Assembly: GCF_004366795.1 (NCBI RefSeq)
Contig: NZ_SORF01000009.1
Span: 62,001-126,000, forward strand
Length of the DNA: 64,000 nucleotides
Source: Alicyclobacillus sacchari
GTDB lineage: Bacteria > Bacillota > Bacilli > Alicyclobacillales > Alicyclobacillaceae
Direction: 5' to 3'
The notes beneath the pieces were generated by a model. It saw only the letters and a list, made by a program, of their open reading frames with translations. It searched no databases and had not been told where the DNA came from. The translations under genes and the position numbers were made by a program. This document shows, piece after piece, positions 1 through 64,000 of the stretch. Every line of letters starts with the position of its first letter. The first letter of the stretch is position 1.

Positions 1-1
1 T

Positions 2-97
2 GTGGCGAATGGAAGCAAGCACGTGAAGGTCGTCCGCGGACGACCTTTTTGCCATGTATGGGCGATATCGGCGTGAGCTGTTTGTGGGGCAGGGAAG
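2..97. repeat. Direct repeat, copy 1 (~96 bp)
   Basis: This stretch recurs about 90% identical at 3260-3354, in the same orientation, just beyond the aldehyde/alcohol dehydrogenase pair. Each copy carries the same hairpin and T-run. The copy may extend left of the window, because it begins at the very first bases. Confidence 0.9.
26..50 (+). terminator. Rho-independent terminator in repeat copy 1
   Basis: A perfect 20-base palindrome at 27-46 is followed by a run of five T. It should end transcription of a gene lying left of the window, and would insulate the dehydrogenase genes from it. Confidence 0.8.
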
Positions 98-132
98 GTG
101 CAATGACCATTCGAAAATGCTGTCCTCGCCGG

Positions 133-161
133 TTATACGGTCTTCCGACCTTTGTGATAAT
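133..161 (+). promoter_or_regulatory. Possible promoter of the dehydrogenase pair
   Basis: TTATAC (133-138), a 17-base spacer and GATAAT (156-161) resemble a SigA promoter with a weak -35. The spacer contains the inverted repeat GGTC-TTCC-GACC (139-150), a place where a repressor could bind. The match is by eye and the leader to the start codon would be about 150 bases. Confidence 0.35.
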
Positions 162-319
162 AATCTGCCACATTGTTGAATAGGAATTGATTTTGGAAGG
201 GCACGAAAACTGTTGCTTTCGCAGAAATGTGCGGATTTGACGAATCAAGTGCGTGAGGGTCAAATCGGGACTGCAATGAATGCGCTTACAAAATTTGTTC
301 GATTCAAGGGGTGATGATT

Positions 320-1840
320 GTGGCAGCCGATCTGGAAATACAGAGTTTCCCGCTGTTTATTGGCGGTCACTGGGTACCTGCGCGATCCGGAGAAACGTTC
401 GAGGTCATGAATCCTGCGACCGGCCAAGTTGTTGCCAAAGTCGCAAAGGCAGGCAAGGAAGACGTGGATTACGCCGTGCTGGTAGCCCGTACAACCTTTG
501 ATAGTGGTGTATGGTCGGAGCTATCACCTGAAGCGCGTGCTGCCATGCTCATGTCATTTGCTCAAAAAATTATGGAAAATGCTGATGAACTGGTCTATCT
601 AGAGTCTATTAGTTCAGGTGGCACGGTTCGACGTATTGCGTTGTCTGACATTCTGCAAATTGGCGATCTCCTTGTTCAGACCGCAAAGTTCGTACAGGAG
701 TACAAGTATGTGGAGCATCTCCCGATACCGACCGTCCCTGGTCCCGCTGAGGGGCAGGTATGGCGTGAACCAATTGGCGTGTGCGCGGCCATTACACCAT
801 GGAACTTCCCAATGATGCTCGCGATGTGGAAGGTCATTCCGGCCTTGGCGATGGGCAACTGTATTGTGGTGAAGCCAGCGTCAAACACGCCTTTATCCAC
901 CTTAAAGTTGGCCGAGTTGGCAGTGCAGGCTGGCATCCCGGGAGGCGTGTTGAATGTCGTTGCGGGTCCCGGTGCGAGTACCGGGGAGGCACTGGTCACA
1001 CATCCATTGGTAGATAAAGTTGCTTTTACTGGATCGACTGAAGTTGGCAAACGGATTATGCATATGGCTTCTGGATCTGTCAAGAAAATTTCACTCGAAC
1101 TTGGCGGCAAATCTCCGTCGATCATCCTGCCGGACGCGGATTTGGAAATTGCCATTCCTGGTGCATTGTTTGGGGTATTCATGCACTCAGGGCAAATCTG
1201 TGAGTCTGGAACAAGGTTGTTTGTGCATGAATCGATGTATAGCGAGGTTATTGAGCAACTAGCTTCGAAAGTGAAGGACATTAAGTTGGGGAACCCACTC
1301 AGCGAGCGGACAGGCATGGGGCCAGTGGTGTCGAAGCAGCAGTTTGATATCGTGCTCAACTACATCCGTCTCGGCCAAGAGGAAGGCGCGCGGCTTGTGT
1401 GCGGGGGCAAACCAGCTGTTGTGGAGGGATGTGAAGGCGGCTATTTCATCGAACCAACTATCTTTGCCGATGTCAGGAATGACATGCGGATCGCGCAGGA
1501 AGAGATTTTTGGTCCAGTGCTGGCGGTAATTCAATACAAAGAAGTGGAGGAAGCAATTCGCTTGGCCAACGATACCATATATGGTCTTGCAGCGGGCGTC
1601 TGGACCCGCAACATCAATGAAGCTTACCGGATTGCACGCAAATTGCGGGCAGGAACCGTATGGATCAACGACTGGCACTTGCTGCGCTCGGACGCTCCAT
1701 TTGGCGGATATAAGCAGAGTGGATTTGGCCGCGAACTAGGGAGACACGCATTGGACGAGTACACGCAGTTAAAACATGTCCATGTTTCACTGGTGCCTGA
1801 GTTGGAAAAGCGCCATTGGCTCGGCATGTTGTTTGGCTAA
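320..1840 (+). CDS. NAD(P)-dependent aldehyde dehydrogenase
   Basis: A member of the aldehyde dehydrogenase superfamily, which oxidises an aldehyde to the acid with NAD(P)+ in the cytoplasm. From the GTG start at 320 it has 506 residues, the usual family length. The oxyanion asparagine sits in PWNFP (N162), the general-base glutamate in LELGG (E260), and the catalytic cysteine in GQICESG (C294); the EEIFGP segment is present near the C terminus. The GTG at 320 is preferred because AAGGGG at 306-311 is 8 bases upstream, while GTG 311 and ATG 314 overlap or abut that site. An iron alcohol dehydrogenase follows 142 bases later, so the pair could turn an alcohol into an acid. The substrate cannot be told from sequence. 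Confidence 0.93.
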   Translation: MAADLEIQSFPLFIGGHWVPARSGETFEVMNPATGQVVAKVAKAGKEDVDYAVLVARTTFDSGVWSELSPEARAAMLMSFAQKIMENADELVYLESISSGGTVRRIALSDILQIGDLLVQTAKFVQEYKYVEHLPIPTVPGPAEGQVWREPIGVCAAITPWNFPMMLAMWKVIPALAMGNCIVVKPASNTPLSTLKLAELAVQAGIPGGVLNVVAGPGASTGEALVTHPLVDKVAFTGSTEVGKRIMHMASGSVKKISLELGGKSPSIILPDADLEIAIPGALFGVFMHSGQICESGTRLFVHESMYSEVIEQLASKVKDIKLGNPLSERTGMGPVVSKQQFDIVLNYIRLGQEEGARLVCGGKPAVVEGCEGGYFIEPTIFADVRNDMRIAQEEIFGPVLAVIQYKEVEEAIRLANDTIYGLAAGVWTRNINEAYRIARKLRAGTVWINDWHLLRSDAPFGGYKQSGFGRELGRHALDEYTQLKHVHVSLVPELEKRHWLGMLFG

Positions 1841-1982
1841 TCCGTGGTCGTTTAGTCGGCGTTTCGAATGTATATGTATCTTGTACAAGAAATGCAGTTG
1901 GGTAGCGGTAACTCGCGATGAAATCAACGTGTAGGGGCACCGCAAATTGTGAGTGAAGTGCATTCGGAAAGGTGGTACGGGA

Positions 1983-3188
1983 ATGACCACGTCCTACTTT
2001 CAGTTTGGTGTGCGGACGGCAGTGCACAGTGGCGCTGGCTGCCGTACATTGTTGCCGGAATTGTTGCGTGGACTTGGTGGACGCAAAGCTCTGCTGGTCA
2101 CCGATAAAGGTGTGACTCAGGCTGGGGTGACTGCGCAGGTCAGTCAGTTGTTTGACGTTTCCTGGCAGCCGGTTCGACTTGTCGGCATATTTGATGACGT
2201 GGAGCAGGACGCGAAAGCAGCTGTTATTAATAAGGCGGTCGCGCAGTTCAAGGCGCTTGGTGCGGACTGTCTCATTGCCTTGGGTGGTGGCAGTGTCCTC
2301 GACACTGTGAAGGCCATGAAGTGGATGATGCACAAAGGATTGCAGGATGTGCGTATGGGGCTTGTTACAAACACCATTGAGATGTTTCCGGAGGCACAGT
2401 ACATTCCCATTCCGCATGTGGCATTGCCGACCACAGCCGGTACAGGTGCGGAAGTATCCCCCATCGCGGTCGTTTTCAACGAAACGCTGAACATAAAGAC
2501 GAATCTCATTAATCCATTCGTGGCGGCGGATTTTGCACTGCTCGATCCTGAATTGACCTTGGGCCTCCCCCCAAAAATCACTGCATTTACCGGATTTGAT
2601 GTGCTGACACATGCATTAGAAGCCTACTTTTCTCCGGCTGCCAATCCTATGACTGACGCATATGCAATTCAGTCAACCCGGTTGGTTGTTGAGAATCTGG
2701 AGACGGCGGTGAAGGAAGGATCGAATCTAAAGGCCCGAGCGAATATGTTGATTGCAAGCTGTATGGCCATCTCGGCATTCAGTGCAGCCCTGAACGCGAT
2801 TCCCGTGCACAACATGGCGCATGCCCTGGGCGCCAAATTCAATATCCCCCATGGCCTGGCCAATGCCGTCTTGCTGCCGTACGTCATGGCATCGATGTCC
2901 GAGTTCTATCTAACGCGCTCGCGTGGATTTGCGGAAGTGCTTGGGTTACGATATGTGCCCGAGAGCTCCGAAGGCGCACTACAGGCTATCGTTGCCTATA
3001 TCACAGATCTACGTAAGCGCGTGGGTTTGCCAGATACCTTTGCTGATTACAACATCCAGCAGAATGACTTGGTACAGGTAGTCAGGTTGGTGCAGTCCGA
3101 TCCGGCCGGCATGGTGTTCAAACTGCCTGCCACAGTGATTGAACACGTCACCAAGCAGGTCATGGGAACCGTTGGCGCAGTCTCCTAA
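1983..3188 (+). CDS. Iron-containing (group III) alcohol dehydrogenase
   Basis: A 401-residue group III alcohol dehydrogenase, which interconverts a primary alcohol and its aldehyde with NAD(H). The nucleotide-binding GGGSVLD lies at residues 101-107. The four expected metal ligands are visible: D206, H210, H276 and H290, with the 14-residue gap between the last two that is typical of FucO-like enzymes. The ATG at 1983 has AAAGGTGG about 8 bases upstream; a GTG at about 1953 would add ten residues without an equal site. It lies downstream of an aldehyde dehydrogenase and the aldehyde may pass between them. A second, distantly related iron ADH is encoded at 36486-37646. Confidence 0.93.
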   Translation: MTTSYFQFGVRTAVHSGAGCRTLLPELLRGLGGRKALLVTDKGVTQAGVTAQVSQLFDVSWQPVRLVGIFDDVEQDAKAAVINKAVAQFKALGADCLIALGGGSVLDTVKAMKWMMHKGLQDVRMGLVTNTIEMFPEAQYIPIPHVALPTTAGTGAEVSPIAVVFNETLNIKTNLINPFVAADFALLDPELTLGLPPKITAFTGFDVLTHALEAYFSPAANPMTDAYAIQSTRLVVENLETAVKEGSNLKARANMLIASCMAISAFSAALNAIPVHNMAHALGAKFNIPHGLANAVLLPYVMASMSEFYLTRSRGFAEVLGLRYVPESSEGALQAIVAYITDLRKRVGLPDTFADYNIQQNDLVQVVRLVQSDPAGMVFKLPATVIEHVTKQVMGTVGAVS

Positions 3189-3259
3189 TCCGTGAAACCC
3201 ATACGAAAACACAGCGCCGCTTTGTACAGGAGTAAAGTCAGCTACGCCGCGATTAGGGC

Positions 3260-3354
3260 GTGGCGAATGGAAGCAAGCACGTGAAGGTCGTCCGCGGACG
3301 GCCTTTTACCATATATGGGCGATACAGGCGTGAGCTGTTTGTGCGGGCAGGGGA
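3260..3354. repeat. Direct repeat, copy 2 (~95 bp)
   Basis: Second copy of the sequence at 2-97, with a few substitutions and a one-base length difference after the hairpin. It lies 71 bases after the alcohol dehydrogenase stop codon and directly before the convergent NiaR-like gene. The two copies bracket the dehydrogenase pair exactly. Confidence 0.9.
3284..3307 (+). terminator. Terminator of the dehydrogenase operon (repeat copy 2)
   Basis: Near-perfect 20-base palindrome with one G-U-compatible mismatch, followed by TTTT. It is the counterpart of the terminator at 26-50 and lies downstream of the alcohol dehydrogenase. Confidence 0.75.
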
Positions 3355-3370
3355 GCTGCCCGGTCTCGAA

Positions 3371-3919
3371 CTATCTTTCCGGCATCATCGGCGACTCACT
3401 GCCCTCCAGGAGCCGAATGCCAGCGTGTGTCAGTTGGTTGAGGGCTTCTTGCAATTGTTCGTCTTCTTGGTATTCCACGCGGTGATAGTGATAACCACCT
3501 GTTAATGTCGATAGCAAAGGCGCCTGCTCGGTGCGGATTCTTTGCATAAATAAATCGACATCGCGGCGTGAAGACAATAGCAGGTTGCCCACCAATTCCC
3601 CATAGACTGGGTGCTCCACACGTACATCGAGCACACGTAAGCCACAGTCTACCAGAATGTATAGCTCCGTTGCGGTTTGTTCCGGCGTGTGGGAGACCGC
3701 CAAAACCGTTTGTTTGTCGGCAGGCAGTGCAGACTCGATAAGGTATCCTTTGGGGGTTGCAAAGATTCGTTGTCCAGCGGCACGCAAGAGCGCAATATCG
3801 TGCACAATGACCTGGCGTGTCACGCCTAATTCGTCAGCAAGCGCTTGACCTGGAACGGGTGCCGCCGCATTGACCAACAGGTTGAGCAAGGCAGCTTGGC
3901 GGTTCGTTAGAGGGGGCAC
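3371..3919 (-). CDS. niaR: NiaR-type transcriptional repressor (HTH + 3H domain)
   Basis: Resembles NiaR (YrxA), the niacin-responsive repressor of NAD synthesis and salvage genes. The N-terminal winged helix-turn-helix (about residues 5-60, TNRQAALLNLL ... GVTRQVIVHDI) is followed by a 3H domain (about 72-170). Four likely metal ligands are visible in the order known from the family: H77, E85, H144 and H146 (GGYHYHRV). The GTG at 3919 is preferred since AAAGGGTGA is five bases upstream; a GTG at 3928 would lie inside that site. At about 182 residues it has the usual length. No NAD biosynthesis gene is adjacent, so its targets are elsewhere or lie outside the window. Confidence 0.85.
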   Translation of the reverse strand: MPPLTNRQAALLNLLVNAAAPVPGQALADELGVTRQVIVHDIALLRAAGQRIFATPKGYLIESALPADKQTVLAVSHTPEQTATELYILVDCGLRVLDVRVEHPVYGELVGNLLLSSRRDVDLFMQRIRTEQAPLLSTLTGGYHYHRVEYQEDEQLQEALNQLTHAGIRLLEGSESPMMPER

Positions 3920-4173
3920 ATTGTTCACCCTTTATGATTATTCATTTGTTCCATTCCTGATTGTACTCAATGTGCCCGCAGCTTTCACCTTGATCCACCA
4001 GGGGCAAATCGTTGGTGGTATATCCTGTATTATTGCCGTCGATCAACGGTGTTCAGTGTCGTTCATAAAACCGTCAAATATGTGAGGGCTTTCTTCTGAG
4101 GCATTTTTGAGTTCGGAGGTTCAGCATACCCATTGAAGCGCGATCGCGCTGATTTTACAAGGGAGATGGGTGT

Positions 4174-4755
4174 ATGAACCGCAAGCAGCGGATCAGCATG
4201 TTTGGAATGACAGCAGTGGCCATTCTGGCCTTGGCTGGGTGTGGTACATCTGCTAATAGCACGAGTGGTAACAGCACAAGTGGCGGTGCGGCAAGTACAA
4301 CCGTTTCTTCGACAAAACATACGACGTCGGGGGATAAGGCGACTAGCGCAAAGAAATCTGCGGCAGTTAAGAGTACAACCACGAAGGCCACGACCAAAAG
4401 TACCGCAGCGACCTCGAACCAATCGAAAGCAAACAGTGTCCACGCGGCGAACGCCATCACAGTGACCTCGCCAAAGGCGGAACAAACGGTCGCGCCAGGG
4501 CAGACATTAACCGTTACAGGCACCGTCAGTCATAACTTTGCGCAGAAGGACGTACAGGTAACACTCTTGGATGGTACGGCGCACGCTTCTAAGACGCTGG
4601 TGACGACGATTTTCCAGGCTGGCAAAAATGATACATGGACTGGGAAGATTGTTGTTCCTAAGAGTTTGCCAAAGTCCAGCACAGAACTTGGTTTGGACGC
4701 GGAAGTGCTTGTCAAAGGCGGACCAGACGTTCAAACCATCCTCAAAGTAAAGTAA
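4174..4755 (+). CDS. Lipoprotein with Ser/Thr-rich linker and Gmad2-like domain
   Basis: The 193-residue product starts with a lipoprotein signal: charged MNRKQR, a hydrophobic stretch and the lipobox LALAGC. About 75 residues rich in Ser, Thr, Ala and Lys follow, a typical wall-spanning linker. The C-terminal ~100 residues (ITVTSPKAEQTVAPGQTLTV onward) resemble the Ig-like Gmad2 domain of spore-germination and surface proteins; that assignment is by pattern only. It should be anchored outside the membrane. AAGGGAG lies upstream of the ATG. No partner gene is obvious; it is probably monocistronic, with a hairpin downstream. Confidence 0.75.
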   Translation: MNRKQRISMFGMTAVAILALAGCGTSANSTSGNSTSGGAASTTVSSTKHTTSGDKATSAKKSAAVKSTTTKATTKSTAATSNQSKANSVHAANAITVTSPKAEQTVAPGQTLTVTGTVSHNFAQKDVQVTLLDGTAHASKTLVTTIFQAGKNDTWTGKIVVPKSLPKSSTELGLDAEVLVKGGPDVQTILKVK

Positions 4756-4773
4756 ATCACGCTATACAAGGCA

Positions 4774-4800
4774 CGCGCCGGACAATCCGGCGCGTTGATC
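4774..4800 (+). terminator. Hairpin terminator after the lipoprotein gene
   Basis: A 9-bp perfect stem (CGCGCCGGA/TCCGGCGCG, loop CAA) begins 19 bases after the stop. The T-tract is weak (TTGATCATAT), so termination may be partial. Confidence 0.6.
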
Positions 4801-4843
4801 ATATATTGGGGGTATGTATGTCACTTGTATGGGTGGTAGGAGC

Positions 4844-5257
4844 ATGGAGGAAAAGGACAAAATTATCATTTTGTTTGACGGTACCTGTTCGCTTTGTAAC
4901 GGAGCTGTGAATTGGATTTTGAGGCGCGATCGCAAAGACACCTTTCGATTTGCTTTCCTGCAGTCTGGGTTTTCAGAAAGACTCGTTGTCGAGCACTCAG
5001 CGAACGCATGTTTCGCGGACTCGCTGATTGTCTTCGCTCGTGGTCAGCTTTATGAACGATCTGCCGCTGTCTTGCAAATTTGCACAGGGCTTCCGCAACC
5101 ATGGTCATGGCTGCGGTATTTGGCATGGATTCCACAGGACACGCGCGATACAATATACGATTGGATTGCTAGACACCGGTATGCTTGGTTCGGCCAGCGC
5201 AACGTATGCCGGATTCCGGCACGAAACGAGCGAGAGAAGTTTCTCGACGATTGGTGA
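4844..5257 (+). CDS. DCC-family (DUF393) thiol-disulfide oxidoreductase-like protein
   Basis: A 137-residue DUF393/DCC protein. The family signature DGTCSLCNGAV is at residues 12-22, with the two cysteines at 15 and 18 in a CxxC arrangement like thioredoxin-fold redox proteins. The rest (FRFAFLQS ... SLIVFARG ... YDWIARHRYAWFG) matches the family pattern through the terminal RY-WFG segment. The start is uncertain: ATG at 4844 gives the usual N terminus, while ATGs at 4814, 4818 and 4829 are possible and none has a well-spaced site. The stop is separated by one base from the next start, so the two are probably translated together. The biochemical role of DCC proteins is not settled. Confidence 0.8.
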   Translation: MEEKDKIIILFDGTCSLCNGAVNWILRRDRKDTFRFAFLQSGFSERLVVEHSANACFADSLIVFARGQLYERSAAVLQICTGLPQPWSWLRYLAWIPQDTRDTIYDWIARHRYAWFGQRNVCRIPARNEREKFLDDW

Positions 5258-5258
5258 T

Positions 5259-5951
5259 ATGGCAGTCGTTGCGGTCGAACGGTATCACCATGGCCGCCTT
5301 CTACGGCAGGAGGGATTTGCAATCGTCTGGGGCGTTTTGAATATCATTGGCACGGTTGCCTTTGCGGTCAGCGGCTCCCTGGTAGCTGTCGAGGAGCAGT
5401 TTGATTTATTAGGTGTGTTTATCTTAGGATTCGTCACTGCATTTGGCGGAGGCATGATTCGCAATTTGATAGTCGGTTTGCCGGTAGCGAATATCTGGCA
5501 CCAGCCGTCTCTGTTTCTGACAGCCACCATTACGATAGGTATCGTATTTGTGCTGCCATACGACTGGATACACCGTTGGCAGCGAGTCGTCAGCTTTTTT
5601 GATGCGATTGGCTTATCTGCCTTTGCGATTGAAGGAGCGACTTACGCCCATCATGCACATAGCACATTCGCGACAACGCTTGTTGCCGCACTGATGACCG
5701 GCATTGGCGGCGGGATCATTCGCGACGTGTTGGCCGGGCGCAAGCCGCTCGTCTTCCAAGCCGAAGTCTATGCTGTTTGGGCGCTGTTTGCGGGGCTGTG
5801 TGTCGGATTGGGCATCGCTCCGGTGGCACCCGCTCAGTACGCCTTATTTGTCGTGGTTGTTGTGTTGCGGATGATTTCTCTACATTATGGCTGGCATTTG
5901 CCAAAGAAGGGGTCTCCGGGTACCGCTGAACACATCAACCACGATGTGTAA
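5259..5951 (+). CDS. TRIC cation channel family (UPF0126) membrane protein
   Basis: A 230-residue integral membrane protein with about seven hydrophobic segments. The two repeated family motifs are seen: FGGGMIRNLIVG in the first half and GIGGGIIRDVLAGR in the second, the GGG-R pattern of the bacterial TRIC/UPF0126 (YvgT, YadS) family. Characterised relatives are homotrimeric cation channels; some bacterial members have been linked to other small solutes. The ATG at 5259 is chosen because it follows the upstream stop by one base and gives the standard N terminus; the frame is open further upstream but those residues do not look like the family. Confidence 0.85.
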   Translation: MAVVAVERYHHGRLLRQEGFAIVWGVLNIIGTVAFAVSGSLVAVEEQFDLLGVFILGFVTAFGGGMIRNLIVGLPVANIWHQPSLFLTATITIGIVFVLPYDWIHRWQRVVSFFDAIGLSAFAIEGATYAHHAHSTFATTLVAALMTGIGGGIIRDVLAGRKPLVFQAEVYAVWALFAGLCVGLGIAPVAPAQYALFVVVVVLRMISLHYGWHLPKKGSPGTAEHINHDV

Positions 5952-5966
5952 ATCGTGAGCGAGAAG

Positions 5967-6584
5967 CTAGTTTTGCAGCTGTGCCATCCACTTCTGGGCC
6001 ACCGTAAGTTCTGAATTTGTCAAACCGTGCCCTGTGTTTTGCCAATTAAGCGTGACCTCGGCGCCTGCCTGTTTGAGTAACTGCGCCAGTTTCTCACTGT
6101 TGCTTGCTGGGACAATCGGATCGTGTTTTCCTGATTGCATCAGCACACGCTTGCCTGTCAGGTCGGGTAGTTTGCTTGGTTCAAGGGGAACCATCGCGCG
6201 GAACAAGATGGCTCCCGATAAAATGCCTGGCTTGAGGAACAACATACTAGCCGCTATATTAGCCCCGTTGGAGTAACCTACAGCATAGATTCGCTCTGGG
6301 TTGAGCGCATACGTGTTGGCTGCTTCCTCAACAAATTGAGCGAGTTCATGCGTACGGAAAATGAGATCCTCTTCATCGAATACGCCTTCCGCTAGTCGAC
6401 GGAAGAAACGTGGCATACCGTTTTCAAGGACTTTACCGCGTACCCCAAGCATTGCGGCATGAGGAGCTAAAAATTGCCCCAGGGGAAACAAATCCTCCTC
6501 GTTTCCCCCGGTTCCGTGCAACAGAAGCAATGTGATCTCATTTGTCCCGGTCGCAGACGGAATCAACTTGTGTATGAAGGTCAT
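5967..6584 (-). CDS. mhqD: MhqD-like alpha/beta hydrolase (carboxylesterase family)
   Basis: A 205-residue alpha/beta hydrolase of the phospholipase/carboxylesterase type. The oxyanion segment LLHGTGG is near residue 21, the nucleophile elbow is GYSNG (S105), and the triad is completed by D155 (GKHDPIVP) and H186 (TGHGL). It lies six bases downstream of a ring-cleaving dioxygenase of the MhqO type; in Bacillus subtilis such hydrolases and dioxygenases are induced by quinones and catechol as part of the MhqR regulon. AGGAGA precedes the ATG by about eight bases. The substrate is unknown; detoxification of quinone or catechol products is inferred from the pairing. Confidence 0.85.
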   Translation of the reverse strand: MTFIHKLIPSATGTNEITLLLLHGTGGNEEDLFPLGQFLAPHAAMLGVRGKVLENGMPRFFRRLAEGVFDEEDLIFRTHELAQFVEEAANTYALNPERIYAVGYSNGANIAASMLFLKPGILSGAILFRAMVPLEPSKLPDLTGKRVLMQSGKHDPIVPASNSEKLAQLLKQAGAEVTLNWQNTGHGLTNSELTVAQKWMAQLQN

Positions 6585-6590
6585 GATGGG

Positions 6591-7547
6591 CTATCTCCTA
6601 ATCTTTGGAACGTTGATAGGTGGCAATTGAGCCTCCAAGCTGGAACGGGTGGGTTCGAGCCATTCGGGTAGCTTTAAATCCGATCCCAAGTTCTCCACGG
6701 ATTCATCGATCGCGAATCCCGGCGGATCGGTTGCTAATTCAAATAGAACACCGCCTGGTTCGCGGAAGTAAATGGATTTGAAGTAGTTTCGGTCTTTGAC
6801 TTCCGTGACATGCAGCCCAACATCCAGCAGCTTTTGTTGCCAACGAACGAGTTCATCTTCGTTGGCTACACGCCAAGCAATGTGGTGGATTGACCCGATG
6901 GATTGTCTCCCATATGAGGCATCTGCCTGGCTAATGACGTCGATTATGGTACCAGGCCCGCCTTCCCCGACCTCGTAGCGAAAACGGTAACCGTTCTGTT
7001 CAATCAGCTGGAAGCCCATCACGTCCTGGAGCAACGCGGAAGTTAAGGCGTGATTCTTGACTTTTATTGTGACGCCGTAAAATCCGCGGATCGCATGCTC
7101 ACTTGGCACAGGGCCATCCTTCCATCCCGGTCGCGTCTCGGCACCTTCATGAGCAACCAGTTCGAGCGCAAGACCATCTGGGTCGTGGAACGTGATGACC
7201 TGTCGATGATTCGGCCGTTCTTCCGGACCACTGACAGACACAGCGTGGTCTTGCAAGCGTTGGATCCAAAAGGCGATCGATTCAGGCCGAATGGAAAACG
7301 ACGTCGCGGTTGCCTGGCCCGCTCCGCTGCGACTTCTTGGACCTTCGCCGAATGGGAAAAACGTGAGGATCGTTCCAGGATTGCCGACGGTGTCGCCATA
7401 ATAAAAGTGGTACACATCCGGAGCATCGAAGTTCACCGTCTTCTTAACCAACCGAAGCCCGAGAACGCCAACGTAAAAATCTACATTGGCTTGTGCCATG
7501 CCTGACATCGCGGTGATATGATGAATGCCGAGAATCTTATTGCTCAC
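6591..7547 (-). CDS. mhqO: MhqO-like ring-cleaving dioxygenase (glyoxalase/VOC fold)
   Basis: A 318-residue two-domain VOC-fold protein of the MhqO/MhqA/MhqE family, presumed Fe(II)-dependent extradiol dioxygenases acting on hydroquinone or catechol-type compounds. The metal-ligand positions are visible: His in GIHHITA near the N terminus, His in SIHHIAW in the second domain, and Glu in LFELATDPPG. The GTG start at 7547 has AAGGAG eight to nine bases upstream. It is the first gene of a two-gene operon with mhqD. A 14-base perfect palindrome 230 bases upstream might be an operator, but no mhqR-like gene is in the window. Confidence 0.88.
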   Translation of the reverse strand: MSNKILGIHHITAMSGMAQANVDFYVGVLGLRLVKKTVNFDAPDVYHFYYGDTVGNPGTILTFFPFGEGPRSRSGAGQATATSFSIRPESIAFWIQRLQDHAVSVSGPEERPNHRQVITFHDPDGLALELVAHEGAETRPGWKDGPVPSEHAIRGFYGVTIKVKNHALTSALLQDVMGFQLIEQNGYRFRYEVGEGGPGTIIDVISQADASYGRQSIGSIHHIAWRVANEDELVRWQQKLLDVGLHVTEVKDRNYFKSIYFREPGGVLFELATDPPGFAIDESVENLGSDLKLPEWLEPTRSSLEAQLPPINVPKIRR

Positions 7548-7779
7548 AAAATTCTACTCCTTCCGGGATTGAAGTCATTACATGCCGGGACGGTGACCGC
7601 AATGGCGTTGACCATTTGGACTGGACATCGTCTATCGTGCCGCGCTACCTCACAGGTCTCCCCTCGAACAGAAATCATCGTGATCAAATAGATGTGCAAT
7701 ATGCAGCAACCGTTTAGTGGCGTCGGTGGGCAAAAGCCAAGATCCAAGTCAATCGCAATCCATCGATGCGGATGTCAAA

Positions 7780-7793
7780 AAGTTTATAAACTT
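7780..7793. promoter_or_regulatory. 14-bp palindrome AAGTTTATAAACTT
   Basis: A perfect 14-base inverted repeat, AT-rich in a GC-rich neighbourhood, 233 bases upstream of mhqO. On the minus strand it contains TATAAA and is followed by TTTTTGACA, so it might overlap a promoter. An operator for a MarR/TetR-type regulator is possible; the regulator is unknown. Confidence 0.4.
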
Positions 7794-7978
7794 ACTTTTC
7801 GTAAACACAAACAACACTGAGTACACTACATGGTGGCCTCCTATTTGTCAATGCATGCGTGACAAGAACAGGTGAAGCCAACGTGTGTGCTTCAGTTTCG
7901 GGATTCGCAGTGAAAGGCAGAGGCTCCACTTTCCGTTGACTTTGGTGTCTTGACTGCATTCGCCTTTTCTCAAAAAAA

Positions 7979-8012
7979 TCTCAATGAAGTCTCAATGCTT
8001 TATCTGTATACT
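7979..8012 (+). promoter_or_regulatory. Direct repeats TCTCAATG upstream of a TATACT box
   Basis: TCTCAATG occurs at 7979-7986 and 7990-7997, an 11-base (one helical turn) period. It is followed by TATACT at 8007-8012, while no good -35 is seen. This is the layout of an activator-dependent promoter. The gene at 8084 starts 72 bases downstream. Confidence 0.4.
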
Positions 8013-8083
8013 GAACATGTGTCTCGTTCCCTGAAGCATCAAAGGGTGTGCGCGGGGGCTTACCTAGGTTCAAGGAGGCACGC

Positions 8084-8449
8084 ATGCGCCTGTGGCATGA
8101 AGCGCTGATGGCCGTTTTGCCGCGCCAACAGCTATTGGGTCAACATCGGGAGTGCTGTGCTTTGCGCGGGCTTGGCTGGAATCGCCCGCATGCGACGGTC
8201 AACTATGTGTTCCGTCATCCCTATGAGTATCTTGTCCAGTATCACGGCCTTGTGATGGACGAAATGCAGGTGCACGGCTATCGTGTGGCACCAGAATGGC
8301 GCGTCCCCGGTTATCGGGGGCGACGCCTCGCTTCCATCGCGACGGATCCGCGTAGGTACTCGCCCACGAAGCCAATTTACCCTGAGCACGACGATAGATA
8401 TCTGCAGGAGTGCCGTGAAAATCTGCGCAGGAAGGGTATCGAACTCTGA
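8084..8449 (+). CDS. TIGR02328-type conserved protein (pyrimidine-dimer glycosylase-like)
   Basis: A 121-residue cytoplasmic protein whose N terminus (MRLWHEAL ... LPRQQLLGQHRECCALRG) matches a conserved family of small proteins, TIGR02328, that resembles the pyrimidine-dimer DNA glycosylase (T4 endonuclease V) group. HATVNYVF, HPYEYLVQYH and MDEM are further conserved blocks. The ATG at 8084 has CAAGGAGG eight bases upstream, which excludes the earlier GTG at 8048. A DNA-repair role is inferred from the weak resemblance only. It appears to be transcribed alone. Confidence 0.65.
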   Translation: MRLWHEALMAVLPRQQLLGQHRECCALRGLGWNRPHATVNYVFRHPYEYLVQYHGLVMDEMQVHGYRVAPEWRVPGYRGRRLASIATDPRRYSPTKPIYPEHDDRYLQECRENLRRKGIEL

Positions 8450-8489
8450 TGTGCATGCGATTGGGACGTTCCTGTCGCTGCTTGTTTCG

Positions 8490-8518
8490 TTGTTGATACT
8501 TTGCCCTTTGTGTAGACT
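8490..8518 (+). promoter_or_regulatory. Candidate promoter of the glycosyltransferase-sulfotransferase operon
   Basis: TTGTTG (8490-8495), a 17-base spacer and TAGACT (8513-8518) lie 67 bases before the GTG at 8585. Four of six -35 bases and four of six -10 bases match the SigA consensus, with ideal spacing. Confidence 0.45.
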
Positions 8519-8584
8519 AGGGACGTTCACAGCGAGGAGATCACGGTACATATCAATGCAGCCTATCGAATAGGGGGAAGACCC

Positions 8585-9802
8585 GTGACCAGGGTGAAAC
8601 CGACCGTATTGGTCGTTTCCTACTTTGCGCCGCCGCAATTAAACGCGGAGGCCATTTTGGTGTGGAAGACGTTGCGTGAATTGGCCAGCCATTTTCGGCT
8701 GCGGCTTGTGACAAGTGATGAGAGAGCGGGATCGGATACGCGTTTGCAGGTGCCTGACGCAGTGGAAGTCATTCGAGCGCGGACATGGAAGCCCGCAGCG
8801 TATAAACCGCGTCGAGCCTTGGAGAAGTTGATGGGGCTTGCGGTTGATGAACAGTACTTGTGGGCCAAAGCCACGCATCTCGATGTAGCGCAAAGGCAGT
8901 GTGATGCCATTTACAGCCGCTCTCAGCCAGGCGCAAGCCACATCCTTGCCTTAGCGGTCAAACGGCGGACAGGGAAGCCGTGGATTGCACAGTTTAGCGA
9001 TCCCTGGGCCAATAATCCGTATCACACCCATCATACGAGCAGACGGAAGCAGTACAACCAGCGTATGGAGCAGGCTGTCGTTACGGAAGCTGATGTGTTG
9101 ATCTTTCCGACCTCGGAAATTCGGGAGATGTACGAGCGCTCGTATCCGGCATTACCCATTGCACAGAAATCAGTGATTTTACCGCATCACTTCACGCCGG
9201 AACTCTACCCAAACGATGTTGTTCGCGCACCCGAACTCGTGGGCAAGTGTGTCTTCTCCTATATGGGTGATTTTTACGGGGCGAGGTCGCCCGAGCCGTT
9301 TCTGTCCGGCTTGCACAAAGCTGTGGCCGCCGATCCAGCGATGGCAGCGCGCACAGTTGTGCAATTTTTCGGTAACGTGGAGGCCAAATTTGCCGATCTC
9401 GTCGCACACTCGCCGGTCCCTGTGCACCGTGGTCGCGTATCCTATCTCGAAAGTTTGAACATGATGCGGCAGTCGGACGTCCTTTTATTGATTGACGCTC
9501 CATCCGCAAATGGGAGAAATCCATTTTTGGCGTCCAAGTTGATCGATTATCTGGGAGCCGGGAGGAGAATCCTGGGTATTACCGACAAGCAGGGGACAGC
9601 GGCAAATCTTTTGCGCCAGTACGGCCATATCGTTGTCAGCCCGCGCGATCCCGATGGCATTGAAGCGGGCATTCGCCGTTGTTTTTCAGAGTTTCAATCG
9701 GGTATGGCAGACCAGGTCGCCATTCCGGAGGAGTTTACGACGCAGCATGTGGTTGGCCAGCTGGCTGACGTGATGGAACGCTTGCTGCACAAAACAAAGT
9801 GA
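8585..9802 (+). CDS. GT4-type glycosyltransferase
   Basis: A 405-residue protein with the two-Rossmann GT-B layout of glycosyltransferase family 4. The N-terminal half begins VLVVSYFAPP and includes a YSRSQPGASHILALAVKR segment; the C-terminal half has FSYMGDFYGARSPEPFLSGL, then RGRVSYLESLNMMRQSDVLLLID and FLASKLIDYLGAGRRILGI, which correspond to the nucleotide-sugar binding region. It should transfer a sugar from an activated donor to a lipid or glycan at the inner membrane face. It uses GTG as start. It heads an operon with APS kinase (9-base gap) and a sulfotransferase, so its acceptor may be the sulfated glycan. The donor sugar cannot be predicted. Confidence 0.85.
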   Translation: MTRVKPTVLVVSYFAPPQLNAEAILVWKTLRELASHFRLRLVTSDERAGSDTRLQVPDAVEVIRARTWKPAAYKPRRALEKLMGLAVDEQYLWAKATHLDVAQRQCDAIYSRSQPGASHILALAVKRRTGKPWIAQFSDPWANNPYHTHHTSRRKQYNQRMEQAVVTEADVLIFPTSEIREMYERSYPALPIAQKSVILPHHFTPELYPNDVVRAPELVGKCVFSYMGDFYGARSPEPFLSGLHKAVAADPAMAARTVVQFFGNVEAKFADLVAHSPVPVHRGRVSYLESLNMMRQSDVLLLIDAPSANGRNPFLASKLIDYLGAGRRILGITDKQGTAANLLRQYGHIVVSPRDPDGIEAGIRRCFSEFQSGMADQVAIPEEFTTQHVVGQLADVMERLLHKTK

Positions 9803-9811
9803 GGTTACGAC

Positions 9812-10453
9812 ATGAATTCAATCGTATGGCAGCCGACGCCTGTGACAAAAGAGGATCGACGCCGTTTGAACGGCCATTCGAGTTGCGCGATTTGGCTTAC
9901 AGGATTGTCAGGCGCCGGTAAGTCGACTATTGCGTGCGAACTTGAACTCACGTTGCACCGACGCGGTTTGCGTACGTATCTGTTGGATGGCGACAACTTA
10001 CGTCATGGTATCAATGCCGATCTCGGCTTTAGCGAGGCGGATCGCAGTGAGAACATCCGACGCGTGTCCGAGATTGCCAAATTGTTCGTCGATGCCGGGA
10101 TGATCGTCATTGCGGGACTCATCTCGCCCACGCGCGAGGATCGCGAAAAGGCTCGTCATCGCTTCGGGGAGCGAGAATTTTTCGAAGTCTATGTCGAGTG
10201 TCCCATTGAGGTGTGCAAAGAGCGGGACCCAAAAGGGCTCTACAAAAGAGCATTGGCTGGTGAGATTCGCAATTTTACCGGGATCGACGCGGTCTACGAG
10301 CCGCCGGAGAACCCGGATATCGTGTTACATACGGATCGGATGGCGGTGTCCGATTGTGTTGCAGAGATCATTCGCGAATTGGAAGAGCAAGGTGTTGTGC
10401 CGAGGGCAGCCGGAGTTGAGCAGGCCGCAACAACTGTTGATGATCGGAGGTGA
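9812..10453 (+). CDS. cysC: Adenylylsulfate (APS) kinase
   Basis: A 213-residue APS kinase, which phosphorylates adenosine 5'-phosphosulfate to PAPS with ATP. The P-loop GLSGAGKS is at residues 31-38. DGDNLRHGIN, the GLISPTREDRE segment, ERDPKGLYKRA and the FTGIDAVYEPPENPD motif are all present and in order. About 20 residues at the C terminus extend beyond the usual end. No ATP sulfurylase or PAPS reductase is in the window, and the next gene overlaps this stop and encodes a PAPS-dependent sulfotransferase. Here the enzyme is therefore more likely to supply the sulfuryl donor than to serve cysteine synthesis; this is inference from context. Confidence 0.95.
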   Translation: MNSIVWQPTPVTKEDRRRLNGHSSCAIWLTGLSGAGKSTIACELELTLHRRGLRTYLLDGDNLRHGINADLGFSEADRSENIRRVSEIAKLFVDAGMIVIAGLISPTREDREKARHRFGEREFFEVYVECPIEVCKERDPKGLYKRALAGEIRNFTGIDAVYEPPENPDIVLHTDRMAVSDCVAEIIRELEEQGVVPRAAGVEQAATTVDDRR

Positions 10454-10458
10454 AGAAG

Positions 10459-11379
10459 TTGGGGAAGCCGAATTTCTTTATTGTCGGCGCGGCAAAGTCG
10501 GGGACGAGTTCGTTGGACCGCTATTTGAGCCAACATCCTGAGGTGTTCATCCCACCGAAAAAAGAAGCACACTACTTCTCAATTCCGGATTTTCCGCCGA
10601 CATTCCGCGGACCAGGCGACGAAGGTATGAACTTGTATACGATTCGCGATCGCGCAGAATACGACCTTTTGTTCGACGGTGTGCGCGACGAGAAGGCGGT
10701 CGGCGAGTCGTCCGTGTTCTACTTGTATTATCCCGGGACGGCCAAACGGATGCACGAGGCGTACCCGGGCGCGCGAATCATCATCATGCTGCGCAATCCC
10801 GTCGATCGCGCCTTTTCCGCATACATGCATCTCGTGCGCGATGAAAGGGAGCACTTGCCATTCCGCGAGTCCTTGGCAAAAGAGGACGAGCGCATCGCGG
10901 GCAGTTTCGAACCATTGTGGTATTATCGAGCCGTCGGCCTGTATGCTTCGCAGGTGCAGCGCTATTTCGACGTATTTGGACCGGATCGCGTGAAGGTGAT
11001 TATTTTTGAAGAATTTTCGCGCAATCCGGTGGCCGCTGTGCGCGAGGTCTGCACCTTTCTTGGGGTTTCTTCCGATTTCACGCCTGACACTTCGATCCGC
11101 CACAACGAATCCGGGGTGCCCAAGTCACGGGCGATTTACAACTTTATTTCGAAACCGCACGGCATTAAAGAGATTGTCAAACCATTGCTGCCGGCGAGTT
11201 TCCGTGAGCGGCTTGGCAACCAAGTGAAATCGATGGTACTGGAACGGGTGCAGATGGAACCGGCGGTCCGCACTGAATTGGAGCGTTATTTCGCGTCGGA
11301 CATCGCGGCTTTGGAAGACGTGCTTGGACGGGATTTGTCCATCTGGCGCAAGCGCAAGCAGCAGGCGAGCGGACAGTAA
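10459..11379 (+). CDS. PAPS-dependent sulfotransferase
   Basis: A 306-residue soluble sulfotransferase of the P-loop-like family (Sulfotransfer_1/3). The 5'-phosphosulfate-binding loop is GAAKSGTSSL near residue 10, the 3'-phosphate-binding segment is IMLRNPVDRAFSAYMH, and the C-terminal part has HNESGVPKSR. It transfers sulfate from PAPS to a hydroxyl or amine, typically of a carbohydrate; the closest pattern is heparan-type and NodH-like enzymes. A TTG at 10459 is the likely start, since GGAGGTGA (10446-10453) sits five bases before it; a GTG at 10450 overlaps both that site and the cysC stop. A position right after cysC and a glycosyltransferase suggests the target is a glycan. Confidence 0.93.
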   Translation: MGKPNFFIVGAAKSGTSSLDRYLSQHPEVFIPPKKEAHYFSIPDFPPTFRGPGDEGMNLYTIRDRAEYDLLFDGVRDEKAVGESSVFYLYYPGTAKRMHEAYPGARIIIMLRNPVDRAFSAYMHLVRDEREHLPFRESLAKEDERIAGSFEPLWYYRAVGLYASQVQRYFDVFGPDRVKVIIFEEFSRNPVAAVREVCTFLGVSSDFTPDTSIRHNESGVPKSRAIYNFISKPHGIKEIVKPLLPASFRERLGNQVKSMVLERVQMEPAVRTELERYFASDIAALEDVLGRDLSIWRKRKQQASGQ

Positions 11380-11398
11380 AATGTGAGGGGGAGAAACG

Positions 11399-11884
11399 AT
11401 GGACGTGCTGGAAGCGATTCGCACACGGCGTCATATCAAATTTTTCAAGCCAGAACCGATTGACGAAGCGCTATGGATGAGCTGGTTGGAAGAAGCAAAA
11501 TTTGCGCCCAACCATAAGATGACCGAGCCTTGGCAGGTTCTGGTTGTGGGGTCCGAGACGCGGGCGCAGTTGAAGCATGGGCAAAATTTTGGCGATGCGC
11601 CGCTGGTTCTAGCCATTTTGTCGAAACGCGGCCAAACGCAACTGGAGCGCGATGAAAACCTCATGGCTGTCTCGTGCTTTATACAGAATTTTAGTCTTTT
11701 GGCACAAAGTCATGGCGCGGGGATCCGCTGGACCTCTTTAGGTTGGACGGACGCGGCGCGCGAGGTGCTCGGTGTAGGGCCGGACTACGAGGTCGCCAAT
11801 ATCATCGGCGTGGGCTATCCCCGCGAAGTACCGGAGGCGAAGTCACGCGAGCCGATTGCCAATCGGATCAAGCGGCTTCCATAA
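11399..11884 (+). CDS. Nitroreductase-family protein
   Basis: A 161-residue member of the FMN-dependent nitroreductase family, on the short side for these enzymes. The N-terminal FMN-phosphate segment (IRTRRHIKFF), the KFAPNHKMTEPWQVLVV block and the C-terminal IIGVGYPREVPEAKSREP are typical. It uses FMN and NAD(P)H to reduce an unknown substrate. GGGGGAG precedes the ATG by six bases. It begins 19 bases after the sulfotransferase and ends 15 bases before aroA, and appears to be carried in the same transcript without an obvious functional link. Confidence 0.85.
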   Translation: MDVLEAIRTRRHIKFFKPEPIDEALWMSWLEEAKFAPNHKMTEPWQVLVVGSETRAQLKHGQNFGDAPLVLAILSKRGQTQLERDENLMAVSCFIQNFSLLAQSHGAGIRWTSLGWTDAAREVLGVGPDYEVANIIGVGYPREVPEAKSREPIANRIKRLP

Positions 11885-11899
11885 GAACGGGGTGAGCGA

Positions 11900-13246
11900 A
11901 TGTCATCGCAGGAAGCGGATTTACACGCGAGATCGCCATGGGCGTTGCACGGTGTTCACCTGGCTGCCATCACACCTGCGACACAGCCTATCGTTGCGGA
12001 TGTCATTGTACCAGGCAGCAAGAGTGTGACCAATCGGGCCTTGGTCATTGCAGCGCTGGCCGAGGGAGTGTCGCGACTTTCCGGTGTGCTGCGAAGTGAC
12101 GATGCGTATTGGTGCATCGAGGCTTTGCGGCAGTTGGGCGTTCGCGTTGAAGTGCGGCCCGAGGCGGTGGTTGTCGAAGGTACGGGCGGCTCTTGGCCGA
12201 ACGCCAATACCGAGGTGTACACAGGTGCTGGCGGTACTGCGGCCCGCTTTTTGACAAGTGCACTGGCGGCTGGACACGGTTCATGGGTTATCCGCGGTAG
12301 TCGCCGAATGAACGAACGTCCGATGGGTGAACTGTTTCAGGCGCTTACCGCGCTTGGCGCAGTCATCACGCCTATGTCTGAGCGCCCGCATACACTTCCG
12401 ATTCGCCTGGAGGCCAATGGACTTACAGGTGGCACCGTTCACATGTCTGGGGCCACGTCGTCGCAATTCATCAGCGGGATGTTAATTGCGGCGCCGTACG
12501 CACAATCTCCGTTGACTGTGGAGATTGTCGATCACATCGTACAGCACGCGTACGTCCACATCACGCTCGATATGATGCGTGACTTTGGCGCGCGGGTGAA
12601 GGAACTGTCCGGGCTGTCCGCCATGCAAGTGGAAGCATCGCCTTACATAGGCAGGGAATACGAGATTGAAGCGGATGCATCGACGGCTTGTTACTTTTGG
12701 GCGGCCGCGGCGCTCACCGGCGGGCAGGTCCGTGTCCAGAACCTGCGGTATGATACGCGTCAACCGGACGTGCATTTTGTCGATGTCCTCGCACAGATGG
12801 GTTGTGCCGTGGACACCTCAGGACAAGGCATCGTGGTGCGGGGGCCAGAGCGCCTGCGTGGCGGCATGACCGTCAGTATGAAGGAAATGTCAGATCAAAC
12901 GCTGACATTGGCGTTTATCGCACCGTTCGCTGATGGCCCCATTTCGATCACGGATGTCGAACACATTCGGCATCATGAATCGGATCGGTTACATGTCATT
13001 GTCGAGACGTTGCGCAGCTTGGGGATTGCTGTGGATGAGCGAGCAGACGGAGTGACAATCTACCCCGGTGCCCCGCATGGAGCCCGCCTTTCTTCGTTTG
13101 ATGACCATCGTGTGGCGATGGCGGCTTCACTCATCGGCTTGGTTGTGCCGGGCATTGAAATTGAGGATCCGGGCTGCGTGTCAAAAACGTGTCCGATGTT
13201 TTTTGACAAATTACAGGAGATTGGCATCAACATCGCTTTGACATGA
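11900..13246 (+). CDS. aroA: 3-phosphoshikimate 1-carboxyvinyltransferase (EPSP synthase)
   Basis: EPSP synthase, the sixth step of the shikimate pathway, joins phosphoenolpyruvate to shikimate 3-phosphate. The 448-residue protein has the phosphoshikimate segment PGSKSVTNRALV near residue 39, NERPMGELF, GATSSQFISGML, the DQTLTLAFIA block and FDDHRVAMA. The PEP-binding loop is unusual: GAGGTAARF replaces the NAGTAMRP of class I enzymes, so the position of E. coli P101 is Phe and N94 is Ala. It is an isolated aro gene, last in an operon with sulfation and glycosyl-transfer genes. Its 3' end overlaps the convergent RNase Z gene by 20 bases. Confidence 0.95.
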   Translation: MSSQEADLHARSPWALHGVHLAAITPATQPIVADVIVPGSKSVTNRALVIAALAEGVSRLSGVLRSDDAYWCIEALRQLGVRVEVRPEAVVVEGTGGSWPNANTEVYTGAGGTAARFLTSALAAGHGSWVIRGSRRMNERPMGELFQALTALGAVITPMSERPHTLPIRLEANGLTGGTVHMSGATSSQFISGMLIAAPYAQSPLTVEIVDHIVQHAYVHITLDMMRDFGARVKELSGLSAMQVEASPYIGREYEIEADASTACYFWAAAALTGGQVRVQNLRYDTRQPDVHFVDVLAQMGCAVDTSGQGIVVRGPERLRGGMTVSMKEMSDQTLTLAFIAPFADGPISITDVEHIRHHESDRLHVIVETLRSLGIAVDERADGVTIYPGAPHGARLSSFDDHRVAMAASLIGLVVPGIEIEDPGCVSKTCPMFFDKLQEIGINIALT

Positions 13247-14171
13247 CACGCTCCACCAGCACAGACAAGTGGTCGTGCGCGAGTATGGTATTGGGAAAGA
13301 TGCGTTTGGCGTCCGCGAGCAGTTGCTCTTCGCCGTCGTGATCGTAGCGCGAACTCACATGAGTTAAGACCAGCTTGCGTGCACCAGCCGCGCGCGCCAC
13401 GGCGGCGGCCTCGGCCGCCGTGGAATGGTGATGGCGAGCGGCGAGATCGGCGTCGGCAGCGGTATATGTGGCTTCGTGCACGATGATGTCGGCGTCGCGA
13501 GCTAATTCCACGGCTTCGTCACAAGGGCGGGTGTCGCCAAGAATGGCAATAATGCGCCCTGGTTCGGGCGGATCGACATAGTCGGCAGCGACGAGGGTGC
13601 GCCCGTCCGGCAAGGTGACGTCATGCCCTGATTTAATCTTCTTGTACAGCGGGCCTGGCGGCAGGCCTGCCGCTTCGAGTAAGTCCTTGCGCAAAGCGCC
13701 TGGAAACGGTCTTTCTTCAACGCGATATCCGTACGACGGGATGCCATGGCGCAAACGCCGATAGCTCACTCGATAATCCCCATCTATCACCACATCGCGC
13801 ACCGCATCGCTGATTTCCGTGACTTCCCATGGGTATAAAATATGCGATCCGCCCGTTTCGACAGCAGTTTTCAGGAATGTGCGAAGGCCAAGCGGTCCGA
13901 GGATGGACAGTGGGCCGCTACCCGCCTGAAAGGAACGGCTGCCGAGCATTCCCGGCAAGCCGAAGATGTGGTCGCCATGTAAATGTGTGATGAATATGCG
14001 GTCTACCTTGGCAGGGCCAAATGGCGCCGTCAGCATTTGCTGTTGCGTTCCTTCGCCACAGTCAAACAGCCAAACTCTGCTTGTCCCACGCGAAAGGCGC
14101 AGCGCGATGGAAGTCACGTTGCGCCTTGTCGACGGAAGCCCGGCACCTGTCCCCAGAAAGTAGAGTTCCAT
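13227..14171 (-). CDS. rnz: Ribonuclease Z (tRNA 3' endonuclease)
   Basis: RNase Z removes the 3' trailer of tRNA precursors lacking encoded CCA. The 314-residue product is a standard short-form (RNase Z-S) zinc enzyme. The metallo-beta-lactamase motif THLHGDHIFGLPG is near residue 62, ILGDTRPC supplies the bridging Asp, HEATY and the HHHST motif follow, and THVSSRYDHDG carries the last histidine and AxDL-like segment. The mid-protein insertion FPGALRKDLLEAAGLPPGPL is the exosite-type arm that binds tRNA. It overlaps the 3' end of aroA tail to tail. Confidence 0.95.
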   Translation of the reverse strand: MELYFLGTGAGLPSTRRNVTSIALRLSRGTSRVWLFDCGEGTQQQMLTAPFGPAKVDRIFITHLHGDHIFGLPGMLGSRSFQAGSGPLSILGPLGLRTFLKTAVETGGSHILYPWEVTEISDAVRDVVIDGDYRVSYRRLRHGIPSYGYRVEERPFPGALRKDLLEAAGLPPGPLYKKIKSGHDVTLPDGRTLVAADYVDPPEPGRIIAILGDTRPCDEAVELARDADIIVHEATYTAADADLAARHHHSTAAEAAAVARAAGARKLVLTHVSSRYDHDGEEQLLADAKRIFPNTILAHDHLSVLVERVMSKRC

Positions 14172-14201
14172 GTCAACGCTCCTTCGCGCGCCATGGACAA
14201 A

Positions 14202-15413
14202 TCAATGCGAACTGGCATTGACATGGCGCAACACGTTTCTGCCCAGGAACAGTATACCCAAAGCCACCAACACGCCGATACAGCCAACGTAAAACGGCAT
14301 AGCAGGTCCAACGGCGTCACTGAGCTTGCCAGCCAACCATGGGGCTACGGCACCCCCCACGAAGCGGACAAAACTGTATGCGGCAGATGCAGTGGGCCGT
14401 TCAACTGGAGCGGCCTGCATGACCGCTGTCGTGATCAGCGTATTGTTCACACCAAGGAACGCACCTGCGACGATGATGCAAATGACCAGTGCGATCTGCG
14501 AGTGGATACCCAGTCCCATGACGAGCAAATCCGCAGCAAACAGGGTGAGAATTCCGTACATGGTGCGCAAGACGCCAAATCTCTCAGCCAGTTTCGGGGC
14601 AACGAACACGGATGTGATTGCAAGCAAAACACCCCATCCAAAGAAGGTGTAGCCAATGCCGTGTGCGCTCATGTGAAGCGGGTACGGAGCATAGCCAAGC
14701 AACGTGAAAAAGCCAAAGTTATAAAAGAGCGCAGTCAGACCCAATGTGAGCAAACTGAGATGACGCAACGCTTGGAATGGAGCCAAGATGGATGCCCGGT
14801 GCGCAGGCTTGGGAACGCCACGCAGGAATAAAAGAACCGCGATAAATCCAATCGCCATCAAGATGGCGACGCCGTAGAATGGATAGCGCCAGCTGTGCGA
14901 ACCGAGTGTACCGCCAAGCAAGGGACCCACGGACATGCCAAGTCCCAGTGCGGCTTCGTACAAGATGACAGCGCTGGCGGCGGAACCGCGTGCAGAGGAA
15001 ACGATCACGCTGAGCGCTGTCGCGATAAACATCGCGTTACCCACACCCCAGCCGCCGCGAAAACCGACAATTTGACCGACGCTTCCGGATCGGCCAGCAA
15101 AAAATGAAAAAGCGGTAATAAATAGTAGACCGATGAGCAGCGTGTACTTAGGCCCGATACGTGTGCTGATGAAGCCGGTGAACACCATCATGCAGCCGGT
15201 GACGAGCATGTAGCTGGTGAACAACAATTCGGTTTGTGCTTTGGTAGCATGCAGTTGTGCACTGATCGCCGGTAAAATGGGATCGACCAGGCCCAACCCC
15301 ATAAAGGCGACGACGCAGGCGAATGCGACGGCCCAAACCGGAGCTGGCTGCCGCAAAATACTGGCTTCGGCCTCTGCAAATTCGTCCGGCGCCTGTGATT
15401 GTGCAGACATCAT
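14202..15413 (-). CDS. MFS transporter (drug-efflux type)
   Basis: A 403-residue major facilitator with about 12 hydrophobic segments. The first loop motif after TM2 reads GFISTRIGPKYTL, and GLGMSVGPLLGG in TM5 resembles the antiporter motif C. It is probably a proton-driven efflux pump for a small drug-like molecule; the substrate is unknown. The ATG at 15413 is chosen because AGGGGG is five bases upstream; the frame is open for 20 more codons without a site. It is transcribed divergently from a MarR regulator, with the inverted repeat at 15477-15489 between them, so repression by that regulator is likely. Confidence 0.88.
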   Translation of the reverse strand: MMSAQSQAPDEFAEAEASILRQPAPVWAVAFACVVAFMGLGLVDPILPAISAQLHATKAQTELLFTSYMLVTGCMMVFTGFISTRIGPKYTLLIGLLFITAFSFFAGRSGSVGQIVGFRGGWGVGNAMFIATALSVIVSSARGSAASAVILYEAALGLGMSVGPLLGGTLGSHSWRYPFYGVAILMAIGFIAVLLFLRGVPKPAHRASILAPFQALRHLSLLTLGLTALFYNFGFFTLLGYAPYPLHMSAHGIGYTFFGWGVLLAITSVFVAPKLAERFGVLRTMYGILTLFAADLLVMGLGIHSQIALVICIIVAGAFLGVNNTLITTAVMQAAPVERPTASAAYSFVRFVGGAVAPWLAGKLSDAVGPAMPFYVGCIGVLVALGILFLGRNVLRHVNASSH

Positions 15414-15476
15414 ACATTCCCCCTGTGGACTGCTGGGTTGTGCTTGAGCGCATGGCTCACTTGAATACGACAACTA

Positions 15477-15489
15477 TTGTATTATACAA
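15477..15489. promoter_or_regulatory. MarR-type operator candidate TTGTAT-T-ATACAA
   Basis: A perfect inverted repeat of 6+1+6 bases lies between the divergent MFS transporter and MarR genes. It contains -10-like sequences on both strands (TATTAT and TATAAT). A MarR dimer bound here would block both promoters, the usual autoregulatory layout. Confidence 0.6.
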
Positions 15490-15552
15490 CTGTTTCAGAA
15501 TGAATGCATGGTCTTGGATGGATATTCAGACGTTGGTTTGGAGGCGAGGAGT

Positions 15553-15993
15553 ATGGACGTGTTGCAAGAACTCGAGCGGGAAGTGGCTGTCTTCGCAAGG
15601 CGGGTGGAAGGGGCTAGGCAGAGTTGGCAACGACATCAGGATCTTGACCGTTCTGCGTACCTCATTTTATTGGCTCTAGCAAACGATGGACCATTGGCGG
15701 TTGGGCAACTTGCAAATACGTTCCAACTCGATATCTCCACCATCAGCAGGCAATTGGCGCCCATTGTCGATGCTGGTTTGGTCGCCAAAGAGCGTGGCGA
15801 AATCGACAAACGCCAGGTTAGGCTTTCGATCACGCCGGAAGGCAGCGCGGCGCTCGAAGCCACGCGCGAATCACGGCGCCAGTTGTACGCGGAACTGCTT
15901 GCGGACTGGTCCGAGGCGGATCGCGAACACTTTCTCGGCTTACTGAAACGATTCAACGAGCGACTGCTGGAACGCCAGCAACTTGATCGCTAA
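15553..15993 (+). CDS. MarR-family transcriptional regulator
   Basis: A 146-residue winged helix-turn-helix regulator. The recognition region LANTFQLDISTISRQLAPIVDAGLVAKERGEIDKRQ followed by RLSITPEGSAALE is the classic MarR wing and the start of the dimerisation helix. The ATG at 15553 follows GAGGAG; an ATG at 15508 would add 15 unlike residues. It is divergent from the MFS efflux gene, which it probably represses until a ligand binds. Confidence 0.88.
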   Translation: MDVLQELEREVAVFARRVEGARQSWQRHQDLDRSAYLILLALANDGPLAVGQLANTFQLDISTISRQLAPIVDAGLVAKERGEIDKRQVRLSITPEGSAALEATRESRRQLYAELLADWSEADREHFLGLLKRFNERLLERQQLDR

Positions 15994-16110
15994 AGAAGGA
16001 TTCTGGCGATCGCGATTGCGATCATGTTTTGGACGGCAATCCTGTAAAAATGAAACGTCGGCTTGGCTTCGCGAGCTGGCGCAAGTTGCTTGCAGGAGGA
16101 CACACCACAC

Positions 16111-17586
16111 ATGAATACCGCTACGTTGATGGTCGCCGTGATTTTGCTCGCTGGTGTGCTGCTCGCTCGTGCGAATCGGCGGCTTGGCTTCCCGGCTCTG
16201 ATCAGCTTTGTTGCAGTTGGAGCAGCGATGGCGGCGCTGATCCCGAGTTTGCTGGAAAATGTGACGCCAACCGTCGCCAAGAATTTGAGTTACGTGGCCA
16301 TGGCCATGATTTTGTTTGAAGGCGGTCTTCATACGTCCATGCGCCGCGTCCGCCGCGCCTTAGCTCCGGCTTTGTCCTTGGCAACCGTCGGAGTGCTTGT
16401 GGCTTCCGCCTTGATGACCGTGATTGTCCATCTCATCCTGAAGTTGCCTTGGTTGCCATGCGCCATGCTCGGCGTTGCCGCCAGTTCCACCGACGCGGCT
16501 TCGGTGTTCAGTGTCTTGGGGAACACATCGCTGCGCGGCAGGTTGGCGGATGTGCTGGAAGTCGAATCTGGTACAAACGATCCGATGACGTTTTTTCTGA
16601 TGACTGTGCTGATTCAGTGGTCGCGGATAGGCGTTCCGCACCATAGCAGCGGTTTCTTGCACGTCGCCGTTTTCTTCTTGCTGCAAATGGGCGTGGGTAT
16701 ACTGGTCGGCGTCATCATCGGATGGGCGGGGCGCTTCTTGCTCACCCGTGTCGATCTCGACACCGTCGGCTTGTATCCCACGTTATCGCTTGCCATTGCG
16801 CTACTTTCGTTCGCGCTCGCGCAGAGCCTGGCTGGTAGTGGCTTTCTTGCCGTCTATACGACAGGTGTCGTGATCGCCAGCGGCCGCTTGGAGCAGCGGT
16901 TTACTGTCGTCCGCTTTCATGAGGGACTGGCGTGGACCATGCACGTCTTGATGTTTGTGGTCCTCGGTTTCTTCCTTGTGCCTCGCGACTTTGTCAACAT
17001 CTCTGTGCAAGGTGTTTTGCTTGCGTTTGCAGCGATCAGCCTGGTTCGTCCCATGGCTGTCTGGCTGGCCACCTTCGGCATGGGATTTTCGGCTGAGGAA
17101 AAGTGGTTCCTGGCATGGGCGGGGTTGCGCGGCGCAGCGCCAATTGTTTTGATTTTATCGGCGGTTGAGGCTCAGGTTACGGGGTACATTGTGCTGATCG
17201 AAATTGTGTTTTTCATCGTGATCGCATCGACCTTGATTCAGGGACTCACGGTGCAGTGGCTGGCGGAAAAATTTGAACTTGTCGCCGAAACACCATCCGA
17301 GAGCATATTGGATCTCATGTCTCTCACTCGTGAGACCGCCGTGGTCGTACCGGTGGAGATTGCTGCCGAATCACCGTATGTAAACGTGCGTCTGCAGGAT
17401 ATTCCGTTTCCAGATCACACGTTGTGCTATGGCGTTGTTCGCGGGGCGAGGGCCATTGTTCCACGCGGACACACGCGCCTGCGCGTGGGCGATCATTTGC
17501 TCATTCTTGCGGAAACGTGTCAGGTTCCTGACATTCATCGTTTGTTTGCCAGCGAACCCGTCGGCGATGCGGCGATGCTACCGTAA
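16111..17586 (+). CDS. Potassium (or sodium)/proton antiporter, CPA1 family with TrkA-C domain
   Basis: A 491-residue CPA1 antiporter of the NhaP2/CvrA kind. About 12 transmembrane segments fill residues 1-390; SSTDAASVFSVL holds the ion-binding Asp and VESGTNDPM the ND pair typical of this group, and LAWAGLRGAAPIVL follows. The C-terminal ~80 residues (VVVPVEIAAESPYVNVRLQDI ... RLRVGDHLLIL) form a TrkA-C domain that senses a regulatory ligand. The ATG at 16111 has AGGAGGA ten bases upstream. It exports K+ or Na+ for protons and would help pH or ion balance. The 3' end overlaps the convergent pgaD by 52 bases. Confidence 0.9.
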   Translation: MNTATLMVAVILLAGVLLARANRRLGFPALISFVAVGAAMAALIPSLLENVTPTVAKNLSYVAMAMILFEGGLHTSMRRVRRALAPALSLATVGVLVASALMTVIVHLILKLPWLPCAMLGVAASSTDAASVFSVLGNTSLRGRLADVLEVESGTNDPMTFFLMTVLIQWSRIGVPHHSSGFLHVAVFFLLQMGVGILVGVIIGWAGRFLLTRVDLDTVGLYPTLSLAIALLSFALAQSLAGSGFLAVYTTGVVIASGRLEQRFTVVRFHEGLAWTMHVLMFVVLGFFLVPRDFVNISVQGVLLAFAAISLVRPMAVWLATFGMGFSAEEKWFLAWAGLRGAAPIVLILSAVEAQVTGYIVLIEIVFFIVIASTLIQGLTVQWLAEKFELVAETPSESILDLMSLTRETAVVVPVEIAAESPYVNVRLQDIPFPDHTLCYGVVRGARAIVPRGHTRLRVGDHLLILAETCQVPDIHRLFASEPVGDAAMLP

Positions 17587-18026
17587 CCTGTTGATGAGTC
17601 GATCCCCCAGTTGACAACTGCGGAATGTTGCCATGTCTCGATTTGCGGTGGATCGATGCCGAGCCTCTCCGCGAGTTCGTCGGCCGTGACGTCGCGCGGA
17701 AACTTCCTTCGGTGCAAGCTCCCAAACCGTCGCTTGTTATACACAACCCAAGTGCCAAACACACAGAGCGAGGCGCAGCCGACGACACCCGCGTCGCGCA
17801 GGAAGATGAGCAAAGATGCGTTCGAAAGGCCGAACATAAAATCGAGTGTCACATGCCGCGCCCCAAATACCCAAAGGCAGAGCGCCAACAAAAGCTGCAG
17901 CAGCACGCTGCCAACGCATAGCCATCCTCCGAGGGTCAGCAATGTTTCGGCGAAACGCCGAGGTTTGGAGCGATGCGGGCTTGCATTGATGACCATGTCA
18001 TTCCAATGTGTTCTTACATCTTTCAC
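17535..18026 (-). CDS. pgaD: PgaD-like subunit of poly-N-acetylglucosamine synthase
   Basis: A 163-residue membrane protein with two hydrophobic segments in the first half (LGGWLCVGSVLLQLLLALCL; LRDAGVVGCASLCVFGTWVV), followed by a YNKRRFGSLHRRKFP motif typical of PgaD. In E. coli PgaD binds PgaC, and c-di-GMP bound at their interface switches on synthesis. The GTG at 18026 overlaps the pgaC stop by four bases (GTGA), with GAGGG upstream, so the two are translationally coupled. Identification rests on position and topology more than on residues. Its C-terminal 17 codons lie antisense to the antiporter gene. Confidence 0.78.
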   Translation of the reverse strand: MKDVRTHWNDMVINASPHRSKPRRFAETLLTLGGWLCVGSVLLQLLLALCLWVFGARHVTLDFMFGLSNASLLIFLRDAGVVGCASLCVFGTWVVYNKRRFGSLHRRKFPRDVTADELAERLGIDPPQIETWQHSAVVNWGIDSSTGYGSIAASPTGSLANKR

Positions 18027-19285
18027 GACGACATCCCTCGATCTGGACTGTGCCAAGTTGCATATGTCCTTTTTCCCCGCAGCATGCGCCACAGGGCACG
18101 CGGTGTTGCCAACGCTACGACAAAGGCTCCGATGACCCAGTACAATGCAGGGTACCAGATTGCGTAAAAGTAGTAGGCCATAAAACGTGGCGGTTCATAC
18201 TTTCTTTCGAGAAGAAGTGCTGCAATCGATTGGCATAGTGACATCAGGCCCAGGCAGGTGCCTCCTGTTCTCACCATATTCCATGGCACCTTCCCATGAA
18301 GGGCCTGTATGATGAGCAGCACGAACGAGATAAGCCACAGATAGGACCATAGAATACTGACAGTTTCCTCAAGATAAATTGGAATAAGCCTTCTTTGTGA
18401 CCATCTCTGCCAGACGGAGATGTTCTGTATCAGGACTTCGACACCACCCTGCGCCCAACGCATGCGTTGCCGCCATAAACCGCGCAAGGTCTCAGGCACC
18501 CACATCCAACAAAGGGCGCGCGGTTCGTACCGAATATCCCAGGCTTGTCGTTGTAGCTTCCAGGATATCGCGATGTCGTCGGTAATCATGTCTTCATCCC
18601 AGAAGCCACAATCGAGAATCGCGCGCTTTCGAAATGCGGCGATCACGCCGGAGACGGTCATCAGCTTGCCTAATATGCGCTGGGCTCGCTTAATCAGGCC
18701 TATGATACTACCGTATTCCACGACTTGGACCTTGCCCAACAACGTTGCTCGATTGCGCACGCGCGGGCTTCCAGTGACAGCCCCGACGCGCTCGCCGCCC
18801 GCATTGACGAAATGAGCCACCATGTAGCGCACAGCATCGGGGTGGATAACAGCGTCGGCATCGATGGTGACCAGGATTTCTCCACGGGACGCAAAGACGC
18901 CGGCATTGAGTGCGTGCGCTTTGCCGCAGCGTACCGGTATATTGACCATACGAATGCGCTTGTCGCTGGCCATCGCAGCGTATGCGACATCGACGGTATG
19001 ATCTGTACTAGCGTCATTAAGCACAAGCACTTCGTAATTTGGATAGTCGATCACGCGAAGTGCGGATAGCGTTTCTTCGAGCATGGCCGCTTCGTTGTAA
19101 CAAGGCACAAGAATCGAGACCATGGGTGTCATGCGCAACGTTGGCAGTGTATCAGTGGCATGGCGTTCGCGCCGCCAAAAAAATAGGGTAGCGCCCATCA
19201 TCCACACCACACTCATGACGAATGGGTAGAAAAAAACGAATGGAAACAGCAAATCCGTGGCCACCTCTGTCATGCGTATTTCCAT
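18023..19285 (-). CDS. pgaC: PgaC/IcaA-like poly-beta-1,6-N-acetylglucosamine synthase (GT2)
   Basis: A 420-residue processive family-2 glycosyltransferase that polymerises UDP-GlcNAc and exports the chain. An N-terminal membrane segment (LLFPFVFFYPFVMSVVW) is followed by the GT-A domain with VSILVPCYNEAAMLEETL, LNDAST, the DADA metal site, TDDIAISW and the QRMRWAQGG processivity motif. Two or more C-terminal membrane segments come next (SILWSYLWLISFVLLI; FYAIWYPALYWVIGAFVV). No PgaB/IcaB deacetylase or IcaC is adjacent. The start at 19285 lacks a clear ribosome binding site; ATG 19273 is an alternative. Confidence 0.9.
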   Translation of the reverse strand: MEIRMTEVATDLLFPFVFFYPFVMSVVWMMGATLFFWRRERHATDTLPTLRMTPMVSILVPCYNEAAMLEETLSALRVIDYPNYEVLVLNDASTDHTVDVAYAAMASDKRIRMVNIPVRCGKAHALNAGVFASRGEILVTIDADAVIHPDAVRYMVAHFVNAGGERVGAVTGSPRVRNRATLLGKVQVVEYGSIIGLIKRAQRILGKLMTVSGVIAAFRKRAILDCGFWDEDMITDDIAISWKLQRQAWDIRYEPRALCWMWVPETLRGLWRQRMRWAQGGVEVLIQNISVWQRWSQRRLIPIYLEETVSILWSYLWLISFVLLIIQALHGKVPWNMVRTGGTCLGLMSLCQSIAALLLERKYEPPRFMAYYFYAIWYPALYWVIGAFVVALATPRALWRMLRGKRTYATWHSPDRGMSS

Positions 19286-19679
19286 GGAGTCTGCAGTGGT
19301 ACCATTGCGGACATCGGCATCGCATGTAACCTATGCTCACCGTTGAGCATGCGATAAGGACAAAGGATTACGTGTGTTTGCGCTGGTTTGGATTCAACAT
19401 ACTGCAGACGGGCGGCGACATACACTCGAAATCCTTCCCGCAGACGCCGATTTTCGCTTTGTATGGTTAATTCATGTAACCAGGCACCCTTACGTACCGC
19501 GGCTGAACGCTTTTCGTGCTTCTCCGGTGGAGGATATTACAACGAACATGGGAGGTGCCACGCGTCCACATATGTGTTTTGTGGTAAATGCGTCACCTTC
19601 GTGGAGCATGAAATGAGTGTTCTGAAGGGGCGTTTGCGGTTTTTACAAATACTGGATGACGGCTTGTCCTTCCTGGTTC
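19286..19679. other. 394 bp intergenic region upstream of pgaC
   Basis: No gene could be supported. A plus-strand frame to 19822 has no recognisable content or site and runs antisense to the small gene at 19680-19826. The pgaC promoter should lie here, but no convincing -35/-10 pair was seen. Confidence 0.5.
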
Positions 19680-19826
19680 TTAGTGCGATTCTTCACCGCT
19701 GGCCGCTTGTTCATCCTGCTGGAATCCGGGTAAATCCTCTGCCATTTCCAACAACGCTTCGTCGTTGTCCTCTTCGTCAAAATGGAGCCGTATGTCCAGA
19801 CGCTGTCGGCGGATGTGCATGACCAT
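19680..19826 (-). CDS. Small acidic protein, unrecognised (48 residues)
   Basis: Not recognised. A short frame reads MVMHIRRQRLDIRLHFDEED onward, with a basic N-terminal third and a strongly acidic tail (EEDNDEALLEMAEDLPGF, then DEQAASGEESH). A strong site GGGAGG (complement of 19831-19836) stands four bases before ATG 19826 and ten before ATG 19820, which supports real translation. It is divergent from the ABC transporter operon and shares an upstream region with the inverted ATGACA repeats. The charge pattern is that of a soluble regulatory or adaptor peptide, but no function is claimed. Confidence 0.5.
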   Translation of the reverse strand: MVMHIRRQRLDIRLHFDEEDNDEALLEMAEDLPGFQQDEQAASGEESH

Positions 19827-19890
19827 CAACCTCCCTTGCCCAACCCTGGGTGATAGCATTATATATCTTGGCACCAGGTTACGTCACGAT

Positions 19891-19919
19891 ATGACAAATG
19901 TCATGTCAGATGGATGACA
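19891..19919. promoter_or_regulatory. Inverted ATGACA/TGTCAT repeats, operator candidate
   Basis: ATGACA-AA-TGTCAT at 19891-19904 is a perfect inverted repeat, and a third half-site ATGACA occurs at 19914-19919. It lies between the divergent small gene and ABC operon, upstream of the TATAAT box at 19952. Binding by a GntR- or MarR-like repressor is plausible; none is encoded nearby. Confidence 0.45.
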
Positions 19920-19951
19920 AGATCCACTTCAGACAGCAACCCGACAATCTG

Positions 19952-19957
19952 TATAAT
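19952..19957 (+). promoter_or_regulatory. TATAAT -10 box of the ABC exporter operon
   Basis: A consensus -10 hexamer stands 41 bases before the GTG at 19998. The best -35 is TTCAGA at 19928-19933 with an 18-base spacer, a weak match, which suggests an activated or modest promoter. Confidence 0.5.
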
Positions 19958-19997
19958 AGAGTCAATCCCGGTTCACTTGAGTGGAGGAGATTCATGA

Positions 19998-20930
19998 GTG
20001 GCAACCGCCATTTCCTTTGAAAACGTGGTCAAGCGATACCACGATATTTATGCGGTGAATGACGTATCGTGCGAGATTGAGGCCGGCTCCATCGTTGCCC
20101 TCCTCGGGCCCAATGGCGCTGGCAAGACGACGGCGATTTCGATCATGCTCGGCTTGACGAAGCCGACCTCGGGCCGTGTGCGCGCGTTTGGCGAGGATCC
20201 AATGCGCCGCGCCGCTCGCCGGCATTACGGTGTCATGCTGCAACAGGTGGGATTGCCGCAGAAGGTGCGTGTTGGTGAACTGGTCGACTGGTTCCGCAGC
20301 TTCTACGATGCGCCGCTTTCCACAGACGCATTGCTTGACATGGCCGATTTGCGCGATCTCGCTCGCAAAGAAGCGGTGAAATTGAGTGGTGGGCAGCAGC
20401 GGCGTTTACAATTCGCCATGGCCATGGCTGGCAATCCACGCATCCTGTTTCTCGACGAGCCGACAACGGGCATGGACATCTCGTCGCGGCGAGGGTTTTG
20501 GGATTATCTGCGCAAGTTCGCGAAGGAACGAGATCGAACCATCATTCTTACGACACACCACCTTGATGAGGCGGAAACGATTGCGGATCGGGTGCTCGTT
20601 ATGCAAAAGGGACGCGTGATTGCCGACGGATCAGTGGATGCTCTAAAGCGCCAGGCTGGCAATCGGTATGTGAGTTTTTGGGCGGGGGAGGTTGTGACCG
20701 AAGATATGATTGCCGGGCTGCCACATGTCAACGAGGTGCGCTGGAGCGGACGGCATGTGCGTATTACCACCGATTCTCCGGACGACGTGTTGCGGGCCGT
20801 AATCCTCGCCAATTTGGATGTGTCTGGGTTCGAGGTGTCACAAGGGCAGCTCGAGGACGCGTTTGTGTCGCTCACCGCCAGAGACGAAGAGGAAGACGGA
20901 ACGGTGTTTGATGGGAGGCGGCCTAGATGA
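19998..20930 (+). CDS. ABC transporter ATP-binding protein
   Basis: A 310-residue ATPase of the ABC-2/drug-exporter class. Walker A is GPNGAGKT, the Q-loop region is YGVMLQQVGLP, the signature is LSGGQQRR, Walker B is ILFLDEPTTGMD and the switch histidine is in LTTHHLDEAE. The ~90 residues after the switch are the regulatory extension common to CcmA-like exporters. The GTG at 19998 has GGAGGAG nine bases upstream; an ATG at 19994 is in another frame and soon hits a stop. It overlaps the permease gene by four bases. In B. subtilis, exporters of this make-up sit next to DesK/DesR-like regulators and confer resistance to membrane-active antibiotics (LnrLMN type). Confidence 0.93.
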   Translation: MATAISFENVVKRYHDIYAVNDVSCEIEAGSIVALLGPNGAGKTTAISIMLGLTKPTSGRVRAFGEDPMRRAARRHYGVMLQQVGLPQKVRVGELVDWFRSFYDAPLSTDALLDMADLRDLARKEAVKLSGGQQRRLQFAMAMAGNPRILFLDEPTTGMDISSRRGFWDYLRKFAKERDRTIILTTHHLDEAETIADRVLVMQKGRVIADGSVDALKRQAGNRYVSFWAGEVVTEDMIAGLPHVNEVRWSGRHVRITTDSPDDVLRAVILANLDVSGFEVSQGQLEDAFVSLTARDEEEDGTVFDGRRPR

Positions 20931-21676
20931 AGGCGTGGCTACTACAGTGTAAATTCGAGATGCTGCGCAACTTACGCAATCGGCGCTTTTTCTTCTTCAG
21001 CATCTTGCTCCCGGTAGGCTTCTACTTTCTCTATGTCCATCTGGTCGGCAAGGCCGTTGTGATCGACGGTGTGAATTGGCCCACATACTATATGATTTCA
21101 ATGGCGACCTTCGGCGTGGTCGGAACGGGATTAAATGGCCTGTCGTCGCGCGTTGCCTACGAACGAACGCAAGGCTGGGTCAAGTTGATGCAAACCACTC
21201 CGCAGCGGGCGAGCAACTACATCACGACGAAGATCGCGGCGAATGTCCTCCTCAACATTTGTGAAGTCGCGATTTTATTTGTGGCTGGAGCGGCGGTCGA
21301 ACATGTGACGATGGGCGTCGGTGAATGGATGTTGGCGGCGATCACGACTATCCTGGGCGGATTGGTCTTTATTGCGCTTGGTATTCTCGTAGGCCATTTG
21401 GCAGGGAGCGACGCATCGCAGATTGTAGCCTCGATCCTTTATTTTCTCATGTCCATTACAGGCGGGCTTTGGATGCCCGTGTCCACAATGCCGTCCGTCA
21501 TGCGGCATATCGCCAATTTCATGCCAACCTATCATCTCGCACACATTGCATGGAACGTCCTTGCAGGCAAAGGCATCGCGGTGACCGACATCTGGGTGTT
21601 GCTGGTGTATCTCGTTGTGTTTACAGGCCTGGCCGTGTATCTGGCAAATCGTCGCAGCGATGCACGCGTCGCGTAG
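20927..21676 (+). CDS. ABC-2 type transporter permease
   Basis: A 249-residue ABC-2 permease with six hydrophobic segments. It begins with an amphipathic MKAWLLQCKFEMLRNLRNRR stretch typical of this family, and the last loop holds GGLWMPVSTMPSVMRHIANFMPTYHL, the usual gate-proximal segment. It starts inside the ATPase gene (ATGA overlap), so one ATPase and one permease probably make the whole exporter as dimers. A heavily damaged sensor kinase and response regulator follow. Confidence 0.9.
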   Translation: MKAWLLQCKFEMLRNLRNRRFFFFSILLPVGFYFLYVHLVGKAVVIDGVNWPTYYMISMATFGVVGTGLNGLSSRVAYERTQGWVKLMQTTPQRASNYITTKIAANVLLNICEVAILFVAGAAVEHVTMGVGEWMLAAITTILGGLVFIALGILVGHLAGSDASQIVASILYFLMSITGGLWMPVSTMPSVMRHIANFMPTYHLAHIAWNVLAGKGIAVTDIWVLLVYLVVFTGLAVYLANRRSDARVA

Positions 21677-21724
21677 CATCACTCGATCAAGGACCATGGC
21701 TGTACAAGGAAAGGAGCATGCAAG

Positions 21725-22525
21725 TTGCAGAAAACGCGACTGCCAAGGCGTGTTGCCGCGAAGATTGCCCGCATTTGGGGAAATGGCAACAACCGCATGC
21801 TGCTGTTTTTCCTTGCATAACTTCTGTATCCGGCGTCCTGCCTGTTCGGTTTGCCAATTGGGCAGCTTGGTCTCGGCCTCTTTGTCATGCTGATGTTTGG
21901 TATCGCCTATGCCTGTGTGTTCGTGGCCGGCGAAAGGCCCCGAGTCCGCCTCTTTGGTTGTCTCGTCATGGTCGCTTTACTGTGGTTCATGATGTGCATG
22001 TTTAACCTCGATTTTATCTACTTGGCCTACTGTCCTGTCGCCGCGCTTCCACGCTTCCACTGCGAAAAAGTCTATTGGCCTACGCCGGTTTTGCGCTTGG
22101 TACGTGGGCTATCATCGGCCTGGACGGGTTACTGGGGCAGCGCCGCCTTCCGGATGGTTTCGCCTATGCCCTCGCCGGCCTCGTGTTCAGTACGTTGATG
22201 ATGATCTTCATGCTCCGGTGGCATCATTAATTGCGGGCCATGAACGAGAAGTTGACGGTGGCCCACGAGGAAATCTCGAGACTTTCGAAACAGCGGAACG
22301 AGCAAGAATCAGGCGAGACTTGCACGATGTCATGGGGCACCAATTGTCTCTCATCTCGCTCAAGGCCCAGGTAGCGGCGCGAGTGCTCCGAAAAACGGCC
22401 GATATCGATCGGGCTGTTCTGGAAATTGAGCTCATCGAGCGATCCGCTCGCGAATCGCTTGCCAAGGTACGTGACTATGTAGGGAACATGCGCCAGCCTG
22501 ACTTCTTTGAAGGGTGGCAGAGCGC
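21725..22525 (+). pseudogene. Decayed DesK-like sensor histidine kinase
   Basis: A TTG at 21725 with AAGGAG eight bases upstream was the likely start. Its frame runs 31 codons to TAA at 21818-21820, then continues as a membrane domain (LGLGLFVMLMFGIAYACVF, VMVALLWFMMCMFNLDFIYL). A frameshift falls between about 22035 and 22085, a second stop TAA at 22228-22230, and another frameshift near 22290. The HisKA_3 dimerisation region is still readable (ERARIRRDLHDVMGHQLSLI, then SLAKVRDYVGNM). The ATPase domain is missing altogether, removed with the receiver domain of the next gene. The product cannot be a working kinase. Confidence 0.9.
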
Positions 22526-22770
22526 TTGGAGAGCGGGTTTTTCACCCGGCGTTGATGATGGCCGCCACTGCATCTGAAAAGCCACTGTCCATGCGTGAAC
22601 GCGACGTGCTGCGCGGCGTCAAGCGCGGCCTGACGACGAAGGAAATTGCCAGTGAGTTGTACCTATCCGAAGGCACCGTGCGCAATTACTTATCTGAGGC
22701 CATCTCCAAAATGCGTTGCGCATCACGTCTGGATGCGGTCCGTCACGCAGAAAGCATGGGGTGGCTGTGA
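22526..22770 (+). pseudogene. C-terminal remnant of a DesR/LuxR-type response regulator
   Basis: Only the DNA-binding end of a NarL/LuxR-class regulator remains. It reads GERVFHPALMMAA, then LSMRERDVLRGVKRGLTTKE, IASELYLSEGTVRNYLSEAI and ends DAVRHAESMGWL, the normal terminus of DesR-like proteins. The whole receiver domain is absent and the fragment joins directly to the kinase remnant near 22500-22540, so one deletion removed the end of the kinase and the start of the regulator. A TTG at 22507 could in theory start an 87-residue HTH-only protein. Confidence 0.88.
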
Positions 22771-22777
22771 TCGCGGT

Positions 22778-24229
22778 TCAGGGCAATTCGGTTGGCCGCG
22801 GGCCGCGTACCAATGATGCGATCATGCCAAGCATGGTTGCCAGTAGCAAGGCTGCCAGAGACATCCGAAAGCCTCCTGTGAGCAATGGCAGATCACGGAC
22901 TGGCAAGTTCGCTCCGTTTCCTTGATAAATGGCACTTTGGAGCTTTGCTGGCAGCTTTGCGGCGACAAGAGTGAGAGACAAGGCTGTGCTCATGACTTGA
23001 CCCATATTTTGCAACATGGAACGCAAACCGTTGGCGCTGCCTCGATAGGCCGGTTCGACAGTCGCCATAATCGAGGATGTATTCGGCGTCATGAACAATG
23101 CACTCCCCGCGCCGACGAGAAACATGCCCACGCCTTGCCAGAGATATGGGCTCTCAGCGGTCGAATACGGTATGAGTAACAGCACGCCCACGCCGGATAA
23201 GCCTAACCCGACACTCGAGAGTAAGCGTGCATCAAAGCGGCTAGCGAGCCAACCTGCGACGGGAGAGAGGAGAATCATGCCGATGGTCACGGGCAACACA
23301 GCAATACCTGCGAGAAACGGATCGCTTTGATGTACGGTCTGTTCGAATAATCCGAATAACAAGACCACCGCCGAACGGGCAAAGGCGTTCATAAAGGTGG
23401 CAGCATATGCGGCCGCATACCTGCGCTGGCCGAACAGGCGCAATTGCATGACGGGTGATGGCTGGCGCCACTCGTAGGCGAGAAAGACAGGGGTCAACAA
23501 GAGAAACGCCGCGAAACCAGTGAGTACAGATACGCTCGTCCAGCCGAGCGTCGCACCTTCGGAAAGTCCGAAAATCAGCCCGCTCAGGGCCACAAACAGC
23601 AACACATTGCCCCACCAGTCCAGACTTTCGCCTGTTCCTGAGCTGGGTAATGAACGCAGGGTGATGGCTGCCCAAATTACACCGAGGATGCCAATCGGGG
23701 CATTGAACCAAAAAACCCATTGCCATCCGAGTGTAGCCGCAAAGAAACCGCCAACAACGGGGCCAAGCAACTGAGCTACGGATGCGATCAGCACATTGAT
23801 GCCAAGACCTTTTGACAACGAGCCCTCTGGAAACGCATCTGTAATCAGCGGCGTTGTGTTCGTGATGACAATGGCACCTCCCGCCGCTTGAATCGCCCTG
23901 AGTACCAAGAGTATCCAAATGTTCGGGGATAGTCCAATGAGAAAACTCACCACGGTAAATAGCGATAGACCTATGATGTAGAGCTTGCGCCTTCCAAACA
24001 GATCCGCAATGCGTCCGAAAATCAAAATAAAAACAGTATTGAACAACATGTACGAAAGTAGGATCCAGTTCGCCGTTGTCGCGGTCGCATGAAAATGTTT
24101 CACGACCACGGGCAAAGCCACGTTTAGTGAACCTACATTCAATGAGGTCAACAGAACGCCTAGACTCGTGACGGAGAGCACCAACCAGCCGTAGTGCTCC
24201 GATTTCTGTTGTGCGGTTGTCACAGCCAT
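22778..24229 (-). CDS. MFS transporter, DHA2 (EmrB/QacA) drug-efflux family
   Basis: A 483-residue transporter with about 14 hydrophobic segments. The N-terminal half has the DHA2 pattern: SLNVGSLNVALPVV in TM1, then the motif A loop GRIADLFGRRKLYIIGL, and VASVAQLLGPVVGGFFA in TM5 as motif C. It probably expels lipophilic or cationic compounds with proton exchange. The ATG at 24229 follows GGGGTGAG; 38 more codons are open upstream but carry no transmembrane or family sequence. A 19-base inverted repeat at 24252-24270 lies just upstream and is a likely operator. Confidence 0.9.
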   Translation of the reverse strand: MAVTTAQQKSEHYGWLVLSVTSLGVLLTSLNVGSLNVALPVVVKHFHATATTANWILLSYMLFNTVFILIFGRIADLFGRRKLYIIGLSLFTVVSFLIGLSPNIWILLVLRAIQAAGGAIVITNTTPLITDAFPEGSLSKGLGINVLIASVAQLLGPVVGGFFAATLGWQWVFWFNAPIGILGVIWAAITLRSLPSSGTGESLDWWGNVLLFVALSGLIFGLSEGATLGWTSVSVLTGFAAFLLLTPVFLAYEWRQPSPVMQLRLFGQRRYAAAYAATFMNAFARSAVVLLFGLFEQTVHQSDPFLAGIAVLPVTIGMILLSPVAGWLASRFDARLLSSVGLGLSGVGVLLLIPYSTAESPYLWQGVGMFLVGAGSALFMTPNTSSIMATVEPAYRGSANGLRSMLQNMGQVMSTALSLTLVAAKLPAKLQSAIYQGNGANLPVRDLPLLTGGFRMSLAALLLATMLGMIASLVRGPRPTELP

Positions 24230-24251
24230 GAATCTCACCCCTGGCTTTCTG

Positions 24252-24270
24252 TATTTCGATATTAGAAATA
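24252..24270. promoter_or_regulatory. Inverted repeat TATTTC-N7-GAAATA upstream of the DHA2 transporter
   Basis: Perfect 6-base arms separated by seven AT-rich bases begin 23 bases upstream of the transporter start. Position and symmetry suit a TetR/MarR operator overlapping the promoter. No regulator gene is adjacent. Confidence 0.5.
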
Positions 24271-24357
24271 TAGCATAGACGAAGTGTTTTGCAGATTTGA
24301 CTCTACAGGGCGGTACAATAGGGGGGTGGCTAAACTGGAACAAAAGGGGTGATCTCC

Positions 24358-25086
24358 GTGCGAGTTGCGTTTTTCTCAGATGTGCATGGCAACGAATTGG
24401 CTTTAGATGCTGTCTTACATGACATCCGAGAGATGGGATGCGACAAGGTGTACATGTTGGGAGATATCTGTTTCCGCGGATATGCGCCGAAGGCCTGTCT
24501 CGACAAGGTGATGGCCGTTGCCGACACCGTGGTTCGCGGCAACGCAGACGAGTGGATCGTGCGGGGTGTTCGCGAGGGCGAGGTGCCGCCGGACAGACTG
24601 GACGTGATGAACGGAGAGCGGGCGTTTGCGCTGCACCAGCTTACGGCTGAAGATGTGAAGCAACTAGCCGATTTGCCCATGACGTGCGAAAGCCTCAATC
24701 CTGAGCTCGATTCGACGTGGCTAGCGTTTCACGCGACGCCTGCGGACACGTTCGCCGTGGTAGCAGAGAGCGCTTCGGATCGCGCGATTGAGCAGTCTAT
24801 TGTCGACGGTCACCCGCACAAGCTGTTTTTCTATGGGCATATTCATATTCCGTATGTGCGCCGAACTGGCGACCGAACCATTGTCAACATCGGCAGTGTT
24901 GGCATGCCGTTTGACGGAATCGCGCAAGCGTCCTATGCCATCGTCGACAGCAGCCGCTTTGATACGCAAATCCACTTGCGCCGCATTCCATACGATGTCG
25001 AGGCCGCCTGCAAACGGTACGAGGCAGCGGGGTATCCACTGGCAACGGCGATGGCGAACGTGCTACGCACGGCTCGTCCCCTCTGA
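24358..25086 (+). CDS. Calcineurin-like metallophosphoesterase (YfcE/DUF2437-type)
   Basis: A 242-residue metallophosphoesterase. The motifs run in order: FSDVHGN, MLGDICFRG, RGNADEWI, a His in FHATP, and FYGHIHIPYV, which together bind two metal ions. Proteins of this size act on phosphodiesters or phosphoproteins; the substrate is not evident. The GTG at 24358 is favoured since AAAAGGGGTGAT ends four bases upstream, whereas GTG 24349 lies inside that site. The 3' end overlaps the convergent UDG-like gene by 24 bases. Confidence 0.88.
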   Translation: MRVAFFSDVHGNELALDAVLHDIREMGCDKVYMLGDICFRGYAPKACLDKVMAVADTVVRGNADEWIVRGVREGEVPPDRLDVMNGERAFALHQLTAEDVKQLADLPMTCESLNPELDSTWLAFHATPADTFAVVAESASDRAIEQSIVDGHPHKLFFYGHIHIPYVRRTGDRTIVNIGSVGMPFDGIAQASYAIVDSSRFDTQIHLRRIPYDVEAACKRYEAAGYPLATAMANVLRTARPL

Positions 25087-25773
25087 CATCTGTGTGAGCA
25101 GCGCTGCCGCCTGTTCGATCGCGCTTACCACAGCCGCCACTTGCGCTTGGTAGGCGGTTCGATCCCAACTGTTATAGGAGGGGTGAGGGACGTTTTCGAT
25201 CACGCGCCACGCCGGATCGGACAGGCCCGCTAAGCGGAAGAACTTCTGTGCAAAACGACCGCATGGAATGAGGGTGACTGACCGCCCTCTGTAGGCCTGC
25301 AACTTGGTACGCAGGGCTTGGACAAGCCAGTTTTGGATATCTTGCTGGCGCGGATTAGGAAACGACAGACGCTGGTTTTGCGTGCGTACGACGTTCATGT
25401 CGCCGAACCAGTCGGAAAGCTGCTGTCGTGTGTCGGGATCGTACGCTTGTGCTTGCAGTGGAATGTTGCTGACGTTGATGAGACCGATGGCGCTAAGCCG
25501 CGGGCGACCTGCACCTGTTTCGGCATTCTTCTTGACCATACGGCCAAGCGGCATCCGGGCGTAGTCGAGGCCGAAGATATGCTTGCTCATCGTCGCCCCG
25601 GACGCTCCCGCCACAGGCGCTCCGAACTTGAGTTCCTGGAGGTGCGGAGATTCAAGAATGAATAGGCACGTAGATGTCTCTAAGACAATGTCAGATACAT
25701 GGTACACAGTGGATAAGCGAGCAACGACATCTGCGAATGAATCGATAGAATGGAATGTTGATGTGGACGCCAT
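25063..25773 (-). CDS. Uracil-DNA glycosylase superfamily-like protein
   Basis: A 236-residue protein tentatively placed in the uracil-DNA glycosylase fold. FILESPHLQELKFGAPVAGASG resembles the first active-site segment, IGLINVSNIPLQ the middle strand, and VTLIPCGRFAQKFF followed by ENVPHPSYNSW the second active-site motif with the HPS triad. The activating Asp of classical enzymes is replaced (ESP), so activity may differ or be lost. The ATG at 25773 has AAGGCGGG eight bases upstream. It is transcribed alone, and overlaps the phosphoesterase gene tail to tail. Confidence 0.6.
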   Translation of the reverse strand: MASTSTFHSIDSFADVVARLSTVYHVSDIVLETSTCLFILESPHLQELKFGAPVAGASGATMSKHIFGLDYARMPLGRMVKKNAETGAGRPRLSAIGLINVSNIPLQAQAYDPDTRQQLSDWFGDMNVVRTQNQRLSFPNPRQQDIQNWLVQALRTKLQAYRGRSVTLIPCGRFAQKFFRLAGLSDPAWRVIENVPHPSYNSWDRTAYQAQVAAVVSAIEQAAALLTQMSEGTSRA

Positions 25774-26185
25774 TTGTAAACCCGCCTTACAACATGGGAA
25801 TCGTCGTGAACGATCTCGTGATAACAGGATTGTCGAATCGATTGTAACATGGTTTAAATTGCCTGCCCACAAGCAATACTAGTGCCGGAGTGAACCATGC
25901 TGCTTAGCATGCAACGAACCTTGAGTTTCATGACGACGCCCGCTGACCGGGTGACCAATGAACCTTTTTCAAAATCGTCATATTGTGTGCGTGGGCAAGG
26001 GCGCGAAATCTGTCGGGACTTTGGTATCATCAATGGTGGCGCGCTGGACCAAGCCGCTGAGGCCAAGCAGACAACGATTACGCGTAGTACCCAGGCTTAA
26101 TTCTTGGTTTCGTTGTCGATCGGCGTCTGCTTGCAGGGGGCACCGTTCTACATATCTCAGAGACAGAAAGGAGACGTAAGCGACG
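25774..26185. other. 412 bp region upstream of qoxA
   Basis: No gene is supported. It includes a small hairpin (CATGCT-GCTT-AGCATG near 25897) and should hold the promoters of the divergent UDG-like gene and the quinol oxidase operon. No clear consensus promoter was found. A run of short frames in both directions has no coding look. Confidence 0.5.
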
Positions 26186-27028
26186 ATGAAGCCATCTGGG
26201 CGTCGAGTTCGCAGCCTGTTTATCATTGTTGGGCTATCCATGCTCGCTCTGGCAGGTTGTGACGACCCGAAGTACATGCCCGTGCTCAGTCCGCAGGGGC
26301 CGGTTGCGAGAAGTGAGTACTACCTGATTCTCTACTCCTTCATTGTGATGTTGCTTGTCGTCTTGGGTGTGTTTGTGATCTATTTCTATGTGATCACAAA
26401 ATACCGCGCTCGACCTGAAAACAAAGACTACGTTCCACCTGAAATCGAAGGCAATACAAAGTGGGAGACCATTTGGACAGTTATCCCCATCATTATCGTC
26501 ATTGCCCTTGCCATTCCGACGGTCGCGGTCACGTACAAACTGGTGAAACCGCCAAAGGTTGAGGCCGCAACAACGGCTGCCACCGGCAAGTCGCTGACCA
26601 TCGACGTCATCGCGGAACAGTGGAAATGGGTGTTCAAGTATCCGGCGCAAAACATTGAAACGGTTAACTACGTCAACATTCCTGCTGGTGTTCCGGTCAA
26701 TTTTGAGTTGACGGCCAGCGGTCCCATCAACGCGTTCTGGGTGCCGGCGCTCGGTGGGATGGAATACGCCATGCCAGGGATGAACCTGAAATTATGGCTT
26801 GAGGCGGATCATCCGGGGACCTATCAAGGTCGAAGTGGCCAGTATTCAGGCCGTGGCTTCGCCCACATGACGTTCAACGTCAATGCGCAGACGGCAGCGG
26901 ACTTCGCAAAGTGGGTGCAGACGACGCAACAGACGGCTCCTAAGTTGACGCAGCAGGCACAGGACCAGATTCAAAAGCCTGGACTCCTGAGCAAGCCGCT
27001 GACGTTCTCGTCGACCGAGCCACAGTGA
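26186..27028 (+). CDS. qoxA: Quinol oxidase subunit II (lacks the CuA site)
   Basis: Subunit II of a haem-copper terminal oxidase, 280 residues. A lipoprotein signal (SMLALAGCDD, Cys 25) and two membrane helices (YLILYSFIVMLLVVLGVFV; TIWTVIPIIIVIALAIP) precede the external cupredoxin domain. The CuA ligands of cytochrome c oxidases are missing: where they show C-x3-C, this protein has YQGRSGQYSGRGFAHM with no cysteine. It therefore takes electrons from quinol, as in Bacillus aa3-600 (QoxA). First gene of qoxABCD-ctaA. AAAGGAG precedes the ATG. Confidence 0.92.
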   Translation: MKPSGRRVRSLFIIVGLSMLALAGCDDPKYMPVLSPQGPVARSEYYLILYSFIVMLLVVLGVFVIYFYVITKYRARPENKDYVPPEIEGNTKWETIWTVIPIIIVIALAIPTVAVTYKLVKPPKVEAATTAATGKSLTIDVIAEQWKWVFKYPAQNIETVNYVNIPAGVPVNFELTASGPINAFWVPALGGMEYAMPGMNLKLWLEADHPGTYQGRSGQYSGRGFAHMTFNVNAQTAADFAKWVQTTQQTAPKLTQQAQDQIQKPGLLSKPLTFSSTEPQ

Positions 27029-27079
27029 CGAAGTTGGTCTGTTAGACTCGGATCAAGTACTAAGGGAGGATGTGCGAGC

Positions 27080-29044
27080 GTGAACGGTTTTGCAAATTGG
27101 GCCGTACATTTTTTCATGCTCGATGAAGGTCCGCTGATTTGGCTGTCCGACTTTTTGATTGGATGCGCCACAATCGGTATTATCGTCGCCCTTACCTACT
27201 TCAAATTGTGGAAGTGGCTTTGGGACAATTGGCTCACGACGGTGGACCATAAAAAAATCGGGATCATGTATCTGATTGCCGCCGTACTTATGCTCTTCCG
27301 CGGCGGTACCGACGGTCTTTTGATGCGCGCGCAGCTGTCATGGCCGAACCTGCATTTCCTGAATGCAGATCACTATGACCAAATCTTTACGACGCACGGC
27401 ACCATCATGATTCTGTTCATGGCGATGCCTGCGATCATCGGTTTCTTCAACGTGGCGGTGCCGCTGCAAATTGGCTGTCGCGACGTTGCGTTTCCGTATC
27501 TGAACGCCATTTCCTTCTGGCTGTTCTTTGCGGCGGCGCTGTTGTTCAACCTATCGTTTGTCGTCGGTGGTTCACCAGACGGCGGCTGGACCAGTTACCC
27601 ACCATACGTGGAAAACGTCTTTGATCCAGGCCCGGGTGAAAACTACTTCCTCGTTGCCCTGCAGATCACAGGTATCGGTACCATCGCGACAGGTGTGAAC
27701 TTTTTGATCACCATCCTGCGCATGCGCGCACCTGGCATGACCATGATGCGCCTGCCGATGTTCACGTGGTCGGTGTTTATCACGTCCATCATCATTGTCT
27801 TCGCTTTCCCGGTGTTGACGGTCGCACTCGCACTGTTGCTGATTGACCGCGATTTCGGATCGCACTTCTTTACGGTGACAGGCGGCGGCATGCCGATGCA
27901 GTACATTAACCTATTCTGGATCTGGGGTCATCCAGAGGTCTATATCGTCATTCTGCCGGCATTTGGCATCTTCTCAGAAGTGGTTAGCACATTCTCACAC
28001 AAGCGATTGTTTGGCTACTCGGCGATGGTCGTATCGATGATCGCAATCGCCATCCTGAGCTTCATTGTTTGGGTGCACCACTTCTTCACGATGGGTGCGG
28101 GGCCTGGTGTCAACTCGTTCTTCGGCGTTTCCACCATGGCCATTGCCATTCCGACCGGTGTGAAGATCTTCAACTGGCTCTTCACCATGCATAAAGGTCG
28201 GGTCGAATTTACGTCGGCTATGTTGTGGGCGGTTGGGTTCATTCCAAACTTTTTGATTGGTGGTTTGACGGGTGTCATGCTTGCCGTGCCGCCTGCCGAC
28301 TATCAGTATCACAACTCGTACTTCCTGATTGCGCACTTCCACTATGTGCTCATCGGCGGTACCGTATTCGGTGTATTCGCGGCAATCTATTACTGGTGGC
28401 CAAAAATGTTTGGCGTCCTGCTTGATGAAAAGCTCGGTCGCTGGCATTTCTGGATGTTCATGATTGGGTTTAACATCTGTTTCTTCCCGCAGTTCTTCCT
28501 CGGGTTCATGGGCATGCAACGCCGCATGTACACGTATCCCGCAGGGTATGGCTGGGGTATCATCAACCTGATTTCGACAGTCGGCGCAGTGTTGATGGGC
28601 GTTGGCTTCCTGATCTTCGTGTGGAACATCCTTTGGAGTGCCCGCTTCGGACAGCGCGATACCACTGGCGACCCATGGGATGGCCGATCGCTCGAGTGGG
28701 CGACGACATCACCGGCGCCGGAGTACAACTTCGCCATCATTCCGACCGTCAAGGGTCGCGACGCTTGGTGGCTCATGAAGAAGACTGGCGAGTCCATCAA
28801 CGGCCCGAAGGGCGTTCCGTTCCGCCCCATCCATATGCCGAACAACTCAGGTCGTCCGATTATCATGAGTCTGTTCTTCTTTATCGCAGGTGGCGGGTTC
28901 ATTTTCCAGTGGTGGGTTCTCGCGATCATTGGCTTGCTCGGCGTCCTGGTCACCATGGCGCAGCGCTCCTTTGAATACCATGACCACCACTACATCCCGG
29001 TCGAAGAAATCGAGAAGACCGAGGCTGCAGCAGGGAGGTTGTGA
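27080..29044 (+). CDS. qoxB: Quinol oxidase subunit I (haem-copper catalytic subunit)
   Basis: The 654-residue catalytic subunit reduces oxygen and pumps protons. All metal ligands are visible: H in TTHGTIMI for the low-spin haem, WGHPEVYI with the CuB His and cross-linked Tyr, VHHFFT with the other two CuB histidines, and HFHYVL with the two distal haem ligands. The Glu in GHPEVY marks an A1-type enzyme, and CRDVAFPYLNAISFW carries the D-channel Asp and Asn. About 15 helices are present. The GTG start at 27080 has GGAGG nine bases upstream. It overlaps qoxC by four bases. Confidence 0.96.
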   Translation: MNGFANWAVHFFMLDEGPLIWLSDFLIGCATIGIIVALTYFKLWKWLWDNWLTTVDHKKIGIMYLIAAVLMLFRGGTDGLLMRAQLSWPNLHFLNADHYDQIFTTHGTIMILFMAMPAIIGFFNVAVPLQIGCRDVAFPYLNAISFWLFFAAALLFNLSFVVGGSPDGGWTSYPPYVENVFDPGPGENYFLVALQITGIGTIATGVNFLITILRMRAPGMTMMRLPMFTWSVFITSIIIVFAFPVLTVALALLLIDRDFGSHFFTVTGGGMPMQYINLFWIWGHPEVYIVILPAFGIFSEVVSTFSHKRLFGYSAMVVSMIAIAILSFIVWVHHFFTMGAGPGVNSFFGVSTMAIAIPTGVKIFNWLFTMHKGRVEFTSAMLWAVGFIPNFLIGGLTGVMLAVPPADYQYHNSYFLIAHFHYVLIGGTVFGVFAAIYYWWPKMFGVLLDEKLGRWHFWMFMIGFNICFFPQFFLGFMGMQRRMYTYPAGYGWGIINLISTVGAVLMGVGFLIFVWNILWSARFGQRDTTGDPWDGRSLEWATTSPAPEYNFAIIPTVKGRDAWWLMKKTGESINGPKGVPFRPIHMPNNSGRPIIMSLFFFIAGGGFIFQWWVLAIIGLLGVLVTMAQRSFEYHDHHYIPVEEIEKTEAAAGRL

Positions 29045-29682
29045 CGATGTCGAATGCACACACGGCCATCCACGGGGATCATCACCCCGTGGATCCGTCA
29101 GTCCCGGTCGAGTATCACGAGGAAGAAAACAGTCTACGCATTGCCGGGTTCTGGGTCTTCCTTGGTTCCGACTTAGTTTTGTTCTCGTGTCTATTCGCAA
29201 CCTATGTCGTCATGCACGGTCGCGTTGCCGGTGGTCCGACTTCGCAGCAGTTGTTTGACGTAACAGGCTTCACGATTGAAACCATTGCGTTGTTGTTCTC
29301 CTCGTTTACATGTGGCCTTGCCACCTATGAAATGCGCCGCGGCAATCGCAATGCGATGGTCACGTGGTTGTTCATTACCGTGGCACTTGGCCTCGTGTTC
29401 TTAGGGTTTGAAATTGACGAATTTGTGCACAACGTCTCGATTGGTGCGACCATGCAGCGAAGCGGCTTCTTATCCGCGTTCTTCACGCTGGTCGGTACAC
29501 ACGGATGTCACGTGACGATGGGTACGTTGTGGATGCTCAGCGTTATCATTCAATTGATCCGCTACGGCATCACGCCGATCACGGCGCGCAAAGCATTCAT
29601 CGTCAGCATTTACTGGCACTTTCTCGACGCTGTCTGGATTTTCATCTTCACCGTCGTATATCTGACCGGGAAGGTGGTATAA
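29041..29682 (+). CDS. qoxC: Quinol oxidase subunit III
   Basis: A 213-residue subunit III with five hydrophobic segments, as expected for the short bacterial form. FWVFLGSDLVLFSCLFATYVV opens the first helix, FEIDEFVHNVSIG and GTHGCHVTMGTLWML are conserved, and YWHFLDAVWIFIFTVVYL closes the last. It has no cofactor; it stabilises subunit I and its proton pathway. The ATG overlaps the qoxB stop (ATGA-like coupling). Confidence 0.94.
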   Translation: MTMSNAHTAIHGDHHPVDPSVPVEYHEEENSLRIAGFWVFLGSDLVLFSCLFATYVVMHGRVAGGPTSQQLFDVTGFTIETIALLFSSFTCGLATYEMRRGNRNAMVTWLFITVALGLVFLGFEIDEFVHNVSIGATMQRSGFLSAFFTLVGTHGCHVTMGTLWMLSVIIQLIRYGITPITARKAFIVSIYWHFLDAVWIFIFTVVYLTGKVV

Positions 29683-29684
29683 GC

Positions 29685-30005
29685 GTGGAAACGAAAGAAC
29701 ACAAGTTTCACCAGGAGACCGGCTTTCCATGGAAGCACGTCATCGGTCTGCTTTTGTCACTCGTTTTGACGGCCATCGCTTTCTGGCTTGCGTTGGCGAC
29801 ACATCAGCCGCCAGCCGTCGTGATTTCCATCATCGTCGTGTTGGGCTTCGGTCAATTGCTGGTTCAGTTGTACATGTTTATGCACTTTACGGAGAGTGAC
29901 GATCGCGCTTGGCAGGTGCCGACGATATATTTCGCGTTGTTTATCGCGTTCACCGTCGTCGGTGGCTCCATCTGGATTATGTCGTTCCGCTCCATCGTTT
30001 CATAG
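29685..30005 (+). CDS. qoxD: Quinol oxidase subunit IV
   Basis: A 106-residue subunit with three membrane helices (HVIGLLLSLVLTAIAFWLAL; VVISIIVVLGFGQLLVQLYM; PTIYFALFIAFTVVGGSIWI), the pattern of prokaryotic COX4. FMHFTESDDRAWQ is a conserved loop. A GTG at 29685, two bases after the qoxC stop and with AAGGTGG upstream, is the start; the frame is open further back inside qoxC but that reading is a shadow. Confidence 0.9.
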   Translation: METKEHKFHQETGFPWKHVIGLLLSLVLTAIAFWLALATHQPPAVVISIIVVLGFGQLLVQLYMFMHFTESDDRAWQVPTIYFALFIAFTVVGGSIWIMSFRSIVS

Positions 30006-30045
30006 CTGACGGGTTTGTCTTCCGAAGCTGAGAGGAGGTGAGGAG

Positions 30046-31041
30046 ATGGTAAAGAGCCATGGTTTCGGCGTATTCGTCTTCGTCGTGTGCGTTCTTGCGG
30101 CCGTTCAGAATTTCGTCGTGAATTCGATAGGTTTCTTGGATGCGTTCACTGGATCGGCGTTTGGTTGCGGACACCAGTGGTTTCAGTGTAATGGCCGCTG
30201 GATTCCCATTATCCAATCGCTGCAGACGTTCATCGAGTTTTCCCACCGCGTTGGGGTTCCCATTCTCACGATATTGCTCTTGGTGGCAGCGGTCAGTTCC
30301 ATCATGCGCTATCGTCGGTGGCGTGAAATTTCGCTATTCGTCGGCTTGAGCATCTTCTTCGTCCTCCTCGAAGCGGTCTTAGGAGGGCTCGCCGTCGTCT
30401 ATAATGAACCTGCATCGGTGATTGCGACGCACTTTGGTGTTTCATTGCTTGCGTTCGCAAGTACAGTCTTGCTCACGATTTACGTCCGTCGGGCCGAGCG
30501 CGTGTATGGTGCGTATCTTGCCAGTGGCGAGCGCAAGCCATTGCGCGATCCTGCACCGTCACGGGGCTTCCAGTGGTTTGCGTGGCTTGGCTTGCCTCTG
30601 ATTTACCTCGCGATGTACGTCGGAGCCTATATTTCGAGCAGTGGTGCGGGCGATGCTTTCCGTGGTTTCCCGTTTCCCAATGAATCGGGAATCAACGATT
30701 TCCACCACGCCCGTTTGCTTGACTGGACGCACCGGTCGATTGCGATGATTCTGGTCATTTGGATGGTTGTTCTCGTCGTGCGCACCTATCAAACACGGCG
30801 CGATCGATCAGATTTGTATCGCGGTGCTTGGTTTGCAATGATTTTTGTGGTGCTGCAGGCGTTCAGCGGAGTTTATCTCGTGTTGTCGCACGTGAGCATT
30901 CAGGCGTTTATGTTGCACGTCTCCATTGTCACTGGGCTGTTTGTGTCGCTTTGTTATGTCGCTATTCAAAGCTTGCCGCCGTTTGTCCCCGTCCACAAGG
31001 GAGAGGGATATGCGGTGGGTGAGCGAAGCCCGGCACATTGA
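30046..31041 (+). CDS. ctaA: Haem A synthase, CtaA/COX15 family
   Basis: Haem A synthase oxidises the C8 methyl of haem O to a formyl group. The 331-residue protein has eight helices in two repeats, with histidines in EFSHRVG, ATHFGVSL, DWTHRSI and MLHVSIV as the expected haem ligands. The first extracellular loop has the cysteine pair GCGHQWFQC found in the Bacillus type. It is last in qoxABCD-ctaA, which argues that this oxidase uses haem A. No ctaB (haem O synthase) is in the window. GAGGAGGTGA precedes the ATG. Confidence 0.93.
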   Translation: MVKSHGFGVFVFVVCVLAAVQNFVVNSIGFLDAFTGSAFGCGHQWFQCNGRWIPIIQSLQTFIEFSHRVGVPILTILLLVAAVSSIMRYRRWREISLFVGLSIFFVLLEAVLGGLAVVYNEPASVIATHFGVSLLAFASTVLLTIYVRRAERVYGAYLASGERKPLRDPAPSRGFQWFAWLGLPLIYLAMYVGAYISSSGAGDAFRGFPFPNESGINDFHHARLLDWTHRSIAMILVIWMVVLVVRTYQTRRDRSDLYRGAWFAMIFVVLQAFSGVYLVLSHVSIQAFMLHVSIVTGLFVSLCYVAIQSLPPFVPVHKGEGYAVGERSPAH

Positions 31042-31058
31042 CGAAGTACCACCGAAGG

Positions 31059-31102
31059 AAGGGCCTTTTGGTGCGCGAGTGGCGCGCCGGAGGGCCCTTT
31101 TT
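31059..31102 (+). terminator. Terminator of the qoxABCD-ctaA operon
   Basis: A two-part hairpin: outer stem AAGGGCC/GGGCCCTT and an inner GC-rich stem, followed by TTTTTC, starting 18 bases after the ctaA stop. Confidence 0.8.
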
Positions 31103-31255
31103 CGATAGGAACAGGACGAATCCAGGGACGAGTTTTCATGATGGAGGGTTTCTCCTCTGGTCAACTGAGGGTTCGACATTCTATGATAAGAGAATAGGCT
31201 AAAACGACCTGCGTCGACAGCGCGTCGGCGTCATGCACGAACTTATGGAGGTGTC

Positions 31256-32641
31256 GTGGCCGGAATGCCAGGAAATCGTCGTGCCGCGCGTGTCGCCGTG
31301 ATCGGATGTCTTTTCGCTATCTTGACGAGTATGAATGTTCCCACTGTAGCGCAAGCGGCATCACAAAAGGAGCCTGTGCCGGTGCACTCCCTCCTGCCCG
31401 CCCAAGTTGTCCTCAATCAAGTTCCAGGAAACGTCCCCTATGTCGACGGTGCAGACAACGCCAAGTGGCCTGACATTGTTTCACAGAGTGCGGTTGTCAT
31501 GGATATGGATACGGGGACCGTGGTCTACGGGAAGAATCCCCTTGCACTTCATTATCCGGCGAGCATCACCAAAATTATGACGGCCTTGTTGGCTCTCAAG
31601 TTGGGCCACCTGAACGACGTGCTGACGGCGAGTCAGAATGCTGTCAACCAGCCGCCGGACAAGCTATACCTTGAGGTGGGGGAACAGGAGGAGCTAAGGC
31701 CGCTTTTAACCGCCATGTTACTTGATTCGGCCAATGACGTTGCGGTTGAGATTGCGGAGCACTACGGCGGATCGGTCGCACACTTTGCGCAAATGATGAA
31801 TGCCGAGGCCAAGGCACTCGGTGCACAACATACACACTTCGTGAATCCCAGTGGGTTGCCTAACCCGGATCACACCACGACGGCTTATGATATGGCCGTC
31901 ATCACCCGGGCTGCCATGCAGGAACCTGAGTTTCGAACGATTGTCGATACGAAGTATGACAACTGGCAGGGGCGGGCTTGGCACGCGCGGCTGGTGAACT
32001 TAAATCGCATGCTTTTCACGTATCCAGGGGCGATTGGTGTGAAAACAGGTTTCACCAGCGTCGCGCACGAGACTTTGGTTGTCGCGGCTCGGCGTGGAGC
32101 GACCACGTTCCTCGCGGTGCTCATGGATTGTCCGACGGACGCACAGATTCGCGCGGATGCCACGGCCCTTCTGAACTACGCATTTGCGCATTACGAAACA
32201 CAGAGGGTCTTGCCTGCCCATCATGTCGTTGGCACGGTCGTGGGGGCAGATGGGGCCGATCCGGTCGCGACAGCACTGCCCGTTTTGGCCACTGTTTCTC
32301 TCGGTGCGCCGATGCGGGTGGCGAGCAAAGTAGGCTACGCGGCACCGCAGGCTGTTACGGCCGCGGACACGCGTGTCGGGGCATTGCATTTGGTATCTTC
32401 GTCAGGTAACGCTATCGGGGAAGTTCCGCTTGTTGTGGAAAAACCGTATACACCCGTGCCGCGACCCATGGTCTGGCCGCGTAACGCCGCCATCGCAGCA
32501 TGCGTGGTGGTGATATTGACGGTGCTCCTCTACTGGCGGCGCAAAGTCGTCCGCCGTCGCCGCGCGCGTGCGGCATTGGTTGCGAAGGCGCAACCCTGGC
32601 GCGCGGGTTGGGAGTTGGCGAAGCGTGACGGGCCCCGGTAG
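31256..32641 (+). CDS. D-alanyl-D-alanine carboxypeptidase (DacF/PBP5 family)
   Basis: A penicillin-binding carboxypeptidase that trims the last D-Ala from peptidoglycan stem peptides. A signal sequence ends near AQAAS; the serine peptidase motifs are YPASITKIM (SxxK), LDSANDVAV (SxN) and VKTGFTS (KTG). The PBP5-like C-terminal domain is followed by a transmembrane helix (AAIAACVVVILTVLLYW) and a very basic tail (RRKVVRRRRAR), which fixes the 461-residue protein in the membrane with the enzyme outside. The GTG at 31256 has GGAGGTG a few bases upstream. It is apparently monocistronic and convergent to an O-methyltransferase gene. Confidence 0.92.
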   Translation: MAGMPGNRRAARVAVIGCLFAILTSMNVPTVAQAASQKEPVPVHSLLPAQVVLNQVPGNVPYVDGADNAKWPDIVSQSAVVMDMDTGTVVYGKNPLALHYPASITKIMTALLALKLGHLNDVLTASQNAVNQPPDKLYLEVGEQEELRPLLTAMLLDSANDVAVEIAEHYGGSVAHFAQMMNAEAKALGAQHTHFVNPSGLPNPDHTTTAYDMAVITRAAMQEPEFRTIVDTKYDNWQGRAWHARLVNLNRMLFTYPGAIGVKTGFTSVAHETLVVAARRGATTFLAVLMDCPTDAQIRADATALLNYAFAHYETQRVLPAHHVVGTVVGADGADPVATALPVLATVSLGAPMRVASKVGYAAPQAVTAADTRVGALHLVSSSGNAIGEVPLVVEKPYTPVPRPMVWPRNAAIAACVVVILTVLLYWRRKVVRRRRARAALVAKAQPWRAGWELAKRDGPR

Positions 32642-32661
32642 ACAACTAGGCTGTGAGATCG

Positions 32662-33303
32662 TCAGTCGGAGGCATGACCCACACGCATGAGGGCAATTCC
32701 GTCATATATAGGAAGAAGTGCGGATGTCAGCCGCGGATGGTGAAACAAGCTTTGGTTAAAATGCCGCATCGCCGCCGGTGTCGGGTTCTGGTTGTCCGGA
32801 TCAAGGACCCGATCCCGCGCTAACACATTGTCACACACAATCCATGCGCCTTCGCGGCACAGTGGAAGGACCGTCTCGAGGTACAGGCCATAGCGCGGTT
32901 TATCTGCGTCGATAAAGACGAGATCAAAGGGCTCTCCGCCTTCTATTACCAGCATCTCCAGTTGCTCCAACGCGTCCCCTATACGAATATCCACGATTTC
33001 CGCCAAACGGGCGGCTCGAAAGTTGTCAGCCGCAAGCTCCGCGTGGCGCTCGCGTTGCTCAAGGCTGACGAGCCGCCCGCCGGGCGCGAGACCGCGCGCA
33101 ATACAGATTCCGCTGTAACCTGCATATGTTCCGATTTCGAGCGCTCGTTGACAGCCTCTGCTCAACACGGTTAACAGTTGTCCGAGCATAGGGCGTACAG
33201 ACATCTGCGGCAATCCGTGTTCGTCCAGCGTGCGCAGCACATGCGACAGCACAGGATCATTTGGCAACAGACTATCCGCATAACTCGTTCGATCCATGCA
33301 CAT
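32662..33303 (-). CDS. O-methyltransferase (YrrM/CaOMT-like)
   Basis: A 213-residue class I SAM-dependent methyltransferase of the Methyltransf_3 family. SAM binding uses LEIGTYAGYSGICIARGL; DLVFIDADKPRYGLYLE holds the metal-binding Asp residues, and IVCDNVLARDRV the third site. The family includes catechol-type O-methyltransferases and the tRNA-modifying TrmR (YrrM) of B. subtilis; which applies is not clear. The ATG at 33303 has AGGAAGGG seven bases upstream; 25 codons further upstream are open without a site. Confidence 0.88.
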   Translation of the reverse strand: MCMDRTSYADSLLPNDPVLSHVLRTLDEHGLPQMSVRPMLGQLLTVLSRGCQRALEIGTYAGYSGICIARGLAPGGRLVSLEQRERHAELAADNFRAARLAEIVDIRIGDALEQLEMLVIEGGEPFDLVFIDADKPRYGLYLETVLPLCREGAWIVCDNVLARDRVLDPDNQNPTPAAMRHFNQSLFHHPRLTSALLPIYDGIALMRVGHASD

Positions 33304-33557
33304 GTCTACCCTTCCTGCAGAATATAGGATGAGTGTAACCCATCCGACGACTTGAATCATGCCTGATACTCGTGACAATTTGTGAACAATCCATCTGTGA
33401 CGCTCGTCTGTGAGTTGTGTCCTTTCGATTTGCGATTACAATGTAGAGAGGGGAAATGTGTCGATACCCCTTGTTGTTTGTGTGTGAATATTCATGTCGA
33501 ACATGGAATGTACGCGTTGGTCGGACAACCCTTAAACAAGTAGGTGTGAGAACAACT

Positions 33558-34613
33558 ATGGACAATTCAAATCAGCACCGCACCCGCCGGGAGAAGCGGA
33601 AGCAGGAGCAGCCGCCGCAGAAACGACGTGGGCTGCGTCTGTTGACATATATCGCCTTTACGGCCGTATTTGCCTACGTGTCTACGGTATTGTGGATTTT
33701 TGTTGGGCCGTTTTCCAATTTGCGCAACTACTTAATTCAAAGTATTGACGAGACTCGGCATGCTTATCTGTTGCGACCGCTGTCTTTGTTCACCGTATCG
33801 GAAGCCACCATCAAAAAGTATGCGCTTCCGAACAACCTAAGCGGGCCGACCATTCCGATTGCCGATTTGCAGCATCGGGATTTCAGTAAAATCAAGGATG
33901 GTACCATCAAAGAGATTACATTGCAGGAACCGACGTTTAAGGCGTTTATTTTACTCGTAAATGATCCCAAGCGGATCCGCGTCGTCGCGACCAAGTATCT
34001 TCACGTCCGCGGCGAGACGGTGCAAGAAATGGTAAATGATGCAGGGGCTGTGGCTGGCATCAATGCGGGTGGATTTGTCGATACCAACTGGCAAGGGACG
34101 GGTGCGTATCCGGAAGGCATTACCATTACGGATGGCAAACTTGTTTCAATGACCGGATCGGCGAGCGAACCACAGCCCGTGATCGCGTTCACCAACGAAG
34201 GGCAGATGATTGCCGGATCGTATTCATTGCGGCAATTGCAGAGCCTCGGCATCGCGCAATGTGTCGGTTTTGGACCGGTTTTGGTTGAGAACGGGAAGGA
34301 AACTCCGGTTGCCGGTCAATATGATCGGAATCCGCGAACTGCCATTGGACAAACCAAGGATGGCACCGTGATCTTAATCGTGACGGACGGCCGTTACGCG
34401 ACCGGACCGAACGACGCGGGAGCGAGTTATCAAGACATCGCCGATTTGATGTTGAAGTATCATGCGGATATCGCCGCAAATCTCGACGGTGGGTCATCGT
34501 CGACGATGGTCTACCAGGGGAAGGTCCTGAATCGGCCAGTTGATATTCTTGGCGAGCGCAGCGTCGCAACTTCCATTGTTGTGATGCCAGAAGGTGGTGG
34601 TAGCCATGGTTAA
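33558..34613 (+). CDS. Phosphodiester glycosidase (NAGPA/DUF2233) family membrane-anchored protein
   Basis: A 351-residue protein with a basic N terminus (RTRREKRKQEQ), one membrane helix (LTYIAFTAVFAYVSTVLWIF) and an external NAGPA-type domain. GINAGGFVDTNWQGTGAYPEG, RNPRTAIGQTKDGTVILIVTDGR and LDGGSSSTMVYQGKV are the family hallmarks. Characterised relatives cleave sugar-phosphodiester bonds, which in Gram-positives could mean wall-teichoic-acid or capsule linkages. The ATG at 33558 has AGGTGTGAG upstream. The next gene overlaps its last eight bases, so the two products probably work together outside the membrane. Confidence 0.88.
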   Translation: MDNSNQHRTRREKRKQEQPPQKRRGLRLLTYIAFTAVFAYVSTVLWIFVGPFSNLRNYLIQSIDETRHAYLLRPLSLFTVSEATIKKYALPNNLSGPTIPIADLQHRDFSKIKDGTIKEITLQEPTFKAFILLVNDPKRIRVVATKYLHVRGETVQEMVNDAGAVAGINAGGFVDTNWQGTGAYPEGITITDGKLVSMTGSASEPQPVIAFTNEGQMIAGSYSLRQLQSLGIAQCVGFGPVLVENGKETPVAGQYDRNPRTAIGQTKDGTVILIVTDGRYATGPNDAGASYQDIADLMLKYHADIAANLDGGSSSTMVYQGKVLNRPVDILGERSVATSIVVMPEGGGSHG

Positions 34614-35505
34614 AAAAATGGGTCGTACCATGCTTTTGATAGCCTTGGTGATCACTGTCGTACAAGTGCTTGTTTTTTATCATTACAACAAACTGTTTAG
34701 CAGCAATGACCTGACGTCTGATCGCATCTCGTCATCGCCTTCCATGCAGCGGGCGATCACGAAAGAGATCGCGGATCTGAAGCAAAAGTACAAATTTGTC
34801 ACGCCGTCAGCGGATGATCAGTATGTTGCATATCTCGGTGCAAACAACATTTTACATGTGATGGATTTGCAGACCAAGCAGGATGTTTGCGAGGCCAATA
34901 ATCCATATCCGGTGCAGTACGTCGAGTGGATCCAGGATGAGCGCGTGTTCGTTGGGGAACAGGTCATGCCGGGCGATCTCGAGCTCAAGACGGTTGATGT
35001 GCCGTCTGGAATGCAAACCATCGTCACTCGTTTTCAGGGTCTTGAACCCGATGCGGCGTTTGCAAAAATTACGTTCAGTACGCTGACAAATGATATCTAC
35101 ATTCTCATCAATACCAGTTCGACCAGCGCTTTGTATCATATCGGCACCATGAGCCATGTGACGCTGGTGCCCACGGGCGGCAGGTTCATCAAAAACATAG
35201 CGTTGACAGACACCGGCGATGATCTTTATTTCGAGGATCACATGGACGGTTCGTTCAACGTCTTGTATTTCGATAGTCAGGACGTCGCACATCTCGTCAA
35301 GTTGAATGCGGCACTCGTCGATGTCGTCGGGAACACGCTGTATTATGGTGATATCAACAATGAAGGCCTGGTAACGGCCGTCTATCGCTACAGCAATCAA
35401 AGTGGGCAATCGGTTTTGGTGAAGAATCTGGCGACGCCGACTTTGGCCGCCAATATCGATATCACGGACGCTGGCGGCGTGGCGATCGATTCGTCTGCAA
35501 CCTGA
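34606..35505 (+). CDS. Membrane-anchored extracellular protein, unrecognised
   Basis: Not assigned to a family. The 299-residue product has one N-terminal helix (MLLIALVITVVQVLVFYHY) and a ~270-residue external part rich in beta-prone segments such as DQYVAYLGANNILHVMDLQT and EWIQDERVFVGEQVMPGD, which look like the blades of a beta-propeller. The ATG at 34606 overlaps the glycosidase stop region by eight bases, so expression is coupled. A scaffold or substrate-binding role next to the glycosidase is a guess. Confidence 0.7.
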   Translation: MVKKMGRTMLLIALVITVVQVLVFYHYNKLFSSNDLTSDRISSSPSMQRAITKEIADLKQKYKFVTPSADDQYVAYLGANNILHVMDLQTKQDVCEANNPYPVQYVEWIQDERVFVGEQVMPGDLELKTVDVPSGMQTIVTRFQGLEPDAAFAKITFSTLTNDIYILINTSSTSALYHIGTMSHVTLVPTGGRFIKNIALTDTGDDLYFEDHMDGSFNVLYFDSQDVAHLVKLNAALVDVVGNTLYYGDINNEGLVTAVYRYSNQSGQSVLVKNLATPTLAANIDITDAGGVAIDSSAT

Positions 35506-35549
35506 CGAATGCAAGATGATGACCCACCCGGAATCGAGCGCAAAGGAAA

Positions 35550-35573
35550 ACACCGGCTCAAAGCGGCCGGTGT
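35550..35573. terminator. Bidirectional terminator between convergent genes
   Basis: A perfect 8-bp stem ACACCGGC/GCCGGTGT with an 8-base loop. On the minus strand it is followed by TTTTCCTTT, so it mainly ends the SDR-ADH-AKR transcript. The aldo/keto reductase stop codon lies in the loop. Confidence 0.65.
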
Positions 35574-36463
35574 TCTTGGTATAGGGCAGCAGGGAAAGCT
35601 TGCTTCAATTGAACGAGTGCATCTTCGGTCAAGCCAGGACGCTTACTGGCTTCTGCGTTTTCAGCCAGTTGTTGCGGCGTGCTCGCACCAGGGATAGCGC
35701 ACGCTATGACTTCGGGGCTGAGCGCGAACGCCAAGGCTGCCTGCCCGGGCGTCCGCTCTGGTGCAACCTCTCGCAACATCGCGATCGCTCGTTTCAAATC
35801 AGCCGCAGACCACTTGAGATATGTGTCGTCGTTGACATCCTTATGCCCTGTCAACCAGCCACGGGCAACCGGGCCACGGGCAATGACACTAACCCCGTAC
35901 TCCTTGATCTCAGGGAACCATTCCTCTGGTCTTCTGTCCAAGAGACTATACTGCATCATGACGGTGTCGATCTGTGAGCCCTGCAAGTAGCGGCGTATCA
36001 CGTTTGGGCGGATGGAGGAGATGCCGTAGGCGCGAATCCATCCTTTTTGTTTGAGCCGATCGAGCGTCTCGACGATGTCGTCAAACGGATCGTCCATGGT
36101 GCCGCCGTGCAGTTGATACAAATCGATATAGTCGGTGCGCAGGCGGCGCAGACTGGCCGTGATCGCCTGCTCGATGTATGCAGGCGAAGGGTCCCATTGC
36201 CAACCGGGTTTGCCTGGTTCAAATCGGTTGCCCACTTTTGTCGCGATCACGACTTCGTGACGCATTCCAGCAAACGCTTCGCCGACCAACTCTTCGTTGC
36301 GGCCTTGATGATACAAATCAGCGGTGTCAAAAAACGTGATTCCCGTCTCAAAGGCTTGGTGCAACATAGGAACTGAAACGGACGCATCGGTCGCCAATGA
36401 CATGCAGCCAAAGCCGATGCTGCTAATCTGAATGCCACTTTTCCCGAGTTGACGCGTTCCCAT
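35558..36463 (-). CDS. Aldo/keto reductase
   Basis: A 301-residue NADPH-dependent aldo/keto reductase of the YghZ/IolS-like group. The tetrad residues are in FFDTADLYHQG (Asp and Tyr), IATKVG (Lys) and YQLHGG (His), and the cofactor end shows ACAIPGASTPQQLAEN. The ATG at 36463 has AAAGGTGG nine bases upstream; a much longer open frame to 36697 runs antisense-like into the ADH gene and is not coding. It is the third gene of an operon of three carbonyl/alcohol oxidoreductases; the shared substrate is unknown. Confidence 0.9.
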   Translation of the reverse strand: MGTRQLGKSGIQISSIGFGCMSLATDASVSVPMLHQAFETGITFFDTADLYHQGRNEELVGEAFAGMRHEVVIATKVGNRFEPGKPGWQWDPSPAYIEQAITASLRRLRTDYIDLYQLHGGTMDDPFDDIVETLDRLKQKGWIRAYGISSIRPNVIRRYLQGSQIDTVMMQYSLLDRRPEEWFPEIKEYGVSVIARGPVARGWLTGHKDVNDDTYLKWSAADLKRAIAMLREVAPERTPGQAALAFALSPEVIACAIPGASTPQQLAENAEASKRPGLTEDALVQLKQAFPAALYQEHRPL

Positions 36464-36485
36464 AGCGGCCCACCTTTCGCAATGT

Positions 36486-37646
36486 TTACATTCGATACGC
36501 CTCTTCGAGAATGGCGCGGTAGTCGTCCGCGGCGAGCGGGCGTGGATTGCTCGCTGTCGAACCGTTGGCCAGTGCCAGGGCCACCAGTCGCTCGTCGTCT
36601 TCGCGACGCACTTCGGGCAGTCGCGAGAGGGTGGGAATCGATAAATCATGCAACCATGCGCCCAGCGCGTCGAGAAGTGCAGCGACTGCGTCCCCATCGC
36701 TCAGTTTGGCATCCGCAACGCCCATATGGCGGGCGACGTTGGCGTATTGAGATCCGCACGCCGAGGCGTTGTAGCGAAGCACAGGTAGCAGGAAAACGGC
36801 GTTCGCAAGACCGTGTGGCGTGTCGTACAGGCTGCCCAGTGCCTCAGCAAGGCAGTGTACCGCAGCGACATCGCTGCTGCCAAAGCATAGCCCCGCGAGC
36901 AGGCTGCCAAGCAACATGTCGCTGCGCGCGGCGAGATCGTCAGGCTGGCGGTACGCCTTGGGCAACGCCCGATAGATCAGCGGCATGGCCGCTGCGCCAA
37001 AAGCCTGTGACACGGGTTGCGTCACTGTGCACGTGTATCCCTCGAGGGCATGCACGAGCGCGTCGACGCCTGTGGCCGCCGTTATCGCTGGCGGCAAGGA
37101 ACGGGTGAGCAGTGGATCGAGCACGGCGAGTGCAGGGCGCAAACGCTCATGTTTCAGGGTGATTTTGCGGTGGCTCTTCGTTTCTGTAATAACAGCAGAG
37201 CGCGTCACTTCTGAACCAGTGCCCGCGGTTGTCGGCAGACAGGCGATAGGCGCAGTTGCTCCATATGTGCGATGTCCATCCGCATATTCTGCGGGTGTGC
37301 CACCCTGGCGCCCGAGAAGCGCGATAGCCTTGGCCGTATCCATCGCACTGCCGCCGCCAATGGCGATGACTGCGTCGGCTCGAAACCGCAAGAAGGCGTC
37401 GGCTCCGATGAGGCAATCTTCGTCGCGCGGATTGGGTTGCACCTGCGTGAATAATTGCGGCATGAAGCCGGATTCCTGCAAACTTGCGGCGACGCTTTGC
37501 GGAATGCCTGCCTCCATCAGACCTGCATCGGTCACGAGCAACAACCGTCTGCCAAAGCCGAGACGAAGCAGGTGGTGTGCCAATTGGCGGCTGGCGCCTT
37601 CGCCAAACTGAATGTCTGTGGCAATTGCGTAAGAAAACGATGTCAT
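36486..37646 (-). CDS. Iron-containing alcohol dehydrogenase
   Basis: A 386-residue group III alcohol dehydrogenase. GGGSAMDTAK (97-106) is the nucleotide-binding loop. D195, H199, H264 and H278 are the expected metal ligands, spaced as in FucO. It differs widely from the enzyme at 1983-3188, so it is not a local duplicate. The ATG overlaps the SDR stop by four bases. CheY-like or other regulators are absent; regulation is not visible. Confidence 0.92.
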   Translation of the reverse strand: MTSFSYAIATDIQFGEGASRQLAHHLLRLGFGRRLLLVTDAGLMEAGIPQSVAASLQESGFMPQLFTQVQPNPRDEDCLIGADAFLRFRADAVIAIGGGSAMDTAKAIALLGRQGGTPAEYADGHRTYGATAPIACLPTTAGTGSEVTRSAVITETKSHRKITLKHERLRPALAVLDPLLTRSLPPAITAATGVDALVHALEGYTCTVTQPVSQAFGAAAMPLIYRALPKAYRQPDDLAARSDMLLGSLLAGLCFGSSDVAAVHCLAEALGSLYDTPHGLANAVFLLPVLRYNASACGSQYANVARHMGVADAKLSDGDAVAALLDALGAWLHDLSIPTLSRLPEVRREDDERLVALALANGSTASNPRPLAADDYRAILEEAYRM

Positions 37647-38428
37647 GTGTTCACCTCGTCATCCGGCTCATAGATCATCTTGATGGTCATCCCGCCGTCG
37701 ATCACGAGGTTTTGTCCGGTCATGAACGACGATGCGGAAGATGCGAGAAACAGACAAGCTTGGGCGATGTCGTCCGGAACACCGACTCGTCCAACCGGAT
37801 GTTGCGCGCGATCGATCGGGCGATGCACCGGTTGTGTGCGCTGGCTTTGTTTCTTCCAATTCCCCACTTCGATCCAGCCTGGCGAGATGGCGTTTACCCG
37901 GATGTCGGGGCCCAGGCTGATGGCGAGTGCGTGCGTCAGAGCGAGTATACCTCCCTTGGACGCCGAGTACGGTTCCGTGTTTGCCTCTGACATCAGGGCT
38001 CGCGTCGATGCGATATTGACAATACAGCCGTTGGATGTGCGGAGCCACGGAGCCGTGTGCTTTGCCATGAGAAAAGGCCCACGCAAATTGACACCCAGTA
38101 TTTCGTCCCAGACGGCAACCGCGAGATCTTCCAGCGGAATGTTTGGTGCGCCGAGCGCGGCGTTGTTTACCACGACATCGATCCGCCCATAGCGCTTCAC
38201 CACACTTTGGACCAAAGCGGATACCGACTCTTCGGACGCGACATCGGTGTGCACAAACCATGCCTCGCCAGGACCTTGGCGTTGGGCCAACGCCATTTCC
38301 GATTCCTGCCCCGCTTCGTCGTCGACCTCTGCGATCACGACGCGATCGCCCGTTTTCCAAAACGCTTCGACGACGCCACGGCCGATACCTTGGCCACCTC
38401 CGGTGACAATGACGATGCGCTGATCCAT
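37643..38428 (-). CDS. Short-chain dehydrogenase/reductase
   Basis: A 261-residue classical SDR. TGGGQGIG is the cofactor loop near residue 8, VNNAALG the structural NNAG-like motif, and YSASKGG the catalytic Tyr and Lys with the Ser in IASTRA. A C-terminal SFMTGQNLVIDGGM is typical. The ATG at 38428 follows GGAGGTG by six bases; the upstream extension to 38602 has no site. It heads the SDR-ADH-AKR operon. Confidence 0.92.
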   Translation of the reverse strand: MDQRIVIVTGGGQGIGRGVVEAFWKTGDRVVIAEVDDEAGQESEMALAQRQGPGEAWFVHTDVASEESVSALVQSVVKRYGRIDVVVNNAALGAPNIPLEDLAVAVWDEILGVNLRGPFLMAKHTAPWLRTSNGCIVNIASTRALMSEANTEPYSASKGGILALTHALAISLGPDIRVNAISPGWIEVGNWKKQSQRTQPVHRPIDRAQHPVGRVGVPDDIAQACLFLASSASSFMTGQNLVIDGGMTIKMIYEPDDEVNT

Positions 38429-38490
38429 GATGCACCTCCAACCCAGCAGGAGATATTCCTTGCGTATGTATCTTCTACCATAGCGCAAAT

Positions 38491-38519
38491 AAGGCCTGTC
38501 CCCAAGTGAGGCAGACCTT
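38491..38519 (-). terminator. Terminator after the CtaM-like gene
   Basis: On the minus strand an 8-bp stem AAGGTCTG/CAGGCCTT with one G-U pair, followed by ATTTGCG, begins 25 bases after the stop of the gene at 38544. The T-run is short, so strength is uncertain. Confidence 0.45.
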
Positions 38520-38543
38520 ATCTGGCAAACAAGCAGCAGGGCG

Positions 38544-39002
38544 TCAGTGTCCGAGGTACGAGTGCAATAAGCTTGCCGCTTGTCCGGGTGTGTATAGCAC
38601 ATACAGCAAGATGAAGACGACGAGCCCTGTCGCTGCCGTTACGAACCAGGTGACAACCGTCCAGGGGCCAATCTTGCGGTGCCGAGAGAAGCGCCCCCGT
38701 AAGGCGAACACGAGCGTCACGATGCCAAGCACCGCTGCCACAGTCGCCAGAATGGAGTGCGCTTGCAAGAACGTGTAATAAAAGAGGCGTTGAGACTTTG
38801 GGCCACCGAACTCATTGTCGCCGATGATGAACGTCTTTAAGGCGTAGATGATGAAAAACAAAGCGGCAAACACGACGCCAGTCAGCATCCAGCGACGATG
38901 AACGCGTACTCGATGTTTGCGGATCTGCACCCAGCCAATCGCAAAGCACAGCGCGCTGAGCAGAATGCAAGCTTCATTCAGATAGGAAACAAATATGGCC
39001 AA
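38544..39002 (-). CDS. ctaM: DUF420 membrane protein, CtaM/YozB-like
   Basis: A 152-residue protein with four membrane helices (AIFVSYLNEACILLSALCFA; LTGVVFAALFFIIYAL; TFLQAHSILATVAAVLGIV; VVTWFVTAATGLVVFILLYV). HRRWM, a His in LQAHS and RHRKIG are the conserved positions of DUF420. The Staphylococcus aureus member CtaM is needed for maturation of the haem-A quinol oxidase QoxABCD. A qox operon with ctaA is present 7.5 kb away, so the same role is likely here. It is transcribed alone. Confidence 0.85.
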   Translation of the reverse strand: MAIFVSYLNEACILLSALCFAIGWVQIRKHRVRVHRRWMLTGVVFAALFFIIYALKTFIIGDNEFGGPKSQRLFYYTFLQAHSILATVAAVLGIVTLVFALRGRFSRHRKIGPWTVVTWFVTAATGLVVFILLYVLYTPGQAASLLHSYLGH

Positions 39003-39159
39003 TCACCGCACCACCTTTCAAAGCCTTTGCAAATTGTAGCAGATCAATCTCACAAATACATTCAAGTTATAGAGTACGGTGCACAATTTCAGTGTTTGTT
39101 CGCAATTGCTGAAAACAAACCTGGATCCTCATGAAAATATAGAGTTTTCACGCAAGAAC

Positions 39160-39187
39160 TTTACAAAACGATCATGGTATGTTTACC
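39160..39187 (+). promoter_or_regulatory. Possible Pho-box half-sites upstream of pstS
   Basis: TTTACA (39160-39165) and TTTACC (39182-39187) are 22 bases apart, twice the 11-base period of PhoP repeats in Bacillus. The intervening and next repeat positions do not match, so this is suggestive only. A TATAAC at about 39206 could be the -10. Confidence 0.3.
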
Positions 39188-39251
39188 AACCATGTCTAGT
39201 CTGTCTATAACAAGTGTTTCACCACAAGTGACATGCAGGAGGGTCTTACAG

Positions 39252-40331
39252 ATGCGCACGAAGAAACAGGCGTGGACCATTGGTATGGCGGCAGCAGGTG
39301 TCGTTTTGACCGGCATCGCGGCTCCGGTATTCGCAGATCAGTCCTTGACGGAGACAGGATCTTCCCTGATGTATCCACTGTTTCAACAGGAGTGGATTCC
39401 AGCCTACGAGAAAGTTAACTCTAACGTGTCGATGAGCGCAGCTGCAACAGGCAGCGGTACGGGGATATCCGACGCTATCGCTGGCACGGTGAACATCGGC
39501 GCCTCGGACGCCTACCTTGCACCGTCGCAAGTGGCATCGACGCCTGGTATTGAGAATATCCCGATGGCCGTTTCGGCTCAGACTGTCATGTACAATCTCC
39601 CTGGGGTCAAACCCTCGGCGCACTTGAAACTGTCGGGGAATGTACTGGCTTTGATTTATGAAGGGAAAATCAAGAAGTGGAACGATCCACGGCTTGTTTC
39701 TCTCAATCCCGGCGTAAAATTGCCGAATCAACCGATTGTAACAGTACGTCGTTCGGACGGTAGTGGCGACACCTTCTTGTTCACCACCTTGCTGAGCGAT
39801 ACAAACAATTGGTGGAAATCCAATGTGGGTTACGGCACGAGCGTATCGTGGCCAGCAGTGCAAGGACAGATTGGTGCAAAGGGCAACAGCGGAATCGTCG
39901 CTGCATTGGCGAAAACGCCATATTCACTCTCATATGTAGGCATCAGCTATTTGAAGCAGGCATTGGCGGCGAGCCCGGCGATGGGCGAAGCGGCCATTCA
40001 AAATCGTGCAGGTCGCTTCGTGTTGCCGACGAATGCCACGATTCAGGCAGCAGCAGAAGTCGGTGCCAAACACGTTCCGAAAGACGAAGCCGTCTCGCTC
40101 ATCTATGAGCCAGGAACCGATTCGTATCCACTCATCAATTTCGAGTATGTCATCGTCAATCGTAAACAACAGGACAGCAACACGGCCGATCTCGTGAAAG
40201 GCTTCTTGCAATGGGCCATCAGCCCCGATGGCGGTCAGCAACTTAAGTATATGACGCCGGTCAACTTCTTGCCGTTGCCTGCGAGTATCAGTGCACTCAG
40301 CAAGGCGCAAATTGACGCCATTACGGGTTGA
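39252..40331 (+). CDS. pstS: Phosphate ABC transporter substrate-binding protein PstS
   Basis: A 359-residue PstS-like phosphate-binding protein. The signal peptide ends at VFADQ with no lipobox cysteine. LTETGSSLMYPLFQQEW, TGSGTGISDAIAGTVNIGASD, TVRRSDGSGDTFLFTTLL and KGNSGIVAALAKTPYSLSYVG bear the phosphate-contact residues. The ATG at 39252 has AGGAGGG eight bases upstream. pstCAB, phoU and phoPR are not adjacent and a strong terminator follows directly, so this copy is an orphan; without the lipid anchor it could be secreted or wall-associated. Confidence 0.92.
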   Translation: MRTKKQAWTIGMAAAGVVLTGIAAPVFADQSLTETGSSLMYPLFQQEWIPAYEKVNSNVSMSAAATGSGTGISDAIAGTVNIGASDAYLAPSQVASTPGIENIPMAVSAQTVMYNLPGVKPSAHLKLSGNVLALIYEGKIKKWNDPRLVSLNPGVKLPNQPIVTVRRSDGSGDTFLFTTLLSDTNNWWKSNVGYGTSVSWPAVQGQIGAKGNSGIVAALAKTPYSLSYVGISYLKQALAASPAMGEAAIQNRAGRFVLPTNATIQAAAEVGAKHVPKDEAVSLIYEPGTDSYPLINFEYVIVNRKQQDSNTADLVKGFLQWAISPDGGQQLKYMTPVNFLPLPASISALSKAQIDAITG

Positions 40332-40356
40332 TTGCCCATTCAACCATCACGGTTTG

Positions 40357-40387
40357 AGGCCCATGCCATGTCGGCATGGGCCTTTTT
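40357..40387 (+). terminator. Terminator of pstS
   Basis: Perfect 11-bp stem AGGCCCATGCC/GGCATGGGCCT with a 5-base loop and TTTTT. Begins 26 bases after the stop. Confidence 0.9.
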
Positions 40388-40475
40388 ACGATATTTGAGG
40401 CTGAAGGATTTTTCATGCTGTTTGTCGCGCAGGCGGCGGGAGTACCAGAATGTTAGATTACGGGCCATACAAAAG

Positions 40476-40504
40476 GTGACAACGAGCTTTTCATATTTCA
40501 TAAT
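40476..40504 (+). promoter_or_regulatory. Candidate promoter of the sensor-kinase operon
   Basis: GTGACA (40476-40481), a 17-base spacer and CATAAT (40499-40504) match SigA at five of six bases each. The first start codon follows about 35 bases later. Confidence 0.5.
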
Positions 40505-40542
40505 GATGCTCATGCAGTAAGGCCAGAGGAATGAGAGTGGAT

Positions 40543-40848
40543 ATGTTTATTGTGCATTCAACCATCGTCGTGCCGTTGGATAAGGTGAGCGAGGTCATTT
40601 CAATCTACCGCCAACGTTCGGGGCGTGTAGATACGTGGCCTGGTTTTCTATCGTTTCAATTGCTGCAAAATGAACATCGACCGGAAGAGTTGACCGTGCA
40701 ACTGACCTGGCAAGACAAAGACTCGTATTTGGCTTGGGCGCGGAGCGAGGATTTTCGGCGTGTACACGAATTGGAGAAACACTATCCGGACGCGGACCTG
40801 CGCTTGGTCCGACCGACAGTTCGCAAGTATCAGGTGGTAGCGGAATGA
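40543..40848 (+). CDS. Antibiotic biosynthesis monooxygenase (ABM) domain protein
   Basis: A ~101-residue single-domain ABM/dimeric alpha-beta barrel protein. FIVHSTIVVPLDKVSEVISI, the central TWPGFLSFQLLQN and LTWQDKDSYLAWARSEDFR are the usual strands and helix of this family. Members include small quinol monooxygenases and IsdG/HmoA-type haem oxygenases, and which function applies here is not clear. GAGGA at 40526 fits a GTG at 40537 slightly better than ATG 40543; ATG 40531 is too close. It overlaps the next gene by four bases (ATGA). Confidence 0.78.
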   Translation: MFIVHSTIVVPLDKVSEVISIYRQRSGRVDTWPGFLSFQLLQNEHRPEELTVQLTWQDKDSYLAWARSEDFRRVHELEKHYPDADLRLVRPTVRKYQVVAE

Positions 40849-41201
40849 TTGAACAGATTTGTGCAAAATGGGTAGATGACGTTGTGGCAGAATTGTATCG
40901 GGAACACCCCGAGTGGTATGAGCAATACGGTGAAGTGGGCCGGGAAAAATGTCGAGAAGACAATATTCACCATGTGCGGCATTTGGAGACCGCGTTTCAA
41001 CTCGGAAACATCTCCATATTCACGGACTATGCTGTTTGGTTAAACAGAATCTTGGTAGCCCATGGTATGACAGTGCAACATTTATTGGACAACCTGTGTA
41101 GAATGGCCAAAACTGTTGAGAAGAGAACAGAGTTGACGCCGGAGAGGCGGGTCTTTTTCGCTGCAGCGTTAGCGGCCGCTTTGGATAGGTTGCAATCGTA
41201 A
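40845..41201 (+). CDS. Free-standing helical sensor-like domain protein
   Basis: A 118-residue all-helical protein. ELYREHPEWYEQYGEVGREKC followed by DNIHHVRHLETAF and IFTDYAVWLNRILVAHGM resembles the helical N-terminal domain found before B12-binding and other sensor domains (the pattern Y-G-x-GRxKCxED-H-x-L-FxDYxxW). Here it stands alone. The likeness is from memory of the family pattern and was not checked by a search. The ATG overlaps the ABM stop, and the large CheB-CheR kinase begins 29 bases downstream, so all three are probably co-transcribed. A free-standing B12-binding protein is encoded on the other side of the kinase. Confidence 0.55.
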   Translation: MIEQICAKWVDDVVAELYREHPEWYEQYGEVGREKCREDNIHHVRHLETAFQLGNISIFTDYAVWLNRILVAHGMTVQHLLDNLCRMAKTVEKRTELTPERRVFFAAALAAALDRLQS

Positions 41202-41230
41202 GGCCGTGTAGCCGAGAAGGGGTGAGACGC

Positions 41231-44200
41231 ATGACTGCATCCGAACTGCGACCGTCCTATATCGTGGGCATCGGTGCGTCCGCCGGAGGGCTGGAAGCGC
41301 TCACGGCCCTGTTCGAACATCTTGCATCGAATACAGGTATGGCATTTGTCGTCATCCAACACCTATCGCCGAACTATCGAAGTTTTATGGCCGAGTTGCT
41401 TGGTGCTCATACGTCGATGCGGGTTGTCCAAGCCGAACATGACATGCTCATTGAGCCGAACGTGGTGTACTTAAACCCACCGCGCAAAAATCTTTTTGTC
41501 GAGAACGGTCGCTTGATTGTTCACGACTACACGGCGGTCAAGGGAGAATTGCACCTTCCTATCGACAGTTGCTTTCACTCGCTTGGGAAGGATGTAGGGG
41601 AGCGCGCAGTTGGCATCGTTCTCTCCGGCACAGGTAGCGACGGATCACGCGGAATTATCACCATGAAGCGCAACGGTGGCAAGGTCTTTGTTCAGGACGA
41701 GTCCGCGAAATTTGATGGGATGCCGCGCAGTGCGCTCGCGACTGGCGTCGTCGATGCGGTGCTGCCGCCCGACCAGATGGCCGCTCGACTACATAGTATG
41801 GCTCGCGGCGAGTGGCCAGCTGGGTCAACATCTCCAAGTGATATTCCAGCAGTCGAGGATAGTGACGAAGAAGTTGATACGCAAAAGTATCAGCGCTTGC
41901 TCGAACTGCTCTTTGAAAATACAGGTATCGATTATCAGGTGTACAAGCGCGATGGTGTTATTCGGCGATTGAAGCGTCGAATGGGCATTGAAAACATCCC
42001 GGATATTGAGCAATATCTTGATTTATTGCAGACACATCCGGAGTCGGTACAGGAATTGCATAAGGATTTGTTGATTGGTGTGACCAGTTTTTTTCGCGAT
42101 CCGAAAGCCTTTCAGATTGTGTACGAGCAGGTGTTGCCACAAATATTTGCAAATCGTGCCCGCGAGCGTGAAGTGCGCGTGTGGGTTGCGGGCTGTTCGA
42201 CCGGCGAAGAAGCGTATTCCATTGCCATGTTAATGCAAGAGTATATGGTGTCAACCGGCATGAAGTATAACGTGAAGATCTTTGCGACCGATTTGGACAG
42301 GGAATCGATCGCGTTTGCCGGGAACGGTATCTATCCTGCTGAAATCGAAAAGACCGTGAATCGGACGCGGCTGCAAACGTTCTTTACGCGCGTCGACGCT
42401 GGTTATCAGGTCAAGCCTGAGATTCGAAAAATGATTATCTTTGCGCCGCATAACATTACGAAGGATCCGCCGTTTATCAATACGGATTTGATCACGTGCC
42501 GCAATATGTTGATCTATTTGCAACCAGATGTGCAGCATCGAATTTTGTCGCTATTTCATTTTGCGTTGCATTCGCACGGGTTCTTGTTTCTTGGACCCAG
42601 CGAAAGTATAGGCCGACTCGCGAACCTGTTCGTACCTATCAATACGAAGTGGAATATTTTTCAGCATGCAGACGCCAGCGGTGCTCTCGCGCTGTATCAG
42701 CAAGCATCGTTGCTTCCTGTTGGTGCCCAAGCGGTAAAGTCCAGCGTCGCGAGACCACAGCAGGCGTATTTTGCAACAAGGCAAACACACATAGGAGGAT
42801 CATCGGATACGGACGAGTTGTATCGCATCTTCGTCGAGGAACACATGCCTGCTTGTGTCGTGATCGACGACAAACAGGACGTCGTGTCGTTGCACGGGGA
42901 TGTCAACAAGTATTTGGCACTTGCCAGCGGTAAACCGAGCAACAATGTACACAAGATGTTCGATTCGTCGATTTCGGTTGCCATTGTTACGGCAATGAGC
43001 AAAATCCGAAAGGGAAGTCTAGAGGTTGTTTACGATCACGTCCAGACCAAAGGCGCGGACCATGTGCGCGTCAGCTTGGTCATTCGTCCGCTGTCGCATG
43101 TTGTGGAGCGGTTTCGCAATTATGTCTTGGTTCTATTCAAAGACGCGGAGCGAACACCGCAGTTTGCATCCACGTACGGAGATATGGTGACGAGTGTCAA
43201 TCAGCACGTGATCGAGTTGGAAAGAGAACTGCAGATGTATCAAGAAAAGCTGCAGGTGACGGTGGAAGAACTGGAGACCTCCAACGAGGAGTTGCAGGCG
43301 ACCAATGAGGAGATCGTCGCAGCGAACGAGGAACTCCAGAGTACGAATGAGGAACTGCATTCGGTCAACGAAGAACTGTTGACCATCAATGCGGAATATC
43401 AGCTGAATATCCAGCAGCTGACCGAGTTGAATAACGATATGGACAACTTTCTTGCGAGTACGCAAATTGGCACGTTGTTTTTGGATCGCGAGATGCGGGT
43501 CAGGCGGTTCACACCGGCGATTACAAAAGAAATCAACCTGCTTGAGGTCGACATCGGCCGGCCAATCTCGCATATCTCTCATCATCTCAAGTACGATGAG
43601 ATGGTTCAGGATGCCGAGAAGGTGCTTGCCACCAGCGTGCCGATTGAGCGGGAGATTGAGAGTAAAACGGGGCATTGGTACAGTGTGCGGATTTTGCCGT
43701 ACCGCACCGCGGAGCAGCCCATTAAGGGTACGGTGCTCACGTTTGTCGATATCACCAGAATGAAGCAGATGAATGAAGAACTGCGCAAGTTGTCATACGC
43801 AATTGAACAAAGTCCGAGCATCGTCGTGATTACAGATCCATCCGGAGCTATCGAGTATGTGAATCCGAAGTTCTGCGAGTGCACGGGTTTTGCACAGGAC
43901 GAAATGGTCGGCAGGGACATCGCGTCATTGCATGTGTGGGGGGAAGACGAGGCGAGCTACGCTTCCGTATGGCGTTCTGTGACGGCTGGGGGACGTTGGA
44001 CGGGCGAATTGCCAAGTATCCGCAAAGACGGGACGACGTATTGGGAATCATTGTCGCTTGTTCCGATTTTGAATGAGCAGGGTGATACAATCCACTACTT
44101 GAAAGTCGCGGAGGATATTACGGAGATCAAGCATACGGAAGAACTGCTCCGCAAATCGGAAATGCTTTCGGCGGTGGGTGAATTGGCAGCAGGCATTGCG

Positions 44201-44830
44201 CATGAAATCCGCAATCCTCTCACGGCATTGAAAGGATTTACGAAACTTATTCGCACCGGATCGCACAGTGAGGCGTATCTGGAGATCATGCACCAGGAGT
44301 TAGAGCGGATTGAGTCGATTATCAACGAGTTACTCGTCCTGTCTAAGCCACAGGCGGTACATTTCAGGCCGGCCAACTTAGTTGCGGTGATGCGCGACGT
44401 CGTGATGCTATTAGAGACACAGGCGTTGCTCAATCAGGTCGAAATTGTGTTTGAAAGCGCGACGGAAGAGTTGATCATCGACTGTGTTGAAAACCAGTTA
44501 AAGCAGGTCTTTATCAATCTTGTGAAGAACGCGATTGAGGCGATGCCAAACGGGGGGACCGTGTCGGTGCATTTGACCTTGAGCGGCGACGAAGAAGTGC
44601 TTCTGACGGTGCAGGATCAAGGGGTTGGTATCCCTGAGGAGAAATTGGCGCGACTTGGTGAGCCTTTCTACACGACAAAAGATAAAGGGACCGGCCTCGG
44701 GCTTATGGTGAGTTTTAAAATCGTTGAGCAACACGGCGGTGCAATTCGTTATCGCAGCACACCGGGGCAAGGCACGACGGCCGAGATTCACCTGCCACTG
44801 CGGAAATCGCCGATGACGGACGCCACGTAG
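41231..44830 (+). CDS. CheB-CheR-coiled coil-PAS-PAS-histidine kinase fusion
   Basis: A 1199-residue soluble signalling protein. Residues ~8-190 are a CheB methylesterase with S17 (GASAGG), H44 (IQHLSP) and D137 (GTGSDG). Residues ~220-480 are a CheR methyltransferase ([10 protein letters not shown] at 321, CRNMLIYL at 423). A heptad-rich coiled coil ([17 protein letters not shown] and similar, ~658-740) leads to two PAS domains (~740-850 and ~855-965). HisKA follows with H991 in [12 protein letters not shown], then HATPase_c with [17 protein letters not shown] and GTGLGL. There is no receiver domain and no response regulator nearby. It has no membrane helix. The ATG at 41231 follows AAGGGGTGA. 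Such CheB/R-PAS kinases are known, but the signal is unknown. Confidence 0.95.
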
Positions 44831-44851
44831 ACCTGCGTTCGTCATCGGCGA
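44807..44851. terminator. 17-bp hairpin across the kinase stop codon
   Basis: Arms 44807-44823 and 44835-44851 pair over 17 bases with a single G-U. The loop holds the kinase stop codon (44828-44830). There is no T-run on either strand, so it may act as an RNA-stabilising or bidirectional transcription-limiting structure between convergent genes, not as a classical terminator. Confidence 0.6.
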
Positions 44852-44863
44852 TAGTGATTCCAG

Positions 44864-45424
44864 TCACAGGGCGGCTTGAGCGTGTTCGTGAATCAGAGCG
44901 CGCAGGCTATCCAGTTCTTTCATAATCAGTTCAGCATATACACCTTTTCCTATTTCAATGATATCGCCTTGTAACATGCCCAGCAGTTCTTCGACCGTAC
45001 GGATGGACTGATCCACATGCTGCCAGAGGTCATCTCTCAATTCTGCGGGCTTCTGCACGGATTCTCCGCAGACCAAGCGCTGTTCCAGTCGAGCTACAGA
45101 ATGTAAGACCTCATCCAAGTCGGATTGTCGCGGCACACAGGCTATGAATCCAACCGTATTGCCATCTTCGGATGGCCGCCAGCGGTGATAAACGTCGAAC
45201 AACCCAATGCCTTCCGGCATACAAAAGTTGAGTTCGACTTTGATTCCCGACATTGTTGCGCATAAAAAGCGGGACAATTTTGCACGGCTACCGTGATCGA
45301 TCACGTCAAGCAAGTTTGCAACTTCCTTGCCAAAGGTCGCCTTTGCTGTTTCGGACATGCGAACCACATCGTAATTTTCAAGGATGATGAATCCAGGCAC
45401 AGGTAGATGGTCTAGGGCGTGCAT
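44864..45424 (-). CDS. PAS-like domain protein with helical C terminus
   Basis: A 186-residue soluble protein. The N-terminal ~100 residues (VPGFIILENYDVVRMSETAK ... LLDVIDHGSRAKLSRFL ... VYHRWRPSEDGNTVGFIACV) follow a PAS-like strand and helix order. The rest is helical and charged (LDEVLHSVARLEQRL ... LWQHVDQSIRTVEELL ... AELIMKELDSLRALIHEH) and probably dimerises. It starts 15 bases after the B12-binding gene in the same direction, so the two form an operon. No catalytic domain is seen. A sensor or adaptor role is inferred. Confidence 0.6.
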   Translation of the reverse strand: MHALDHLPVPGFIILENYDVVRMSETAKATFGKEVANLLDVIDHGSRAKLSRFLCATMSGIKVELNFCMPEGIGLFDVYHRWRPSEDGNTVGFIACVPRQSDLDEVLHSVARLEQRLVCGESVQKPAELRDDLWQHVDQSIRTVEELLGMLQGDIIEIGKGVYAELIMKELDSLRALIHEHAQAAL

Positions 45425-45439
45425 TTCGTGTTCTGACTC

Positions 45440-46087
45440 CTATTGTGCGCGGGCTTTGGATTTTTGGCGTAGCGCCAGCCATTCTTGCAATTGTAAAATG
45501 TCATGGATGATCAAGGCGTGATCGCCCACGTAAGGATGCAGGTCGTACACTTGCGCCAATCTGCCGCCAATCAAGAGCGTCGGATGGTGTGCAAGGGAAC
45601 CAAGCTCCTGAACATACGTCTTCAGCTTCGGCAGATGATAGACTATAGATACAGACATGCCAATGATATCCGGATGCCAGCGCAATGCTGCAAGCAAGGC
45701 GTATTCGAGAGGAAGGTCTTTGCCGTAAAGGCGCGTCTCAAATCCGAACTCCGCAAAGCATGATGCTACCATTTTGATACCGAGATCGTGCTGTTCACCT
45801 TCGATACAAAATAGCATGGCCTTGCCTTGTGTCGGTTGCACGGTTCTGGTCGCCTCGCACCGTTTGAGCAGTGCGTCGCAAACAGACGAGGCCAAGTGCT
45901 CATCGGCAACAGAAATCAAATTGGCCTCCCAAAGTTCACCAATGTGGCGCATCGCTTTGCACAGCAAGACATCGTAGATGTAGGCACTGTTTGCACCGCC
46001 CTGTACGTACGTTTGAATGACTTCCCATGCGGCCGCCTCATCGCCTTCCAGCAGAGGCTTTACCAGTTTGAGTGCATCAAATACCAT
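45440..46087 (-). CDS. Free-standing B12-binding protein with CarH-type Wx9EH motif
   Basis: A 215-residue protein with a helical bundle (1-85) and a Rossmann-like cobalamin-binding domain (88-205). The helical part has W53 then E63-H64 with exactly nine residues between (WEANLISVADEHLAS), the signature of CarH/LitR-type adenosylcobalamin photoreceptors. The B12 domain has EGEQHDLG with H100 as the expected lower axial ligand, then SVSIVYHLPK and IGGR. The MerR DNA-binding domain of CarH is absent. The ATG at 46087 has AAGGAG six bases upstream. Being free-standing, it probably acts by protein contact, for example on the PAS-like protein or the nearby kinase. Confidence 0.85.
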   Translation of the reverse strand: MVFDALKLVKPLLEGDEAAAWEVIQTYVQGGANSAYIYDVLLCKAMRHIGELWEANLISVADEHLASSVCDALLKRCEATRTVQPTQGKAMLFCIEGEQHDLGIKMVASCFAEFGFETRLYGKDLPLEYALLAALRWHPDIIGMSVSIVYHLPKLKTYVQELGSLAHHPTLLIGGRLAQVYDLHPYVGDHALIIHDILQLQEWLALRQKSKARAQ

Positions 46088-46269
46088 GGCGGTCTCCTTA
46101 TCTATCCGAGTGCTCCTAGTGCCAACATGACAAGTCCTTCGTAAGCGAAGCCAAGGAAGGATATATGACATTAGTTCAAGCATAGTCGCCCAAACTAAGA
46201 GAAGCAACAGGAAGTTTCCAGTCCTTTGACGCCCGACTTGGATCTCTCGCAGACCCGCTGAGTTGGAGG

Positions 46270-47100
46270 TTATCGGTGTGACGGCTTTGTTAGGAAGTCC
46301 TCTATGGTCCCCGCAACTTCAGCCCCTAACAGCAGAATCATACACACGATGTAAATCCAGAAGGTAAGTAACATTACGAACGTGAAGGCACCATACAGAA
46401 TGGAGTAGTTGCCTAGGTGATGTGTGTAGATCACGTATCCAAAGCGACTTATGTAGATGAAAATGGTCGCCATCAGAGCCCCTGCCAGCAGTGGTACATT
46501 TGTCAGACGACGGGAAGGAAGGAGTCTGTAGCAGCAGTAACAGGTGATAAAGAGAACGGCAGGAAAAATAACCTCACCAATGACGTGCAATAGGTGTGCG
46601 GACGATGCGCTCGACACGTGCATGATTTTGGCGAGGAACATCGGGGATAGCCAGGACATCAACGAAGATCCGACGGTCAACAGCAGCAAGATTCCCATCA
46701 TGGCGAATCCAACGACATATTGAACCCAAAAGGAGCGGCGTGTTTTCACTTCAAAAATCGTGTCGAGCACCTGTTGAAGGGTTACAAACCCGCCAATGGC
46801 ACCCCATAACAAACCGATGAGACCAATCACGCGAATGTCTGCGCGATACATCGTGAGGTGATGAACCGTTGATGCTGCGAATGTCGCCCCGGCAGGTATG
46901 GGCGGGATATACGATTGCAAAATACCCTGGATGAACCGTGCGACTGTGGCGTTTGGGACAAAAAGCGAAGCGATCACTACAAGTAAAGCGCACATAGGCA
47001 TGAGTGAAGAAAAGCCGAAGAATGCGATCACGGCGGCTAATGATCCAATGTTATGCCTCATGATAGAGTGGAGTAATTTGGAAATCAATAACTTTACCAT
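46270..47100 (-). CDS. YihY/BrkB-family inner membrane protein
   Basis: A 276-residue protein with six hydrophobic segments in the YihY (formerly 'RNase BN') pattern. GSLAAVIAFFGFSSLMPM, RVIGLIGLLWGAIGGFVTLQQVLD and the final YGAFTFVMLLTFWIYIVCMILLLGAEV are characteristic. The RNase assignment of this family was an error; the function is unknown, and a transporter or envelope role is usual. It is transcribed alone. Confidence 0.88.
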   Translation of the reverse strand: MVKLLISKLLHSIMRHNIGSLAAVIAFFGFSSLMPMCALLVVIASLFVPNATVARFIQGILQSYIPPIPAGATFAASTVHHLTMYRADIRVIGLIGLLWGAIGGFVTLQQVLDTIFEVKTRRSFWVQYVVGFAMMGILLLLTVGSSLMSWLSPMFLAKIMHVSSASSAHLLHVIGEVIFPAVLFITCYCCYRLLPSRRLTNVPLLAGALMATIFIYISRFGYVIYTHHLGNYSILYGAFTFVMLLTFWIYIVCMILLLGAEVAGTIEDFLTKPSHR

Positions 47101-47181
47101 GTTTGTAGTGTTGCCGAAGTTTGTTCGGAAAAAACGTGTTGAATCGCCTATTGAAGGATCATGACGCCATACGACATCAAT

Positions 47182-47230
47182 AAAAAACCACTTCCTACGG
47201 TGTTCATCACACAGAAGGTAAGTGGTTTTT
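47182..47230. terminator. Bidirectional terminator downstream of tRNA-Pro
   Basis: AAAAAACCACTT and AAGTGGTTTTT form an outer stem with A and T runs on both sides, so it can end transcription in both directions. It lies 30 bases after the tRNA 3' end on the minus strand. Confidence 0.7.
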
Positions 47231-47260
47231 CATGATACCATCCAACTCGTGCTCTTGATC

Positions 47261-47336
47261 TGGTCGGAATGACAGGACTCGAACCTGCGACCTCACGGTC
47301 CCGAACCGTGCGCTCTACCACCTGAGCTACATTCCG
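47261..47336 (-). tRNA. tRNA-Pro (anticodon CGG)
   Basis: On the minus strand a full cloverleaf is seen: acceptor CGGAATG/CATTCCG, a D arm with AGGTGGTAGA, anticodon stem ACGG/CCGT with loop TTCGGGA (anticodon CGG, reading CCG), a variable loop, T arm GCAGG-TTCGAGT-CCTGT and discriminator A. The 3' CCA is encoded (47261-47263), so RNase Z would not be strictly needed for it. Confidence 0.95.
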
Positions 47337-47560
47337 TCATCATCCAAATTTCTGCGCGTCCTTCGAAAGCGGACATGTAGTAATATAGCAGACGGTCGGA
47401 CTGGAGTCAACAGGTATGTTTGATACAGATTTGTCCAGTGGGAAGGGGGCGTCATCGACGCCGGAACCTGACGAAGGCGAACAAACGATCGCCTTGTGTG
47501 GACGGAGCTGTTATACTCGTGGGTAGTATAGCGCAGCGGCGCGCAAAGGGTGATGCGTAC

Positions 47561-49837
47561 GTGGCACGGACGGAGATGGATACAAACTTGATCTTACACA
47601 ATTTAAATGACGAACAACGGCGGGCCGTTCTGACCGCTGACGGGCCGCTGTTGATTCTCGCTGGCGCAGGCAGCGGGAAAACGAGCGTATTGACCCGGAG
47701 AATTGCTTACCTGATTGCCGAGCGACGCGTACCGCCTTGGGCCATTCTTGCGATCACATTCACGAATAAGGCTGCCCGTGAGATGCGCGAGCGCATCGAG
47801 CAGTTGGTCGGGGCGGCGGCAAGCGACATCTGGACGTCGACATTCCACGCCTTGTGTGCGCGAATTTTGCGTCGCGACATACAGCAAATCGGTTATTCAT
47901 CAACTTTTACAGTGCTCGACGCGGCAGATCAGCTTTCCGTCGTCCGCCGCGTGATGCACGATATGAACATCGATGTGAAAAAGTATGACCCGCGGGCAGT
48001 GTTGCATCAGATTAGCCAGCACAAAAACGAACTCCGATCCGCTGCGCGTGCCGTGGATCGGGCCGGATCGCCCTATGATAAGATGGTCGGCCAAGTTTAC
48101 CAAGAGTATGAGCGCAGACTAAAGGAGAACCAATCACTCGATTTTGATGATCTACTACTGAAGACCGTAGAACTCTTTCGAGCTATGCCTGACGTGCTTC
48201 ACTACTATCAAAGCCGCTTCACACACATTCATGTCGATGAGTATCAGGATACGAACCATGCACAGTATGCGCTTGTCAAAATGCTTGCTGAGAAGCGGCA
48301 AAATCTTTGTGTAGTGGGCGACTCGGATCAGTCGATATACGGATGGCGAGGTGCGGACATCCGTAATATTCTCGATTTTGAGCGTGATTACCCAAGCGCA
48401 GCTGTCATTCGTCTCGAGCAAAACTATCGATCGACGGGACGCATCCTGCGCATTGCGAACCAAGTGATTCAAAACAATCAGTTGCGCCGTTCAAAGAACT
48501 TGTGGACCAGCGCTGGCGAAGGTGAGAAGGCGCGCTTGTACCATGCGCCGGATGAACGGGCCGAGGCTCAATACGTTGCAGATCAAATCGAGCGGCTGGC
48601 GCACAACGGCCGCACGTACGCGGACTTCAGCGTCCTTTATCGAACGAACGCACAGTCGCGCGTAATTGAGGAAGTGTTTTTGCAAAGAGGGATTCCATAT
48701 CGGATCTACGGTGGCGTACGCTTCTACGAGCGCAAGGAAATCAAGGATATCCTTGCTTATCTCAGGTTGATAGCCAATCCGGATGACGATGTCTCGTTTC
48801 TGCGTGTCGTGAACGTGCCAAAGCGCGGGATCGGCGATACATCTTTAGAACGGCTTGAAACCTATGCACGCGCGCACGGCATATCGCTCTTTCGAGCGGC
48901 GGAGCGCGCCGGTGAGGCAGGTATCGCGCGCAAGGCGGCGACGGCTCTGGCCCAATTTGTCGATCTTCTCCTCATTCTGCAACAGCAGCGTGTGTTTTTG
49001 CCGCTGACGGATTTGGCCGAACAACTGCTCGACCGATCTAACTACCGAGATGCCTTGGCTGCGGAGAAGACACTTGAATCACAAAGCCGACTTGAAAATT
49101 TGGACGAGTTTTTGTCGCTGACGCGCGAGTTCGACGAGAACGGCGTTATCGATGGCGAAATAGGCGCCCTTGAGCAATTTTTAACGGAAGTCGCACTCGT
49201 TTCGGATACAGATCTGGCTGGCGGCAAGCCGGTTCCGGCTGAGGTCACGAACCAAGTGACCATGATGACTTTGCATGCGGCGAAGGGTTTGGAGTTTCCC
49301 GTGGTCTTTCTCGTGGGGATGGAGGAGGGCGTGTTTCCGCACAAGCGGGCACTCGATTCGCCGGAAGAGATGGAGGAAGAGAGACGTTTATGCTATGTTG
49401 GCGTCACGCGGGCGAAGGAGCAACTCTTTCTGACGACGTGCAGCAATCGCATGATTTTCGGTGAACGCCGCTACTTCACACCGTCCCGTTTTCTGAGCGA
49501 AATGCCTTCGTCCGATGTCGATCACGACGGCTTGTCCACACTGCGTACCGCGGATGTTGCGTTTGGACGAGATACTGGATCGCGCCGGTTGGATCGCGAT
49601 GGTGAGGCACCGCGGCTTGGCTCGCGCGTCGTTGTTCCGCAGTCGTTCGGTGCCGATCTCACAGTGCCGTACAATCCCGGCGATATTGTGGAACATCGCA
49701 AGTGGGGGCGGGGCGTCATCGTATCGAAGCAAGGCGAAGGCGAGCAATTGGAACTGATGGTTCGGTTTGCCGATCCGATTGGTGAACGGAAACTGTTTGC
49801 AAAGTTTGCACCGATTCAGAAAGTCAATGAACCGTAA
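47561..49837 (+). CDS. pcrA: ATP-dependent DNA helicase PcrA (UvrD family)
   Basis: A 3'-5' superfamily 1A helicase of DNA repair and plasmid replication. From the GTG at 47561 it has 758 residues. The motifs are complete: GAGSGKT (I), VDEYQDTN (II), GDSDQSIYGWRGA (III), QNYRST (IV), TLHAAKGLEFPVVFLVGMEEG (V), and YVGVTRAKEQLFL (VI). The C-terminal Tudor-like segment (PGDIVEHRKWGRGVI) binds RNA polymerase in Bacillus. AAAGGGTGAT six bases upstream favours the GTG; ATG 47576 is an alternative. It is followed by ligA, as in B. subtilis. Confidence 0.96.
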   Translation: MARTEMDTNLILHNLNDEQRRAVLTADGPLLILAGAGSGKTSVLTRRIAYLIAERRVPPWAILAITFTNKAAREMRERIEQLVGAAASDIWTSTFHALCARILRRDIQQIGYSSTFTVLDAADQLSVVRRVMHDMNIDVKKYDPRAVLHQISQHKNELRSAARAVDRAGSPYDKMVGQVYQEYERRLKENQSLDFDDLLLKTVELFRAMPDVLHYYQSRFTHIHVDEYQDTNHAQYALVKMLAEKRQNLCVVGDSDQSIYGWRGADIRNILDFERDYPSAAVIRLEQNYRSTGRILRIANQVIQNNQLRRSKNLWTSAGEGEKARLYHAPDERAEAQYVADQIERLAHNGRTYADFSVLYRTNAQSRVIEEVFLQRGIPYRIYGGVRFYERKEIKDILAYLRLIANPDDDVSFLRVVNVPKRGIGDTSLERLETYARAHGISLFRAAERAGEAGIARKAATALAQFVDLLLILQQQRVFLPLTDLAEQLLDRSNYRDALAAEKTLESQSRLENLDEFLSLTREFDENGVIDGEIGALEQFLTEVALVSDTDLAGGKPVPAEVTNQVTMMTLHAAKGLEFPVVFLVGMEEGVFPHKRALDSPEEMEEERRLCYVGVTRAKEQLFLTTCSNRMIFGERRYFTPSRFLSEMPSSDVDHDGLSTLRTADVAFGRDTGSRRLDRDGEAPRLGSRVVVPQSFGADLTVPYNPGDIVEHRKWGRGVIVSKQGEGEQLELMVRFADPIGERKLFAKFAPIQKVNEP

Positions 49838-49850
49838 TACACATGGATAG

Positions 49851-51941
<2,091 letters not shown>

Positions 51942-51993
51942 GGGCATGCCCAGGGACTGGCTATGTCCCAGACCCCGGGCTGCCAGGATCGCT

Positions 51994-52140
51994 TTATTGC
52001 CGCGATTTCAAAAACTCGGGTACCGTCAGTTTTTCCTCCGTTTGAGCATGAAAAAATGCGATCCGATTGGAGTAGCGCCCGGCGATAAAGGCGACCGGGA
52101 GAGCAATGAGAAGACCGATGATGACGTCATGGGTAGGCAA
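51994..52140 (-). CDS. Small single-helix membrane protein (48 residues)
   Basis: Not recognised. The frame reads from TTG 52140 as MPTHDVIIGLLIALPVAFIA, then GRYSNRIAFFHAQTEEKLTV and ends PEFLKSRQ. One membrane helix is followed by an amphipathic, charged tail. AAGGGGG (complement of 52151-52157) is ten bases upstream. A stop (TAG) 36 bases upstream of the TTG shows it is not the tail of a longer current gene. It lies convergent to ligA and divergent from tagO. It could be an independent small protein or a remnant of a transporter. Confidence 0.5.
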   Translation of the reverse strand: MPTHDVIIGLLIALPVAFIAGRYSNRIAFFHAQTEEKLTVPEFLKSRQ

Positions 52141-52294
52141 TGTCGTGCAGCCCCCTTGCGTAGAATGGTGTTGGCCTGTTCGCTACATGTCTATGTCCCA
52201 CACAAAAACGCCATGACAGCCTGTCGCAAATTTCGAGCGAAGACCGAGCGAACTTTGGTACAATCAGGTCGGTAAGGAGATTTGCCTCGTCAGG

Positions 52295-53275
52295 ATGGGA
52301 GGTCGCATCGCCGACATGGTTCCTGGATGGTATCTGTTTGTCTGTTGCGCAGTCGCTGCGCTTATCTCCAACTTTTCGATTCCGTTCATTCGTTCGTTTG
52401 CCTTGCGGACAGGATTTGTGGATCGCCCCAACCAGCGAAAGATTCACCGCGAACCCATCCCTCTGCTTGGGGGACTCGCCATATACATATCGTTCGTCGT
52501 CGCAGCAGGTTTCCTGGGACACCGCCATGCGACCTATTGGGGGATCACAGCCGGCGGCTTTATCATCTTCAGCATCGGCGTTCTCGACGACTACTACAAG
52601 ACTCGCGGTCGTGACTTTAAGGCTTGGCCAAAATTCCTCATGCAGATTGCCGCCGCTGTCGTGCTGGTACTGTTTCACGTGCGGATCAGTGGCGTCAACC
52701 TCCCGTTTTGGCATATGTATTACGCATTTCCAGGTTGGCTGTCAGCAGTTGCTACCGTCTTTTGGGTGGTCGCCATCACCAATATGATGAATTTTCTCGA
52801 CGGAGTTGATGGCTTGGCAGCTGGGATTGCAGCCATTTCCGCTCTGACGTTGGTGTTTATCGCCTTGATGAAAGGCCAGGATATGATGGCCATGCTTGCC
52901 ATTTCACTGGTCGGATCCGCCCTTGGCTTCCTGAAATACAATTTTCACCCGGCTCGCATTTTCATGGGTGATGCTGGAGCGACGTTCCTCGGCTATGCTT
53001 TGGCTGCCATCGCAGTCGATGGCGCCTTCAAGAGTGCGACCATCGTCTCTTTGGTTGTGCCGATGCTCGCGCTGGGTGTGCCCATCCTCGACACTCTGTG
53101 GGTGGTATCACGCCGATTCAAAGAACGCCGCCCCATTTACATCGCCGATAAAGGGCACACGTTTCACCTATTGATGAAGTCTGGATTGACACAGGTGCAG
53201 ACTGTCGCGATTTTGTATCTGGTCGGCGTCTGTTTTTCGCTTGCTTCCATTCTGGTCGAGATCGTCTCCCACTAA
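52295..53275 (+). CDS. tagO: Undecaprenyl-phosphate N-acetylglucosaminyl-1-phosphate transferase (TagO/WecA)
   Basis: The 326-residue polyprenyl-phosphate GlcNAc-1-P transferase starts wall teichoic acid or polysaccharide synthesis on the inner membrane face. About ten helices carry the family motifs: IHREPIPLLGG, GVLDDYYKTRG, NMMNFLDGVDGLAAG, FHPARIFMGDAGA and HTFHLLMKSG. The start is unsure: ATG 52295 has AAGGAG 15 bases away and ATG 52316 has GGGAGGT 12 bases away, neither ideal. Its product could feed the glycan pathways suggested by the glycosyltransferase-sulfotransferase operon. Confidence 0.93.
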   Translation: MGGRIADMVPGWYLFVCCAVAALISNFSIPFIRSFALRTGFVDRPNQRKIHREPIPLLGGLAIYISFVVAAGFLGHRHATYWGITAGGFIIFSIGVLDDYYKTRGRDFKAWPKFLMQIAAAVVLVLFHVRISGVNLPFWHMYYAFPGWLSAVATVFWVVAITNMMNFLDGVDGLAAGIAAISALTLVFIALMKGQDMMAMLAISLVGSALGFLKYNFHPARIFMGDAGATFLGYALAAIAVDGAFKSATIVSLVVPMLALGVPILDTLWVVSRRFKERRPIYIADKGHTFHLLMKSGLTQVQTVAILYLVGVCFSLASILVEIVSH

Positions 53276-53305
53276 GCCGCGCACAGGCGAACCTTGGCGC
53301 CGCTG

Positions 53306-53314
53306 TGCTATAAT
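53306..53314 (+). promoter_or_regulatory. Extended -10 promoter of gatCAB
   Basis: TGCTATAAT is a perfect extended -10 (TGnTATAAT), 109 bases before the gatC start. No -35 is visible at the right distance, which extended -10 promoters can do without. Confidence 0.55.
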
Positions 53315-53422
53315 CCCCAAAGGAACTGTGCGCGGACAAGCCGGCTCAACTCGCCGAAGCGGGGGTGCTCCGTTTGGGCAAGAACAAGTTCGGCTTGACG
53401 GCGAATTGAAGGAGGATACCCG

Positions 53423-53725
53423 TTGAAGATCACAGAAGAGACGGTCAGTCATGTCGCCCGACTGGCGCGGCTCGCGATGCCCCCCGAGGACTTGAGGCAA
53501 TTGGCGCCGCAGTTGAGTGACATTCTCGAATACGCGGAACAGTTGCAGCAGGTGAACATGGAAGGCGTTGAGCCAACGAGCCATCCGTTCCAAGAGGTCA
53601 ATGTACTGCGCGAAGATGCCGTGCGTCCAAGCCTGCCGCGGGATCTCGCACTTGCCAACGCGCCAGAGCAAGAGGCTGGACAGGTGCGTGTACCGGCAGT
53701 GTTGGAAGGGAGTGGCGGTGCATGA
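53423..53725 (+). CDS. gatC: Asp/Glu-tRNA amidotransferase subunit C
   Basis: The 100-residue GatC stabilises GatA and GatB in the amidotransferase that turns Glu-tRNA(Gln) and Asp-tRNA(Asn) into their amides. VSHVARLARLAMPPEDL, LSDILEYAEQLQQVNMEGVEPTSHP and LREDAVRPSL are typical. TTG start at 53423, nine bases after AAGGAGG. It overlaps gatA by four bases. Confidence 0.93.
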   Translation: MKITEETVSHVARLARLAMPPEDLRQLAPQLSDILEYAEQLQQVNMEGVEPTSHPFQEVNVLREDAVRPSLPRDLALANAPEQEAGQVRVPAVLEGSGGA

Positions 53726-55179
53726 GCGCGAAGACCGTGAAGGACATTCTTACATCGATTCGCAAGGGCGAGACAAAGTCGCGAGATTGGGTGCAACAGT
53801 CGCTTTCTGCCATTGAGCAAGTCGATGGTGAATTGAAGTCGTTTTTGCTTGTCGATCCCGAAACAGCTTTGCAAGCGGCGGATCACATCGACAGCGGGCA
53901 AGTGTCTGAGGGCGGGCTCTTGCGTGGTGTGCCCTACGCATTGAAGGACAACATCGTCACCAAAGGCGTCCGTACGACCGCGGCCTCACGTATACTTGAA
54001 AATTACATACCACCATACAGCGCGACGACTGCGCAAAAGCTGCAGGCAGCAGGCGGTGTGATGGTTGGCAAGACGAACATGGACGAATTCGCAATGGGCT
54101 CTTCCACGGAGACATCCGCATTCCAGAAAACAGCCAATCCGTATGGTAAGGAATACGTTCCTGGCGGCTCCAGTGGCGGGTCGGCGGCTGCCGTCGCGGC
54201 AGGGCTTGTCCCATTTGCATTGGGCTCGGACACCGGCGGATCGATTCGTCAACCGGCAGCGTTTTGCGGCTGTTTTGGCCTCAAGCCGACATATGGGCGC
54301 GTGTCGCGCTACGGTTTGATTGCGTTTGCGTCATCGCTCGATCAAATCGGCCCGTTCACGCGTACGGCAGAGGATGCGGCGATTGTCCTAAACGCCATCT
54401 GTGGGCATGATCCGATGGATTCAACTTCGGCGCGCGGACAGGGCGAGATCGATTTCACTGAAGGCATGGATGCAGGAGTCAAGGGCATGCGTATCGGCAT
54501 TGTTCGCAACTTGCCTGAAGAGGGCCTGAATCCGGCCGTCAAAGCCGCGGTTGATGAGGCCATTCGCACCTTGGAACAGGCCGGGGCTGAAGTGGTCGAA
54601 GTCGAACTTCCGCACATGGAGTATGCCGTTGCCACTTACTATCTCATCGCGCCCGCTGAGGCATCGTCCAATCTGGCTCGTTTTGATGGCGTTCGCTATG
54701 GGCGGCGTGCCGAAGCGAGCGGCGTCATTGACATGTTTGAACGCTCCCGCAGCGAAGGCTTTGGCATGGAAGTCAAGCGCCGCATTATCATCGGCACGTA
54801 CGCGTTGTCTTCCGGTTACTATGACGCGTACTACAAGCGGGCGCAGCAGATGCGTACGCTGATTCGTCAGGATTACGACCGCGCATTTGCCACTTGCGAC
54901 GTCATTTTGATGCCGACCACACCAACCACCGCGTTCAAGTTCGGTGAAAAGGCGGACAACCCGCTCCAAATGTACTTGAACGACATCTATACGATCCCGG
55001 CGAACCTGGCGGGTCTGCCAGGCGCCAGCGTGCCCTGCGGCTTTGCAGACGGCCTTCCGATCGGCCTGCAGATTTTGGCGAAGCCCTTTGACGAGAAGTC
55101 GATCCTGCGCGTCGCACACGCCTACGAGCATTTGCGAACATTCGCGTGGCAACGGCCGGTGTTGGGGGTGGCAGAATGA
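53722..55179 (+). CDS. gatA: Asp/Glu-tRNA amidotransferase subunit A
   Basis: The 485-residue amidase subunit frees ammonia from glutamine. The Ser-cisSer-Lys triad is visible in [11 protein letters not shown] (Lys), [10 protein letters not shown] (Ser nucleophile region) and [26 protein letters not shown] and the C-terminal [12 protein letters not shown] are conserved. ATG overlaps the gatC stop. Confidence 0.97.
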
Positions 55180-56612
55180 ATTACGAAACGGTCATTGGCC
55201 TGGAAGTTCACGTCGAGTTGAAGACGGCTTCGAAGATTTTCTGTGGTTGCAAAAACGACAGCAAGTCGGAGCCGAACACCAACGTCTGCCCGGTGTGCAT
55301 GGGTCATCCCGGCGCCCTTCCGGTACTGAATCAAAACGCACTCGAACTGGGGCTGCGGGCGGCACTTGCTTTGAACTGCAAGATCAATCAGCACTCCAAA
55401 TTTGATCGGAAAAATTACTTTTATCCGGATTCGCCAAAGGGGTATCAGATCTCTCAGTTTGACAAACCGATCGGCGAACACGGCTACATCGAGATCGAAG
55501 TTGGCGGCGAGCGCAAGCGCATCGGCATCACGCGCTTGCATCTCGAGGAAGATGCAGGGAAGTCGACGCATGCGGCAGACGGATCCCATACATTGGTTGA
55601 CTTCAATCGCACAGGTGTGCCACTTATCGAGATCGTGTCCGAACCTGATATTCGGTCCCCAGAGGAAGCACGGTTATACCTAGAGGCTCTCAAGAGCATC
55701 ATGGAATATTGTGATGTGTCTGACTGCCGCATGGAGGAAGGATCGCTGCGCTGCGACGCCAACATTTCCTTGCGTCCGATCGGTTCGACGACATTTGGCA
55801 ACAAGGCCGAGCTTAAGAACATGAACTCCTTCCGCAATGTCCAGCGCGGTCTGGAATACGAGGTGGAACGCCAGCGGGAATTGTACGACGCTGGCGAGCC
55901 GGTTGTTCAGGAGACGCGCCGCTTCGACGAGGCCACGCAAACGACTATCTCCATGCGCTCAAAGGAAGAGGCGCACGACTACCGTTACTTCCCTGAGCCG
56001 GATTTGGTCGATCTCGATATTGATGACGCGTGGCTGGAGCAAATTCGCGCGTCGATCCCCGAGCTTCCGGCGGCGAAGCGTCGGCGCTACGAGGAAGACC
56101 TCGGTTTGCCGGCGTATGATGCAGGTGTCCTTACTGCAGATCCGAAGACGGCGGCATACTACGAGCAGGTTTTGGCAGCAGGTGCGGATGCCAAGGCAGC
56201 GAGCAACTGGGTCATGAGCGATATCCTGGGCGCTCTCAATAGTGAGGGCAAGTCGTTCGCCGAATGTCCCATCTCACCTGACCATCTTGCGGGATTGATC
56301 AGCGAGATCGCCAGTGGAAAGATCTCGTCCAAACAGGGACGCGAAGTGTTCAAGGCGATGTGGGAGACGGGGAAGAGCGCCGCTGCCATCATCAAGGAAC
56401 AGGGTATGGAACAAATCAGTGACGTGAGCGTATTAGGGCCGATTCTTGATGAGGTGATCGCCAAGAATGAAAAGTCGGTCGCCGACTATCTCGGCGGCAA
56501 AGATCGGGCGTTGGCGGCGCTGGTGGGACAGGTTATGAAAGCGACAAAAGGCAAAGCCAACCCGGCGCTTGTCAATCAGTTGTTGATTGAAAAGATCAAT
56601 GCACTGTCGTGA
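55176..56612 (+). CDS. gatB: Asp/Glu-tRNA amidotransferase subunit B
   Basis: The 478-residue kinase-like subunit activates the tRNA-bound Glu/Asp with ATP. It begins [17 protein letters not shown]; the zinc site uses [20 protein letters not shown], and [38 protein letters not shown] and the C-terminal YqeY-like domain are all present. The ATG at 55176 overlaps the gatA stop by four bases, so gatCAB is one coupled operon. Confidence 0.97.
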
Positions 56613-56644
56613 GCAACGGAACAGATGTTCGAAGGAGGGCGCGG

Positions 56645-58012
56645 ATGGCGAACGTAGAACAGCAAAAGCCGATTTTGGTCGGCGAAGAATATGACGTGAC
56701 AGCCATACGCCTTAACGACAACGGTGATGGCGTCGCCATCTGCAACGGGATGACGGTGTTCATCCCGTTTCTCCTTGTCGGAGAGGATGCGAGGATTCGT
56801 ATTGAATCCGTCGAGAAGCGTTTTGCACGCGGGCACGTGGTGGAGCGACGCACGGTATCGGCGGAACGGCAGGATGCACCTTGCCCAGTGTTTGGTGAGT
56901 GTGGAGGATGTCAAGTACAACACATGCGTTACGAGGCTCAAACGGCTTGGAAAGAGGGGCGCATCCGCCGTATCGCTGAACGGTTAGGATTGGATGCGGA
57001 CAAAGTAGTCCGCCCCATCATCGGATCGGATACACCATTTCGATATCGCAATCAGGTTCAGATGCCAGTGCGTTACAACGCCAACGAGAAGCGATTCGAG
57101 ATGGGATTCTTTGCACCAGAGACGCATTCGATGGCCGTCACCGACTCGTGTCACCTGATTTCCGAAGCGATGCAAGGCACGCTTGTGCGAGCATGTCGCT
57201 TCCTCACCAGTATCGGCCAAGCGGCTGTCGATGTGCACCACATTGTGTTGCGCGAGTCGGCGACGAGTGGCGAGCAAATGATTGTGTTTTGCACGGCGCA
57301 TGACGCAGACGATGTGGCGAAATCGCTTGCTCGCTTTCACGCACCCTCTGTCAAAACGGTTGCCATCACCGTTCAACCGCGCCCGACGGGACCCATTTGG
57401 GGACGCGCCGTCGATGTGCGCAAAGGCGACGGATATCTCATCGAACGTATGGGCAGCTGGCGTTTTCGCGTGTCTCCCCGATCATTCTTGCAGGTGCAGA
57501 CGGACATGGCGAATCGTATGTATCGCACGGTGTTGCAACAAGCACAGGTGTCACCGGAAGACGTCGTGATCGACGCGTATTGTGGGATTGGCACACTCAC
57601 TCTGTTGCTCGCCGAGAATGCCCGACGTGCGATAGGCGTCGAGGAAATTGGGCAGGCGATTGAGGACGCCAAGGAAAATGCGCGACTGAACCGGATCGAA
57701 AGCGCAGAGTTTCATGTGGCACGGGTTGAACAATGGCTTCCGAAGTGGATACAGTCCGGTGGTAAAGTGGACGTGATCGTGTTCGATCCGCCGCGAAAGG
57801 GCATCGACCGCGCCGCCCTAGATGCTGCGATTGCAGCGCAGGTGCAGCGAATGGTGTACGTTTCATGTAACCCAGCGACACTGCAACGAGATCTCGCCAC
57901 TTTACTGGAAGCTGGCTATCATGTGGAAGAAATGCAACCGTTTGACATGTTCCCGCAGACGGAGCATGTCGAGTGCTGTGTGTCGCTCGTTAGAAGCTCT
58001 GTAGGTAAATAA
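56645..58012 (+). CDS. 23S rRNA (uracil-5-)-methyltransferase, RlmCD/RumA type
   Basis: A 455-residue SAM-dependent RNA m5U methyltransferase. An N-terminal TRAM domain (VTAIRLNDNGDGVAICNGM) is followed by an iron-sulfur type cysteine set (CPVFGECGGC), the SAM loop VIDAYCGIGTLTLLLAE, FDPPRKGID, the catalytic Cys region YVSCNPATLQRD and DMFPQTEHVECC. The B. subtilis orthologue RlmCD modifies U747 and U1939 of 23S rRNA; tRNA-modifying TrmFO is unrelated. The ATG at 56645 has AAGGAGG upstream. It may be co-transcribed with gatCAB (32-base gap). Confidence 0.93.
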   Translation: MANVEQQKPILVGEEYDVTAIRLNDNGDGVAICNGMTVFIPFLLVGEDARIRIESVEKRFARGHVVERRTVSAERQDAPCPVFGECGGCQVQHMRYEAQTAWKEGRIRRIAERLGLDADKVVRPIIGSDTPFRYRNQVQMPVRYNANEKRFEMGFFAPETHSMAVTDSCHLISEAMQGTLVRACRFLTSIGQAAVDVHHIVLRESATSGEQMIVFCTAHDADDVAKSLARFHAPSVKTVAITVQPRPTGPIWGRAVDVRKGDGYLIERMGSWRFRVSPRSFLQVQTDMANRMYRTVLQQAQVSPEDVVIDAYCGIGTLTLLLAENARRAIGVEEIGQAIEDAKENARLNRIESAEFHVARVEQWLPKWIQSGGKVDVIVFDPPRKGIDRAALDAAIAAQVQRMVYVSCNPATLQRDLATLLEAGYHVEEMQPFDMFPQTEHVECCVSLVRSSVGK

Positions 58013-59115
58013 AATTCTCTCGCAAACTCGAATAATCATCTGATCCAGCCCAAATAAACACCTGATACAAGCGGGAAAACGGCGTGAGGCAAAACGGAGA
58101 AATCCTTGCCCTACAAGCCCTTTTCCCGACTTTAGTGTCAGCCCTTTATTATTCCAAGAATAAAGTTTTGACAGGAAAAAGAAGGGTAAAGGCGAGAAAA
58201 AAGGGAACTGCTTGCGAGACTTTATTATCACTGTTCACAATTGAGGACGGTTGAATGCGGGATGGAGGCGGGAAAAAAGCAGAGGATTTTTTGATGGGAA
58301 CATAGTTAGAAATGCAAAAGAGGTCATTTGCAAATTTCAAAATCAAAATCGGGAAAAGGTTACAGAAGGGGCGAAGGGAAAGAACGGGCGGGAATGGAGC
58401 GTGGAAAAGCTCAGTAGACGTGTGGGTTTCTGCGACTATGGAATTATGCCCGATAAGCCCGTGGTGAACACCAGACAGCCTCTAATCGCCACTTGATGCA
58501 GTGTTATGGTAAGGAGCAATGTCAAGTACAGAATAGGCAGTGTACATTTCAAAAATTGAAATGGAACGTGGAAGATTAAGGTGAATCTGTCCAATGGCAG
58601 GACTGTGACATGTAGAAAGTGTTCGTTATTGAGGTTACTTGCCCCTCTTTTCCCTTAAATCTGTAACTATCTGGTGTAAACCGTTTTGAAAAATGCACAA
58701 TTCAAATTTGCGATTTTCGATTTTGAAAATGGAATATGATTACAAACAGCAAGTTGGGCAGAGATGAGTTATCCACAAATAGGAGCGATGTTGTGGGTAA
58801 CATTCGTTGATGACTTTGAAGATGCCAACGGAACAATGAAGGATCGAAATATCCCTTGGAAGGTCCAAAGGGCACAAGGGCGGCTTGGTCGATTGTAAAC
58901 ATCGACAACCAAGGCAGACCTGCTATTGCGTCTTAATCACAATACCTTTAATCACTATCTAACAAGTGCTTATGTGCAGGATTCGACATGATAGACCAAG
59001 AAGTTTAAAGGCAAATAGCAGGGCACGGAGTGCTCATCCTTATTTATGTGAGGAGAATGACACACCTCGACCCTTAAGCGGTTTGCTCATCCCTGTCTTT
59101 GTGAGGTGTGAGACC
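58013..59115. other. 1.1 kb gene-poor, AT-richer region
   Basis: No gene is supported. The longest frame (58251-58496, 81 codons) has no site and low-complexity Arg/Lys/Gly content. Base composition is visibly more A-rich than in the flanking core genes. An imperfect inverted pair, GCAAATTTCAAAATCAAAATCG at 58326 and the complement of a similar stretch near 58705-58730, lies here. Two similar ~24-base segments (TGCTCATCC...TGTGAGG) at 59031-59054 and 59084-59107 sit just before the TPR gene. Confidence 0.6.
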
Positions 59116-59874
59116 ATGCATGAAAGCAACATCCAGTCACTTCAGCAACAGGTGACTTCTCTTCGAGCGAAGGGAAAATACAAAGAAACCATTGAGGCTT
59201 GCTTCGAACTCCTGAAACGCGGAGAGGAGATTGGCGATTATAAATCCATCCTCGTCGCCCACCTAAACAGCGCGGCATCGTACTACTGTATCGGCGACAT
59301 TGAGGAGGCGTTTCGTTGCATTGGCGCTTATGATGAAGTCTGTAGCGAGCGCGGGGACGAGACCGATCATCTAAATCGACATAATGTCCTGTTCCTGCTT
59401 TACGAGTACAACAAGGAGTACGACAAAGCAAAGCGTACCTTGGAAAAAGCGATTGACCTTGGCACACGGTTGCAAAAGTACAACATTGTGAGCAATGCGT
59501 ATAGCAACTACAGTCACCTATTCCTGGTGGAACGGAACTTCGCGAGTGCGCTCGCGATGGGGAACTTGGGGCTTGAGATGGCAAAGCTTCATTCGCCACC
59601 AAGCGCGATTCTGGAAGTCAGGGTCAAGTTGAATATTGCCGAGGCGTACATAGGGCTGAAGGATTTTGAAGGTTCGAGGCGGATTATTGAAGAACTCGAG
59701 GGTGTGTCAGATCTCAATTTGGATACATACGTCAGGGAACGAGTTCAATTCAGCATGTTGCGAGGGAGCTGGTACTCGCATCAAGGTTTCTATCGGGAAG
59801 CGTTCGAATGGTTGAACCGCGCCAGGGATTTGGTTAACCGTTACGATGACACTTATCTCCTCGAAGAGATCTAA
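59116..59874 (+). pseudogene. TPR half of a split TPR-GGDEF protein
   Basis: 252 residues of helical tetratricopeptide-type repeats (for example YKETIEACFELLKRGEEIGD and YDKAKRTLEKAIDLGTRLQK). It ends LLEEI and TAA at 59872-59874. The same frame then stays open, without any shift, into a GGDEF domain (KERCRLCEQMGDIETGFYAQ...). Known TPR-GGDEF cyclases have the repeats and cyclase in one chain, so one nonsense change seems to have cut the gene. GTGAGG lies upstream of ATG 59116. The TPR half could still be made. Confidence 0.85.
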
Positions 59875-59901
59875 AAAGAACGATGCAGGCTGTGTGAACA
59901 A

Positions 59902-60582
59902 ATGGGCGATATCGAGACGGGGTTCTACGCTCAAAAAGAATACATTTCAGTACTTCTGGAGAGTCGAAAGAGAGAACTGGAACGAACCGCCTTACAACTC
60001 GAAATCAAGCATAGTTTGGCAGACTTAAAGAAGAAGGCAACGACCGACCATGCCACAGGTTTAGCGAACCGATACTGTCTGGAATCCACGGCAAATGAAT
60101 GGCTCAGAGAAGCGGCGGATCGGTGTGAAAACATCGTTTGCATTGTTATAGACATCGACCATTTCAAGTGCATCAATGATCAGTGCGGGCACCTGTTTGG
60201 TGATGAGGTCATCCGTCAGGTGACGGAAGCATGTGCGAGCGTCTTACGCAAAGAGGACTTGATGGGTCGCTATGGTGGAGATGAGTTTGTTGTCATCATC
60301 CGAGGGGTTCCTCTTGATGTAGGCGTAAGGAAAGCGGAGCAGATGTTAGAGGCGATTCGAAACTTGAATGTTAGCTGTGGCGAGACCCCAGTACCTATAT
60401 CCGCAAGTCTGGGTGTTGCAGATAACGGGGCGGGTACGGTGTTGCAGTTTAAAGACTTGTTTCAGCTTGCGGATGTAGAACTTTACAAAGCGAAACAAGG
60501 CGGTCGGAATCAAGTTTCCGTTGAGGATTTGTTTGAAGAACAGAAGGTACAAGTTGAGAGAGGTTCGGGGGCGTCCCCCTGA
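59902..60582 (+). pseudogene. GGDEF (diguanylate cyclase) half of the split protein
   Basis: 226 residues from ATG 59902. A coiled linker (LLESRKRELERTALQLEIKH) leads to a complete GGDEF domain: DHATGLANRYCLE, VIDIDHFKCINDQCGHLFGDEVI, and RYGGDEFVVII with the intact active site. The metal Asp in VIDIDHFK is present, so the domain itself could make c-di-GMP from GTP. No ribosome binding site precedes 59902, so it may only be made by readthrough of the stop at 59872 or by reinitiation. No RxxD inhibitory site is obvious upstream of the motif. Confidence 0.82.
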
Positions 60583-60657
60583 GGCTGACTGAATGAAGTG
60601 GATAATGTTCAGTCAGGGGTAGAGGGTGTGAACGGACACGTTGATGAACGTGATAAA

Positions 60658-60804
60658 GCCCCTCGGTATCCCAAGGGGCAGTTACTTTTCTTTTCTCAGT
60701 GAAAATCCACGTCAATCTGATGACCCATCTGTTTCTGGCTCTTCGGAATCCTGACTTCCAGTATTCCATTCCTGTATGACGCTTTTGCTCCCGCGTCATC
60801 CACT
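60658..60804. repeat. Duplicated hsp20 3' segment, copy A
   Basis: About 147 bases that match 61626-61770 at roughly 85-90%, including the terminator hairpin (GCCCCTCGG...AAGGGGC) and the last ~35 codons of hsp20. Same orientation, about 970 bases apart. The match stops abruptly at 60804. Confidence 0.88.
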
Positions 60805-60806
60805 TA
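60696..60806 (-). pseudogene. Truncated hsp20 (C-terminal fragment)
   Basis: Minus-strand reading gives DDAGAKASYRNGILEVRIPK, then SQKQMGHQIDVDFH and a stop, against VDDTGAKASYKNGILEVRIP and SQKQIGRQIDVNFH in the full gene. The N-terminal three quarters are missing; the break coincides with the start of the transposon-end-like repeats at 60807. It is a remnant. Confidence 0.9.
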
Positions 60807-60873
60807 TGTTCGCAAAATGAAGTTCTTCCCCGCGCAAAATAAGTTCTTCCCTGAGTAAAATAAGTTGTTCCGT
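60807..60873 (+). repeat. Three tandem 21-22 bp repeats starting TGT
   Basis: TGTTCGCAAAATGAAGTTCTTCC, then GCGCAAAATAAGTTCTTCCC and GAGTAAAATAAGTTGTTCCG, with AAAATnAAGTTnTTCC in each. Unit starts at 60812, 60834 and 60855. A fourth, inverted unit is at 61101-61121. Tandem transposase-binding units of about 22 bases, beginning with TGT at the outer edge, are typical of Tn7-like and TniA/Mu-type transposon ends. Confidence 0.7.
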
Positions 60874-60878
60874 ACAGC

Positions 60879-60922
60879 ACGGGTGAATTCGGGTCAAAAG
60901 CCTGGATTCGCCCGTTCTTTTT
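60879..60922 (+). terminator. Hairpin with T-run inside the repeat-bounded segment
   Basis: ACGGGTGAATTC and GGATTCGCCCGT pair over 12 bases with G-U wobbles, followed by TCTTTTT. No plus-strand gene ends here; it may be a former element-internal terminator that isolated it from outside transcription. Confidence 0.6.
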
Positions 60923-61625
60923 GTGGAGCGGGAGCGATAAGCGGGGGAAACTCAGAGCAAAATTTTGAAGGAGACCAGACGCGAAAAAGCCCGATATATC
61001 AAGGATTCCTCGACCATTCCCGATCAAAAATGCGAAAAAATACACGACCAAATCTGTACTCCCTGCGCCCTCAAGCCCTTCTTTTCACCCTCGCGCCAGC
61101 GAACAACTTCATTTTACGCAGAATCGATGAATCTGGAAAAATTACGGAGAAAAACGAGTGGTAAGAGGCGTGATCCAGCGTAGAAATTCATTTGACGGCA
61201 GATATTGGGTGAGAGTGAGAAAAAGTCGAGAAAAGCCAGGCGTGGCAAGGGATTTGACGGGGTTGAGGCGGGAGATGGCGAGGGAAGAATTTGATTTGAC
61301 GCTCACATAGTACAGGGAGCCAAATTTGGATTCGAGAAGTCAAAGGTTGGATTTGAAGTGAGTGAAAGGGCGAAGGGAGCGTGTGGCTCGGCATAAAGCC
61401 TACTTCTGCGGGGACATGTGATACGGCTGGATGGAAGAAATGATCAGCACGGTCGTCAAGGTATCGAGGAGTATGAGTCTTCTCTGATTTTCGACATCAT
61501 TAGCATTGTGATCGGATCTCTTGTGCCAAATCAACGCCATTGGAACCAACAAAGACTCAAGGGCGAGCGGATGACACCGCAACCTTCAATTTAGGTGTAT
61601 TTGGTCATTTTCAGCGCATGAAAAC
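60923..61625. other. 0.7 kb non-coding, probably decayed region
   Basis: Several frames of 60-100 codons exist (for example 60865-61164 on the plus strand) but none has a site or recognisable content. It contains the inverted repeat unit at 61101-61121. Purine-rich GAGGCGGGA-type stretches resemble ones near 58260, which may mean shared origin of the two gene-poor parts. Confidence 0.5.
61101..61121 (-). repeat. Inverted fourth copy of the 21-bp unit
   Basis: GAACAACTTCATTTTACGCAG on the plus strand is the complement of the unit repeated at 60807-60873. Together they bound about 315 bases, the geometry of a short element with inverted end repeats. Confidence 0.6.
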
Positions 61626-61770
61626 GCCCCTCGGAATCCCAAGGGGCATTTGCTGTATGTTTCAGTGAAAATTCACGTCAATCTGACGACCGATTTGCTT
61701 TTGACTCTTCGGAATCCTGACTTCCAGAATGCCATTCTTATACGACGCTTTCGCACCCGTGTCATCCACT
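61626..61770. repeat. hsp20 3' segment, copy B (intact gene)
   Basis: The source copy of the duplication at 60658-60804: terminator hairpin GCCCCTCGG-AATCCCA-AGGGGC downstream of hsp20 on the minus strand, followed by GTTTTC, and the last codons of the gene. Confidence 0.88.
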
Positions 61771-62105
61771 GCTGTTGGTAGCGGCACAGTGCGCGAGAAT
61801 TGACCGTAGTAACGTTCCATTCGATGGACGTTCTCATCCTTTTGTTCGCCCATCCGTTCGATTTTGCCGCTTAAATGGAGATGGTTGTCGTGGACGGTGA
61901 TGTTTACGTCCTCCTTCTTCTCCAGCCCAGGGATTTCAGCGGTCACGATTACTTCGTTTTGGGTTTCGCGAACATCACAACGCACCCGTGGCATGTTCGT
62001 GAAGTGACTGTCGAACCAGTCGTCATCGAACAGTCGGGGGAATGACGGGAACCAGTCGGAAGCGCATCTCGCAATATTGAACGGGTCATAAGGGACTAAG
62101 GGCAT
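61662..62105 (-). CDS. Hsp20/alpha-crystallin family small heat-shock protein
   Basis: A 147-residue small heat-shock protein that keeps unfolding proteins soluble as large oligomers. The alpha-crystallin domain spans about 42-133: VRCDVRETQNEVIVTAEIPGL, then VNITVHDNHLHLSG, and the conserved tail A-x-Y/F-x-NG-x-L as ASYKNGILEVRIPK. The IxI/V anchor-type end is QIDVNF. The N-terminal DWFPSFPRLFDDDWF is the flexible region. GGAGGTG is six bases before the ATG. Divergent to a membrane protein gene, with a TGACC-AAGG-GGTCA inverted repeat between. A truncated copy of its 3' end is present 1 kb away. Confidence 0.93.
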   Translation of the reverse strand: MPLVPYDPFNIARCASDWFPSFPRLFDDDWFDSHFTNMPRVRCDVRETQNEVIVTAEIPGLEKKEDVNITVHDNHLHLSGKIERMGEQKDENVHRMERYYGQFSRTVPLPTAVDDTGAKASYKNGILEVRIPKSQKQIGRQIDVNFH

Positions 62106-62203
62106 GTGAACACCTCCAGGTCAAAATATCCGCGATTATGGTTCCCCAGAGGGGAAGGAAACTTGCACCTGTTATGAATACATCCCCTTATACTGAAATC
62201 GTA

Positions 62204-62217
62204 TGACCAAGGGGTCA
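62204..62217. promoter_or_regulatory. Inverted repeat TGACC-AAGG-GGTCA between divergent genes
   Basis: Perfect 5-base arms, spacer 4, centred 105 bases upstream of hsp20 and just before ATG 62226. It overlaps the ribosome binding site of that gene. Candidate operator; it is not a CIRCE element (TTAGCACTC-N9-GAGTGCTAA). Confidence 0.4.
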
Positions 62218-62225
62218 GGTATGCC

Positions 62226-62792
62226 ATGGGCGGAGTACGGAAGCAAAGTTGGGGAGGGAGCGCAGGCGTGTGGAGACGGTCGAAGTGGATATGGTTCGTC
62301 GGGATACCTCTTCTTCTAATCGCGGCGTTTTTCGCTGATTGGGGGTATGTTTATTCCACTCATTCTACCCCGCAAAAGGCACAAGCCGCGTCTGATCCAA
62401 GTGTAGGACCGTTTGAAACGGTTAAGTTCGCCAAAGGTGTTGTCTTAATTACCCCATCTGGACAACCGAACTCATACACGGCATGGTACATGACCAAGAG
62501 CTTCTGGGGATGGCATGTAAGCGGGATTTCAAACGCCGTGGCTGGTCTGTCACCGCAAAACTATAACGTAGACTTCGAGCCTTTTACCTTTGACGGTCAG
62601 ACATTCGTTTGGGGTACTGTTATGATTCCAATCAAAGAAATTGTGTATCACCATAACGGAAAAACCTACACAGCGAGTATTGGGAAGCTCTCCGTATGGC
62701 ATATGATACTACCCTTCAAGCAAACTCTGTTTCCGCATTCGGAATGGACGATGGTGCTCCCCGATGGAAAAACCGCTCCGTTGTTCAAGTGA
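62226..62792 (+). CDS. Membrane-anchored extracytoplasmic protein, unrecognised
   Basis: 188 residues: a basic N terminus, one helix (WIWFVGIPLLLIAAFFADWG) and an external ~130-residue part rich in aromatic residues (AWYMTKSFWGWHVSGISNAV, FVWGTVMIPIKEIVYHHNG). No family was recognised. AAGGGG lies eleven bases upstream of the ATG. The next gene starts within its stop, so the two are likely one unit. Confidence 0.7.
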   Translation: MGGVRKQSWGGSAGVWRRSKWIWFVGIPLLLIAAFFADWGYVYSTHSTPQKAQAASDPSVGPFETVKFAKGVVLITPSGQPNSYTAWYMTKSFWGWHVSGISNAVAGLSPQNYNVDFEPFTFDGQTFVWGTVMIPIKEIVYHHNGKTYTASIGKLSVWHMILPFKQTLFPHSEWTMVLPDGKTAPLFK

Positions 62793-63073
62793 CACATCGT
62801 TCAGCTGGGTGGAGAGGGGGAATCATCATCGGAACGATTGTGGGAGATATCCTGACTGGCGTACTGGTTGTGATTTACATTATCAGCCATAAAAAGCAGG
62901 GGAATTTCCGTGGGATCTGGTTGCAGGTCTTAGGAGCACTTTTTGTCGGATGGGATATCAACTTGCTGTTAAACATTCGGACGGCTCCCATGAATCCTAT
63001 TGGGGCAATCGTTTTTGTGGGGTTCTTGGCAGTCCTGTTTTATGTGTTAGGTGGTCTAAGGGGAAAGAAGTAG
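62789..63073 (+). CDS. Small three-helix membrane protein, unrecognised
   Basis: 94 residues from a GTG overlapping the upstream stop (GTGA), though no ribosome binding site is visible and ATGs at 62696 and 62744 in the same frame are possible. Hydrophobic segments: IIIGTIVGDILTGVLVVIYI, WLQVLGALFVGWDINLLL, and IGAIVFVGFLAVLFYVLGG. No function is apparent; it is likely a partner of the preceding external protein. Confidence 0.6.
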   Translation: MTHRSAGWRGGIIIGTIVGDILTGVLVVIYIISHKKQGNFRGIWLQVLGALFVGWDINLLLNIRTAPMNPIGAIVFVGFLAVLFYVLGGLRGKK

Positions 63074-63124
63074 CTCTTTACGCGGGATCTGTGGGAATAA
63101 GATAGGTTCATAGGAGGGATTGAT

Positions 63125-63304
63125 GTGCAGGTGGCAAACGTGGGATTTAGCGGGGTAATGGTTTTGTTGATTCCAATCATAACGGTGATTTTCTGGATTG
63201 CCATGATGGTGGCGGTTTTTCAGATTCGCAACTCAACACAGGATATGTCCAGAAAATTGAACGCCATTTATGAGTTGTTGAAGAAACAGGGGGAAAACAA
63301 ATAG
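63125..63304 (+). CDS. Small single-helix membrane protein with coiled-coil tail
   Basis: 59 residues from GTG 63125, with AGGAGGG six bases upstream. It reads MQVANVGFSGVMVLLIPIIT, then VIFWIAMMVAVFQIRNSTQD and a helical tail MSRKLNAIYELLKKQGENK. Topology: short outside, one long helix, charged amphipathic tail inside. Unrecognised; possibly a regulator of a membrane complex made by the two genes upstream. Confidence 0.65.
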   Translation: MQVANVGFSGVMVLLIPIITVIFWIAMMVAVFQIRNSTQDMSRKLNAIYELLKKQGENK

Positions 63305-63330
63305 CGTGAAGAAGTTATGGAGGAGTATTT

Positions 63331-64000
63331 GTGACGGAATTTATCAACCGAGTTCCAAAGCAGTTAATGAAGCTGGTTACGGGATATGAAGTTCGTGAGA
63401 ACAGCATCGGTCATTCCACTTGCTCGGTGTTTCACCTACGTCACCCGTCTAAACAGGGATTGTATTTAAAAATACAGCCAATTTCCAATGGTGACTTACG
63501 TCCTGAAAAAGAGCGGTTGGAATGGCTACAGGGTAAATTACCTGTCCCAGAACTGCTATATTTCGATTCGGGTGATGAGAACCAGTATATGCTGGCGTCG
63601 GAAATCCAGGGTGTTCCATCATTTGATTTAAGTTTTCGGGGAGACCTATCCAACCTCGCCAACCAACTCGCAATGGGATTGAGAACAATTCATTCGCTGG
63701 ATACGACGTGCCCATTCTCATCATCGCTTAATGACAAAATCACATTGGTACAGGAACGAATATCGAACGGAAGTATCGACGTGGAATATCTTTCACAACA
63801 TTACCCCAATCCCAATCTTCGGGAACTCTTTGATGAAATGATGAGTTTGTTCCCCGACTCTGAGGATCTGGTCGTGTGTTATGGAGACTACTCGATGCCA
63901 AATGTGCTTTTGGTGGATGGACGGATTAGTGGCTTCATCGACTTGGGGCAGTTAGCCGTAGCGGACAGATATGTGGATATTGTCACTGTCCGTGACACCT
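63331..64000 (+). CDS. Aminoglycoside phosphotransferase-like kinase, 3' end beyond the window
   Basis: An APH(3')-like protein; 223 residues are visible, with no stop before the edge. GTG at 63331 has ATGGAGGAG five bases upstream. The nucleotide lysine is in GLYLKIQP, then the catalytic loop YGDYSMPN (D186, N191), and the metal motif FIDLGQLAVADRYVDI with D204. The usual His of HGDxxxPN is Tyr here. The likeness to APH(3') is strong enough to propose aminoglycoside phosphorylation, but homologous kinases with other substrates are common. Nothing around it suggests a resistance cassette. Confidence 0.8.
   Translation, partial: MTEFINRVPKQLMKLVTGYEVRENSIGHSTCSVFHLRHPSKQGLYLKIQPISNGDLRPEKERLEWLQGKLPVPELLYFDSGDENQYMLASEIQGVPSFDLSFRGDLSNLANQLAMGLRTIHSLDTTCPFSSSLNDKITLVQERISNGSIDVEYLSQHYPNPNLRELFDEMMSLFPDSEDLVVCYGDYSMPNVLLVDGRISGFIDLGQLAVADRYVDIVTVRDT

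Follow-up and report, generated by a model that had tools for sequence, protein, structure and literature searches.

The closest described systems are the photocobilins and the globin BBAG-2. Photocobilins bind AdoCbl and biliverdin and respond to green and red light. In the photocobilin SasPcob, Asp270 and Trp296 hold biliverdin, with Trp296 contacting ring D, and His108 is the cobalt ligand; control through protein contact is reported for SasPcob and AbDPcob (PMC10979010). In Myxococcales, BBAG-2 is described as a stand-alone bilin globin with a separate B12-binding protein and a heme oxygenase in the genomes; it carries an RGMC motif and sits with FDBR, and some related clusters contain canonical heme oxygenase (PMC10151467). 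A published light signature consists of GxxW, EH, GxxH and GxxxP. In the literature searched, mainly outside subscription journals, no description was found of an ABM-globin operon in Bacilli, nor of a PAS relay, an alternation between STAS and kinase, or an output through a CheB-CheR kinase.

Gene layout and the B12 protein

The window, i.e., the whole stretch of DNA that was analysed, is 64 kb long and sits in contig 9 of a genome of 2.9 Mb in 66 contigs. As the first-pass annotation described, five genes are present, and all five reading frames are open. An ABM gene (40531-40848), the gene of a helical protein (40845-41201) and a kinase gene (41222 with a GTG start, or 41231 with an ATG start and 1199 aa, to 44830) lie on the + strand, and the genes of a PAS-like protein (44864-45424) and a B12-binding protein (45440-46087) lie on the - strand, convergent with these. 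The ABM gene and the gene of the helical protein, a globin as described below, share an ATGA stop/start overlap; many relatives of the ABM protein begin at the Met equivalent to position 40543.

All five genes recur together in five other same-genus genomes that match the B12 protein (G002, G003, G006, G009 and G014), which indicates that the locus is not a chance assembly. Among the 15 same-genus genomes, the window's own counted, the B12 protein and the kinase are found in the same six and neither is found in the other nine; the globin was found in those six. In G008, which has no B12 match and no kinase, two ABM fragments are present, with no globin-like stretch within the 11 kb examined there.

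The kinase is an orphan of CheB-CheR-coiled coil-PAS-PAS-HisKA-HATPase_c architecture, with Pfam matches to CheB, CheR, PAS_10, PAS, HisKA and HATPase_c. The CheB, CheR, H-box and ATP-binding motifs are present, and the hydropathy profile shows no membrane-like stretch. CheB-CheR kinases related to it (44% and 38% identity) are also encoded in G018, in which no globin was found, and in G052. The locus had been said to hold no response regulator, and a phmmer search with three receiver domains as queries found no response-regulator-like ORF within the entire 64-kb window.

The Pfam matches of the B12 protein are PF02607 and PF02310 only, corresponding to a helical bundle and a Rossmann domain, and the N-terminal DNA-binding HTH is absent. 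The two motifs noted previously, W53-x9-E63-H64 (45896-45931, - strand), which is the motif of CarH and the photocobilins, and E98-x-H100-x2-G103 (E98-x-H100 at 45788-45796, - strand), were confirmed; in alignment, His100 falls on the cobalt-ligand His108 of SasPcob. The protein also carries the full GxxW, EH, GxxH, GxxxP signature. The set of W53, E63, H64 and H100 is complete in 46/46 split, 15/15 fused and 8/8 MerR-type proteins, and in 0/12 carriers and 0/6 MetH. The full four-part signature is stricter, being found in 25/46 split, 2/15 fused and 1/8 MerR-type proteins and in none of the 18 carriers and MetH. The MerR domain was confirmed in all eight MerR-type proteins, which form a separate group in the tree. 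Against the PDB, the first two matches are the photocobilin SasPcob (1.9e-16).

The question is whether the protein could instead be a corrinoid methyl carrier. The fold is shared, the third PDB match, 1y80 (5.1e-13), is a predicted cobalamin-binding protein of plain type that precedes AbPcob, CtMerR and CarH, and the NCBIfam scores hardly differ (CarH 39.8, MtaC 39.0 and MtgC 36.5 bits, all far below the cut-offs). In the tree, however, a 100/100 branch sets the 12 carriers, the best-scoring of 91 matching genomes, and the 6 MetH apart from every split protein, and W53, E63 and H64 are missing in 18/18 of them. The branch holding all split B12 proteins has 94/75 support. In this tree L014 was left out as too short, two fused rows are identical, several branches are long and the carrier/MetH branch is not securely placed. 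The tree placement and the missing residues rule against a methyl carrier, which is a very improbable reading; grouping with corrinoid carriers was one of the outcomes that the first-pass annotation had named as refuting it. On sequence grounds, the protein is best described as a CarH-type photosensor module without its DNA-binding domain, in agreement with the first-pass annotation.

The stand-alone globin and its ABM partner

The helical protein (40845-41201, + strand), which has no Pfam match, had been taken for the N-terminal half of a B12 sensor. This assignment was rejected, because the model resembles phycobiliproteins and the profile finds the globin domains of photocobilins. Sequence comparison and modelling identify it as a stand-alone globin of the putatively bilin-binding type, with a phycobiliprotein/photoglobin fold. 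The AF2 model, built from six same-genus orthologues, has a mean pLDDT of 95.3 and a pTM of 0.88. Among the 50 Foldseek matches listed of 362 (E up to 10), the titles name phycobiliproteins or parts of the phycobilisome in 45 cases, smURFP in four and 'Bacterial fluorescent protein' in one; those listed have a probability of 1.00, TM up to 0.79 and E-values of 0.016-0.08, none at or below 0.001. With a profile of 21 stand-alone globins, the first matches among 177,635 PDB sequences were SasPcob (two entries), AbPcob and phycocyanin alpha, with E-values of 0.006, 0.0062, 0.011 and 0.034. The photocobilins ranked first only with this 21-sequence profile; the single globin sequence gave nothing significant against the PDB, and the top match of a six-sequence profile was a His-tag chance match.

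In the profile alignments, Asp39 of the globin falls on Asp270 of SasPcob and Trp65 (41037-41039, + strand) on Trp296, where the offset of 6 in the SasPcob chain numbering was derived from Trp61 and His108. Cys36-x-x-Asp39 (40950-40961, + strand) corresponds to the Cys/Asp chromophore site of phycobiliproteins: Cys36 and Asp39 align with the Cys and Asp of phycocyanin KCARD, and in SasPcob the Cys position is a Thr. Compared with the phycobiliprotein motif CXRD, the window globin reads CRED, with the right Cys/Asp spacing and Glu in place of Arg. The RGMC motif is absent from the window globin, which has Cys-x-x-Asp instead.

The conservation of these residues was followed in 80 named loci, the best 80 of 130 relatives, mostly from Bacillaceae and some from Paenibacillus. 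The pocket Asp is kept in 79/80 and the pocket Trp in 79/80 named globins. The Cys is found in 77/80, a count biased by scan patterns that favour the Cys motif. In the class survey it is present in 18/29 rows, and one of the other 11 is a fragment without that part (L083), so that the Cys is missing in 10/28 rows holding this part. The globin profile also matches 57 of the 398 genomes of the class searched, in 22 of which the matching ORFs are 357-391 aa long; all nine of those inspected contain a B12 domain. In the phylum, the profile matched 14/398 genomes, six of them outside the class, five with a confirmed B12 domain.

The ABM gene lies directly upstream of the globin gene in 78/80 named loci, with an ATGA, GTGA or TTGA overlap in 71 of these 78, and a B12 gene is present in 61/80, directly downstream in 55. 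The neighbourhood is thus conserved in other genomes, one of the points on which the first-pass annotation had staked its reading of the locus. Outside the genus, 23 stand-alone loci of the class survey (L056-L075 and L080-L082) include an ABM gene in 21, a B12 gene in 21 and the PAS partner in 16. Whole-genome searches of the 19 named-locus genomes lacking a B12 gene at the locus found a dedicated B12 gene elsewhere in 18, each adjoining a PAS gene; in the nineteenth (L163), only generic B12 matches were found, and the globin frame is interrupted by a stop. The class-survey genomes of L066 (globin alone) and L073 (no B12 gene) likewise have a tail-bearing B12-PAS pair elsewhere. In total, 20 of the 21 genomes with no B12 gene at the globin locus encode a B12-PAS pair elsewhere; the remaining one is that with the broken globin. 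Each of the 19 genomes has one globin, and six have at least two split-type B12 genes. B12-PAS pairs without a globin occur in two genomes (G025 and G056). The B12-PAS pair thus accompanies the globin and not the reverse, which suggests that the globin needs the pair, as would fit an accessory antenna.

The ABM protein (40531-40848, + strand; Pfam PF03992, 3.9e-13) is IsdG/HmuQ-type heme-monooxygenase-like. Its best NCBIfam match is HmuQ with 45 bits, below the cut-off of 130, and its family profile matches heme-degrading monooxygenases, the best at 1.6e-9. IsdG-type heme oxygenases use a residue set of Asn, Trp and His. In the ABM family the His is invariant and the Trp nearly so, and the Asn is replaced by Ser, in 28/28 ABM rows of the class survey and in 17/17 of a second alignment. 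Heme degradation by the ABM protein is uncertain because of this replacement; it is a candidate bilin source that may produce bilin by an altered chemistry or serve bilin otherwise. Canonical heme oxygenase (PF01126) has no match in the window's genome and was found in only 1/25 globin-bearing genomes searched. The ABM gene is missing beside the globin in 2/80 named loci (L136 and L143). Compensation by a canonical heme oxygenase was considered for these two and rejected: one of their genomes, G437, has no ABM match and no canonical heme oxygenase, and the genome of L143 (G438), with the sole PF01126 match among the 25 genomes, yet has an ABM copy elsewhere. A cobalamin adenosyltransferase is present in the window's genome.

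An exclusive choice between STAS and a kinase-linked tail

The PAS-like protein (44864-45424, - strand), which has no Pfam match and gave nothing significant against the PDB as a sequence, is modelled by AF2 with a mean pLDDT of at least 89 per block of 10 over residues 11-100 and of 77.7 over the whole model. Foldseek places this model with PAS/LOV/FixL folds (best E 1.9e-5), and the protein is regarded as a putative PAS-type relay partner of the B12 protein. Its C-terminus is modelled as helical with less confidence; the helical tail comprises residues 137-178 (44891-45016, - strand). A C-terminal STAS domain, as expected of an RsbR-type stressosome protein, is absent.

In most Bacillaceae relatives, the PAS partner ends in STAS; PF01740 scored above the cut-off in 3/5 scanned proteins and below it in one, with one unmatched, and the remaining STAS calls were made with a profile built from five STAS-type proteins. 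Among 104 distinct B12-linked PAS proteins, 76 end in STAS, 17, the window's included, carry the tail, and 11 have neither, four of which (L023, L025, L145 and L246) themselves contain kinase domains; 17/104 is not a frequency, because L238-L244 were chosen for PAS genes without STAS, six of them with a kinase end visible. None of the 76 STAS-type proteins has the tail or an adjoining CheB-CheR kinase, and 17/17 tail-bearing proteins adjoin a CheB-CheR-PAS kinase, none with STAS. The tail profile was built from the six same-genus sequences included in the 17, and the other 11 are independent. Leu147 and Glu157 of the tail are invariant in 14 aligned sequences.

The partition was also seen under other settings. 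In 95 rows with duplicates (neighbour distance 300, tail cut-off 1e-2), STAS, tail and neither were counted 71/16/7, and one weak tail match is the kinase fusion L145, which has no separate kinase. In 93 distinct proteins (distance 600, tail cut-off 1e-3), the count was 68/17/8. The set of 104, to which short loci and a kinase-domain criterion were added, gave 75/17/11 plus one STAS case, L245, which is STAS-type and adjoins a 436-aa kinase without a match to the CheB-CheR part. In loci with flanks of 1.5 kb, a distant kinase would escape these counts. Two further tail-bearing pairs, found regardless of kinases (L256 and L257), each adjoin a protein that is related to the kinase and includes CheR. 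In one case this is a CheB-CheR-PAS kinase of full length, facing the pair, with 51% identity; in the other it is a 343-aa CheR protein, not a full kinase, with 39% identity to the CheR part of the kinase.

The gene order is convergent in the window and divergent in the Paenibacillus loci L165 and L169, which indicates that the linkage between PAS protein and kinase is not just an inherited layout. The occurrence of the tail always with a CheB-CheR kinase and never with STAS is the best evidence for the kinase as the partner of the PAS relay. Three genomes (G430, G425 and G421) have one globin each, yet encode both STAS-type and kinase-type B12-PAS pairs. SigB scored over the cut-off in 14/28 genomes, namely in 12/13 STAS-type, 0/10 kinase-type and 0/3 fused-kinase or photocobilin genomes, with seven further kinase-type genomes, several of them Bacillaceae, outside this count. 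The contrast would fit an output through the stressosome in genomes that retain STAS, but phylogeny alone could produce it, and with those seven genomes outside the count it carries little weight.

Proposed mechanism and comparison with known systems

The gene identities, folds, key residues, conserved linkage and exclusive choice between STAS and tail plus kinase, obtained by sequence comparison and modelling, are probably best explained by a split two-chromophore photosensor whose PAS relay would dock on the CheB-CheR-PAS kinase. A linear tetrapyrrole would be supplied by the ABM enzyme or by a different heme degrader, and the stand-alone globin would bind it in its phycobiliprotein-like pocket. 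The globin would thereby absorb red/far-red light as a partner of the CarH-type protein, which is separate and would bind AdoCbl, like the fused globin domain of a photocobilin. Light would break the Co-C bond of AdoCbl, whereupon the B12 protein would change its shape or oligomer state. The PAS partner would relay this change, and its tail would dock on the kinase and alter its autophosphorylation, the phosphate passing to a response regulator encoded elsewhere. The chromophores, the photochemistry and the control of the kinase are what we infer from these genes, and pigment supply, in which bilin production is presumed, is the weakest step. The earlier reading of the locus as a sensory module acting through protein contact is kept as regards the CarH-type B12 module, the partner proteins and the conserved neighbourhood, and was revised as regards the helical protein; the bilin globin, the heme-monooxygenase-like partner and the exchangeable outputs had been overlooked.

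A bolder and tentative idea concerns how these parts might be shared in a cell. The globin may diffuse as a phycobiliprotein-like bilin antenna shared by one or several B12-PAS photosensors, whose response it would extend from green to red/far-red light, while the C-terminus of the PAS protein would act as a plug choosing the output, namely STAS and the stressosome, a fused histidine kinase or the CheB-CheR kinase.

In place of light, the locus could sense cobalamin itself, the B12 protein reporting the supply of AdoCbl and the globin being structural or a heme- or porphyrin-related regulator without bilin. The presumed nature of the bilin, the Asn missing from the ABM protein and the rarity of PF01126 (1/25 globin-bearing genomes) would be accounted for in this way. 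However, the Trp and Glu-His through which light-sensing proteins contact the adenosyl group are kept in 46/46 split relatives, and the globin pocket Asp and Trp in 79/80 named globins each, so that we regard a cobalamin sensor as unlikely. It is also conceivable that two separate systems stand side by side, ABM-globin for tetrapyrrole binding or detoxification and B12-PAS-kinase for light, joined only by common regulation. ABM-globin and B12-PAS are each a tight pair and lie apart in 19/80 named loci, and G025 and G056 have B12-PAS and no globin. Such independence is difficult to reconcile with the 20/20 tested genomes that have an intact globin and no B12 gene in the locus and that encode the B12-PAS pair elsewhere. 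It also fits poorly with the fusion of the two modules into one chain, seen in a single family of Bacilli (f5) and elsewhere in the phylum; the B12 domain was confirmed in nine of the 22 ORFs of this kind in the class and in five beyond it. Two separate systems are thus quite unlikely.

If the split photosensor is correct, light sensing with two pigments would be modular at the gene level in many non-photosynthetic Bacilli, with a separate and exchangeable protein each for pigment source, antenna, photoswitch, relay and output. Red and green light would then have a candidate route into the general stress response of Bacillaceae, and a phycobiliprotein-like globin would take part in signalling outside the cyanobacteria. 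The split parts could also be used in optogenetics, and an orphan CheB-CheR-PAS kinase would gain a candidate input.

The window protein shares the AdoCbl light-sensing residues with CarH and LitR and differs from them in having no HTH. With YtvA, a LOV-STAS protein, the likeness lies in the STAS output of the Bacillaceae relatives, which suggests a stressosome input; the Bacilli set differs in being paired with B12 and globin proteins, and the window version lacks STAS. A CarH-type B12 module with the W-x-EH and E/DxH motifs and a globin with the SasPcob pocket Asp and Trp are common to the window and the photocobilins, whereas the photocobilins are one chain and the window has separate B12 and globin genes, accompanied by genes for a heme-monooxygenase-like protein, the putative PAS relay and the CheB-CheR kinase (PMC10979010). 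The split arrangement of B12 protein and globin has a precedent in the BBAG-2 clusters, where a stand-alone globin is likewise encoded with a separate B12-binding protein; in contrast to BBAG-2, the window has Cys-x-x-Asp, an ABM-type enzyme and no PF01126 in its genome, and the Bacilli set has a PAS partner with STAS or kinase outputs (PMC10151467).

Genes adjoining the B12 and PAS genes

In the named-locus scan, which covered the best 80 of 130 relatives, three PAS-like ORFs follow the B12 gene in 14 of the 80 loci. In L108, L117, L118, L122, L126 and other loci of relatives, mostly from Fictibacillus, a PAS-STAS gene is followed by two additional PAS-like ORFs. In three genomes of the same genus as the window, the B12 gene is adjoined by an OmpR-type regulator, assigned by eye, and a membrane-type kinase (L018:7607-9861, L020:8011-10343 and L021:6456-8821, with coordinates counted within each locus), an arrangement that the window does not share. 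At L264:8239-9261, an ORF similar by eye to spore photoproduct lyase lies close to a B12-PAS pair. The window itself carries a tRNA-Pro (cgg) on the minus strand at 47261-47336, flanked by YihY-like and PcrA/UvrD-like genes, both of which were named by eye.

Kinase relatives and incomplete loci

A 343-aa CheR protein at L264:4596-5624, akin to the window kinase in its CheR region, lies facing a PAS gene that bears the C-terminal helical tail. The C-terminal residues of this protein resemble the HisKA helix of the same kinase in a match below significance, and the protein may hint at the part of the kinase met by the PAS tail. A CheB-like ORF of 111 aa at L062:5158-5493, which is antisense to the B12 gene and overlaps its end in a locus that also holds ABM and globin genes, is possibly the remnant of a kinase.

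In G008, a genome of the same genus as the window, ABM is present as two fragments in different frames (L262:5123-5403), and matches to the globin, B12, PAS and kinase genes are all absent from the surrounding 11 kb; the fragments are possibly the relic of a lost locus. In Bacillus sp. EB01 (L163), a stop lies inside the globin frame, and this genome is the sole one without a dedicated B12-PAS pair among the 19 that lack a B12 gene in the globin locus and were searched whole. The record titled Pseudomonas sp. ISL-84 (L102) contains an operon of the Bacillaceae type and is likely mislabelled.

Fused B12-globin proteins

The B12 and globin modules, which are separate genes in the window, form one photocobilin-like chain of about 360 aa in L076, L077, L078, L079 and L084, with a histidine kinase coming after it in each. 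This kinase is of the HK-receiver-Hpt type in L076, and an ABM gene is also present in L077, upstream of the fused protein.
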